In this document: positions 1 to 38,365 of the stretch, in pieces
Numbering within the stretch: position 1 is the first letter of the stretch
How the letters are laid out: each line of letters starts with the position of its first letter
Assembly: GCA_003601775.1 (NCBI GenBank)
Contig: PIYN01000010.1
Location: forward strand, 1 to 38,365
Source of the DNA: Candidatus Bathyarchaeota archaeon
Lineage (GTDB): Archaea > Thermoproteota > Bathyarchaeia > TCS64 > PIYN01
Direction: 5' to 3'
Length of the DNA: 38,365 nucleotides
Program-made: the position numbers and the translations under genes
The notes under the pieces: generated by a model
The model's database searches: none
Told to the model about the DNA's origin: nothing
What the model saw: the letters and a program-made list of their open reading frames with translations, nothing else

Positions 1-1371
1 GTCCTCGGGATCTACGAGGAGGTCCGACGGGGGCTGGGGGTCGGGGAGGGGGGAGAGGTCGACATCCAGCCAGCTGAGAAGCCTGAGTCGATCAGGTTCA
101 TACAGGATAAGATAGAGGGACGGAGGCTGAGCGCCCCCGAGATCAAGTCGATCGTCGTGGATGTGATCGAGAACCGCCTAAGCGACGTCGAGCTCGCCTC
201 CTTCGTCACCGCCCTCAAGATCAGGGGTCTGAGCATGGACGAGGTCGAGGCCTTTACCAGGGCGATGGTGGAGACCGGGGAGGTCATAGCCTGGGAGGAG
301 GAGCGGGTCTTCGATAAGCACAGCATCGGGGGGGTACCGGGCGACAAGACCACCCTCCTCGTCGTCCCGATCCTCGCCTCGGCCGGCCTCCTCATCCCGA
401 AGACTTCTTCGAGGGCGATAACCTCCCCGGCGGGGACGGCCGACCGGGTCGAGGTCCTCTGCCCCGTGGACCTCACGATAGACGAGATCAGGGAGGTGGT
501 CAGGGAGACGAGGGGCTGCATGGTCTGGGGAGGCGCCCTGGAGCTCGCCCCAGCAGACGACCTCTTCATCAACGTCGAGTACCCCCTCTCCATCGACCCC
601 CTCCTCCTCCCCTCCATCATGAGCAAGAAGAAGGCCATCGGCTCAACCCACGTCCTCATCGACATCCCCATGGGGACCCAGGCGAAGGTGAAGACCCTCG
701 AGGAGGCCCACGCCCTCGCGAGGGACTTCATAGAACTCGGGAGGCGGCTGAACATCCACGTCGAGTGCGCCGTCACCTACGGCGAGCAGCCGATAGGGTA
801 TGCGGTGGGCCCGGCCCTGGAGGCCTGTGAGGCCCTCGAGGCGCTCATGGGTAGGGGCCCCATAGATCTCAGGGAGAAGGCGACGAACCTCGCCGGGGTC
901 CTCCTGGAGATGGCCGGCATAGAGGACGGGAAGGCTATGGCGACTCACCTTGTGGAGGGTGGTGAGGCTGAAGGGAAGCTGAGGGAGATCATCTCCGCCC
1001 AGGGAGGGGACCCCGAGGTTATGCCCGAGGATATAGAGATCGGGGAGAAATGCGAGGTAATCACATCGGATCAGAGGGGGAGGGTCGTGGCGATCAGCAA
1101 CTCGGCGGTCGCCCACATAGCAAGGGAGGCGGGGGCACCCAAGGACAAGGGCGCCGGCGTCCTCCTCAAGGTGAAACTCGGGGATGAGGTCTCCGAGGGA
1201 GAGCCCCTCTTCGAGATCTACGCCGAGAGGGCCTGGAAGATGGAGGCCGCCGTCTCCCTCGCCGAGAGTCTCAGGCCGATCAGGCTGAGCAGGAGGGTCG
1301 AGGAGAGGATGTTGATCGAGAGATTTCCCAAGAGATTCCCCCCTAAAGAGCCCTTCCTGTTGGAGAGGTAG
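1..1371 (+). CDS. deoA: AMP phosphorylase (archaeal DeoA-type), 5' truncated by window edge
   Basis: The enzyme phosphorolyses AMP to adenine and ribose 1,5-bisphosphate, the first step of the archaeal AMP-salvage route that feeds ribose-1,5-bisphosphate isomerase and form III RuBisCO. The ORF track starts at 157, but the same frame is open back to base 1 and reads a family-like stretch (EKPESIRFIQDKIEGRRLS), so the gene runs in from outside. About 456 codons are present, against roughly 500 in the family. The pyrimidine/AMP phosphorylase signature KHSIGGVPGDKTT (residues 54-66 counted from the Met at 157) and the following SSRAITSPAGTADRVEVL are intact. The C-terminal part has the usual KDKGAGV-type domain. 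Thymidine phosphorylase is the alternative, but the sequence is closest to the archaeal AMP-specific branch as I know it. Whether RuBisCO is encoded elsewhere cannot be seen. Confidence 0.93.
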   Translation, partial: VLGIYEEVRRGLGVGEGGEVDIQPAEKPESIRFIQDKIEGRRLSAPEIKSIVVDVIENRLSDVELASFVTALKIRGLSMDEVEAFTRAMVETGEVIAWEEERVFDKHSIGGVPGDKTTLLVVPILASAGLLIPKTSSRAITSPAGTADRVEVLCPVDLTIDEIREVVRETRGCMVWGGALELAPADDLFINVEYPLSIDPLLLPSIMSKKKAIGSTHVLIDIPMGTQAKVKTLEEAHALARDFIELGRRLNIHVECAVTYGEQPIGYAVGPALEACEALEALMGRGPIDLREKATNLAGVLLEMAGIEDGKAMATHLVEGGEAEGKLREIISAQGGDPEVMPEDIEIGEKCEVITSDQRGRVVAISNSAVAHIAREAGAPKDKGAGVLLKVKLGDEVSEGEPLFEIYAERAWKMEAAVSLAESLRPIRLSRRVEERMLIERFPKRFPPKEPFLLER

Positions 1372-1396
1372 CCCTCGGTTGACGTCCCCCTTGATG

Positions 1397-1407
1397 CTTT
1401 TATAAAG
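1397..1407 (+). promoter_or_regulatory. TATA box of the DUF3795 gene, implying leaderless start
   Basis: CTTTTATAAAG is a strong archaeal TATA box. Its centre (about 1402) lies 27 bp before the GTG at 1429, the distance at which archaeal transcription normally begins, so transcript and reading frame probably start together. Confidence 0.7.
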
Positions 1408-1428
1408 AAACTTCGACAAACCTATCTC

Positions 1429-1836
1429 GTGTCCCCTATGTTGGAAGAGGAAGATAAGCCCATCATAGGGGCCTGCGGCATCGACTGCGCGAAATGTCGC
1501 ATCTACCTGGCCTATACGAGGGGCGACGTGGTGGAGCAGAGGAGGATCGCCGAGGATCTCTTCGGCGAGGGGACGGAGATCCCGCCCGAGAAGATAACCT
1601 GTGAAGGATGCGGCGGGCCCCTCGACGTCCACTGGAGCCCCGAGTGTAAGGTAATGCTCTGCGCCCATGGGAGAGGCCTCCTCGTATGCAGCCAATGCCG
1701 GGAGTTCCCCTGTCCAGATTTAGAGGCTTTCTACTCTAAGGGGTATGAGGAGGCCAAGGAGAACGCCCTGAGGCAACGCGAGGTCGGCCTCGAGGCCTGG
1801 TTGAGGGAACGGAGGAGGACGCGGGAGAGGCCCTGA
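1429..1836 (+). CDS. DUF3795 family cysteine-rich protein
   Basis: A 135-residue soluble protein of unknown function. It matches the DUF3795 pattern: an N-terminal CGIDCAKC cluster, a central ITCEGC, a C-x4-C pair (PECKVMLC) and a CSQCREFPC cluster, then a helical tail with the typical WL near the end. I count ten cysteines (16, 20, 23, 58, 61, 73, 78, 87, 90, 95), suggesting one or more structural zinc sites or an Fe-S site. The start is either GTG 1429 or ATG 1438; the TATA box spacing favours a leaderless GTG 1429. It stands alone between the AMP phosphorylase gene and tldD and has its own promoter. No reaction is known for the family. Confidence 0.85.
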   Translation: MSPMLEEEDKPIIGACGIDCAKCRIYLAYTRGDVVEQRRIAEDLFGEGTEIPPEKITCEGCGGPLDVHWSPECKVMLCAHGRGLLVCSQCREFPCPDLEAFYSKGYEEAKENALRQREVGLEAWLRERRRTRERP

Positions 1837-1901
1837 TAGAGGCCGAACCCTTTCTGCTCCCTGCCCCCGTTGCGATGCGCCCGAACTGTGGTGATGGAAG
1901 T

Positions 1902-1911
1902 CTTTTAATAC
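1902..1911 (+). promoter_or_regulatory. TATA-like element upstream of tldD
   Basis: CTTTTAATAC lies about 65 bp before the tldD ATG. Transcription would begin near 1933 and leave a leader of about 38 nt ending in GGAGAGT just before the start codon. Confidence 0.5.
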
Positions 1912-1970
1912 TGTTAGGGGAAACTTGTCTTTGTTGCAGAAGGAGATAAAGAAAAAGGGAGCTGGAGAGT

Positions 1971-3371
1971 ATGCTTGAAAGCCTCAAATCCGAGTTGGAG
2001 AAGGCCCTGGATAGGGCGGTGGGACTCGGGGCCTCCTACGCCGATATCCGCTTCCAGCGGTACGACTACGAGTTGATAGAGGTTGAGAACAGGGCCCTGA
2101 AGAGCTACTCCTCCCGGAGGCTCAGCGGGGTTGGTGTCCGGGTCGTGATCGAGGGAGGGGTGGGCTTCGCCTCGACGAGCGATCTGAGCCAACGGGGCAT
2201 CGGGAACGCCCTGGATAACGCGGTCAGAGCCGCTAAGGCCCTTGGGGATAGGGGGAGGGCCCTTAAGGTGGGGGAGGTTAATGAGTCCGAGGTCACTTTG
2301 AGGGTGAAGACGGACCCCTTTAACGTCTCCCCAGAGGAGAAGGTCTCCCTGGCCCTGGACGCGAATAAGGCCGCATGGACCGGCGACGAGATAAAGAGCG
2401 TGGTGACGAGGCTCGGCCTCTCCAAGGACTACAGGCTCTTCATCTCCTCGGAGGGGGGCGAGGTCGCCGTCGAGACCTCCCTCGTGGGCCTCTGGCACCA
2501 GACCGTCGCGAGGGTCAACGGGGTCATGGAGATGGTCGGAGACGCCGAGTCCCTCTGCTCCGGCTTCGAGTTCCTCAAATCCAAGGACTGGAACGCCTTT
2601 ACGGCGGATATATCAAGACTCGCCATCGAGGCCGCTGGCTCGAGGACCCCGCCCCCGGGGACGTACCCCGCGGTCGTCGACCCCGAGGTAGTGGGGCTGA
2701 TGCTCCACGAGGCCTTCGGCCACGCCTCTGAGGGGGACTACGTCTACACGGGGGAGTCTGTGCTCTCTAACAGGCTGGGCGACCAGTTGGCGAGCGACCT
2801 CGTGACGATAATCGATGAGGGGGTGGTGGAGGGAGGATACTTCTTCCCCTTCGACGATGAGGGGGTGAGGAAGGGGAGGACGGTGATAGTTGAGAAGGGC
2901 GTCTTGAAGGGGTATATCCACGATAGGAACTCGGCCCACCAGTTCGGCGTCGAGTCGACGGGTAACGGGAGGGCCCAGGACTTTGAGAACATACCCGTGG
3001 TCAGGCAGACGAACTACTACATGGAGCCCGGGGACCATGGCTTCGAGGAGTTGGTCGAGGACATAGACTTCGGGATCTACCTGAGGGGGAGGGGGTCGCG
3101 GGGAGGTCAGGTCTCGATCGGCATGGGTACCTTCACCTTCGGCGTCGGACCCTCCAAGATGATAAGGAAGGGGGAACTGGCGGAGACAGTGAGGGGCGTG
3201 GTCATAAGCGGCCTCATCCTCGAGACGCTGAAGACCATAGACGCCGTCGGCAAGGACCTGAAGATCACGACGAGCGTCTTCGGCGGATGTGGTAAGAAGA
3301 ACCAGATGGTCAGGGTTGGTGACGGAGGACCCCATATCAGGGTCCGCAGGATGACCGTCGGGGGGAGGTGA
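1971..3371 (+). CDS. tldD: TldD, metalloprotease subunit of the TldD/TldE complex
   Basis: This is the catalytic subunit of a heterodimeric zinc protease that degrades short unfolded peptides; in E. coli it matures microcin B17 and removes CcdA. At 466 residues it has the usual family length. The zinc motif HEAFGH is at residues 246-251, followed by ASEGD. The C-terminal GGCGKKNQ..GDGGPHI supplies the conserved cysteine (about residue 440) that corresponds to the third zinc ligand in bacterial TldD. The start is ATG 1971: the frame is closed by TAA at 1947, and GGAG sits just before the ATG. Its stop overlaps the start region of tldE, so the two are co-transcribed and probably co-translated. 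No peptide substrate gene (for example a RiPP precursor) is visible nearby, so general peptide turnover is the simplest role. Confidence 0.95.
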   Translation: MLESLKSELEKALDRAVGLGASYADIRFQRYDYELIEVENRALKSYSSRRLSGVGVRVVIEGGVGFASTSDLSQRGIGNALDNAVRAAKALGDRGRALKVGEVNESEVTLRVKTDPFNVSPEEKVSLALDANKAAWTGDEIKSVVTRLGLSKDYRLFISSEGGEVAVETSLVGLWHQTVARVNGVMEMVGDAESLCSGFEFLKSKDWNAFTADISRLAIEAAGSRTPPPGTYPAVVDPEVVGLMLHEAFGHASEGDYVYTGESVLSNRLGDQLASDLVTIIDEGVVEGGYFFPFDDEGVRKGRTVIVEKGVLKGYIHDRNSAHQFGVESTGNGRAQDFENIPVVRQTNYYMEPGDHGFEELVEDIDFGIYLRGRGSRGGQVSIGMGTFTFGVGPSKMIRKGELAETVRGVVISGLILETLKTIDAVGKDLKITTSVFGGCGKKNQMVRVGDGGPHIRVRRMTVGGR

Positions 3372-3376
3372 TGGAG

Positions 3377-4711
3377 ATGGAGGTAGCGGAACTCGCCGTC
3401 AAGAGGGCGCTGGAGCTGGGCGCGACCGAAGCGGAGGCCTATGTCCAGAGGGCCAAGATCATCAGGGTCGGAGGGTCCGAGGAGATCGAGGACTTCAACA
3501 CCGTCGAGTCCCTGGGGATCGGCCTGAGGGTCGTCCTTGGGAGGAGGATCGCGAATTACTCAACCTCGATCCTCGACGAGGCCGAGGTCGAGGGGGCCGT
3601 GGCGAAGGCCGTCAAGATAGCCCGGGTCTCCCCTGAGGACCCCGATTGGAGGCGCCTGAACAGGAGGTTCGGCGAGTCCCAGGCCCAGGGATACTACGAT
3701 GACTCCTTGGAGGCCCTGGATTATCAGGAGGTCGTCGAGGCCTTGGAGTCGCCGCTCAGCCTCGTGAGGGACTATGACCCGAGGGTCAAGCCGACCAGGG
3801 TCTTCCTGACCGTCGGGGTTACAGGGGTCTCCATAGCCAACAGTTACGGCGAGGGCTGTGAGAGGAAGGAGACCTACGTGGTCGCGAGTATGAGGGCGAA
3901 GGCCAAGGAAGGGGGGTTGGAGAGCACGGGGAGCGAGTACCAACAGGCGAGGTCCTGGCGGGAGATCGACTTCGAGGAACTGGCCACCAAGGCCTCGGAG
4001 AGGGCCGTGAAGTTCCTGAGGGCCAGGCCCATCCCAGGCGGGAGGATGCCCGTCATCATCAGGAACAGGATCTTCGCAAGTATACTCGGCGTACTCCTGA
4101 GCGGTCCCATAAACGCGGACTGGGTTCAGAAGGGCGCCTCCCCCCTCTCCAACAGGCTTGGAACCCAGATCGCCTCAGAGGACGTCCATATCATCGATGA
4201 CGGGGTGATGGAGGGAGGTTGGGGGACGAGGCCCTTTGACGATGAAGGGCACCCAACCCAGAGGACCCCGGTCGTCGAGGGAGGCATCCTCCGGAGCTTC
4301 CTCTACGACAATTATACAGCCCTAAAGGAAGGGGTCGAGTCGACCGGGAATGCCCAGAGGAGGGGCTATTGGACGACCCCGCAGCCCTCGCCGAGCAATC
4401 TGATCCTGAGGCCTGGGGGAGTGAGCTTCGAGGAGATGGTCGCTGAGACGAGGGAGGGGATCTACGTCGAGGAGACCATCGGGGAGTGGCTCTCAAACCC
4501 CGTGAGCGGCAACCTCAACGCCACGGTGACCCATGGATATCTCGTGAAGGAGGGTGAGTTAACGGAGCCTGTGAAGGGCGTAGTCATCTCGGGGAACTTC
4601 TACAGCCTCCTCAAGGAGGGAATAGAACTGGTCGGCGGCGACCTCCAAGGCAGCATGAACTACTACTCGCCGACGGTCAAGATAAGGCAGCTCACCATCG
4701 CGGGGAAATAA
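3377..4711 (+). CDS. tldE: TldE (PmbA), partner subunit of TldD
   Basis: This is the non-catalytic partner of TldD in the peptide-degrading complex. It shares the fold (LSNRLGTQIASEDVHIIDDGVMEGGWGTRPFDDEG parallels the TldD stretch) but lacks the HExxxH zinc motif, as expected. The frame is open from GTG 3368 and ATG 3371. I favour ATG 3377, because GGAGGTGA at 3364-3371, formed by the end of tldD, is a near-perfect Shine-Dalgarno sequence 5 nt before it. The track start (3368) would add three residues. The C-terminus (GNFYSLLKEGIELVGGDLQ) is complete and typical. The overlap with tldD indicates translational coupling and equal subunit supply. Confidence 0.93.
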   Translation: MEVAELAVKRALELGATEAEAYVQRAKIIRVGGSEEIEDFNTVESLGIGLRVVLGRRIANYSTSILDEAEVEGAVAKAVKIARVSPEDPDWRRLNRRFGESQAQGYYDDSLEALDYQEVVEALESPLSLVRDYDPRVKPTRVFLTVGVTGVSIANSYGEGCERKETYVVASMRAKAKEGGLESTGSEYQQARSWREIDFEELATKASERAVKFLRARPIPGGRMPVIIRNRIFASILGVLLSGPINADWVQKGASPLSNRLGTQIASEDVHIIDDGVMEGGWGTRPFDDEGHPTQRTPVVEGGILRSFLYDNYTALKEGVESTGNAQRRGYWTTPQPSPSNLILRPGGVSFEEMVAETREGIYVEETIGEWLSNPVSGNLNATVTHGYLVKEGELTEPVKGVVISGNFYSLLKEGIELVGGDLQGSMNYYSPTVKIRQLTIAGK

Positions 4712-4773
4712 TCTCTCCCCCCATCGAGTAACCCTTATCTATCCCTCTAAGGATCGGAGATCTTTAATCCGCA

Positions 4774-6021
4774 GTGGATCTTATGTCTCGGGAACCAGAG
4801 AGTAGGTGGGCCTTCCTCAAGGGGAACATAGGCGTTATGATACTGACCTCCGGCATCTGGAGCCTCGCAGGAGCCATGACGTGGCCCTTCTTCTCCCTCT
4901 ACGTCCTGGGGCTTGGGGGAACCTACGTGGACATCGGCCTCATCTCCGCGGTAGGGGCCATGGTGAGGATCCTCCCGACCTTCATCGGGGGTTATCTCGC
5001 CGACTCCCTGGGGAGAAAGAGGATGGTCTACTCCATGAGCTTCCTCCTCTCCTTCACCCAACTCCTCTACGTCCTCGCCCCTCACTACAGGTTTCTTCTC
5101 CTCCCCGCCGCCTTGGAAGCCCTCTGGAGCGGCCTGAGGGATCCGGCCTTCTCCGCCATCATCGCGGACTCGACGAGGCCGGAGAATAGGGCCTTCTCCT
5201 ACGCCGTGTGGAACATCGTCCCCCCGCTCTTCGGTCTCCTCTCCCCCTATCTCAGCGGGTTACTGATGGACAGGTATGGGGTCGTGAGGGCGATGCGGTG
5301 GGCCTACCTCGCCGTCTTCACGACTTCCTTCATCGCCTCCCTCCTCAGATACAAGCTCCTCGAGGAGACCCTCCTACCCAAGGCGGAGAGGGAGGGGGTG
5401 AGCCTGAGGACGGCGGTGGGGGAGCTCCTCTCAGACTTCAGGAGGACCGTCAGATCCCTTTCCAAGCAACTCTGGGTCTTCTTCGCCGTTGACTTCACCT
5501 TCAACTTCGCCGGCTCCCTCTGCGGCCCCTACTTCGTCACCTACGCCACGGAGGAGATCGGCCTCACAGCGGCCCAGTGGGGCTTCATCTCCACGATCCT
5601 CACCCTCATCAGCACAGGGGTGAGGCTCCCGGCGGCCTGGGCCTCAGACCGCTACGGGAGGTTGAAGTTCATGCTGCCCTGCATGTTCCTGTGGCCCGTC
5701 ACCTTCTTTCTCTTTGTGAACGCCGAGGGCTTCTCCCAAGTCATGGTGGCCCGGGCGGCGATGACGGTGCTGGATAGCGTCGGGGTCCCCGCTTGGCAAG
5801 CCTTCTTCGTGGATCTCTCCCCGAGGGAGCACAGGGGCAGGATCAACGCGATAGCCAGCGTCTCCTGGGCCATCATAGGCTCCGCCGGGAGCGTCGCTGG
5901 CGGGGCGCTCTACGAGGGGTTCTCCGCGAGGGCTCCCTTCCTCGTAACCGCGGCGCTGCAGTTCGTCGGCGCCGTGGTCGCCCTACTGACCTTCAGGGAG
6001 CCGAGTCGAAGGGAAGAATGA
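4774..6021 (+). CDS. MFS transporter, 12 TM
   Basis: A 415-residue major facilitator superfamily permease in the cytoplasmic membrane; the substrate is unknown. The motif A copies are GGYLADSLGRKRM after TM2 and ASDRYGRLKFM in the second half, and long hydrophobic stretches are consistent with 12 helices. The start may be GTG 4774 or ATG 4783. Its N-terminal region resembles the MFS protein encoded at 28063-29400 (both begin FLKGN/FLRGN followed by a similar first helix and an aromatic/proline-rich segment), so the two are probable paralogues. It follows tldDE on the same strand after 62 bp, so it may be co-expressed with them and could export or import peptide products; that is inference from position only. 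Confidence 0.88.
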   Translation: MDLMSREPESRWAFLKGNIGVMILTSGIWSLAGAMTWPFFSLYVLGLGGTYVDIGLISAVGAMVRILPTFIGGYLADSLGRKRMVYSMSFLLSFTQLLYVLAPHYRFLLLPAALEALWSGLRDPAFSAIIADSTRPENRAFSYAVWNIVPPLFGLLSPYLSGLLMDRYGVVRAMRWAYLAVFTTSFIASLLRYKLLEETLLPKAEREGVSLRTAVGELLSDFRRTVRSLSKQLWVFFAVDFTFNFAGSLCGPYFVTYATEEIGLTAAQWGFISTILTLISTGVRLPAAWASDRYGRLKFMLPCMFLWPVTFFLFVNAEGFSQVMVARAAMTVLDSVGVPAWQAFFVDLSPREHRGRINAIASVSWAIIGSAGSVAGGALYEGFSARAPFLVTAALQFVGAVVALLTFREPSRREE

Positions 6022-6106
6022 GCCTCCTCAAGAGGCCTTATTGATCTTAAGATAAATCCCCTACTCGGTCGAGACATGCTCAAAAGGAGCGGTGTCCCTC
6101 CACGCC

Positions 6107-6625
6107 CTATCCTCCGCCCTCCTTGGGCTTTCCTCGGGCTCTCGCCTCCCTCAGGGCCTTGAGGTACCACTCAGTATCCTCCTGGACCCAGTCCTTGACC
6201 CGGTATCTCAGGGGCTTTCCATCCTCATCGAGGATGATGACCTCCTCGATCTCCGAGTTTATGATCTTCCGCCTGCACCTCTGGCAGGGGTAGGCCCGGG
6301 TGTAGTTCCCATCGGCGTCGTAGCCTGCGATGTAGAGCTTGGCGCCGATCCTATCCGCCCTGTTGGAGTTGATGATGGCGTTCTCCTCCGCATGGACGGC
6401 GGGGCAGAGATCATAGGAGCGATCATGGGGCAGGTCCAACTCGTCCTTGATGCACCCAACCTCGAGGCAGTTGACGACACCCTTAGCCGTGCCGTTATAC
6501 CCCGTGCCGACGATGGTGTTCCCCTTGACGATGACGGCCCCAAACTTCCGCCTGAGGCATGTGGAGCGAGCCGCTACCGCGAGGGCGATCCTGAGGAAGT
6601 ACATCGTCTTATCAGGCCTCTCCAT
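6107..6625 (-). CDS. dCMP/CMP deaminase family zinc enzyme
   Basis: This is probably deoxycytidylate deaminase, converting dCMP to dUMP for thymidylate synthesis. It has the deaminase zinc signature HAEENAI (His78, catalytic Glu80) and PCQRC (Cys114, Cys117). The insert CxxxxxC...DLPHDRSYDLCPAVHAE between the substrate loop and the motif is typical of dCMP deaminases rather than cytidine deaminases. The length of 172 residues fits. ATG 6625 is preceded by GGTGAGG and a TATA-like element. Its 3' end converges on the MFS gene. The C-terminal tail (about 25 charged residues) is longer than the core needs. A ComE-type competence deaminase is the alternative, less likely in an archaeon. Confidence 0.9.
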   Translation of the reverse strand: MERPDKTMYFLRIALAVAARSTCLRRKFGAVIVKGNTIVGTGYNGTAKGVVNCLEVGCIKDELDLPHDRSYDLCPAVHAEENAIINSNRADRIGAKLYIAGYDADGNYTRAYPCQRCRRKIINSEIEEVIILDEDGKPLRYRVKDWVQEDTEWYLKALREARARGKPKEGGG

Positions 6626-6657
6626 GGCTCAGACCCTCACCTGATATGAGATGATTC

Positions 6658-6667
6658 GTATTAAAAA
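6658..6667 (-). promoter_or_regulatory. TATA box of the dCMP deaminase gene
   Basis: Read on the minus strand this is TTTTTAATAC, centred about 37 bp before the ATG. That leaves a leader of about 10 nt that just includes the GGTGAGG ribosome site. Confidence 0.5.
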
Positions 6668-6812
6668 CCTGATCCAAGCGATGGCCTCGAGCACAGGAAG
6701 ACGCGATTCTTCTCTCCGCTCCATGAATCCCTAACACCCTCCCCTTGGGCACTCGGTGAGCGTGGATGATATAAGGTTAGAAGAAAGACTGATCCCTGGT
6801 CGGTGAGGGATA

Positions 6813-7283
6813 GTGCAGGTCGGGGATGTAACAGAGCGAGTTAAGGAGTTCTTCCAAGATGAATACAACGCGATGACGCTCTACAGGGAACTCGCGGAGA
6901 TCGAGGGGGACGATGAGATGAAGCGCAGGCTGATGGAGATCTCCGCGATGGAGAGGTCCCACATGGATTTCTGGAGGAGTTTCTTGGAGAGGAGGGGCGT
7001 GAGGGTGGAGGGAGGAGGGCGGGCTTCAAGATCAGATACCTCAAATTCCCGAGGAGGATCCTCGGCATACCCCTCATCTCCCCCCTCGTCGCATTACCTT
7101 TCTCCATAGCCTCCGCCGGCTTACCCCTATCCATAGTCGGCTCCATCATCTCGACCATCTCCGGGATCTCCCATCCGGAAGAAGGTCATCGGGATGGTGA
7201 CAACAGGGTTGGGTGCAGCAGCACTGTCCTATGTATTCGGGAATGTCATCCAAATGCTCTTCGGATCAGGCGTTCCGCTCTGA
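6813..7283 (+). pseudogene. Decayed ferritin-like/VIT1-CCC1 iron transporter
   Basis: The intact family has an N-terminal rubrerythrin-like helical domain followed by a VIT1/CCC1 membrane domain (about 350 residues). Here the gene is broken into three frames. Frame of 6813: ferritin-like helices with YRELAEIEGDDEMKRRL and SAMERSHMDFW, running to VRVEGG near 7015. A one-base shift in a G-rich run then opens AGFKIRYLKFPRRILG, directly followed by PLISPLVALPFSIASAGLPLSIV, with roughly 200 residues of the membrane domain missing. Near 7170 a second shift leads to IRKKVIGMVTTGLGAAALSYVFG, the typical last helix, ending at TGA 7281. The track lists only the first piece (98 aa) with an out-of-frame tail. 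The gene cannot make an iron transporter; whether the N-terminal piece is still made is unknown. Confidence 0.82.
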
Positions 7284-7408
7284 ACATGGATCCACCGATG
7301 TAGGATAAATCGCCGATGAGCTTCGATCTACTCGAGAGCCTTCTTCCAGGTTCTCAATCGGAGAATCGATTTATTTGTGGGAGAGTCTTATTCTGAGGGG
7401 GTCTCAAA

Positions 7409-8362
7409 GTGGGTCTCCCTCCTGCTCTCGTCCTCTTCTTCCTCGCACCCGCGATAGCGGAGCTCCTCTCGGGGTCCGCTCCCCCCTCAGAGTTCTTCCA
7501 CCCCTTCGGCTTCCTCTTACTCGCCTCTCTCTACGGGAGCGGGGCCCTGGTCGTCCGTGAACTTAAGGTAAGGTGGGAGAAAGGCTATGCCTCCTTATTC
7601 ATCTTGGGTGCGGCGTACGGCATACTCGAAGAGGGACTCATGGTGAAGAGCTTCTTCGACCCAGAATGGATGGATCTGGGGATCTTAGGTAGTTATGGGA
7701 GATGGCAGGGCGTGAACTGGGTGTGGGCTGAATGGTTGACGATCTACCACGCCCTCTTCAGCATCACGATCCCCATAACCCTCGTGGAACTCGCCTACGT
7801 CGAGAGGAGGAACGAGAGGTGGGTCAAAGACCGGACGCTTGTCGCCCTGACGATGCTGCTGGGGGCCGTAACGGCGTTTGGATACCGCTTCCTGACGACT
7901 TATAGGCCGCCCGCGGCACAGTACCTCCTCGCGATAACGATAGCGGCCCTCCTCATATTCTCGGCTTGGAGGGTCCCCCCGAAGATGGGTAAAGGAGGAC
8001 TAAAACCACCAAGCCCTCGCAAGCTGGCCCTAATGGGGTTTCTGATCGCGCTGAGCCTCTTCTCCCTCTTCATGGCAGGGCCCTACCTCATCCCCTCTCC
8101 GCCGACCTTGATGATCCTGGGCTTAGCCTTGATCTACGCGGCAGGTAGCCTCTTGAAACGTTACAGGTGGGATGAGGGCACCCTCTATCACAAATTCGCC
8201 CTATCTGCGGGGGCGGTAGCCTTCCTGATCCTCCTCACACCGCTACAAGAATTAGACAAAAGTCGACCAGACAACCCAAGAGGCATGGCGATCGTTGGAG
8301 CCGTAGCCCTGATCCTGCTCCTACTCATGAGGAGAAGGCTGAAACAAGGCGCCCAAGACTAA
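7409..8362 (+). CDS. Polytopic membrane protein of unknown function
   Basis: A 317-residue protein with about 8-9 hydrophobic helices and no pathway that I can name. Conserved-looking segments are AELLSGSAPPSEFF in the first loop, LYGSGALVVREL, and AAYGILEEGLMVKSFFDPEWMDLG, which I recall from uncharacterised membrane proteins in bacteria and archaea. The EEG pair within a helix superficially recalls CPBP proteases, but the EExxxR and HxxxH motifs of that family are absent. The start is GTG 7409. The stop TAA overlaps the T-run downstream of the opposing tRNA-Gly gene. No obvious partner gene is adjacent; the upstream neighbour is the decayed iron transporter. Confidence 0.75.
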   Translation: MGLPPALVLFFLAPAIAELLSGSAPPSEFFHPFGFLLLASLYGSGALVVRELKVRWEKGYASLFILGAAYGILEEGLMVKSFFDPEWMDLGILGSYGRWQGVNWVWAEWLTIYHALFSITIPITLVELAYVERRNERWVKDRTLVALTMLLGAVTAFGYRFLTTYRPPAAQYLLAITIAALLIFSAWRVPPKMGKGGLKPPSPRKLALMGFLIALSLFSLFMAGPYLIPSPPTLMILGLALIYAAGSLLKRYRWDEGTLYHKFALSAGAVAFLILLTPLQELDKSRPDNPRGMAIVGAVALILLLLMRRRLKQGAQD

Positions 8363-8365
8363 AAA
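8361..8365 (-). terminator. T-run terminator of tRNA-Gly
   Basis: On the minus strand TTTTT follows the CCA end of the tRNA by 5 nt, the short T-run used by archaeal RNA polymerase. It overlaps the stop codon of the opposing membrane-protein gene. Confidence 0.5.
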
Positions 8366-8370
8366 TGTAG

Positions 8371-8448
8371 TGGTGCGGCCGCCGGGATTCGAACCCGGGT
8401 CGTCGGCGTGGCAGGCCGATGTCCTGGTCCAGGCTAGACTACGGCCGC
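8371..8448 (-). tRNA. tRNA-Gly (anticodon GCC), CCA encoded
   Basis: Read on the minus strand the cloverleaf is complete. The acceptor is GCGGCCG pairing CGGCCGC, followed by the D arm. The anticodon stem TCGGC/GCCGA encloses the loop CTGCCAC (anticodon GCC), and the T arm is CCGGG-TTCGAAT-CCCGG. The discriminator is A and the CCA is encoded (8371-8373). There is no intron. The mature tRNA without CCA is 8374-8448. Confidence 0.97.
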
Positions 8449-8736
8449 TGCTTCATCCCATTAGGTTTGAGAGGATCGAGATATTAATTTTGTTGCAGGC
8501 TTCATGGATCCTCCTCTCTCGGCTTCTTGATTAGGTATATTAAGGACAGGTCTGTATGCGATTCTTCTTTTTTGTTAATTTTTACGACATGACATATGTT
8601 ATTTTTAAACGTTTTATAGCCTTGAAACGGTGATTAAAGAGAAATTGATTCAAATCTTTTAAAAAACATCTACCTCAAAGGGGAATCTTTCCATTTTTGT
8701 GGGAAGCATCGATCTTTAACTTTCAAGATTTAGGAA
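8449..8736. other. AT-rich intergenic region between tRNA-Gly and the MoxR-like gene
   Basis: 288 bp without a credible ORF, clearly richer in A+T than the rest of the window, with runs such as TTCTTCTTTTTTG and ATCTTTTAAAAAACATC. It holds the tRNA promoter (minus strand), several TATA-like stretches (GTTTTATAG near 8612, CTTTTAAAAA near 8660) and the probable promoter of the downstream ATPase gene. An 8-bp palindrome AAACGTTT lies near 8610. I see no tRNA 3'-end duplicate or insertion-element terminus in it. Confidence 0.6.
8481..8490 (-). promoter_or_regulatory. TATA box of tRNA-Gly
   Basis: AAATTAATAT on the minus strand is centred about 37 bp before the first tRNA base, in an AT-rich stretch. 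This is the expected position for an archaeal tRNA promoter. Confidence 0.6.
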
Positions 8737-10365
8737 ATGCCTCCTACTCTTAGAGAACGAGAGAATTTGATGGGCATGACCGAGGAAGAGTACGTTATCT
8801 GTCCTGAGTGCAAGTCTCTCGTCCCCCACACCCCCGTCTGCATCTACTGTGGGGCGAAGCTCCCCCGTCCTAAGAGAAAGGAGAAGGAGGACTCCTCCCT
8901 AACCCTGGAGGCGCAGATTGAGGAGGTCTCTGAGGAGGGTGTACAGGGGAGGTTGGGGCGTTATCTACTGTGGAGGGTTCGTCTCCTGGAGCTCCTGCGC
9001 TCGGGGAAGGTCTCGAGAGAGGTCTTTGAGCAGCTCTACAGGGAGTACTCCTCGGTGACCAAGAAGGCCATCGAGCGGAGGAGGAGGCTGGAGGAGGAGC
9101 TGGAGGGGATCGTGAAGGTGATGGAGGAGCGGAGGAGGCGCCTCGAGGAGCTGGATGTCCTCCGGTCGAACGGACTCCTCGTGAAGGAGGAGCTGCTCGA
9201 CGAGTACTCGAAGTTAAAGTCGGAGATCGAGGAGCTGGAGAGGCAGGCGGCACGGGTGAGGTTCCAGCACAGGGCCTTGGGATGGGTCTCCTCCGAGGGT
9301 CTCTCAGCTGATATGGCCTCGAAGTTCTCTGAGCGCTTCCAGAAGGCCCTCCTCTACCTTCCCACGATGGTCTCTCAGGGGCTTCTCTCCCCGGGGATGG
9401 AGGAGGAGGTGAGGGAGGGCCTCTTGGAGACCCTTAAGGTCTTGGAGAGGGAGAGGGCGGTGGAGGAGTCGCAGCCAAAGTTGGAGGAGCCGGCGGAGGT
9501 GAGGAGGGAGGAGCCCTTCGATGAGGAGACCCTCTTCGCTGAGGTCTCCTCCGTGGTCTTCGGGCATGACGATGAGATCAGGCGGGTCATAAAGGCGATA
9601 AAGATGGGGGACAACGTCCTCATCCTGGGCCGGCATGGGGAGGGGAAGACGGAGCTCCTCCTCCAGCTCCACAGGCGCCTTGGTGGGGTCTACTTCCACT
9701 GTAACGAGGAGGTCTCGGAGAGGGAGATCATCGCTGGGTTCAACCCCAGCGCCTTCGTGGGAGAGAATCCGATCCATAACGGGTGCCTCATGCAGATCGC
9801 GAGTGGGGCGGCGAAGGGCCTACCCATCGCCTTCATCGACGACATCATGAAGCTGAGGCCGAAGACCCAGGTCATCCTCTTCGAGGCGATGAACAACAAG
9901 GAGTTCACGAACCCCGTCGATGGGAGGAAGTACACGCTCCCGGAGGGCTTCTCCGTGGTCTCGGCCAGCAATCTGGAGAGCGTGGCCCAGGAGATGCCGG
10001 ACGCCGCCTTCCTCGACCGCTTCGGGAAGATCGTCATGTGGGGGGAGACCCCAGACGACGCGATGAGGAAGGCCTTGGAGCCCTATAGGCTGCCGGAGTG
10101 GGTAGTGGAGTTCCTCCTCTGGGTGAGGAGGGAGGTCGGGGAGATGCGCTACCTCGTCCCCGTGAGCTTCAGGAATATCATAAAATTCGCGAAGGAGTAC
10201 AACGCCTACAGGCAGCTCTATCAGGACACAGGGGAGCTCTGGAAGCTCGCCGTCGACCGCCTCCTCAAGATGAGGGTCATCAACGCCTTCGGCCTGAAGG
10301 AGTACGAGGAGGCGAGGGAGAAGATGAAGCGCTACCTCGAGGGGAAGAGGGGGCGTGTTACATAG
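8737..10365 (+). CDS. MoxR-like AAA+ ATPase with N-terminal zinc ribbon and coiled coil
   Basis: A 542-residue ATPase, probably acting as a chaperone-like remodeller together with the VWA protein encoded next to it. Layout: a zinc ribbon (Cys22, 25, 35, 38; CPEC and CIYC); a charged, helical, coiled-coil-like part at about 75-180 rich in RRRLEEELE repeats; a second helical region to about 265; then the AAA+ module. Walker A is GRHGEGKT (298-305). Walker B reads IAFIDD (Asp368, Asp369), so the usual catalytic Glu is replaced by Asp. Sensor 1 is SASN (Asn412) and the arginine-finger stretch is FLDRFG (Arg428). The C-terminal helical lid ends about 540. Ordinary MoxR proteins are about 300-330 residues and lack the N-terminal half. 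ATG 8737 lies about 20 bp after TTTAAC, so it may be leaderless; ATG 8770 is the alternative. The gene overlaps the VWA gene by 11 bp. Confidence 0.85.
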   Translation: MPPTLRERENLMGMTEEEYVICPECKSLVPHTPVCIYCGAKLPRPKRKEKEDSSLTLEAQIEEVSEEGVQGRLGRYLLWRVRLLELLRSGKVSREVFEQLYREYSSVTKKAIERRRRLEEELEGIVKVMEERRRRLEELDVLRSNGLLVKEELLDEYSKLKSEIEELERQAARVRFQHRALGWVSSEGLSADMASKFSERFQKALLYLPTMVSQGLLSPGMEEEVREGLLETLKVLERERAVEESQPKLEEPAEVRREEPFDEETLFAEVSSVVFGHDDEIRRVIKAIKMGDNVLILGRHGEGKTELLLQLHRRLGGVYFHCNEEVSEREIIAGFNPSAFVGENPIHNGCLMQIASGAAKGLPIAFIDDIMKLRPKTQVILFEAMNNKEFTNPVDGRKYTLPEGFSVVSASNLESVAQEMPDAAFLDRFGKIVMWGETPDDAMRKALEPYRLPEWVVEFLLWVRREVGEMRYLVPVSFRNIIKFAKEYNAYRQLYQDTGELWKLAVDRLLKMRVINAFGLKEYEEAREKMKRYLEGKRGRVT

Positions 10366-11428
10366 GAGGGGTTCCAGCGAGGATAGGCGCCTCTGGCTGG
10401 TAAAGTTCGAGTGTGAGGGACGGGATGGCGTCAGACGCGGCCTATACCTGGACGGCGTCTACACCTCCCGGAGCTTCATGGAGGCGGGGGACGAGGATCA
10501 GATACGTGACGCCCTATTGGATATGATCTCCTCCGGGAGGCTGACTTTGGACCCAGAGGGGAGGAACTCGAACCTCTCCCTCTCCTCCGTGGAGCGACAG
10601 GGCGATATCGTCACGGTGAGACTCCGCGCCGAGGACGTCGACAAAGAGACCAGAAGTCTCCCATTGTACGGGTTCGGGAGGCCTCATGGCCTTAGGATGG
10701 GGCCGGTGACGGAGTGGGATATCGTGGGCAGGGTGAGGGAGTACTTGGAGGGTAACCGCTTCCTCGAGTTCCTTGAGCTTGTGAGGTCCATCGCACCCGT
10801 CGTGGAGGAGAGGGCCATGACCCCCTTCGATGGGAAGACGGTCCACCCCATCTCCTCGAGGACGATCCTCAGCGAGCTCACCGTCTACTCCAAGGGCCTC
10901 GTCGGCCACCATAAGAGGGAGGCGAGGACCGTCATCCTTCTGGATAGAAGCGTGAGCATGTCGAACCCCTGGTCGATATGGGAGGAGTACCCGAAGATCG
11001 ACGTCGCGAAGTTCCTCGTGAGGGCCCTCCAGGCGCTGCAGTTCAACAACGTCCTCCTCAGCTTCGGGGAGGATGTGAGGGAGGAGCCCGACCTGGAGGC
11101 CGTGGAGGCGGTGGACGGGGAGACCCGCCTCGACAGGGCCCTGATGGAGGCGGCGCTGCTGGAGCCCGAGAGGCTCGTGATAATCACAGATGGGAAGCCC
11201 GTCTACTCCGAGAGCCGGGACACGGAGAGGCTCTGCGACACCGCGATCAACGTCCTGGACGCGATGTCCCGCTCCAGGATCAACGTCCTCATCGTCCTCC
11301 TGGGCTACGACTACGACATGGTCAGGTTCTACCGAAGGCTGGAGGAGAACCCCACCGTCACCCTCCTGGAGCTCGCGGCCCAGAGCGACATCGTTGAGAT
11401 GATGGAGAAGCTCTCCCACTGGCTGTAG
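10355..11428 (+). CDS. VWA-domain protein, partner of the MoxR-like ATPase
   Basis: A 357-residue protein whose C-terminal half is a von Willebrand factor A domain. The metal-binding MIDAS motif is DRSVS (Asp197, Ser199, Ser201), followed by GETRLD with the MIDAS threonine (Thr257) and IITDGKP (Asp279). The N-terminal 190 residues are mixed alpha/beta and charged, and I do not recognise them. No signal peptide or membrane helix is evident, so it is cytoplasmic. The pairing of a MoxR ATPase with a VWA protein is a well-known arrangement (as in RavA-ViaA and NorQ-NorD) in which the VWA protein recruits the substrate for the ATPase to remodel. The start is GTG 10355, overlapping the ATPase gene, which supports co-translation. 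The target is not encoded obviously nearby. Confidence 0.85.
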   Translation: MLHRRGSSEDRRLWLVKFECEGRDGVRRGLYLDGVYTSRSFMEAGDEDQIRDALLDMISSGRLTLDPEGRNSNLSLSSVERQGDIVTVRLRAEDVDKETRSLPLYGFGRPHGLRMGPVTEWDIVGRVREYLEGNRFLEFLELVRSIAPVVEERAMTPFDGKTVHPISSRTILSELTVYSKGLVGHHKREARTVILLDRSVSMSNPWSIWEEYPKIDVAKFLVRALQALQFNNVLLSFGEDVREEPDLEAVEAVDGETRLDRALMEAALLEPERLVIITDGKPVYSESRDTERLCDTAINVLDAMSRSRINVLIVLLGYDYDMVRFYRRLEENPTVTLLELAAQSDIVEMMEKLSHWL

Positions 11429-11493
11429 GGAGCCCGCGCCTCGATCAAAAGGCTTTAATCGCCATCGCAGCGATATCTGCTTAGTGAGGGACC

Positions 11494-13071
11494 TTGTCGT
11501 CGAGATCTCTGAAGGTTATTCTGGGTGGTACCCTCATCGATGGGACGGGTGGGCCGCCTATAAGGGATGGGGCCGTGGTCATCTCCGGGTCGAGGATCGT
11601 GGAGGTGGGACCGGCTGGGGAGGGGGAGGTCCCGAGGGGTGCGGAGGTCATAGACGCCGCGGGGAGGACCGTGATGCCTGGTTTCATAGATGCTCATACT
11701 CACTTCATGGGGCTGGGTGTGCGGACCCTCACGACCCTCGACCTCTCGGGTACGAGGTCGATCTCAGAGGTCCTCAGCTTGGTGAGGGAGAGGCTGGCGG
11801 GGATGCCGAGGGGGACCTGGCTCCTGGGCCGGGGATGGGATGAGAGCAAGTGGGTAGAGAGGAGGTATATAACGAAGAGGGACTTGGACCCTGTCTCCCC
11901 TGAGAATCCCGTGGCGCTCGTCCGCGTCTGCGGACACCTCATCACGCTGAACACGAGGGCCCTCCAGGCCGCGAAGATCACCCGTGAGACCCCAGACCCC
12001 CCGGGCGGCAAGATCGATAGGGACCCCTTGACGGGGGAGCCCACCGGCGTGCTGAGGGACGCCGGTATGCTTGTCTACAAGGTCATACCCCCCACCCCGA
12101 AGGAGATGTCCCTGAAGGGCCTGAGGAAGGCCTGTGAGATCGCCCTAAGCCTGGGGTGTACCAGCATCCACGAGGCGGGGATGGATGCCAACGGCTTCAG
12201 GACCTATCAGACGGCGCTGGAGGAGGGCCTCCTCACGGTGAGGGCCTACGTCATGCCGAGGGGGACGATGATAGAGGCCCTCGAGGCCCTCGGGGTGAGG
12301 ACGGGCTTCGGGAACGAGCACCTCAAGATAGGCTCCGTGAAGTTCATCCTCGACGGCTCCATGGGGGCCCACACGGCTGCCCTCTTCGAGCCCTACGCCG
12401 ACGACCCCTCGACGAGCGGCATCTTCGTCACACCGCCGGAGAGGTTGAGGGAGATGGTGATGAAGGCCCATAGCCTGGGGATGCAGGTGGCGATCCACGC
12501 CATCGGCGACAGGGGGATCGAGGAGGCCCTGAACGCCTTGGAGGCGGCGCTGGAGGAGGAGCCGAGGGAGGATCACCGCCACAGGATCGAGCACTGCGAG
12601 GTCCTCACGGAGGACCAGATAGCCCGGATCAAGCGCCTCGGCGTCATAGCCTCCATGCAGCCCAACTTCGTCGGGGAGTGGAGCCAACCCGGGGGGATGT
12701 ACGAGGAGCGCCTGGGCCCAATCAGGCTGAGGCGTAACAACCCCTACAGGAGGCTCCTCGACGAGGGGATCAAGGTCTCCTTCGGCTCCGACTGCATGCC
12801 CTTCCATCCCCTCTACGGCCTCTGGTCTGCCGTCAACCACCCCATAGAGGAGAGCAGGATCACCCTGGAGGAGGCCGTGAGGTGCTACACCCTCGACGCC
12901 GCCTACGCCTCCTTCGAGGAGGACTTGAAGGGCTCCCTGGAGCCGGGGAAGCTCGCCGACATCATCATCCTCTCAGAGGACCTGACCTCGATCCCCCCGG
13001 AGAAGATCAGGGACGTGAAGGTTGACATGACTATGGTGGGCGGAAAGGTCCTCTACAGGAGGGTCGCATAG
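11494..13071 (+). CDS. YtcJ-like amidohydrolase (amidohydrolase 3 family)
   Basis: A 525-residue metal-dependent hydrolase; the true substrate is unknown (the family includes formamide, imidazolone-like and N-acyl amide hydrolases). A beta-sandwich start ([11 protein letters not shown]) leads to [11 protein letters not shown] with the metal ligands His68 and His70. Later ligands are probably in [16 protein letters not shown] and [10 protein letters not shown]. The C-terminal LADIIIL strand closes the sandwich. The start is TTG 11494 (GTGAGGG precedes it), with a TATA-like GGCTTTAATC near 11450. The second copy in this window (20108-21748, minus strand) shares a nearly identical C-terminal stretch ([19 protein letters not shown]), so the two are paralogues. 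It follows the VWA gene by 65 bp with its own promoter, so a link to the ATPase is not implied. Confidence 0.88.
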
Positions 13072-13074
13072 CCC

Positions 13075-13080
13075 TTTTTT
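13075..13080 (+). terminator. T-run terminator after the first amidohydrolase
   Basis: CCCTTTTTTAATG directly follows the stop codon at 13071; T-runs of this kind end archaeal transcripts without needing a hairpin. Confidence 0.5.
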
Positions 13081-13119
13081 AATGATTGAGGGGTTATGGG
13101 GTTCTACCGCGGGTTGACC

Positions 13120-13127
13120 TTTTTAAA
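13120..13127 (+). promoter_or_regulatory. TATA box of the small-protein/SLC13 operon
   Basis: TTTTTAAA in CTTTTTAAATTCG is centred about 40 bp before ATG 13164. A start near 13151 would leave a leader of about 13 nt containing GGTGTTGGTG. Confidence 0.55.
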
Positions 13128-13163
13128 TTCGAGTTAGCCCTTTCCTACTTAAGGTGTTGGTGA

Positions 13164-13451
13164 ATGGGGAAGATTAAGACTCTTGAGATCGTTGTAAGAG
13201 GGGATATTATAGAGAAGAACTTAATCCTGATGCTGGCTGAGGCCTTGAGGGATTCTAAACTCAGGGCGGACTTCAGCTCAAATATTGTCGTTCCACCCTT
13301 CCTGAAGGCCGTGGAGAGGCGGTATCCGAGCCTGGCGGTTCTATATGCCACCGTTGACATCGAGGACCTCTTCAAGTTCAGGGCATTAATAGAGGAACTC
13401 TGCGAGAGGGAGGAGTGCTGCCTTATATCCCTGACCGTGCTAGATGGGTGA
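13164..13451 (+). CDS. Small protein of unknown function, weakly Pcc1-like
   Basis: A 95-residue soluble alpha/beta protein. The pattern of two helical and strand segments ending in VDIEDLFKFRALIEELC faintly resembles the end of Pcc1, the dimerisation subunit of the KEOPS tRNA-modification complex (strand, acidic D, helix with L-R-x-x-hydrophobic), and the length fits. The usual N/S-x-x-R-W helix features are missing, so I do not assign it. It has its own TATA box and precedes the SLC13 gene by 24 bp, suggesting an operon. An antisense ORF (13145-13966) covers it, but the plus-strand reading has a promoter, a ribosome site and a normal composition. Confidence 0.6.
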   Translation: MGKIKTLEIVVRGDIIEKNLILMLAEALRDSKLRADFSSNIVVPPFLKAVERRYPSLAVLYATVDIEDLFKFRALIEELCEREECCLISLTVLDG

Positions 13452-13475
13452 GACCTAACACTGGAGGATAGGGAA

Positions 13476-14858
13476 ATGAGGTGGCGGAGGAGGATATGGA
13501 TACTACTTATTATCGGGGTTATCGTACTGGCTTCATATCTACTCACTGGAGAATTGACCCCGAAGGAGCGCGGCGGACTCGTGATACTCCTCCTCACAGC
13601 ATCCCTCTGGATCTCTGAGGCGATCCCCCTCCCCGCGACCTCTCTTCTCGTCCCCTTTCTCCAGCCCCTCTTCGGCCTCCAATCCTTCTCCTCAGCCCTG
13701 GAGCCCTTCTTCGCCCCTGTCGTCGCCCTCCTCCTCGGCGGCTTCCTGCTAGCCAAGGCTGTGGAGAAGCACGACCTCGACGAGTACTTGGCGAACCTGG
13801 TCCTCTCCAAGGTGCGAGCAAAGCCGCGTATCGTAGTTCTCGCGCTCATGTCCGCGACGGCCTTCCTCTCCATGTGGATGAGCAACACGGCCTCCGCAGC
13901 CCTGATGCTCACCATCGCTCTCCGCCTTGTGGCCGCCATCGAGGAGAGGGATCCCAACCTCTCCAAGGTAATCGTCCTCGGCGTCGCCTACTCCTCGACG
14001 GTCGGAGGGATCGCCACCCTCGTGGGGACGCCGACCTGTGCCCTGGCGGCCGGGGCCCTCAGGGACCTCCTAGGCTACGAACTCACCTTCCTGGGCTGGT
14101 CCCTCTACGGGCTGCCCATAACGGTGGCGATGATCCTCATCATCTGGCTCCTCCTCTTCGCCCTCTTCCGCCCTAGGATCGGGGAGATACCGAGGGCCGT
14201 TAAGCGGGTGGGGCCCTTGAAGAGAAGGCAGAAGTTGACGCTGGTTATATTCCTCGCCGCAGTCCTCCTCTGGTCCTCGGAGAGGCTCCCAGAGCCCCTC
14301 GCAGAACTCGTCGGCTGGAGGGGGCACGGGTTATCCTCAGGCATGGTCTCCCTCTTGGTTGCGGTGGTCCTCTTCTCAACGGAGTTGCTGGAGGGGCCGG
14401 ACCTCTCGGGGGTGAACTGGGGGGCGCTGCTCCTCATCGGAGGGGGGCTGAGCCTCGGCTCGGCCCTCGAGGTCTCCGGGCTGACGCGGCTTATCAGCGG
14501 GGGCCTCGTCCATCTGACCAAGGAGGCCTTCGTCGGGGCCATCATCCCTCTGACGGCCTTCTCCGCCATTACCCTGAGCATAGTCGCGAGCAACACCGCG
14601 AGCGCCAGCATCTTTCTCCCCATAGCCATCGACTTGGGCACCATCACGGGGACAAACCCGGTCATCCTAGCCGTCGTCGTGGGCATCTGCTCGAGCCTGG
14701 ATTTCATGCTCCCCGTGGGGACCCCGCCGAACGCGATAGCCTACAGCACCGGGAAGGTGACTATGGGCGAGATGATCAGAGCGGGGGTCCTCCTCGACAT
14801 CATCGGCTGCGTCCTCACTGTAATACTCGCCCTCTCACTCTGGCCGCTCATCGCTTAG
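13476..14858 (+). CDS. SLC13/DASS family anion transporter
   Basis: A 460-residue sodium- or proton-coupled carboxylate/sulfate permease of the divalent anion:sodium symporter family, in the cytoplasmic membrane. It has the two internal-repeat SNT substrate motifs: SNTASAALML in the first half and SNTASASIFLP in the second. The usual ending LDFMLPVGTPPNAIAYSTGKV is also present. The AT/VGTP loop (IATLVGTPTCALAAG) follows the first motif. About 11-12 hydrophobic helices are present. Charged residues inside the helices are as expected for a dicarboxylate carrier, but citrate, succinate and sulfate cannot be told apart from the sequence alone. ATG 13476 lies 24 bp after the small-protein gene. 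Its end overlaps the opposing MFS gene by 4 bp. Confidence 0.92.
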   Translation: MRWRRRIWILLIIGVIVLASYLLTGELTPKERGGLVILLLTASLWISEAIPLPATSLLVPFLQPLFGLQSFSSALEPFFAPVVALLLGGFLLAKAVEKHDLDEYLANLVLSKVRAKPRIVVLALMSATAFLSMWMSNTASAALMLTIALRLVAAIEERDPNLSKVIVLGVAYSSTVGGIATLVGTPTCALAAGALRDLLGYELTFLGWSLYGLPITVAMILIIWLLLFALFRPRIGEIPRAVKRVGPLKRRQKLTLVIFLAAVLLWSSERLPEPLAELVGWRGHGLSSGMVSLLVAVVLFSTELLEGPDLSGVNWGALLLIGGGLSLGSALEVSGLTRLISGGLVHLTKEAFVGAIIPLTAFSAITLSIVASNTASASIFLPIAIDLGTITGTNPVILAVVVGICSSLDFMLPVGTPPNAIAYSTGKVTMGEMIRAGVLLDIIGCVLTVILALSLWPLIA

Positions 14859-16057
14859 ACCTTCACGCCGAATTTGAGGAGGAGGAGAGATGCGAGGATT
14901 ATCGCTATGCTCAGGGGGAAGAGGGAGGATAGCCCCATCCAGTCAGCGAGGAAGCCCCCTATCATCGGAGCAACAGAGCCGACGATGCTGCTTGGGAGGA
15001 AGAAGAGGGCGTACCCCATCCCCCTCCTCGAGGTCGGCGTCAGCTCGGCGATGATGGAGGAGTTCGCCGCCATCCCGCAGGAGTTGAAGAAGCTGTAGCC
15101 GAAGTAGAAGAGGGTGAAGAGGGCGGCGTTGGGGGAGAGGAAGGCGAGGGAGAGGCAGAGGATTGAGGCGGAGAGGACGGTTAGGAGCCAACGCTTGTTC
15201 CCGAACCTATCGGCGAAGAGGCCCCCGAGGGGGGCGGCGAAGACCCCCATGATGGAGACGGAGCCGAAGACGAGGCTGGCCAGGGAGACGGAGAGTCTCC
15301 TGACGTCGGTGAGGTAGAGGGGGAGGAAGCTCCCGATGAGGCGTCCCCCAATATTTCTCACGGCACTGTAGACGAGGAAGACCACAAACCCCAGGGACAG
15401 GAGGGAGGTATAACCCCCCTCGTCCTGCTCTATCGACTTCTCTTGGGGACGCTTCTCTCCACGGTCTCTGATAACCTCCTCGTCGGGCCTCAGCCTCCAG
15501 ATGCCGAGGAAGAGGAGGGAGATGGGGATGAACCAGAGGAGGTAGACTGTCCTCCAGCCGTAGGGGATGAGGAGGGAGAGGGAGATGGGGCCGAGGGCCA
15601 TCCCCAGGGGACCGCCCGCGCTCTGGACCCCGATGGCCTTAGACCTCTCGCGGTCGGAGGTGAGTTTTGTGGTATAGCTCAAGGCCGCTGGATGATAGAT
15701 CGTAGAGGCGAGGGCCAAGGTGCCTATCGCGATGAACAGGGTCAAGGAGCTCTTGGACCAGACGACCGCGAGGGCCGATGAGATCTGGATGAGGAAGCTG
15801 AGGGCGATGGCGGCCCTGGAGCCGAATCTGTCAGCGATGTAGCCGCTTGGGATGGATGCCAAGGTCCTGAAGAGCGGGGGTATCGAGGCTATAAGTCCGA
15901 GTTGCGGCAGGGTGAGGCTGAACTCTTCTCGGAAGACGGGGAAGAGGGCTGGGTAGACCCTGTCGAAGACGTGGATGAAGACGTGTGTCACCGCCATGAG
16001 GAGGACGCCGTATCCGAGCACGGGCTCCGTCCTACTATCAGACCCCAATCGACACAC
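14855..16057 (-). CDS. MFS transporter, 12 TM
   Basis: A 400-residue major facilitator permease; the substrate is unknown. Motif A copies are GYIADRFGSRAAI (after TM2) and GGLFADRFGNKRWL (second half). The N-terminal helix contains HVFIHVFDRVYPALFP, which resembles fosmidomycin-resistance/oxalate-like MFS carriers. The first residues (MCRLGSDSRTEP) are polar, and the real start may be GTG 16057 or a later TTG. It lies tail-to-tail with the SLC13 gene (4-bp overlap) and head-to-head with the HD-domain gene; the TATAAAG at 16091-16097 may serve either direction. Confidence 0.88.
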   Translation of the reverse strand: MCRLGSDSRTEPVLGYGVLLMAVTHVFIHVFDRVYPALFPVFREEFSLTLPQLGLIASIPPLFRTLASIPSGYIADRFGSRAAIALSFLIQISSALAVVWSKSSLTLFIAIGTLALASTIYHPAALSYTTKLTSDRERSKAIGVQSAGGPLGMALGPISLSLLIPYGWRTVYLLWFIPISLLFLGIWRLRPDEEVIRDRGEKRPQEKSIEQDEGGYTSLLSLGFVVFLVYSAVRNIGGRLIGSFLPLYLTDVRRLSVSLASLVFGSVSIMGVFAAPLGGLFADRFGNKRWLLTVLSASILCLSLAFLSPNAALFTLFYFGYSFFNSCGMAANSSIIAELTPTSRRGMGYALFFLPSSIVGSVAPMIGGFLADWMGLSSLFPLSIAIILASLLLLKFGVKV

Positions 16058-16088
16058 CCTTGAGATTATCCCTTACAACCCCGGCGAA

Positions 16089-16128
16089 GATATAAAGTTA
16101 TTTCGAGTCTCTCCGCATAAGTTTTAAG
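16089..16128 (+). promoter_or_regulatory. Two TATA-like elements upstream of the HD-domain gene
   Basis: GATATAAAG (16089-16097) would give a leader of about 34 nt carrying AAGGAGGAAGGGGGAGGG; GTTTTAAG (16121-16128) would give an almost leaderless mRNA at ATG 16154. Which one is used cannot be decided from the sequence. Confidence 0.45.
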
Positions 16129-16153
16129 GAGGAAGGGGGAGGGTCTTATAACT

Positions 16154-16705
16154 ATGATAACGAGGGATGAAGGGCTCAGACTGATCGATGAGCATATCTC
16201 CAACCCGAACCTGAAGAAGCACATGATCGCCGTCTCAGCGGTTATGAAGGGCCTCGCGGAGAAGCTGGGTGAGGACACGGCCCTATGGGAGATCGTGGGC
16301 CTCCTCCACGACCTCGACTATGAGGAGGTGGGGGAGGATATGTCCCGCCACGGCCTTGTCTCCGCGGAGATGGTGAAGGACCTCCTGCCGGAGGAGGCTC
16401 TCCACGCCATAAGGGCGCATAACGAGATGACCGGGGTCGAGGCCGAGAGCCCCATGGACTACGCCCTCATCGCGGCTGACGCCATCTCTGGCCTCGCCAT
16501 AGCGACAGCCCTCATGATGCCCCATAGGACCCTTGCAGAGGTCCGGGTCAAGAGCCTCAGGAAGAAGTTCAAGGACAAGTCCTTCGCCCGGAACGTGGAT
16601 CGGGACAAGATCAGGTACTGCACCAAGCTGGGCCTGACCCTGGAGGACTTCTTTGCGCTATCCCTCGAGGCCCTGCAGTCGGTGAGGGAGGAGCTGGGGC
16701 TCTGA
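16154..16705 (+). CDS. HD-domain phosphohydrolase-like protein
   Basis: A 183-residue cytoplasmic protein of the HDIG/HD superfamily, metal-dependent phosphohydrolases that act on nucleotides or cyclic nucleotides; the substrate is unknown. Metal ligands are visible in order: His23, the HD pair His52-Asp53 in LLHDLDYE, His66 in SRHG, His89 in RAHNE, and Asp109 in IAADAISG. This full set suggests an active enzyme with one or two metals. The C-terminal 60 residues are helical and basic (KSLRKKFKDKSFARNV). The stop TGA overlaps the candidate CTG start of the nucleotidyltransferase that follows, so the two probably form an operon. Confidence 0.87.
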   Translation: MITRDEGLRLIDEHISNPNLKKHMIAVSAVMKGLAEKLGEDTALWEIVGLLHDLDYEEVGEDMSRHGLVSAEMVKDLLPEEALHAIRAHNEMTGVEAESPMDYALIAADAISGLAIATALMMPHRTLAEVRVKSLRKKFKDKSFARNVDRDKIRYCTKLGLTLEDFFALSLEALQSVREELGL

Positions 16706-17469
16706 GCACAGGCGGGTACGGGCTCGGGAGGGGTCATGGCCGGGACCCTCATGAGGCGGCGGTCTCGTACCTCCTCTCAGAATGTCGAGGTCTGGCGATC
16801 ATCTCCATCCTGGCCTATGGGAGCTACGCGAGGGGGGGCTACGGCCCGGAGAGCGACGTGGATCTCCTCGTGGTCCTGGACTCGGAGCGCTACTCCTCCA
16901 GGGACCTGAGGAGGCTCGTTGAGATCGCGGAGTTCTGCAGGGAGGAGTTCGGGGTATCTCTGAACATGGATATCATACTGGACTCCGAGATCGAGCTATG
17001 GAACAGGGGAATACTCCTCGAGGGCCATAGCTTCATCGACCTCTCCTTCTACAGGAGGGATGGCAAGGTCCTCCTCGGCGAGGATGTGAGGGATAGGTTT
17101 AGGATCCCCGACGACCTTGAGGAGAAGGCCCGCATTCTCTTGAGGATCGTGGAGTCGGAGTTCAAGCGATGGTTCCTCGAGGAGGGAGTGAGAGAGCCCC
17201 TCGTCCCCCACTGGATGACTGGATGGCTCCTCGTCACCTTTCTCAACACCCTTGGGATCGTGGACGTCCCAGACTTCAGGCGGACCTGCGAACTCGTCGC
17301 GGAGATTCCTCCCCTGGCGACCACCCAAGGGTTCAAGAAGTACAGGGAGAAGAGAAGACTGACGGTGGATGAGTTCATAGAGCTGTGCAAGATTGTAAAG
17401 CATCACAGTCAAGGCCGGAGGATCCCTAAGGGGCGCGGGGGAGATACGAGCCCCGTTAAATATTTTTAA
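16702..17469 (+). CDS. Nucleotidyltransferase-domain protein; start codon unclear
   Basis: A nucleotidyltransferase of the minimal-NTase/aminoglycoside-adenylyltransferase fold with a C-terminal helical domain. The catalytic signature GSYARGGYGPESDVDLLVV (G-S ... D-x-D) is intact, but its first half lies upstream of the track start GTG 16858, so that start would remove the active site. In frame, coding-like sequence (DPHEAAVSYLLSECRGLAIISILAYGS) continues upstream, yet no ATG, GTG or TTG occurs back to the preceding gene; the only overlap-type candidate is CTG 16702, within the upstream stop. ATG 16736, with GGGAGGGG before it, is in another frame. Either a rare CTG start, or a one-base indel near 16740-16765 (real or a sequence error), must be assumed. 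The C-terminal region is helical (FKRWFLEEGV, LCKIVKHH). It follows the HD gene directly. Confidence 0.75.
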   Translation: MSTGGYGLGRGHGRDPHEAAVSYLLSECRGLAIISILAYGSYARGGYGPESDVDLLVVLDSERYSSRDLRRLVEIAEFCREEFGVSLNMDIILDSEIELWNRGILLEGHSFIDLSFYRRDGKVLLGEDVRDRFRIPDDLEEKARILLRIVESEFKRWFLEEGVREPLVPHWMTGWLLVTFLNTLGIVDVPDFRRTCELVAEIPPLATTQGFKKYREKRRLTVDEFIELCKIVKHHSQGRRIPKGRGGDTSPVKYF

Positions 17470-17470
17470 A
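17455..17470 (+). promoter_or_regulatory. TATA-like promoter of the M14 peptidase gene
   Basis: GTTAAATATTTTTAAA overlaps the stop codon of the nucleotidyltransferase gene and ends 3 bp before ATG 17474. Normal spacing would start the mRNA near 17490, which would fit ATG 17501 as the real start better than 17474. Confidence 0.45.
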
Positions 17471-17473
17471 ACG

Positions 17474-20020
17474 ATGAAGGACCTTAATCCCTTCTCGATG
17501 GAGATGAAAATCCCTTCGCCTGAGGAGTTCTTCGGCTTCAGGATGGGTGCCGATCGGAGGCTGGCCCGCTGGGACAGGATCGTTGAGTACTTCTGGCAAC
17601 TCGATAGATCGCCGTGCGTGAAGGTCGTGGAGCTGGGGAAAACGACGATGGGGAACCCCTTCCTCCTCGTCATCATCACCTCCCCCGAGAACATGGAGAA
17701 CCTGGAGGAGATCCGGAAGGTGAGCTGGCGCCTCGCCCACCCCAGGGGACTCAGCGAGGAGGAGGCGGAGAGACTGGTCTCAAGGGGGAGGGCCGTGGTC
17801 TCGATGACGATGAGCGTCCACGCCTCAGAGGTCGGGGGGACCCAGATGGCTCCTGAGCTCGCCTATGAGCTCGCCACGAGCGACGACCCGGAGTATCAGA
17901 AGATAAGGAGGGAGACCGTGCTACTCCTCGTCCCAAGCGCCAACCCCGACGGCCAGATCATGGTGGTGGACTGGTATAACAAGTGGCTGGGGACGGAGTA
18001 TGAGGGGTGCCCCCTCCCCTGGCTCTACCACAAATACGTGGGCCACGACAACAACCGAGACGCCTTCCACATCACCCAGGTCGAGTCGAAGATGCTCACC
18101 CGCCTCCTCTTCAAGGAGTGGTACCCCCAGGCACAGGTCGACTTCCACCACATGGGGAGCTACGGGGCACGCTTCTACATCCCGCCGCACATGGACCCCA
18201 TCTACGAGCACGTGGACCCCCTCGTCTGGGCGGAGCAGCGACTCTACGGAGGCGTGATGCTCGCCGAGCTGGAGGCAGCAGGGAAGACGGGGATTGAGAC
18301 CCAGGCGACCTACCCAGCTGACGGCGGACCCTACTGGGACGAGGCCCCCATCATGCATAACATCTGCGGGATGCTCACCGAGTCCGCGAGCGCGAAGCTC
18401 GCGACCCCCATCTACATCCACTACCAGCAGCTGGAGCCCTCTCGAAGGGGGAGGCCTGAATACCGACCCCAGATGGTCTTCCCCCACCCCTGGCCCGGGG
18501 GCTGGTGGAGGCTCAGGGATATAGTGGAGCAGCAGAAGATCGCCGCGCTCGCCGTCTTGAAGTGTGCCGCAAGCTTCCGGGAGAGGATCCTGAGGAATAT
18601 GTACCTGAAGGCACGGCGGCAGATGGAGTGGGGCAGGTCGAGGCCACCCTACGCCTTCATAATCCCCCTGGAACAGCATGACGCGTTGACGATGCTTGAG
18701 CTTCTCCAGAAGCTCCAGGCCGCGGATGTGGAGGTCCATCGGGCCAGGGAGGCCTTCAGGGCTGAGGGGGTCCTGTACCCTGAGGGGACCTACGTCGTCT
18801 TCACGGCCCAGCCCTGTAGGCCCTACGTCCTGAAGCTCCTGAAGCAGACCTTCTACCATGACGGTCCTTGGACGAGGAAGCCCGACGGCACCCCCCTCCC
18901 ACCCTACGACCTCGCCACCGATACCCTCCATGAGTTCATGGGGGTGAGGGTCATCGAGGTCTCCAAGCCCTTCGAGGGCGACTTCGAGCTCTGCGAGACG
19001 ATCCCTCTCCCTGAGGGCGGGGTCGAGGAGTCGGAGAAGGGCTACCTCCTCGACGGGAGGCTGAACAGGAGCTTCGCGGTGGTCTGCGCCCTCCTGAAGG
19101 AGGGCGTGGAGGTTCACCGAGTCCAGGAGCCCGTCGGAGACCTGCCGAAGGGGTCCTTCTATATCCCGCCCCAGCCAGGTCTCGAGGAGAAGCTGAGGGA
19201 GTACGCGCGCTCCCATCACGTCACCTTCAAGGCCGTTGAGTCCGTGGACTTCGAGAGGAGGGCCTTAAGGCTCCTCAGGGTCGGGGTCTATCAGCGGTAC
19301 TACGGTGGCAATATCGATGAGGGGTGGACCCGGTGGCTCTTGGAGCAGTATGGCTTCGAGTACGAGACGGTCAGGGATGCTGAGATCAGGGAGGGGAAGT
19401 TGGCTGAGAGGTTCGACGTCCTCATCCTCCCCAGCGACCATAAGAGCCTCATACTCGGGGAGAAGATCGAGGAGTACTACCGCAAGATCAGGCCGAAGTA
19501 CGTCATGCCCAAGTACCCGCCTGAGTACAGGAGCGGCATCGGGGAGGAGGGCGTGAAGAAGCTCCGGGAGTTCGTGGAGGCGGGTGGGACCCTCGTCACC
19601 CTTGGGAGGGCCTCTGACTTCGCTATAGAGGAGCTGAAGCTCCCCATCAGGAACGTGGTGAAGGACCTGAAGCCCAAGGACTTCCTCTGCCCCGGCTCGA
19701 CGCTGAAGGTAAGGGTCAACATGGATCACCCCCTCGCCTATGGGGTCGCGGAGGACTGCCTCATCCTCTTCAGGAACTTCCCCGTCTTCGAGATCCAGAA
19801 GACCATGAACAACGAGGACTATCAGGTCGTCGTGAGCTACCCGGAGGAGCGGATCCTCCAGAGTGGGTGGCTCATAGGGGAGAAGTACCTCAGCAGGAAG
19901 GCGGCCCTCATCGAGGCGAAGATGGGTAAGGGGCGGGTCATCCTCTTCGGCTTCTCCCCCCAGTTCAGGGCCATAACCGCGGCGACCTTCAAGTTCCTCT
20001 TCAACTGCCTCCTCGGCTAA
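17474..20020 (+). CDS. Large M14-family zinc carboxypeptidase-like protein with GATase1-like C-terminus
   Basis: An 848-residue metallopeptidase. Zinc ligands fit HASE (His116, Glu119) and VDFHHMGS (His225); the substrate-binding HDNNRD (Arg195) and the catalytic Glu303 in LTESAS are present. PSANPDGQ and YVGHDNNRDAFH are typical of the large M14 group found in Bacteroidota and Gemmatimonadota. Residues about 380-590 form a beta-rich middle. From about 595, LRVGVYQRYYGGNIDEGWTRWLL begins a glutamine-amidotransferase-like domain with no evident nucleophilic cysteine, so it is probably structural. Bacterial relatives usually carry a signal peptide; none is visible here, suggesting an intracellular enzyme. 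The start is ATG 17474 or ATG 17501. It is followed by a T-run and a convergent amidohydrolase gene. Substrates are probably peptides or peptide-like amides. Confidence 0.87.
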   Translation: MKDLNPFSMEMKIPSPEEFFGFRMGADRRLARWDRIVEYFWQLDRSPCVKVVELGKTTMGNPFLLVIITSPENMENLEEIRKVSWRLAHPRGLSEEEAERLVSRGRAVVSMTMSVHASEVGGTQMAPELAYELATSDDPEYQKIRRETVLLLVPSANPDGQIMVVDWYNKWLGTEYEGCPLPWLYHKYVGHDNNRDAFHITQVESKMLTRLLFKEWYPQAQVDFHHMGSYGARFYIPPHMDPIYEHVDPLVWAEQRLYGGVMLAELEAAGKTGIETQATYPADGGPYWDEAPIMHNICGMLTESASAKLATPIYIHYQQLEPSRRGRPEYRPQMVFPHPWPGGWWRLRDIVEQQKIAALAVLKCAASFRERILRNMYLKARRQMEWGRSRPPYAFIIPLEQHDALTMLELLQKLQAADVEVHRAREAFRAEGVLYPEGTYVVFTAQPCRPYVLKLLKQTFYHDGPWTRKPDGTPLPPYDLATDTLHEFMGVRVIEVSKPFEGDFELCETIPLPEGGVEESEKGYLLDGRLNRSFAVVCALLKEGVEVHRVQEPVGDLPKGSFYIPPQPGLEEKLREYARSHHVTFKAVESVDFERRALRLLRVGVYQRYYGGNIDEGWTRWLLEQYGFEYETVRDAEIREGKLAERFDVLILPSDHKSLILGEKIEEYYRKIRPKYVMPKYPPEYRSGIGEEGVKKLREFVEAGGTLVTLGRASDFAIEELKLPIRNVVKDLKPKDFLCPGSTLKVRVNMDHPLAYGVAEDCLILFRNFPVFEIQKTMNNEDYQVVVSYPEERILQSGWLIGEKYLSRKAALIEAKMGKGRVILFGFSPQFRAITAATFKFLFNCLLG

Positions 20021-20024
20021 CCCC

Positions 20025-20030
20025 TTTTTT
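20025..20030 (+). terminator. T-run terminator after the M14 peptidase
   Basis: TTTTTT lies 5 nt after the stop codon (CCCCTTTTTTCTTGG), matching the T-run that follows the first amidohydrolase. Confidence 0.5.
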
Positions 20031-20107
20031 CTTGGAACTCGGCTGGATGAGTTTTTCTCCGCTCGAATCTTTAATTAAATTGAATGGAAAAAGGTGGGGA
20101 AGAGTCC

Positions 20108-21748
20108 TCAGGCCTTGTAGACCGTCCTCCCTCCCAGGATGGTCCTCAGCACTTTGATCTCCTTGATCTCGTCCTCTGGGCAGGTCAGGATGTCGCGGTC
20201 GAGGATGATGATGTCGGCGAGCTTCCCCGGCTCCAGGGAGCCCTTCAGGTCCTCCTCGAAGCTGAGGTAGGCGCTGTTTATGGTGTACATCCTTATCGCC
20301 TCCTCCCTTGTCACCCTCTGCTCCTCTCCCAGCCTCCTCCCCTCCACCTCCGTCCGCCTGGCGACGGCGGCCCAGAGGCTGGTGAAGGGGTGGTAGGGCG
20401 TCACGGGGGAGTCGGTCCCCGCGGCGACGACGATCCCATGGTCGATCCAGTCCCTGTGGGGCTTCGCGTAGAAGGCCCTCTCCGGTCCGAGGTTCTCGTA
20501 GAAGCTGTCCCCCAAATTATAGAGGAAGCTAGGCTGGGAGGCGACGACGACCCCCATCCTCTTGCACTGCTCGAAGTTCTCCTCGCTGGGCAGGTACGCG
20601 TGGATAATGGTGAAGCGCCTCCCCTTTATCGACCTCTTCCTGTCAGCCGCCTCGAAGGCCCTCAGGGTGATATCTATCGCCCTCCCCCCGGCGCAGTGGA
20701 CCCCGACCTGCCACCCCTCCTCGTTCGCGAACTCCACCAGGGCCCTCAGCCTCTCCTCCGGGACCGTGAGGATGCCCCTGTTCTCCGGGTCGTTGGCGTA
20801 GGGCTCCCGGAGGAGCGCAGTCCTCCCCCCGACGCCCCCATCGATGGAGATCTTGAGGCCGCCGACCCTGAGCATCTCATTACCGAAGCCCGTGTAGAAG
20901 GGGAACTTCCTGATCTCCTCGAAGCACTCCCCCAGCGACTTCACCCTCGCCGGGGCCCTCAGCATCATATTCACCCGGACGGTGAGGCCCCCCTCCTCCA
21001 GGGCCCTCTGGTAGGCCCTCATATCCTCGGGGCTGAGGCCGGGCTCTATCACCCCAGTGAGGCCGACCTCGCTGAAGCTCTTGGAGGCGACCTTTATCGC
21101 CTTGACCTTCTCCTCGAAGCTTGGGGGAGGTATCAGCTTGGAGACGAGGGAGAAGGCGGGGCTCTCCAGGAGGAGTCCCGTCGGCTCCCCCCTCTCATCC
21201 TTGACGATGGTCCCTCCCTCGGGCTGAGGGGTATCCCTCGTGATCCCCGCGAGCTCCAGGGCCTTGCTGTTCACCACGACTATGTGCCCACAGGTCCTCG
21301 TGAGGTAGACGGGGTTATCCGGCGCCCCCTCGTCGAGGTCCCATCGGGTCGGGAACCGCTTCTCCAGGAGCTTCGACTGGTCCCACCCCCGCCCCAGGAT
21401 CCACTCCCCCGGCTCGGCCTCCTCCGCCCTCCTCCTCACAGCCTCCACTATGTCCGAGATGGACATGCAGGGGGGTGTCCTGCAGTCTATCATGGAGAGG
21501 CTGAGGCCCGTTGAGAGCATGTGCAGGTGGCTGTCTATGAGCCCCGGCATCACCGTCCTCCCCTCAGCGTCTATGACCTCCGTCCTCGGGCCGATGAGCC
21601 GCCGGATCTCCTCGTTGGAGCCGACCGCCACGATCCTGCCGTCCTTCACAGCAAGGGCCTCCGCCACCGTGAAGTCCTTGTCCACCGTCAGGACCTTCCC
21701 ATTCACTATCACGAGGTCTGGTAGAAGCCGCTCCTCTATCTCCGACAT
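20108..21748 (-). CDS. YtcJ-like amidohydrolase (amidohydrolase 3 family), second copy
   Basis: A 546-residue metal-dependent hydrolase with the same architecture as the protein at 11494-13071. The N-terminal sandwich (LVIVNGKVLTVDKDF) is followed by MPGLIDSHLHM with His74 and His76; VHCAGGRAID, FTIIHAYLP and AAGTDSPVTPYHP supply the remaining active-site region. The C-terminal block [19 protein letters not shown] is the same as in the paralogue, while the metal-site surroundings differ (HAYLP here, HRIEHCEV there), so substrates may differ. ATG 21748 lies about 21 bp after GGTATAAAAG, implying little or no leader. It is convergent with the M14 peptidase gene. A 476-residue antisense ORF (20084-21514) is a shadow. 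Confidence 0.9.
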   Translation of the reverse strand: MSEIEERLLPDLVIVNGKVLTVDKDFTVAEALAVKDGRIVAVGSNEEIRRLIGPRTEVIDAEGRTVMPGLIDSHLHMLSTGLSLSMIDCRTPPCMSISDIVEAVRRRAEEAEPGEWILGRGWDQSKLLEKRFPTRWDLDEGAPDNPVYLTRTCGHIVVVNSKALELAGITRDTPQPEGGTIVKDERGEPTGLLLESPAFSLVSKLIPPPSFEEKVKAIKVASKSFSEVGLTGVIEPGLSPEDMRAYQRALEEGGLTVRVNMMLRAPARVKSLGECFEEIRKFPFYTGFGNEMLRVGGLKISIDGGVGGRTALLREPYANDPENRGILTVPEERLRALVEFANEEGWQVGVHCAGGRAIDITLRAFEAADRKRSIKGRRFTIIHAYLPSEENFEQCKRMGVVVASQPSFLYNLGDSFYENLGPERAFYAKPHRDWIDHGIVVAAGTDSPVTPYHPFTSLWAAVARRTEVEGRRLGEEQRVTREEAIRMYTINSAYLSFEEDLKGSLEPGKLADIIILDRDILTCPEDEIKEIKVLRTILGGRTVYKA

Positions 21749-21764
21749 ATAACCACTGTTCTCC

Positions 21765-21774
21765 CTTTTATACC
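21765..21774 (-). promoter_or_regulatory. TATA box of the second amidohydrolase gene
   Basis: GGTATAAAAG on the minus strand, centred about 21 bp before ATG 21748; the transcript probably starts at or next to the start codon. Confidence 0.6.
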
Positions 21775-21811
21775 GCCACGTCTTTAGACTTTTCCCTTTA
21801 AGGGGCGACGA

Positions 21812-22279
21812 TCACTCGAAGACGAAGGTGAGCTCCTCGATCAGGAGCTCGGGGACGATGCTCCTCCCCCTCCTCCTGAGGAGGATGAGGCCCAGCCTCT
21901 CTAGGCACCTGAGGTCGTTGTAGACGTTCTTTACGTCCCTCCCCAGCCTCTCTGCCAGGTCGTTGATGGACCTCACCGGGAGCCCTGGGATCGCGTAGAG
22001 GAGCTCTATGCGCCTCGGCGTCAATGCCGAGAGGAGGTCTCTGTCCAGCTCCCTCTCCTCCTCGATGACGCAGTCGAACTCCTCCCCCTCCCTATAGGCC
22101 CTGAGGGCGTGGACCATGTAGGACCACTCCACGTAGTCCTCGAGGAGCTCCACCCCACCCTCACGGTTGAACCTCTCCTGGAACTCCTCGAAGCTGCAGC
22201 CGTGCCTCTCCTCCATCTCCCTCAGGCGGCCCTGGACCTCCTCCAGGGATAGGCGCCGGATGACCCGGATGGACATCAT
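21812..22279 (-). CDS. HTH transcriptional regulator, HVO_A0114-like
   Basis: A DNA-binding protein of about 156 residues. The track ORF begins at 22426, but that start overlaps rtcB and its leader; ATG 22279 (or ATG 22276) is much better because CTCTATACC is centred 27 bp before it, giving a leaderless mRNA. The N-terminal part is helical (MSIRVIRRLSLEEVQGRLREMEERHGCSFEEFQERF). It is followed by RRIELLYAIPGLPVRSINDLAERLGRDVKNVYNDLRCLERLGLI, a winged helix-turn-helix typical of the archaeal HVO_A0114 family. It is divergently transcribed from rtcB across about 80 bp, so it may regulate rtcB, itself or both. No toxin-like partner gene is next to it. Confidence 0.8.
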   Translation of the reverse strand: MMSIRVIRRLSLEEVQGRLREMEERHGCSFEEFQERFNREGGVELLEDYVEWSYMVHALRAYREGEEFDCVIEEERELDRDLLSALTPRRIELLYAIPGLPVRSINDLAERLGRDVKNVYNDLRCLERLGLILLRRRGRSIVPELLIEELTFVFE

Positions 22280-22301
22280 CCTCGACACCTCAACTATTAT
22301 T

Positions 22302-22329
22302 GGTATAGAGACCCAAAAACCCTTATAAA
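22302..22329. promoter_or_regulatory. Divergent promoters of the HTH gene and rtcB
   Basis: CTCTATACC on the minus strand (22302-22310) faces the HTH gene; TTATAAA (22323-22329) on the plus strand is centred about 33 bp before the rtcB ATG, leaving a leader of about 7 nt. The two boxes are only about 13 bp apart, so the regulator bound at one would probably affect the other. Confidence 0.6.
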
Positions 22330-22358
22330 CACCCCCTCCCCCCTCTTCGTGAGGGAAG

Positions 22359-23807
22359 ATGTCGATACCGCTGAAGAGATTGGATAAGTACATCTGGGAG
22401 ATACCCACGAGCTTCAACCCGAACATGCTCGTCCCGGGCAGGGTCTACGCCGACGAGATACTCCTGGAGAAGATGAAGGGGGACCTCACACTAAAGCAGT
22501 GCTCCGACGTCGCCCAGCTCCCCGGGATCCTGAAGTACTCCATCACCCTCCCCGACGGACATCAGGGCTACGGCTTCCCCATAGGGGGCGTCGCGGCCTT
22601 CGACATGGACGAGGGGATCGTTACCCCCGGAGGGGTGGGATACGACATCAACTGCGGCGTCCGCCTCCTCAGGACGAACCTCACCTACGATGAGGTGAGA
22701 CCCCACCTCCGGGACCTCATAGACAGGATCTTCAACCTCGTCCCCTGCGGCGTCGGGAGGAAGGGCCTCCTCCGCATCTCCACGGGGGAACTGGACAAGG
22801 CCGTCGTCGAGGGAGTGGAGTGGGCCATCAAGAAGGGCTACGGCTGGTCCGAGGACTCAAAGCACATGGAGGAGGGGGGATGCATGGATAACGCGAACCC
22901 CGATAAGGTCTCGACGAGGGCGAAGCAGAGGGGGGCGTCGCAGCTAGGGACCCTCGGGGCGGGAAACCACTTCCTCGAGATCGCGAGGGTCAAGGAGATC
23001 TACGATGAGAAGGCAGCGAGGACCTTCGGGATCACAGGTGTCGACCAGGTCATCGTCTGGGTGCACACCGGCTCGAGGGGGTACGGCCACCAGATAGCCA
23101 GTGACTACATACGTATCATGGACCGAGCCATGGCTAAGTACCACTTGAGGGCCCCCTCGAGGGAGCTCTGCTACGCCCCGATCTCGAGCAGGGAGGGGGA
23201 GGACTACCTGGAGGCGATGGCCTGCGCCGTGAACTACGCCTTCCTGAACCGGCATATCATCATGCACCTCGTGCGCAGGGCCTTCGAGGAGACCCTGAAG
23301 AGGTCGGCGGACGACCTGGGGATGGACCTCGTCTACGGGATGACCCATAACACTGCGAAGATCGAGGAGCACACTCTGGAGGGGAAGAGGAAGAAGGTCC
23401 TCGTCCACAGGAAGGGGGCCTCGAGGGCCTTCGGTCCGGGGCGCCGCGAGCTCCCCGCCGACTACCGCCCCATAGGTCAGCCGGTCCTCCTCGTCGGGAC
23501 GATGGGGACGGCGAGCTACCTCCTCGTAGGCACGGAGAAGGGGGAGGAGATCTCCTTCGCGAGCACCGCCCACGGCGCCGGGAGGGTCCTCTCGAGGGCG
23601 GGGGCGAGGAGGAGGTTCAGGAGCAGCGAGGTCCTGAACGCGCTGAGGAGGAAGGGGATCATCGTGAGGGCTGCGAGCGGGAGGGTCGTGGAGGAGGAGG
23701 TCCCAGAGGGGTACAAGGACATCCACAGGGTCGCGAGGGTGAGCGACGAGCTCGGCATAGGGACGAAGGTCATGATGTCCGTCCCCATAGCGGTGGCGAA
23801 GGGCTGA
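22359..23807 (+). CDS. rtcB: RNA-splicing ligase RtcB
   Basis: This is the GTP-dependent 3'-5' RNA ligase that joins tRNA halves after intron removal by the splicing endonuclease and repairs RNA ends with 2',3'-cyclic phosphate. The 482-residue length is normal for an intein-free copy; many archaeal RtcB genes carry an intein and this one does not. Motifs are intact: PDGHQGYGFPIGG, GGVGYDINCGVR (metal-binding Cys99), GAGNHFLEI, HTGSRGYGHQ, and HRKGASRAFGPG around the guanylylated histidine site. The C-terminal YKDIHRVARVSDELGIG is typical. The start is ATG 22359 with GAGGGAAG before it. It is divergent from an HTH gene; no archease gene is next to it. Confidence 0.97.
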   Translation: MSIPLKRLDKYIWEIPTSFNPNMLVPGRVYADEILLEKMKGDLTLKQCSDVAQLPGILKYSITLPDGHQGYGFPIGGVAAFDMDEGIVTPGGVGYDINCGVRLLRTNLTYDEVRPHLRDLIDRIFNLVPCGVGRKGLLRISTGELDKAVVEGVEWAIKKGYGWSEDSKHMEEGGCMDNANPDKVSTRAKQRGASQLGTLGAGNHFLEIARVKEIYDEKAARTFGITGVDQVIVWVHTGSRGYGHQIASDYIRIMDRAMAKYHLRAPSRELCYAPISSREGEDYLEAMACAVNYAFLNRHIIMHLVRRAFEETLKRSADDLGMDLVYGMTHNTAKIEEHTLEGKRKKVLVHRKGASRAFGPGRRELPADYRPIGQPVLLVGTMGTASYLLVGTEKGEEISFASTAHGAGRVLSRAGARRRFRSSEVLNALRRKGIIVRAASGRVVEEEVPEGYKDIHRVARVSDELGIGTKVMMSVPIAVAKG

Positions 23808-23880
23808 CCCCCCAGCGGACCCCAATCAATTTATTTCTGAGGAGCCTCGACTAAATCCCAGGAGGAGCGAGGCCTGTGTC

Positions 23881-24579
23881 ATGAGCAGTATGAGGCCTGA
23901 CCTGAAGCCCAACCTCTGGTTCACACTCTACACCCTCCTCAGGATAGGGGCGGGCGCCCGAGCGGTGAAGATCTCCACGACACAGCTGGCCGAGGTCCTC
24001 GGGATCTCCCAGCAGTCCGCCTCCAGGCACCTCAGGAGCCTTGAGGACCTCTCCATGATCGAGAGGAAGATCGAGAAGGATGGGACCCTCATACACATAA
24101 CGGAGAAGGGGATGGAGGCCCTCCACGCCGTCTACCATCACCTAAGGAGGCACCTGGAGGAGGCCGCGAAGGAGGCCTTCGTCTTCGAGGGGACCGTCTT
24201 CAGCGGCCTCTGGGAGGGGGCCTACTACATAAGCCAGGAGGGGTACAGGAGCCAGATCAGGGAGAAGCTCGGCTTCGAGCCCTACCCGGGGACGCTGAAC
24301 ATCAGGCTGAGGACGAAGAGGGACCTGGAGAGGAGGGAACAGCTGGAAAGGATGCCGGGGATAGAGATCAAGGGGTTCAGGACAGAGGATAGGTCCTTCG
24401 GAGGGGCGAAGTGCTACCCTGCGATGATCAACGACGAGGTGGAGGGGGCGGTGATCATCGCAGAGAGGAGCGGCTACGACCGTTCAGTGATGGAGATCAT
24501 CGCGCCCGTGAACCTGAGGAAGCGCCTGGGGCTGAAGGATGGGGACCTCGTCAGGATCTCCCTCTCCAATTCTCGATGA
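23881..24579 (+). CDS. ribK: CTP-dependent riboflavin kinase with N-terminal winged HTH
   Basis: The archaeal RibK family makes FMN from riboflavin, using CTP rather than ATP. The C-terminal kinase (about residues 97-230) carries GTVFSGLWEGAYYIS, LGFEPYPGTLNIRL, GAKCYPAMIN and MEIIAPVNLRKRLGLKDGD, all typical. The first 90 residues form a winged helix (TTQLAEVLGISQQSASRHLRSLEDLSMIERK), a fusion known in several archaea and thought to allow transcriptional self-control. The start is ATG 23881; ATG 23890 is an alternative. Its 3' end overlaps the opposing ribL gene by 29 bp. With ribL next door, the cell makes both FMN and FAD from this locus. Confidence 0.95.
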   Translation: MSSMRPDLKPNLWFTLYTLLRIGAGARAVKISTTQLAEVLGISQQSASRHLRSLEDLSMIERKIEKDGTLIHITEKGMEALHAVYHHLRRHLEEAAKEAFVFEGTVFSGLWEGAYYISQEGYRSQIREKLGFEPYPGTLNIRLRTKRDLERREQLERMPGIEIKGFRTEDRSFGGAKCYPAMINDEVEGAVIIAERSGYDRSVMEIIAPVNLRKRLGLKDGDLVRISLSNSR

Positions 24580-25012
24580 TACGTCCCTTGATCTTAGAGG
24601 AGCTGTCAAGGTCCTCCGACCCGTAGCGCCTCATCTTGACTATCTGGACATCGTAGCCCTTCTCCTCGATCAGCCGTCTGAGCTGGGCCTCTATATCGTC
24701 TTGGTCGTAGCCCACGGCGATGATATCCGGCTTCACCAGCTCGATGACCCTCTCCATATCCATCTCCTCGAAGCCCAGGAGGGCCTCGTCCACGACCCTC
24801 AGGGCGGCGACGATGGCCCTCCTCTCCCACTCCGGGAGAACGGGCCTCTTCCCCTTCCGCTTCTCAACGGTCTTGTCCCTGGCGACTATGACGACGAGCT
24901 TCGCGTCCTCACCGCCGACCTTCTTCGCCTCCTCCAGTAGCCTCACATGGCCGTAGTGGAGGATATCGAAGGCCCCTGTCGTCAGGACGACCTTTCCCTT
25001 CTTCTCAGTCAT
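24551..25012 (-). CDS. ribL: FAD synthetase, archaeal RibL type
   Basis: A 153-residue nucleotidyltransferase that adenylates FMN to FAD, the step after RibK. It has the cytidylyltransferase-fold start TTGAFDILHYGHVRLL with the HxGH motif (HYGH, His19 and His22), then VVIVARDKTVEKRKGKRPVLPEWERRAIVAALRVVDEALLG, as in the archaeal enzyme. A glycerol-3-phosphate or pantetheine-phosphate nucleotidyltransferase is the alternative, but the proximity to ribK and the overall similarity favour RibL. It is the last gene of the operon rnp4-dphB-ribL, 4 bp after dphB, and converges on ribK with a 29-bp overlap. Confidence 0.9.
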   Translation of the reverse strand: MTEKKGKVVLTTGAFDILHYGHVRLLEEAKKVGGEDAKLVVIVARDKTVEKRKGKRPVLPEWERRAIVAALRVVDEALLGFEEMDMERVIELVKPDIIAVGYDQDDIEAQLRRLIEEKGYDVQIVKMRRYGSEDLDSSSKIKGRIIENWRGRS

Positions 25013-25016
25013 ATTC

Positions 25017-26078
25017 TCACCAGTCGAACTCGACGAATCTCAGCATCCTGAGGGTGTCGAGGATTCCCTCGCAGTAGGAGACCGAGGAGAGGGCGGAGGC
25101 CTTCCTCCCCTCCTCCAAGTAGTACTTCGCGTCCCTCAGGTACATCTCAGCGTACCCCAATATCTCCCTTACCCCCTCCTCGTCTATGCTCCTGGGCAGG
25201 GAGGAGATCCTTAGTTCCCCAAAGACCTTCTCACAGCTCCTGATGTACTTCTCCGTCCGCGCCTCCAGGTCCTCCAGGTACCTCTCCCTACCCCTCAGGT
25301 CCTCCTCTCTGCACCCCGCGAAGAACTTGAGGGCCTCCTCCTCCAAGAAGTGGAGCCTCCCTGGGACGATGAGGACGTGGGGCGGGGGTCCGAAGTCCAT
25401 GTCTAAGAGACGCCTGACCCTCCCCCCCTTGATGGTCGCCGACTCCGAGCCGAGCCTCGCCGCCCCCACGGCCAGCGTCTCCTCCGTGAAGACCCCCTTA
25501 CACTCCTCCTCTTCTACCCCAAGTAGGAGTCTCATCGCCTCATTTACGGTCAGGTGTCGCCCGCCCTCGACGTCCAAGTCCAGGAGGAGGAGGGTGTGGA
25601 GGCCCCTCTCCAAGTTCTCCCCGAGGACTCGGTAGGGGGTGAGGGGGGGTATACCTCTCTGTGGCAGGGGCACGGTGACCGTCTTGCCGAAGCGGTAGAG
25701 GGATAGACCCGTCTCTGCGACGGCCGTGAGGATCGAGGAGCCGTGGATGACGCGGGTCTCTATGCCCCGCCTCTTCGCCTCGAGGAGGAGGGAGATATGG
25801 GTCGTCGCGGCGAGGCAGTCCCCCCCGACGAGGACGCCGACCCTCCGCTCCTCGGCCTCCCTGAGAACTCTCTCCGCCCCCTCCTCCAAGTCCCTCCTCC
25901 TCAGCGGGGTGACATCTCTCCCCAGGAGGCGGCTCAGCCTCTCCACATCCGTGTTGAGGAGCGTGGTGTAGAGCTCCGCGTAGAGGAGGTCGCATCTCCT
26001 CGCCTCCTCCAGGGCCCTGAGACTCATATCCCTCTCATCTGAGAGGCCCAGACTTATGAGGACCAGCCCCCCCATCAC
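25017..26078 (-). CDS. dphB: Diphthine synthase fused to a C-terminal DUF357-like domain
   Basis: DphB methylates the modified histidine of elongation factor 2 on the way to diphthamide. Residues 1 to about 260 match the tetrapyrrole-methylase-type fold of DphB: LISLGLSDERDMSLRALEEARRCDLLYAELYTT, VGVLVGGDCLAATTH, VIHGSSILTAVAETGLSLYRFGKT, and the later PHVLIVPGRLHFLEEEAL. Normal DphB is about 250-270 residues. Here about 80-90 more follow; SIDEEGVREILGYAEMYLRDAKYYLEEGRKASALSSVSYCEGILDTLRML matches the archaeal DUF357 pattern (helical; A-x-x-Y-x-x-DA-x-x-Y-x-E-x-G ... A-x-x-x-x-S-Y-x-E-G-x-L-D). The fusion is in frame with no stop. It overlaps rnp4 by 4 bp and is 4 bp from ribL. Confidence 0.9.
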   Translation of the reverse strand: MMGGLVLISLGLSDERDMSLRALEEARRCDLLYAELYTTLLNTDVERLSRLLGRDVTPLRRRDLEEGAERVLREAEERRVGVLVGGDCLAATTHISLLLEAKRRGIETRVIHGSSILTAVAETGLSLYRFGKTVTVPLPQRGIPPLTPYRVLGENLERGLHTLLLLDLDVEGGRHLTVNEAMRLLLGVEEEECKGVFTEETLAVGAARLGSESATIKGGRVRRLLDMDFGPPPHVLIVPGRLHFLEEEALKFFAGCREEDLRGRERYLEDLEARTEKYIRSCEKVFGELRISSLPRSIDEEGVREILGYAEMYLRDAKYYLEEGRKASALSSVSYCEGILDTLRMLRFVEFDW

Positions 26079-26386
26079 CCCTTCCTCCTGATGGGGTAGC
26101 GTGAGACCCTCCCACAGTTGAAGCAGGTCACGACGATATGGGGCTCCCTCCTCTGTCTCACCCTGACACGGCAGTTCACCCCCGGCCTCAGGAGGCTCTT
26201 ACAGTACTTGCATATCCTCCTCCTCAACTCCCTAGGGAGCTTGACCCTACACCTCATCGCTATCCTCCTCGCGAGGTCGATGTAGCGCTGGGCCCGCTCC
26301 GGGTTCTCCGGGAAGACCTCGTCGGCCAGCCTGAAGAGTATGTGAATCCTCTCAAGGGCGATCCGCCGCGTCTCCTCCCTCGACAT
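26075..26386 (-). CDS. rnp4: RNase P protein component 4 (Rpp21/Rpr2 family)
   Basis: A 103-residue subunit of archaeal RNase P, which trims the 5' leader from pre-tRNA; it binds the specificity domain of the RNase P RNA with Rpp29. The N-terminal helices (ETRRIALERIHILFRLADEVFPENPERAQRYIDLARRI) are followed by the zinc ribbon: CKYC, a third cysteine in VNCRVR, and CFNC, with RRREPHIVVTC between. The RNase P RNA gene is not in the window. It is the first gene of the operon rnp4-dphB-ribL. The ATG at 26386 is preceded by a short run of purines, and GTTAATTG at 26436-26443 could be the promoter. Confidence 0.94.
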   Translation of the reverse strand: MSREETRRIALERIHILFRLADEVFPENPERAQRYIDLARRIAMRCRVKLPRELRRRICKYCKSLLRPGVNCRVRVRQRREPHIVVTCFNCGRVSRYPIRRKG

Positions 26387-26477
26387 CTCAACTACCCTTT
26401 ACAGATGCTCCTCCCCTCAACCCTACACGCCTAACCCAATTAACCTTTCCCCACCTCCCCGAGAGCCCGGGAGAAGA

Positions 26478-26487
26478 CTTATAAATC
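26478..26487 (+). promoter_or_regulatory. TATA box of initiator tRNA-Met
   Basis: CTTATAAATC is centred about 30 bp before the first tRNA base. It is a strong, well-placed promoter for the tRNA gene. Confidence 0.7.
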
Positions 26488-26512
26488 GGCCTTTGAGGAT
26501 CATCTACCTTGG

Positions 26513-26590
26513 AGCGGGATGGGGCAGCCAGGTTAGCCCGTGGGGCTCATAACCCCAAGGTCGGAAGTTCAAATCTTCCTCCCGCTACCA
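26513..26590 (+). tRNA. Initiator tRNA-Met (anticodon CAT), CCA encoded
   Basis: The cloverleaf is complete: acceptor AGCGGGA pairs TCCCGCT, with the A1-U72 pair of archaeal initiators. The anticodon stem TGGGG/CCCCA has the three consecutive G-C pairs of initiators and encloses CTCATAA (anticodon CAT). The T arm is GGAAG-TTCAAAT-CTTCC. The discriminator is A and CCA is encoded (26588-26590). No intron. Confidence 0.96.
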
Positions 26591-26669
26591 CACCCTTCTA
26601 CGGGCGAAAGATGGTTAAAGAATAGGACCGGACTTAGTCATGCATCGATTATTGGTCCTTTCCCTTGGA

Positions 26670-26687
26670 CAGAATCTTTAAATTCTG
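26670..26687. promoter_or_regulatory. Inverted repeat upstream of the MFS gene, possible operator
   Basis: CAGAAT-CTTTAA-ATTCTG is a perfect 6-bp inverted repeat with an AT-rich centre, and two further outer G-C pairs follow a mismatch on each side. It lies 43 bp before GTG 26730 and about 10 bp upstream of the probable TATA box, a position where an activator or repressor dimer could act. It is too short and AT-centred to be a tRNA or terminator hairpin. Confidence 0.4.
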
Positions 26688-26697
26688 ACCCTCGAAT

Positions 26698-26706
26698 CAC
26701 TTTTAA
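26698..26706 (+). promoter_or_regulatory. TATA-like element of the MFS gene
   Basis: CACTTTTAAG is centred 27 bp before GTG 26730, so the mRNA is probably leaderless from that GTG. Confidence 0.55.
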
Positions 26707-26729
26707 GCCGGTTTAGAGACGTTTGGGGG

Positions 26730-28055
26730 GTGAGTGTCATGGGTGAGAGGGGTTATCTGAGGGTCGTGGCCCTTCTGACGGTTGCCTCCTTCGTCATCAA
26801 CCTTGGTTTCTCAGCCCTCTCCCCCATCTTCCCGTATCTCATTCTCGCCGTGAAGGGTATCCTGAGGGAGCTCCCGGAATTAACCTCGGGGGCTGTGGAG
26901 GCCCATCAGGGGGCTGTTGAGCTTGGGATGTTATCCGCGGCCTTTATGGCGATGAGGGCCCCCACGGCGGGCGTGGTGGGCTTTGTGAGCGATGCTATAG
27001 GGAAGAAGAAGACGATCCTCTTGGGGATGGGCCTCTATACGGCCTCCTACCTCGGCTTCATCTTCTCCAACAACCTCCAGCTTTTCATCCTCTTCCGAGG
27101 CGTCCAAGGCGTCGCGTCTGGGATGGTCTGGCCTGTGGCGGAGGCGCTCCTATCCGATGTCACACCCCGGTGGTCCAGGGGGAAGATGATCTCGGTCTAC
27201 TCCTCTTCCATGATGGTCGCTCAGGTGGTGGGCCCCGGTATCGGGGTCGGCGTATACAAACTGTATGTCTTCAGTCATGGTGGGGGAGACGTCATCTTAG
27301 CCTTGAAGATCCCCCTGCTCCTCCTCGTCCTCCTCTCCCTCATCTCCCTCCTCACCCTCCTCCTACTCCCCTCTCATCGAGGAGGGACGGATGTCAGGAG
27401 GAGTGGCTTCAGGGAGGTATTCAAGATGTTGGGGGAGATGCCCGGCTACGTCCTCAGGAGTCTCAGGGTGATCTATGTGAATGGATTCATAAATGGGTTG
27501 GCGATGGGGATACTCCAGACCGTTGCGATCGTCTACATGATCGAGAAGGTAGCCAAGGACCCCTTCTTCATCGGCCTCTTCTTCTCCATCTTCTCCATCG
27601 TCGCCCTCCCAGCGACCTTCCTGGCGGGGTACCTCAGCGATCGATGGAGGAGGAGGAAGCCCTTCGTGGTCTTCGGATATGTTGTTGGAAGGTTCGCGTT
27701 CTTCTTGATCCCCCTAGTCACGAGCTATACTCTCCTCCTCGTCTTGGGGGCGATGCTGAGCCTCGTCTTCGCCTTCTCCTCCCCTGCGATGAGGGCCCTC
27801 CAGGCGGACCTCGCAGCGGATGGGGTGAGGGGCAGCATCTTCGGCCTGCAGCAGCTCTTCTTCAACTCTGGGACCTTTGTAGGCGCCCTTTTAGGAGGGT
27901 ACATCACCAAGGTCTTCGCCGAGAAGATGGTCAACCTACTTGGATACCTCCTCACGGGCTATATAGTCCCCTTCTGGATGGCGGGGTCTCTTGGGATATT
28001 GACCACGGTCCTCTTTGTCCTCTACGTTGAGGAGCGACGTGGATCTCCTTCCTAA
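26730..28055 (+). CDS. MFS transporter, 12 TM
   Basis: A 441-residue major facilitator permease of unknown substrate. Motif A copies are GFVSDAIGKKKTIL after TM2 and AGYLSDRWRRRKPF in the second half. Between the first and second helices there is a loop of about 30 residues (KGILRELPELTSGAVEAHQGAVELG), longer than usual and probably extracellular. The start is GTG 26730, supported by the TATA spacing; ATG 26739 is the alternative. The next gene, also an MFS, is convergent, 7 bp away. A possible operator lies upstream. Confidence 0.88.
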   Translation: MSVMGERGYLRVVALLTVASFVINLGFSALSPIFPYLILAVKGILRELPELTSGAVEAHQGAVELGMLSAAFMAMRAPTAGVVGFVSDAIGKKKTILLGMGLYTASYLGFIFSNNLQLFILFRGVQGVASGMVWPVAEALLSDVTPRWSRGKMISVYSSSMMVAQVVGPGIGVGVYKLYVFSHGGGDVILALKIPLLLLVLLSLISLLTLLLLPSHRGGTDVRRSGFREVFKMLGEMPGYVLRSLRVIYVNGFINGLAMGILQTVAIVYMIEKVAKDPFFIGLFFSIFSIVALPATFLAGYLSDRWRRRKPFVVFGYVVGRFAFFLIPLVTSYTLLLVLGAMLSLVFAFSSPAMRALQADLAADGVRGSIFGLQQLFFNSGTFVGALLGGYITKVFAEKMVNLLGYLLTGYIVPFWMAGSLGILTTVLFVLYVEERRGSPS

Positions 28056-28062
28056 GGGGCGG

Positions 28063-29400
28063 TTATAACTCCGGCCTCTCCGGCTCCTTCAAGAGGAAGA
28101 GGAGGATCGCGAGGCAGAGGGTCAGGGTGGCTGTGAGGAGGACCCATGGGGCCTCGGGGTTGAGGGTGTAGAGGTAGCCGCCGGAGAGGGAGCCCAGCGC
28201 GAGGGGGATGGAGAGGAGGAACCCCACGGCCGGTCCTCCGCCGCTCCATAGGACGTTGATCCTAATCATGCCCCTTCCCAGAGCCGCCATGACGCGTCCC
28301 CGCAGCTCCCTCGGGACCAGGTTCGCCAGGAGCGTCTGGCAGGCGGTGACGGAGAAGGCGTTCGCCAGGGAGATCACCAGGTAGATCACCAGGACCGTGT
28401 TGAAGTCCCTCGCATGGGGGAAGTAGAGGATGGGGAGGAGGAAGAGGAGGAAGGCCGCGGACATCGACCTCTTAGGTCCAACCCGATCCACGATGAGGCC
28501 TGCAGGTATGGATAGGAGCATGTTCAGGGCACCGGCGAGGAGGGTTATGAGGCCGTATTGGAGCTTGGAGATCCCTATCGCCTCCGTAGCGTAGACGACC
28601 CAGAAGGGGGACGTGACGGCGTCAGAGAAGAAGCTGAGGACGAGGATCGCCGTCAGGGAGGTGAGGCCCCTCGGCATCCACCGTAGGGTCTCCGCTATCC
28701 CCTTGTAGGAGTCGAGGAGGAGGCGGGGTATCTTCCTCGCGGTGAGTTCCACGGGGCTCTCCCTTGAGACGTCTATGGTCTCCCTGAGGAACTTCATCCT
28801 CAGTATCGTGACCACGAGGTTCGTCGCCATGAGGGAGAGGTAGAGGGCCCTCATCGCCGGGACGGTCCCATACTTCGTAACGAGGTAGCCGCCGATGTAA
28901 GGGGACGGGATCGCCAGGATCCCGGGGATCGCCATGGATACGGCGAAGCCTATCCCCCTCTGAGATGGCTTCAGGGAGTCGGCCGTGAGGGCTGAGAGGG
29001 CCGGGAAGGAGAAGGAGGCGAGGCCTCCCAGGAAGTTCCCGAGGGCTATGACCCTCCAGTCGGGGGCCAGGGCGAGGAGGAGATAGACGGCTGAGGAGAG
29101 GTAGCCGGATGTGACTATGATCCTGATCCTCCCCAACTTGTCGGTGAGGTATCCCGCTATGGGGAAGGTCAGGAGCATGGCGGTGAACCTGAGGGCCTGG
29201 ATGAGGCCGACCTGGGGCTTCGTAGCGTTGAGGGCGAGGGCGTAGAGGGGGACGAAGGGGAGGATCATCCTGAGGGCGAATATCCAGATGACATTCGTCA
29301 GGATGAGGACGAGGATGTTGCCCCTGAGGAAGTCGAGGGAGCCCACGTCGGAGGTCACTGCTCTACCTATAGGAGGGCCAGCACCTTTATCCTTTATCAT
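28063..29400 (-). CDS. MFS transporter, 12 TM
   Basis: A 445-residue major facilitator permease. Motif A copies are AGYLTDKLGRIRII and GLIVDRVGPKRSM. It resembles the MFS protein at 4774-6021 at its N-terminus (FLRGNILVLILTNVIWIFALRMILPFVPLYAL against FLKGNIGVMILTSGIWSLAGAMTWPFFSLYVL), so the two probably arose by duplication. The first 20 residues are polar and the true start may be later. It lies 22 bp after the SLC13 gene on the same strand and probably forms an operon with it, suggesting related substrates. Confidence 0.88.
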   Translation of the reverse strand: MIKDKGAGPPIGRAVTSDVGSLDFLRGNILVLILTNVIWIFALRMILPFVPLYALALNATKPQVGLIQALRFTAMLLTFPIAGYLTDKLGRIRIIVTSGYLSSAVYLLLALAPDWRVIALGNFLGGLASFSFPALSALTADSLKPSQRGIGFAVSMAIPGILAIPSPYIGGYLVTKYGTVPAMRALYLSLMATNLVVTILRMKFLRETIDVSRESPVELTARKIPRLLLDSYKGIAETLRWMPRGLTSLTAILVLSFFSDAVTSPFWVVYATEAIGISKLQYGLITLLAGALNMLLSIPAGLIVDRVGPKRSMSAAFLLFLLPILYFPHARDFNTVLVIYLVISLANAFSVTACQTLLANLVPRELRGRVMAALGRGMIRINVLWSGGGPAVGFLLSIPLALGSLSGGYLYTLNPEAPWVLLTATLTLCLAILLFLLKEPERPEL

Positions 29401-29422
29401 CCCGGGCAGGGCCGTCGCCTGC

Positions 29423-30883
29423 TCAGGCCTGGAGGAGGCCCAACAGCCTCCAGTAGGGCAGCCCTATCAGGAGGATGAGGAGGGCTGAGATGAGGCTTGT
29501 GAGGAGACCGTAGGCGATCATCTGTCTCTGGCTGAAGTACCCTGAGGAGTAGAAGACGATGTTCGGGATGGTGTTGACAGGGAGGATGACGGCGATGGGG
29601 GTGAGGAAGGCCACGGGTATGGCGACGGCCTGGGGCTGGAGGCCCTGGAGCCGGGTGAGGGAGATGATGAGGGGGATCATCACCGTCGCGTAGACGGTCG
29701 TGGAGGTGAAGGCGAGGTGGAGGAACATGGAGACGAGGACCGTGAGGGAGATGAAGGGGAGGGGCGGGAGGCGGGAGAGCCCGAGGTGATGGAAGAGGCT
29801 CAGGGCCACGGGGTCGAAGGCCCTCCAGTGGCCGACGGCCTTCGCCAGGAACATGCTCGCCGCGAAGAGGGCGATGGAGCCCCAAGGGACCTCCCCCGCG
29901 AAGCCGCCGATCCTCAGGACACCAACCCCTGGGAGGAAGAGGAGGAGGGAGAGGGCGAGGCTGATGAGGCCGGAGTTGAGACCGTGGAGCCCCTCCGTGA
30001 TCCAGAGGAGGAGGAAGAGGGAGAAGAGGGAGGCAACGAGCACCTCCCCCCGGCTTAGGGGGCCCAGCCCCCTCCTCAGGTCCCTGATGCGCTCCAGCGC
30101 CCCCGGGGTTGCCTCCACCTCGGGCCTGAACATCCACCTGCAGAGGAGCCAGGAGGCGGCGAGGAGGATGAGGGTGAGGGGGAGGGCCATCCTGAGCCAC
30201 CCAAGCCATCCGAGGTCGATGCCCGAGGCCGTCCGGATGTACTCGGCTGAGATGGGGTTAGGGACGGTCGCCGTGAGGAAGCCCGTGGAGCAGATGTTGT
30301 TCGCGGCCATGGACATCAACATCACCCCCGCCCCATACCTGCTCCGCCCCTTCTCGACCCCGAAGGCCTCGATGAGGCCGTTGCAGATGGGGAGGAGGAG
30401 GAAGGCCTTCGCCGTCGTCGAGGGAGAGAGAGGTGCGACGGCGAGGTTCGCGAGGGCGACGGAGAGGATGACCCTATCTGGGTTTCCGCCCAGGGCTGAG
30501 ACGATCCAGAGGGCAACCCTCTTGGCGAGGCCCGAGGTCTTCATCGCCTCCGCGAGGATGAAGCCCGAGACGATGATCCAGAGGCCGCTCCCCCCATAGG
30601 TGGAGAGTAGGGAGTCTATGAACTCCCCTGGGCTGAGGGAGACTTGGAAGAGGGAGAGGAGGGCTATGACGAGGATCGAGGAGAGGAGGTGGTGGCGTGG
30701 ATAGAGGCTCCAGAGGACGAGGGCGAGGAGGACGACGCCGAGGACCTGCCCCCTTATGGAGGAGGTCGCTGCGACCCAGAGGAAGACGACGAGGGTTAGA
30801 AGGGTCGCGGCGAGCTTAGCCCCCTCCTCCCGACCCAGCTCCCTCCCCGCCTGATCCACGAAGACGCCCCCAGATGCCTCCAA
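29423..30883 (-). CDS. SLC13/DASS family anion transporter, second copy
   Basis: A 486-residue permease with the inverted-repeat features of the divalent anion:sodium symporter family. The first-half motif region is LSPSTTAKAFLLLPICNGL with ANNICSTGFLTATVPNPISAEY; the second half has TSTTVYATVMIPLIISL and VILPVNTIPNIVFYSSGYFSQRQM. The SNT triplets of the first copy are replaced by STT-type triplets, which suggests a different substrate, as in the CitT/TtdT tartrate-citrate branch. About 12-13 helices are present. It is probably the first gene of an operon with the MFS gene downstream. The long minus-strand ORF 29397-30209 (proline-rich) is a shadow of it. Confidence 0.9.
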   Translation of the reverse strand: MEASGGVFVDQAGRELGREEGAKLAATLLTLVVFLWVAATSSIRGQVLGVVLLALVLWSLYPRHHLLSSILVIALLSLFQVSLSPGEFIDSLLSTYGGSGLWIIVSGFILAEAMKTSGLAKRVALWIVSALGGNPDRVILSVALANLAVAPLSPSTTAKAFLLLPICNGLIEAFGVEKGRSRYGAGVMLMSMAANNICSTGFLTATVPNPISAEYIRTASGIDLGWLGWLRMALPLTLILLAASWLLCRWMFRPEVEATPGALERIRDLRRGLGPLSRGEVLVASLFSLFLLLWITEGLHGLNSGLISLALSLLLFLPGVGVLRIGGFAGEVPWGSIALFAASMFLAKAVGHWRAFDPVALSLFHHLGLSRLPPLPFISLTVLVSMFLHLAFTSTTVYATVMIPLIISLTRLQGLQPQAVAIPVAFLTPIAVILPVNTIPNIVFYSSGYFSQRQMIAYGLLTSLISALLILLIGLPYWRLLGLLQA

Positions 30884-30915
30884 ACAGAAGATTCTTCCTA
30901 AACTATCTTTCCTAC

Positions 30916-30928
30916 ATATTTAAAATAT
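30916..30928. promoter_or_regulatory. Bidirectional TATA-like element
   Basis: ATATTTAAAATAT is nearly palindromic and lies between the divergent SLC13 gene (start 30883) and the small membrane protein (start 30960). It is about 38 bp from each start, so it could serve both directions. Confidence 0.5.
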
Positions 30929-30959
30929 AGATTAACCCTCTATTATTACGGGGCGGGAG

Positions 30960-31286
30960 ATGGAGCGGAGCAGGTTCTTCTACTTAGAGGCCTTCGCCTA
31001 CTTCCTCCTCATCCTCGGAACCTTGGGGGATCACCTCTCCACGATGATAGCCCTCCGTTTCCCCTACATCTACGAGACCAATCAGTTCGCCGTCTTCCTC
31101 ATGTCCAAGGGGCTCTGGCTCCCCTTCGACCTCATCCTCATAGCCCTTGGCATCGCCATACCCTACCTCATCCTCCGAGTCAAGAGGGGTGGGCCCTTCA
31201 GGGGTCTCCTCGCCTACCCCATCATCCTCGGGGCCATCAGACTGGGAGCCTGCCTCTGGAACCTCTCCCTGATTAGAGTTTACTGA
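30960..31286 (+). CDS. Small membrane protein, DUF5658-like
   Basis: A 108-residue protein with three to four hydrophobic helices and no known activity. The pattern LGTLGDHLSTMIALRFPYIYETNQFAVFLMSKG (a helix with D-x-x-S-T, then E-x-N) recalls small archaeal membrane proteins annotated as DUF5658. ATG 30960 directly follows GGGCGGGAG. It is single, divergent from the SLC13 gene and convergent with the nucleoside phosphorylase. Confidence 0.72.
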   Translation: MERSRFFYLEAFAYFLLILGTLGDHLSTMIALRFPYIYETNQFAVFLMSKGLWLPFDLILIALGIAIPYLILRVKRGGPFRGLLAYPIILGAIRLGACLWNLSLIRVY

Positions 31287-31313
31287 AGACGATACAGCTC
31301 CCTGCTCATTTAC

Positions 31314-32096
31314 TCAATCGTGTCTTAGCGGTGTGTCAGACCATCTTGGCCAGTTCTTCGCTAAGAGCTCAGAGACCCTCCTCTCCTTCTCCACCACCTC
31401 AGGGTCGTTAAAGGCCTCCCTCCATCTCCTCCCGTGTAACTCATCTGTGATTATTAACAGTGCCCCTGCCTCTACTCCCCTATACTCCGCGACTGAGAAG
31501 AGGGCTGAGCACTCCATCTCAACGGCGAGCACGCCCTGGGATGAGTACCTCACGACCTTGTCTCGGGTCTCCCTGAAGACCGCGTCGGTGGTCCATACTC
31601 CCCCCTCCTTGTAGGGGATCCCCTCCTCCTCAAGCAGCCCCTTGATCTTCCCCTTGACCTCCTCGGAGGGCTTCGCAGGGGCGTCGGGAGGGAGGTAGTG
31701 GTAACTCGTCCCCTCCTCCCTCACAGCGAAGGTCGGGACCAACACTCCCCCAAGACGGATATCCGGGGATATCGCGCCGGCCTCCCCGAGGATGACCAAC
31801 TCCCTGATGCGGCCGGCGATCAAGACCTCGACCAAGGCGACGGCCGCGGGCGAGCCGAAATAGGAGTGAAAGACCCCGAGGCCGTCCTCCGTGGCGAAGA
31901 AACTCCGTGCCCCGAGCAACCCCCCACGCCTCTCCAGTTCCACCTCTCCGACCGCCGCCCGCATCCAGTCATAGACCCTTTTGACGAAGACGACCACCCC
32001 AGACTTGGGAGACTCCCAATCCTCTGGGACGAAGAGTCCCGGGTCTATAATCGCGGTGCCCCTTGAATACCAGCCCCTCATACCCCAACGCTCCAT
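31314..32096 (-). CDS. Nucleoside phosphorylase, PNP/UDP family
   Basis: A 260-residue phosphorylase that splits nucleosides with phosphate to give a base and ribose 1-phosphate; uridine, inosine and related nucleosides are all possible. Family features are LVILGEAGAISPDIRLGGVLVPT (phosphate/ribose-binding GxAG-type loop), VWTTDAVFRET, and LAVEMECSALFSVAEYRGV, the purine/uridine phosphorylase signature with its ribose-binding Met-Glu. The closing IITDELHG holds the D-x-L element. TAAAATATCC, centred 23 bp upstream, suggests a leaderless ATG 32096 start; Met6 is an alternative. With AMP phosphorylase at the left edge it adds to nucleotide salvage, but the two genes are far apart. Confidence 0.88.
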   Translation of the reverse strand: MERWGMRGWYSRGTAIIDPGLFVPEDWESPKSGVVVFVKRVYDWMRAAVGEVELERRGGLLGARSFFATEDGLGVFHSYFGSPAAVALVEVLIAGRIRELVILGEAGAISPDIRLGGVLVPTFAVREEGTSYHYLPPDAPAKPSEEVKGKIKGLLEEEGIPYKEGGVWTTDAVFRETRDKVVRYSSQGVLAVEMECSALFSVAEYRGVEAGALLIITDELHGRRWREAFNDPEVVEKERRVSELLAKNWPRWSDTPLRHD

Positions 32097-32113
32097 AATA
32101 AAAACAGGGTGAA

Positions 32114-32123
32114 GGATATTTTA
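32114..32123 (-). promoter_or_regulatory. TATA box of the nucleoside phosphorylase gene
   Basis: TAAAATATCC on the minus strand is centred 23 bp before ATG 32096, so the leader is absent or very short. Confidence 0.55.
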
Positions 32124-32224
32124 CCATAGCCCTCCGCTGAACGCCCCTTCAAACCCGGAGTCCCAGGGACCTGATCCTGTAAATATGCTCTTTAAGGAAG
32201 AGGCCCCTTCGAGTTTGGCGATGT

Positions 32225-33352
32225 TTAACGGGGCCTTGAGTAGGCCCTCAGATGCATCTCTGCCACCCGGTCCCAGGAGGTCCTTGACGCAAATCTACTG
32301 ATGCGCCCCCTTATGGCCCTTGAGAACTGGGGGTCTCGGAGGAGCCTGACGGCGATCTTCGCCAACTGCTTATAATCTCCGGGGGTGAAGAGGAGTTCGT
32401 CTGAGATGTAGCGGCTGATCTCCTCGAACTTCGGCGACCGAGCGGCCACGACGGGCTTTCGAGCCCCCAGGGCGAGGTGGAGCATCCCGCTGACGGACCA
32501 GTAGTTCATCTTCTCGGGGAAGAGGAGTACATCGGCGGAGCATATGCTCCTTTCAAGCCTCTCCTTTGAGAGGAAGTCGTTCAACAGGAATACGTTGTCT
32601 GAGAGGCCTAACTCCTCTATCAGGCCGAGGCATCGATCGACGTAGTCGTGGTACCTCCTATCCTTCTCGTAGTAGGGGTGGACGGAGCCGCCTATGAAGA
32701 GGAAGGCCTTGGGGCACCTCTCCAGTATGAGGGGCATCGCCCTTATCGAGATGTGGACCTGTTTCTGCTCCTTGAGGAAGCCGAACTGCGCCAATACCGG
32801 CCTCTCCTCAGGGAGATTAAAACACCCCCTCTTATCCGGCCTATGGCTCAGATGGAGGGTTCCATGGGGGATGACCCTCACCCTCCTGGGGGGGACCCCT
32901 ATCCTCAGCAGGACCCGTCTCGCCGTCTCCTGATGGACGATGATGTTCGCCCTCTCCCCTATCCCACGGTTTAACTCCTCGCAGTAGGGGTGGTAATCCG
33001 AGGTCTCCCTCGTCAGGACGGCGTGCATCGTCACGAAGACCCTGCGGTCCGAGAGGCCATCCAGTAACTCTAAAAACCTCTCAGGGGGGCTGTACCGCGT
33101 ATAGTCGTGCTGTATATGGACCACATCGGGCTGGGCCTCCTCCACCTCCCTCAGGACCGGCTCAACGAAACCCCGCTTTGAGTCGAAGCAGGGGATCACC
33201 CGGAGATCCCTCCTGTTTACCTCCCCGACGCTCCTCTCCGTGAGGACGACGACCTCCGCCCCCTTCCCGGCGAGAGCCTCCGCGAGCATCTCGGTGTACG
33301 TCCCGATGCCGCAGCGTAGGGGTGGGAAGGTCGAGACGAAGGCGACCCTCAT
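32225..33352 (-). CDS. Glycosyltransferase family 4 (GT-B fold)
   Basis: A 375-residue cytoplasmic glycosyltransferase. The N-terminal Rossmann half has FVSTFPPLRCGIGTYTEMLAEAL and DVVHIQHDYTRY; the C-terminal half has VLAQFGFLKEQKQVHISIRAMPLI and LFPEKMNYWSVSGMLHLALGARKPVVA. In most GT4 enzymes the last region reads E-x7-E; here the first acidic residue lies in LFPEKMN and the second is replaced, so sugar-nucleotide binding may be unusual. It starts 9 bp after the IPCT-DIPPS gene on the same strand, so it belongs to the inositol cluster. By context it could add mannose or another sugar to di-myo-inositol phosphate, or act in an unrelated lipid or glycan pathway. The acceptor cannot be told from the sequence. 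Confidence 0.88.
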   Translation of the reverse strand: MRVAFVSTFPPLRCGIGTYTEMLAEALAGKGAEVVVLTERSVGEVNRRDLRVIPCFDSKRGFVEPVLREVEEAQPDVVHIQHDYTRYSPPERFLELLDGLSDRRVFVTMHAVLTRETSDYHPYCEELNRGIGERANIIVHQETARRVLLRIGVPPRRVRVIPHGTLHLSHRPDKRGCFNLPEERPVLAQFGFLKEQKQVHISIRAMPLILERCPKAFLFIGGSVHPYYEKDRRYHDYVDRCLGLIEELGLSDNVFLLNDFLSKERLERSICSADVLLFPEKMNYWSVSGMLHLALGARKPVVAARSPKFEEISRYISDELLFTPGDYKQLAKIAVRLLRDPQFSRAIRGRISRFASRTSWDRVAEMHLRAYSRPR

Positions 33353-33361
33353 CCTCTCACC

Positions 33362-34780
33362 TCACTTGGCGTAGATCTTCTCGAGGTACTCCTCGATCTC
33401 AGCCATGGAGAGGTGCTCCGTCGTGAGTTTAGCCCTCAGGAGGCGGTAGACCGCCATAAGGTTCGTGACTACGGCGACCGCCCAGAGGGTGGCGACCACC
33501 TGCCCCAGAGTGCTTCCGACGAAGATCCACAGGTACCGCATATCCTTGCTGGCGGGTGAGCACTCCACGACCCACCTATCGACCTCCCCTCTCCTCGACT
33601 TGAAGGGGAAGCAGCGGTACAGCTTCGAGAGGGAGACCCAGTACCTCCTCGTGGGGGTCGATATCCCCGCTGGCACCGAGACGGCTATCGTCCCCGTCAG
33701 GGCGAGGAACGCCAAGAACCAGAGGAGGGGATCCAAGGTCTCGACGTACCCGTAGTAGGCCATCCCGAAGAAGACCGCGAGGTCCTCATAGAGATCCACG
33801 AAGGAGTCGAAGATACCGCCGTAGGTCGTCTTCATGTGCTTGATCCTCGCCAACTTCCCATCGACACCATCCAGAACCGAGCTGAGGAGGGCGAGGAGGC
33901 CCGCCGGGAGGGGGTGGTGGTAGATGAATAGGAGGGAGGACGCCACCGCCGCCAAGAGGCTTAGGAGGGTCACCTGATTGGGGGTGATGGGAGTCAGGGC
34001 GAAGAGCCTCGTGAGGGGTGTGTTCAGGTACCTGTACAGGGCCCTCGTGGCCAGGGCGTGTTTAGAGGCCTTGAAGAGGAGCAGCTTCTCGGCGGCCCTG
34101 AGGCTCTCGGGCGTATCCACGTCGAGCCAGTAGTCGCCGTCGTCTATGGGGAGGGCCCTGAGCCCCCCCTCCCCCGCCAGGTCCCTCATGCTCTCCGTCA
34201 GCGAGCAGCGACCCGCTTGGATATTCCTCTCCAGGACCTCGAAGAGGTAGGGCGTGCAGAGGAAGATCCCCGTGTCCACGCCGTTGAAGTCCCTCAGGTC
34301 CTTCCCTATATCCACGATCCTGTCCCCGACGACTCTGACCTTAGTGGCCTCATCCAAGTCAACGACGTCCTCCATGCAGGTGTCGACGCAGAGGATGCAC
34401 TCCCTCTCCCCAGGCTCACACCTCTTTAACTCTGACAGGATCTCCGGGTTGAAGATGTGATCCGACATGAGGAGGATGAACCTCCCGTTGAGGAGCCCCC
34501 TCGCTTCGTAGACCGATGTTCCGTTTCCCCTCCTCCAGAGCCTGTTCTCCACGTACTCTATGGCGACCCCGTATCTCCCTCCATCGCCCAGGAAGGCCCT
34601 GACCTCCTCCCCCCTGTACCCCGTCACGACCACGAACTCCCTTATCCCCGCCTCCTTAGCCGAGAGTATCACCCTCTCGATCAACCTCAACCCTAAGAGG
34701 GGCACCAGTGACTTTGGCCTCTCATCGGTGTACGGCCTCAACCTGTTGCCACGACCCGCGGCTATGATCAGTGCCTTCAC
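33362..34780 (-). CDS. Bifunctional CTP:inositol-1-phosphate cytidylyltransferase / DIP-phosphate synthase
   Basis: This is a fused enzyme of compatible-solute synthesis in hyperthermophiles. The N-terminal domain (about 1-235) activates L-myo-inositol 1-phosphate with CTP; the motif IIAAGRGNRLRPYTDERPKSLVPL and the metal-binding SDH (107-109) are visible. The C-terminal membrane domain (about 245-470) joins CDP-inositol to inositol phosphate. Its CDP-alcohol transferase signature DGVDGKLARIKHMKTTYGGIFDSFVD (residues 305-330) matches DxxDGxxARx8GxxxDxxxD exactly. Several TM helices follow. The same fusion is known from Archaeoglobus. The track start is TTG 34783; GTG 34780, after AGGAGGGGGG, is more likely. 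It lies between ino1 and a GT4 gene. A phospholipid inositol-phosphate synthase is the alternative, but the N-terminal fusion argues for DIP. Confidence 0.93.
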   Translation of the reverse strand: MKALIIAAGRGNRLRPYTDERPKSLVPLLGLRLIERVILSAKEAGIREFVVVTGYRGEEVRAFLGDGGRYGVAIEYVENRLWRRGNGTSVYEARGLLNGRFILLMSDHIFNPEILSELKRCEPGERECILCVDTCMEDVVDLDEATKVRVVGDRIVDIGKDLRDFNGVDTGIFLCTPYLFEVLERNIQAGRCSLTESMRDLAGEGGLRALPIDDGDYWLDVDTPESLRAAEKLLLFKASKHALATRALYRYLNTPLTRLFALTPITPNQVTLLSLLAAVASSLLFIYHHPLPAGLLALLSSVLDGVDGKLARIKHMKTTYGGIFDSFVDLYEDLAVFFGMAYYGYVETLDPLLWFLAFLALTGTIAVSVPAGISTPTRRYWVSLSKLYRCFPFKSRRGEVDRWVVECSPASKDMRYLWIFVGSTLGQVVATLWAVAVVTNLMAVYRLLRAKLTTEHLSMAEIEEYLEKIYAK

Positions 34781-34795
34781 CAACCCCCCCTCCTG

Positions 34796-34855
34796 AAAAA
34801 AGGGAAAGGGTCGCAGCCTTAGACCCCGCCCCGGCCCAGGGGGACCAGGCCTGGG
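34796..34855 (-). terminator. Hairpin and T-run between ino1 and the IPCT-DIPPS gene
   Basis: On the minus strand, after the ino1 stop, CCCAGG and CCTGGG (34835-34855) can form a 6-bp stem, and TTTTTT (34796-34801) follows about 33 nt later, close before the next ribosome site. It may partly end transcription after ino1. The stem and T-run are not adjacent, so this is not a classical intrinsic terminator. Confidence 0.35.
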
Positions 34856-34864
34856 GACTCCCCC

Positions 34865-35944
34865 TCAGCGCTCCCGCTTCCCCTGGATGAACTCCTCAAC
34901 CCATCTCCGGGCTATGTGGTCCTCCACCTGGATCGGGGGGTGCTTGAAGGCGTAGGCGGAGATGCTCGTCAGCGGCCCTGAGATCCCGCGATCCAACGCC
35001 AACTTCACCGCCCTTATGACGTCGATGACCACCCCGGCACTATTCGGGGAGTCCTCGACCTCGAGCTTGGCCGAGACCACCACTGGAAGGTTCCCGAAGT
35101 TCCTCCCCTTCAGGTGTATGTAGCATATCTTCTTGTCGCCGAGGAAGGGGACGTAGTCGGAGGGGCCGATCCTCGTCGGGACGGGGTAGGGAACCATGCT
35201 CGTCACCGCCTCCGTTTTGCTGACCCTCTTCGTCCTCAGCCGCTCCTCGCAGGTCATATTCAGGAAGTCCGTGTTCCCCCCGATATTCAACTGATAGGTC
35301 TCATCGACCACGACCCCCCTCTCAACGAAGAGGTTCACCAGGGCCCGATGGAGGATCGTCGCACCGACCTGGCTCTTGATGTCATCCCCGGCGACGGGCA
35401 GCCCCGCCCTCTCGAACCTCGCAGCCCACTTCCCATCGCTGGCGATGAACTCCGGGATGCAGTTCACGAAGGCGCAGCCCGCGTCGAGTGCGGCCTGGGC
35501 ATAGTACCGCGTCGCCTCGTAGCTGCCTACCGGGAGGAAGTTCACGAGCATATCCGCCTCGGTCTCCCTGAGGACCTCTGCGGCGTCCACCGGATCCTCG
35601 TCCTCGGCGTAGACCTTGAAGGCCTCCCTCATGTGCGGGGCGACGCCGTCGAGGATGGGCCCTGGGAGGACCTCGACGCCGAGTCTCGGCATGGGGTTAG
35701 CGAACTTGGCGCAGCAGTTGGGCTCGGCGAAGATCGCCTCGCTGAGGTCCTTCCCGATCTTCTCCCTGTTCACCTCGAAGGCCGCGACGAACCTTATATC
35801 CCTGATGTGGTATCCGCCGAAGTTCACGTGCATCAACCCTGGGATGAAGTCCCCCTCCTTCGCGTCCCGGTAGTACTTCACCCCTTGGACCAGGGCGGAG
35901 GCGCAGTTTCCGATCCCCGCTAACGCCACCCTTATCTCACCCAT
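34865..35944 (-). CDS. ino1: Myo-inositol-1-phosphate synthase
   Basis: NAD-dependent conversion of glucose 6-phosphate to L-myo-inositol 1-phosphate, the first step towards di-myo-inositol phosphate and inositol lipids. The N-terminal Rossmann loop is VALAGIGNCASALVQG, and family blocks DADMLVNFLPVGS-like (EADMLVNFLPVGSYEAT), FVNCIPEFIAS, GDDIKSQVGATILHR, LNIGGNTDFLNM and SPNSAGVVIDVIRAVKLALDRG are intact. Its length of about 360 residues matches the archaeal and actinobacterial form rather than the 500-residue eukaryotic one. The track start is GTG 35968. I prefer ATG 35944, since GGGGGGAG lies just before it and family members begin near MG-x-IRV. A TATA box near 35993 places the transcript start near 35966. 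Confidence 0.94.
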   Translation of the reverse strand: MGEIRVALAGIGNCASALVQGVKYYRDAKEGDFIPGLMHVNFGGYHIRDIRFVAAFEVNREKIGKDLSEAIFAEPNCCAKFANPMPRLGVEVLPGPILDGVAPHMREAFKVYAEDEDPVDAAEVLRETEADMLVNFLPVGSYEATRYYAQAALDAGCAFVNCIPEFIASDGKWAARFERAGLPVAGDDIKSQVGATILHRALVNLFVERGVVVDETYQLNIGGNTDFLNMTCEERLRTKRVSKTEAVTSMVPYPVPTRIGPSDYVPFLGDKKICYIHLKGRNFGNLPVVVSAKLEVEDSPNSAGVVIDVIRAVKLALDRGISGPLTSISAYAFKHPPIQVEDHIARRWVEEFIQGKRER

Positions 35945-35987
35945 CTCTACACTCCCCCCTACTGCCACGACTGATAGGCAGAGTCTG

Positions 35988-36020
35988 AGATATATTAGGG
36001 TATATTAGGCAATATTAATT
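35988..36020. repeat. Three near-tandem 10-bp AT-rich units overlapping the ino1 promoter
   Basis: TATATTAGGG (35991-36000), TATATTAGGC (36001-36010) and the weaker AATATTAATT (36011-36020) follow each other without gaps. On the minus strand the first one gives TAATATA, which is centred about 27 bp before the ino1 transcript start and is probably its TATA box. The exact 10-bp spacing puts the units on the same DNA face, as in a cooperative regulator site. Confidence 0.55.
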
Positions 36021-36053
36021 AACAATCTACCCACTAAGAAGTTTAGAACTCTC

Positions 36054-36062
36054 TTATATAAA
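36054..36062 (+). promoter_or_regulatory. Strong TATA box facing the zinc-ribbon operon
   Basis: TTATATAAA followed by CTTTAAG is one of the best TATA boxes in the window. Transcription would begin near 36085, about 160 nt before the first credible start codon (36246), leaving a long G+C-rich leader or an independent small RNA. A second, weaker GGTTTAATTG at about 36197 could be the operon promoter instead. Confidence 0.5.
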
Positions 36063-36245
36063 CTTTAAGTAGGATCTTGGCTCCCGTCGGCTGTTCCTTT
36101 TATCTCAAAGGGGATCACGGAGGGCTCCCGCATAGAAGGGAGGAGGAGGTTCATCCTCTCTGTAGCGTCTTGGCGGCTAAAAGCCCCCGGTCTGATCAGG
36201 TTTAATTGGGAGGATTCCCTATTACGTTGAGAAACGCCTGAGGAG

Positions 36246-36377
36246 ATGGGATGGTTGGCGGAGTGCTTCCTCTGCGGCAGGACGGATGAGGAGGTTGCCT
36301 TGATACCTGTCAGGGTCAAGGGGGAGGATCGGTGGGTCTGCGTCAGGTGCATACCCAAGTTGATACATGGGGGCTGA
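36246..36377 (+). CDS. Tiny zinc-ribbon protein (43 aa), not in the ORF track
   Basis: The frame from ATG 36246 to TGA 36375 encodes 43 residues with two CxxC pairs: ECFLCGRTDEE near the start and WVCVRCIPKLIHG near the end, about 24 residues apart, as in a minimal treble-clef or rubredoxin-like zinc site. GAGGAG directly precedes the ATG, and the next gene starts 5 bp after the stop, which supports real coding. The function is unknown; such small zinc proteins often bind nucleic acid or a partner enzyme. It was missed by the track because of its length. Confidence 0.72.
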   Translation: MGWLAECFLCGRTDEEVALIPVRVKGEDRWVCVRCIPKLIHGG

Positions 36378-36382
36378 GGGGG

Positions 36383-36640
36383 ATGTTTAGACGTAGGACG
36401 CCCCAGACCTGCCCGGGACTTGAGAAGTTCCTGAGACCCACTCCCTCCTTCATCAAGTGCCCCTTCTGCGGTGCTGAAGTGGAGATCTGGAGCGATGAGG
36501 ACTCGGCGATCTGCGATAACTGTGGCAGGAGGGTGCGCAGGGACCAGGAGGAGGTCTCATGCCTCGACTACTGCCCCTACGCGGAGAAATGTAGGGAGAT
36601 CCTCGCCTCCCTGAAGCGGGAGGAGGACCAAGGGGAGTAG
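36383..36640 (+). CDS. Small zinc-ribbon protein (85 aa)
   Basis: The protein is rich in cysteine pairs: an N-terminal CPGLEKFLRPTPSFIKCPFCGAEVEIWSDEDSAICDNCGRRV, then SCLDYCPYAEKC. The CPFC/CDNC pairs form one zinc ribbon, and the final cysteines (C-x3-C-x5-C) could bind a second metal or an Fe-S cluster. The track begins at 36332, but ATG 36383, preceded by GAGGGGG and 5 bp after the previous gene, is the better start. The EVEIWSDE core and the CLDYC ending recur, as I recall, in small conserved proteins of archaea and anaerobic bacteria without a known role. It sits 11 bp before the radical SAM gene. Confidence 0.8.
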   Translation: MFRRRTPQTCPGLEKFLRPTPSFIKCPFCGAEVEIWSDEDSAICDNCGRRVRRDQEEVSCLDYCPYAEKCREILASLKREEDQGE

Positions 36641-36651
36641 GGTTCGTCATC

Positions 36652-37461
36652 ATGGTCCGGGTGGGGAGGATCAGGTGTAAGACCCTGATGGGGAGGAGTG
36701 GGATCGAGGACGTAGACTACGCCATAAACCCCTACCTCGGGTGCCAGCATGGGTGCATCTACTGCTACGCCAGGTTTATGGGGAGACGCAATCACCCAGG
36801 GGAGGAGTGGGGGACCTACGTCGACGTGAAGGTCAACGCCCTCCAGTGCCTCGCGAGGGAGCTCCCGAGGAAGAAGCGGGGGGTCGTCCTCCTCTCCAGC
36901 GTCACGGACCCCTACCAGCCCCTGGAGAGGGAGTGGAGGCTGACGCGGGGCTGCCTACAGCTCCTCCTCGACTACGACTTCCCCACCAACATCCAGACGA
37001 AGTCCGTCCTCGTCCTCAGGGACCTGGACCTCCTCCAACGCTTCAGCGACATAGAGGTCGGCTTCACCATCACCACCATCGACGACGAGATCAGGGGGAT
37101 CTTCGAGCCCCATGCCTCCCCCGTGGAGAGACGCTTGGAGGCCCTCAGGGTGCTCAGCGACTCCGGCATCCCGACCTACGCCTTCCTCGGGCCCATGCTT
37201 CCCTATCTCAGCGAGGAGGGCCTTGAAGGGCTCCTCAGGGAACTCGCCCAGATCGGCGTAGACAGGGTCCTCGTGGACAGGCTGAACATCAAGGCGGGGA
37301 ACTGGCCCCCAATAAGGAGGGCCCTGGAGGAGAACTTCCCCCACCTCCTCCCGAGCTTCGCCTCAGCCCTACGCCAAGGCTCAAAATACTACGAGGGACT
37401 CCGCCTCAAGGTCTCCAGCCTCGCCCGTGAACTGGGCCTCCCGGTCTACTTCTGTTACTAA
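36652..37461 (+). CDS. Radical SAM protein, SPL-like (COG1533)
   Basis: A 269-residue radical S-adenosylmethionine enzyme. The 4Fe-4S cluster motif is CQHGCIYCYA (Cys31, Cys35, Cys38; C-x3-C-x2-C), followed by family features VVLLSSVTDPYQPLE, TKSVLVLRDLDLLQRF and GFTITTIDDEI. This places it in the spore-photoproduct-lyase-like COG1533 group, whose archaeal members have no known substrate; no photolyase-type DNA-binding domain is added here. It is the third gene of a tight cassette with two zinc-ribbon proteins (gaps of 5 and 11 bp). The partner proteins could deliver or present its substrate. The C-terminus (GLPVYFCY) is complete. Confidence 0.9.
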   Translation: MVRVGRIRCKTLMGRSGIEDVDYAINPYLGCQHGCIYCYARFMGRRNHPGEEWGTYVDVKVNALQCLARELPRKKRGVVLLSSVTDPYQPLEREWRLTRGCLQLLLDYDFPTNIQTKSVLVLRDLDLLQRFSDIEVGFTITTIDDEIRGIFEPHASPVERRLEALRVLSDSGIPTYAFLGPMLPYLSEEGLEGLLRELAQIGVDRVLVDRLNIKAGNWPPIRRALEENFPHLLPSFASALRQGSKYYEGLRLKVSSLARELGLPVYFCY

Positions 37462-37488
37462 GGTGGTCAGGGAGATGGGGTAAAGAAG

Positions 37489-37496
37489 GTTTAAAT
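37489..37496 (+). promoter_or_regulatory. TATA box of the 65-aa membrane protein
   Basis: GGTTTAAATG is centred about 37 bp before ATG 37530, leaving a leader of about 11 nt after AGGGAGACAGGGG. Confidence 0.5.
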
Positions 37497-37529
37497 GTTG
37501 ATAAACTGTTAGGGAGACAGGGGTATTAA

Positions 37530-37727
37530 ATGGGAAGGTTGGTTGAAAACGAGGGCCTAAACTACTGGCTCTGCGGTCTCATCTTCACTATCGTCTTCGG
37601 GATAGCCACCATGGCGATAAGCATCGTCAGGGTGATACCGATGCTGGGCTGGATAGTCTACCTCGCGGTCATGCCCTACGTCGCCGGTCGCCTGGTCGAC
37701 TTCGTCTCGGATAGGTGGATGGATTAG
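37530..37727 (+). CDS. Small membrane protein, two TM helices
   Basis: A 65-residue protein with two hydrophobic helices (WLCGLIFTIVFGIATMAISIV and LGWIVYLAVMPYVAGRLV) and a short charged end. I do not recognise a family. It has its own TATA box and ribosome site, so it is probably real. It is convergent with ppdK, overlapping by 4 bp. Confidence 0.65.
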   Translation: MGRLVENEGLNYWLCGLIFTIVFGIATMAISIVRVIPMLGWIVYLAVMPYVAGRLVDFVSDRWMD

Positions 37728-38365
37728 CCGGAGGCCTCCTCCCTCAGCGCTGCGACGGCCGCGGCCAGCCGTGCTACAGGTATCCTGAAGGGTGAGCAGC
37801 TGACGTAGTCCAAGCCTACCTTATGGAAGAAGTAGATGGAGTCAGGGTCCCCTCCGTGCTCCCCGCAGATCCCTATCTTCAAGTTCGGGTTCGCCTTCCT
37901 GCCGAGCTTGACGCCGATCTCCACGAGCTTCCCCACCCCCTTCACGTCCAGCGTCTGGAAGGGATCTCTCTCGAGAATGTGCTTGTCGAGGTAGATGGGG
38001 AGGAAGGTCCCCTGGGCGTCGTCCCTGCTTAGGCCGAGGCCTGTCTGGGTGAGGTCGTTCGTCCCGAAGCTGAAGAAGTCGACGATCTTGGCGATCTCGT
38101 CGGCGGTCAGGGCGGCCCGTGGGATCTCGATCATCGTCCCGTATCTATAGGGGATCTCGAAGCCGTACTTCTCCGCCACCTCCTTCCTCGCCTTCTCTAT
38201 CAGCTTCTTCAGGAAGGCCAGTTCCGTCCAGACGATGCTCCCGGGGATCATGATCTCGGGCCTCGGGTCGAAGCCCTCCTTCTTCAGCTCCGAGGCGGCC
38301 TCGAAGATCGCCCGGGCTTGGGTCTCGTAGATCTCAGGGTAGACGATCCCGAGCCGGCACATCCT
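37724..38365 (-). CDS. ppdK: Pyruvate phosphate dikinase, C-terminal part (truncated by window edge)
   Basis: PPDK interconverts pyruvate, ATP and phosphate with PEP, AMP and pyrophosphate, and works in glycolysis or gluconeogenesis in many archaea. Only about the last 213 residues of an enzyme of roughly 880 are present. They cover the end of the PEP/pyruvate-binding barrel: RLGIVYPEIYETQARAIFEA, GTMIEIPRAALTADEIA, FFSFGTNDLTQTGLGLSRDDA, and GICGEHGGDPDSI with the catalytic cysteine. VSCSPFRIPVARLAAA is the C-terminus. The gene runs off the right edge on the minus strand, and its frame is open there. A PEP synthase can be excluded by the RDDAQGTFLPIYLDKHI stretch typical of PPDK. Confidence 0.95.
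   Translation of the reverse strand, partial: RMCRLGIVYPEIYETQARAIFEAASELKKEGFDPRPEIMIPGSIVWTELAFLKKLIEKARKEVAEKYGFEIPYRYGTMIEIPRAALTADEIAKIVDFFSFGTNDLTQTGLGLSRDDAQGTFLPIYLDKHILERDPFQTLDVKGVGKLVEIGVKLGRKANPNLKIGICGEHGGDPDSIYFFHKVGLDYVSCSPFRIPVARLAAAVAALREEASG

Follow-up and report, generated by a model that had tools for sequence, protein, structure and literature searches.

The question raised by this locus is whether a MoxR-like AAA+ protein with Asp in the place of the catalytic Glu of Walker B still serves, together with the VWA protein encoded next to it, as a remodeling motor, or whether it works in another way. Few AAA+ machines are as poorly understood as the MoxR/VWA pairs, and, to our knowledge, those known have been described as motors. 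The window, i.e., the whole stretch of 38,365 nucleotides that was analyzed (contig C15), belongs to a Bathyarchaeia genome of 1.53 Mb that is 92.7% complete. A sequence-only reading had described here a 542-residue AAA+ ORF with a four-cysteine ribbon and a coiled coil, overlapping a VWA gene, and the ORFs bore this out: the AAA+ gene (8737–10365, + strand, 542 codons) and the VWA gene (10355–11428, + strand, 357 amino acids, GTG start) overlap by 11 bp. The length of the AAA+ protein had to be revised. Because homologue alignments begin at about ATG 8776, the conserved start is probably this codon (or ATG 8770), which gives a protein of 529–531 residues. A tRNA-Gly is located on the opposite strand in the gap upstream of the AAA+ gene; therefore, the two genes probably form their own transcription unit, which would begin in this gap. 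As the host is an archaeon, a scan for sigma-70 promoters was uninformative.

The AAA+ module was assigned to Pfam AAA_5 (E 7e-13, 49.1 bits vs. a cut-off of 22). AAA_3 (PF07726, 22.2 bits vs. 27) and bpMoxR (PF20030, 18.8 bits vs. 27) fell under their cut-offs, and the CbbQ C-terminal family, which we take to be PF08406, was absent among the Pfam hits of this protein at E 0.1. In its AlphaFold model (mean pLDDT 78.6), the C4 zinc ribbon is followed by a disordered stretch, then by long helices and finally by the AAA+ module. The best Foldseek matches of this model in the PDB were NorQ (9qh8, 9qh4) and AfCbbQ2 (6l1q), with target TM values of 0.70–0.76, and a profile search of the PDB placed midasin first, with NorQ also among the matches; when the PDB was searched by sequence, neither of the two proteins found a match, and the VWA profile found none either. 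Walker A (GRHGEGKT, residues 298–305, 9628–9651, + strand) contains the Lys and the Thr and is atypical at positions 3 and 5. The candidate helix-2 insert region, EREIIAGFNPSAFVGENPIHNGCLMQIA (9703–9801, + strand), where contact with the pore or the partner would be expected, is conserved in the family and lies in the right place, and the model gave it a low pLDDT and no hairpin. Walker B (IAFIDD, 9826–9843, + strand) ends in Asp369 (GAC, 9841–9843), confirming the earlier observation of IDD instead of DE. Sensor 1 (Asn412), the arginine finger (Arg428) and sensor 2 (Arg479) are all present in the window copy (9955–10176, + strand).

For the VWA protein, Pfam gave weak VWA matches, and the AlphaFold model (mean pLDDT 69.4, about 80–90 in the VWA core) had a VWA fold, for which human MDN1-MIDAS was the first match, followed by Rpn10 and the NorD VWA domain. 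Its N-terminal 190 residues, previously left unrecognized, were resolved by the model into a small alpha/beta domain (residues ~12–93, 10388–10633, + strand, pLDDT about 65–85), a linker, a pair of helices and, ahead of the VWA domain, a conserved segment; no beta-propeller was present in the model. The MIDAS (DxSxS-T-D) is complete in the window copy (DRSVS at residues 197–201, T257 and D279; 10943–11197, + strand). In G021 and G024, it reads DRGxS (Ser to Gly), and the G024 protein is also devoid of the TRLD loop. The conserved pre-VWA segment, FDGKTVHPISSRTILSELTVYSKGLV (residues 158–183, 10826–10903, + strand), directly precedes VWA strand 1 (192–197). It is deleted in G022; with this genome set aside, conservation over residues 156–186 was 0.74 vs. 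0.65 in the VWA core. In NorD, a finger goes into the NorQ pore and is linked to the MIDAS by a single strand (PMC9976466, PMC13036017). Segment 158–183 appears to occupy the position of this finger and is a candidate pore finger, which we infer from position and conservation because the model leaves the segment unfolded (pLDDT about 30–40).

When 257 Bathyarchaeia genomes were searched with proteins and profiles, the pair was detected in eight, of which five (G000, G005, G021, G022 and G024) belong to the window's order and three (G071, G072 and G073) to family f11 of another order. The VWA profile matched none of 397 further genomes across the phylum. A survey of the genome context of homologous pairs, which the sequence-only reading had proposed, showed that the AAA+ and VWA genes are adjacent in all eight genomes that have either of them. 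Most of these eight genomes are fragmented assemblies; the one incomplete gene of the family is the AAA+ gene of G071, which is cut off by the end of its contig. We found no conserved third gene: neighbors differ among the window, G005, B26-1 and the g9 genomes, and a HAD-like downstream gene is common to the pair loci within genus g9 only. A search of viral contigs gave no relatives of the pair, and a search of plasmids gave remote MoxR matches only. One match from Bacilli (L044) was rejected as a family member, being a ClpX-like protein. In the phylogenetic tree, the branch between the family and other MoxR-like proteins carries about 3 changes per column; the sister group is unsure because some outgroups are long, and the tree does not tell in which order the changes within the family took place.

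The Glu of Walker B is the residue that normally splits ATP. Residues at this catalytic position were compared by HMM alignment between the family and 57 other archaeal MoxR/AAA_5-like proteins, all 57 of which had Glu and none Asp, so that the possible objection that Asp might be common in active MoxR proteins fell away. Members of the window's order had Asp (window), Ala (G005, G021 and G024) or Ser (G022), whereas Glu was kept in G071, G072 and G073 of family f11. The altered Walker B is thus real and lineage-specific, but it is not a defining trait of the family, because relatives in another order keep Glu. Asp369 is not a product of chance or error, since none of the five order members has Glu, yet all 57 other MoxR-like proteins do; a sequencing error was ruled out by the absence of Glu from five independent genomes of the order. 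Elsewhere in the ATP site, the Walker A Lys, the Walker B Asp, the arginine finger and sensor 2 show no substitution in any of the seven long family sequences, and sensor 1 is Asn except in G021 and G024, where it is Asp. The family P-loop reads G-x-H-[GA]-E-G-K-T (GxHxEGKT), with positions 3 and 5 occupied by His and Glu in 7/7 family sequences and in 0/57 other MoxR-like proteins; judged from these alignments, it is a better family marker than the altered Walker B. We use the label MoxR-like because the catalytic Glu is only partly kept in the family. By sequence, strict membership in MoxR (clade 7 of the AAA+ proteins) fails on this residue and on AAA_3.

Rough NG86 estimates of dN/dS, some of them on short segments, were 0.147 for the AAA+ gene in the closest Ala pair, G024/G021, and 0.178 in G072/G073, the Glu pair, for which the B26-1 record was used; within the AAA+ module, the corresponding values were 0.144 and 0.110. 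The Ala-bearing AAA+ copies of G021 and G024 are under purifying selection, and the value of 0.147 means that the AAA+ gene is not a pseudogene where the Glu has been lost. In the VWA gene, dN/dS in G021/G024 was 0.37 in the VWA core (vs. 0.12 in the f11 pair), 0.57 in the finger segment (vs. 0.11) and 0.185 in the N-terminal part, which suggests relaxed demands on the VWA/MIDAS end of the system in this genus.

The part of the AAA+ protein that precedes the AAA+ module contains the four-cysteine zinc ribbon (CPEC..CIYC, residues 22–38, C22-x2-C25/C35-x2-C38; 8800–8850, + strand) and a helical coiled-coil region (8950–9471, + strand; AlphaFold helices 59–232 of the 529-residue form). For this fused module, Pfam, NCBIfam and PADLOC gave only generic zinc-ribbon, coiled-coil and AAA profiles, in agreement with the suggestion that the architecture was undescribed. 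Residues 13–240 are homologous to stand-alone Zn-ribbon/coiled-coil proteins of ~310 residues (designated ZCC here), which share the N-terminal ~230 residues with the AAA+ protein and have the same C4 ribbon, but lack the AAA+ module and, in some cases, have a SHOCT-like C-terminal end in its stead. The four Cys are invariant in seven family members and in the stand-alone relatives. Homology to these proteins makes the recruitment or assembly domain proposed by the sequence-only reading plausible. The ZCC profile matched 50 of 257 Bathyarchaeia genomes (fusion proteins counted), which belong to the window's order, f11, f14 and a few other groups. A separate ZCC copy was present in seven of the eight genomes carrying the AAA+/VWA pair, which is weak evidence of a link because ZCC is widespread in the window's order anyway.

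In 10 members of the order, the stand-alone ZCC gene is followed by a gene for a ~95-residue, two-helix membrane protein with weak DPM2/PIG-P matches, a possible archaeal relative of the regulatory subunits of dolichol-phosphate-mannose synthase or GPI-transferase. Zn-ribbon/coiled-coil/SHOCT genes with a DPM2/PIG-P-like neighbor were seen on contig C38 of the same genome as the window (L045 5281–6558) and at loci L117–L126. Because the ZCC gene precedes this membrane protein in the 10 order members, one lead is that the binding partner of the fused N-terminal module may be a membrane-linked scaffold. In f11 and f14, the stand-alone ZCC gene adjoins a DNA-ligase gene instead (L127 and L129); the L129 neighbor is an ATP-dependent DNA ligase by Pfam, and that of L127 a DNA ligase by eye only. 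Another type of neighbor, a membrane protein with a C-terminal double zinc ribbon, was encoded near the stand-alone ZCC gene at L046 3199–3927 and L048 5935–6735.

Several known systems resemble the pair. NorQ/NorD, the nitric oxide reductase maturation system, is likewise a two-protein MoxR/VWA system, in which NorQ matches the AAA+ model and the VWA domain of NorD the VWA model. NorD also has an N-terminal domain, a disordered linker, a segment before strand 1 and a C-terminal VWA domain, although it is much larger (about 70 kDa) than the VWA protein described here. Unlike our AAA+ protein, NorQ (about 270 residues) lacks both Zn ribbon and coil and carries the catalytic Glu, and no nitric oxide reductase genes were recognized among the neighbors of the pair that we examined. 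CbbQ/CbbO, the Rubisco activase, shares the AAA+ fold and the pairing with a VWA protein; the present pair differs from it in the absence of a CbbQ C-terminal match, the N-terminal module, the changed catalytic Glu and the GxHxEGKT P-loop. Midasin (Rea1/MDN1) was the top PDB profile match of the AAA+ domain and the top fold match of the VWA domain, and its first AAA+ module, as aligned here, also has a non-canonical Walker B (IED). However, midasin is one chain of ~5000 residues with six AAA+ modules, in contrast to one module and a separate VWA protein. The pair is thus a rare, very divergent and lineage-restricted relative of NorQ/NorD and CbbQ/CbbO. Being NorQD/CbbQO-like by fold and pairing, it is a variant of MoxR/VWA systems and not a new kind of system.

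How the pair might work can be considered on this basis. The type of pair that the sequence-only reading had recognized, a MoxR/VWA remodeling system, was supported by fold and adjacency, but because the catalytic Glu of the window copy is gone, it is doubtful whether this copy is an active remodeler. When the Walker B Glu of AAA+ proteins is changed, hydrolysis usually drops, by up to a couple of orders of magnitude (PMC3740443). Mutation of Walker B in NorQ left an ATPase activity that was severely reduced yet measurable, ATP was still bound, and the NorQD complex was obtained in better yield. With the Glu replaced in the window's lineage, ATP binding should therefore persist and hydrolysis should be very slow. 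We favor, with moderate confidence, a NorQD/CbbQO-like pair with a built-in assembly or recruitment module, whose motor would run very slowly or not at all in the window's lineage, where the pair would act as an ATP-gated clamp. The AAA+ module would assemble as a hexamer, and the VWA protein would dock at its pore via the finger segment before strand 1 and its C-terminus, thereby offering the target its MIDAS and its small N-terminal domain; the zinc ribbon and coiled coil would link the ring to some partner or to a scaffold of the ZCC type. The window ring would bind ATP, hydrolyze it slowly at best and hold its VWA partner for long; its likeliest role in this lineage would be that of a long-lived clamp loaded with ATP, or of a slow switch, and not that of a fast remodeling motor. 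More tentatively, the family may include a naturally hydrolysis-deficient MoxR ring that has turned from a motor into a stable ATP-gated clamp, still needing its VWA partner and the fused Zn-ribbon/coiled-coil scaffold. If true, one archaeal order has evolved a loss of the Walker B Glu akin to the mutation with which experimenters trapped NorQ-NorD. Searches of the literature for Walker B losses in nature brought up no specific case. Retention of Glu in one lineage and its loss in another, with pairing and selection retained, would be a natural experiment on the need for ATP hydrolysis, and the fused module with its stand-alone relatives offers a concrete handle on the search for the target.

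Asp is the mildest replacement of Glu, and useful activity could remain in the window copy. The main alternative, which we consider somewhat unlikely, is that the two proteins of the window still make up a fully functional motor that remodels a target by ATP turnover as NorQD does, with Asp369 or the P-loop His or Glu supplying the carboxylate or positioning the water. In the window copy, the Lys of Walker A, the Asp of Walker B, both sensors and the arginine finger are intact, its VWA protein has an intact MIDAS and finger segment, and the P-loop His and Glu, which all seven family sequences and none of the 57 others contain, might share in catalysis. However, the sister copies have Ala or Ser where all 57 other MoxR-like proteins have Glu, and the P-loop residues did not arise as a compensation because the Glu-keeping members have them too. 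An improbable explanation for the same pattern is decay of the pair in the window's order, with the catalytic Glu, sensor 1, MIDAS and finger lost in turn and the genes disappearing. The sensor 1 Asp and MIDAS Gly of G021/G024, the loop deletion in G024, the finger deletion in G022 and the elevated dN/dS of the VWA core and finger in G021/G024 point in this direction; on the other hand, the frames are open everywhere, dN/dS of the G021/G024 AAA+ gene and VWA N-terminal part is low (0.147 and 0.185), and the window copy is intact save for Asp369.

Two further explanations call on other components. The genome of the window also encodes an ordinary MoxR protein of 308 residues (contig C42), which could supply hydrolysis in a mixed ring with the altered subunit; this gene is unlinked, and a very long branch separates the family from other MoxR-like proteins. 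We regard such a ring as very improbable. MoxR and VWA proteins also form the core of the MoxR-vWA beta-propeller/VMAP ternary conflict systems (PMC7159879), and the patchy distribution of the pair would suit a defense function of this kind. We give this possibility almost no credence: bpMoxR is below its cut-off, no third component or effector was found, the PADLOC matches are weak and confined to generic AAA or coiled-coil parts, and no viral relatives were detected. The slowed or disabled, clamp-like pair remains our preferred reading.

Other genes in the window were also noted. Directly after the AAA+/VWA pair (11494–14858), there are genes for an amidohydrolase, a ~95-residue protein without a Pfam match and a DASS transporter. 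The same cluster occurs in G007 (L048 384–3778), at a distance of a few kb from the stand-alone Zn-ribbon/coil gene. Upstream of the pair, a 98-residue ORF (6813–7109) showed a partial rubrerythrin match below the cut-off, and genes for TldD- and PmbA-like metallopeptidases (1971–4711) lie side by side, an ordinary archaeal pair.
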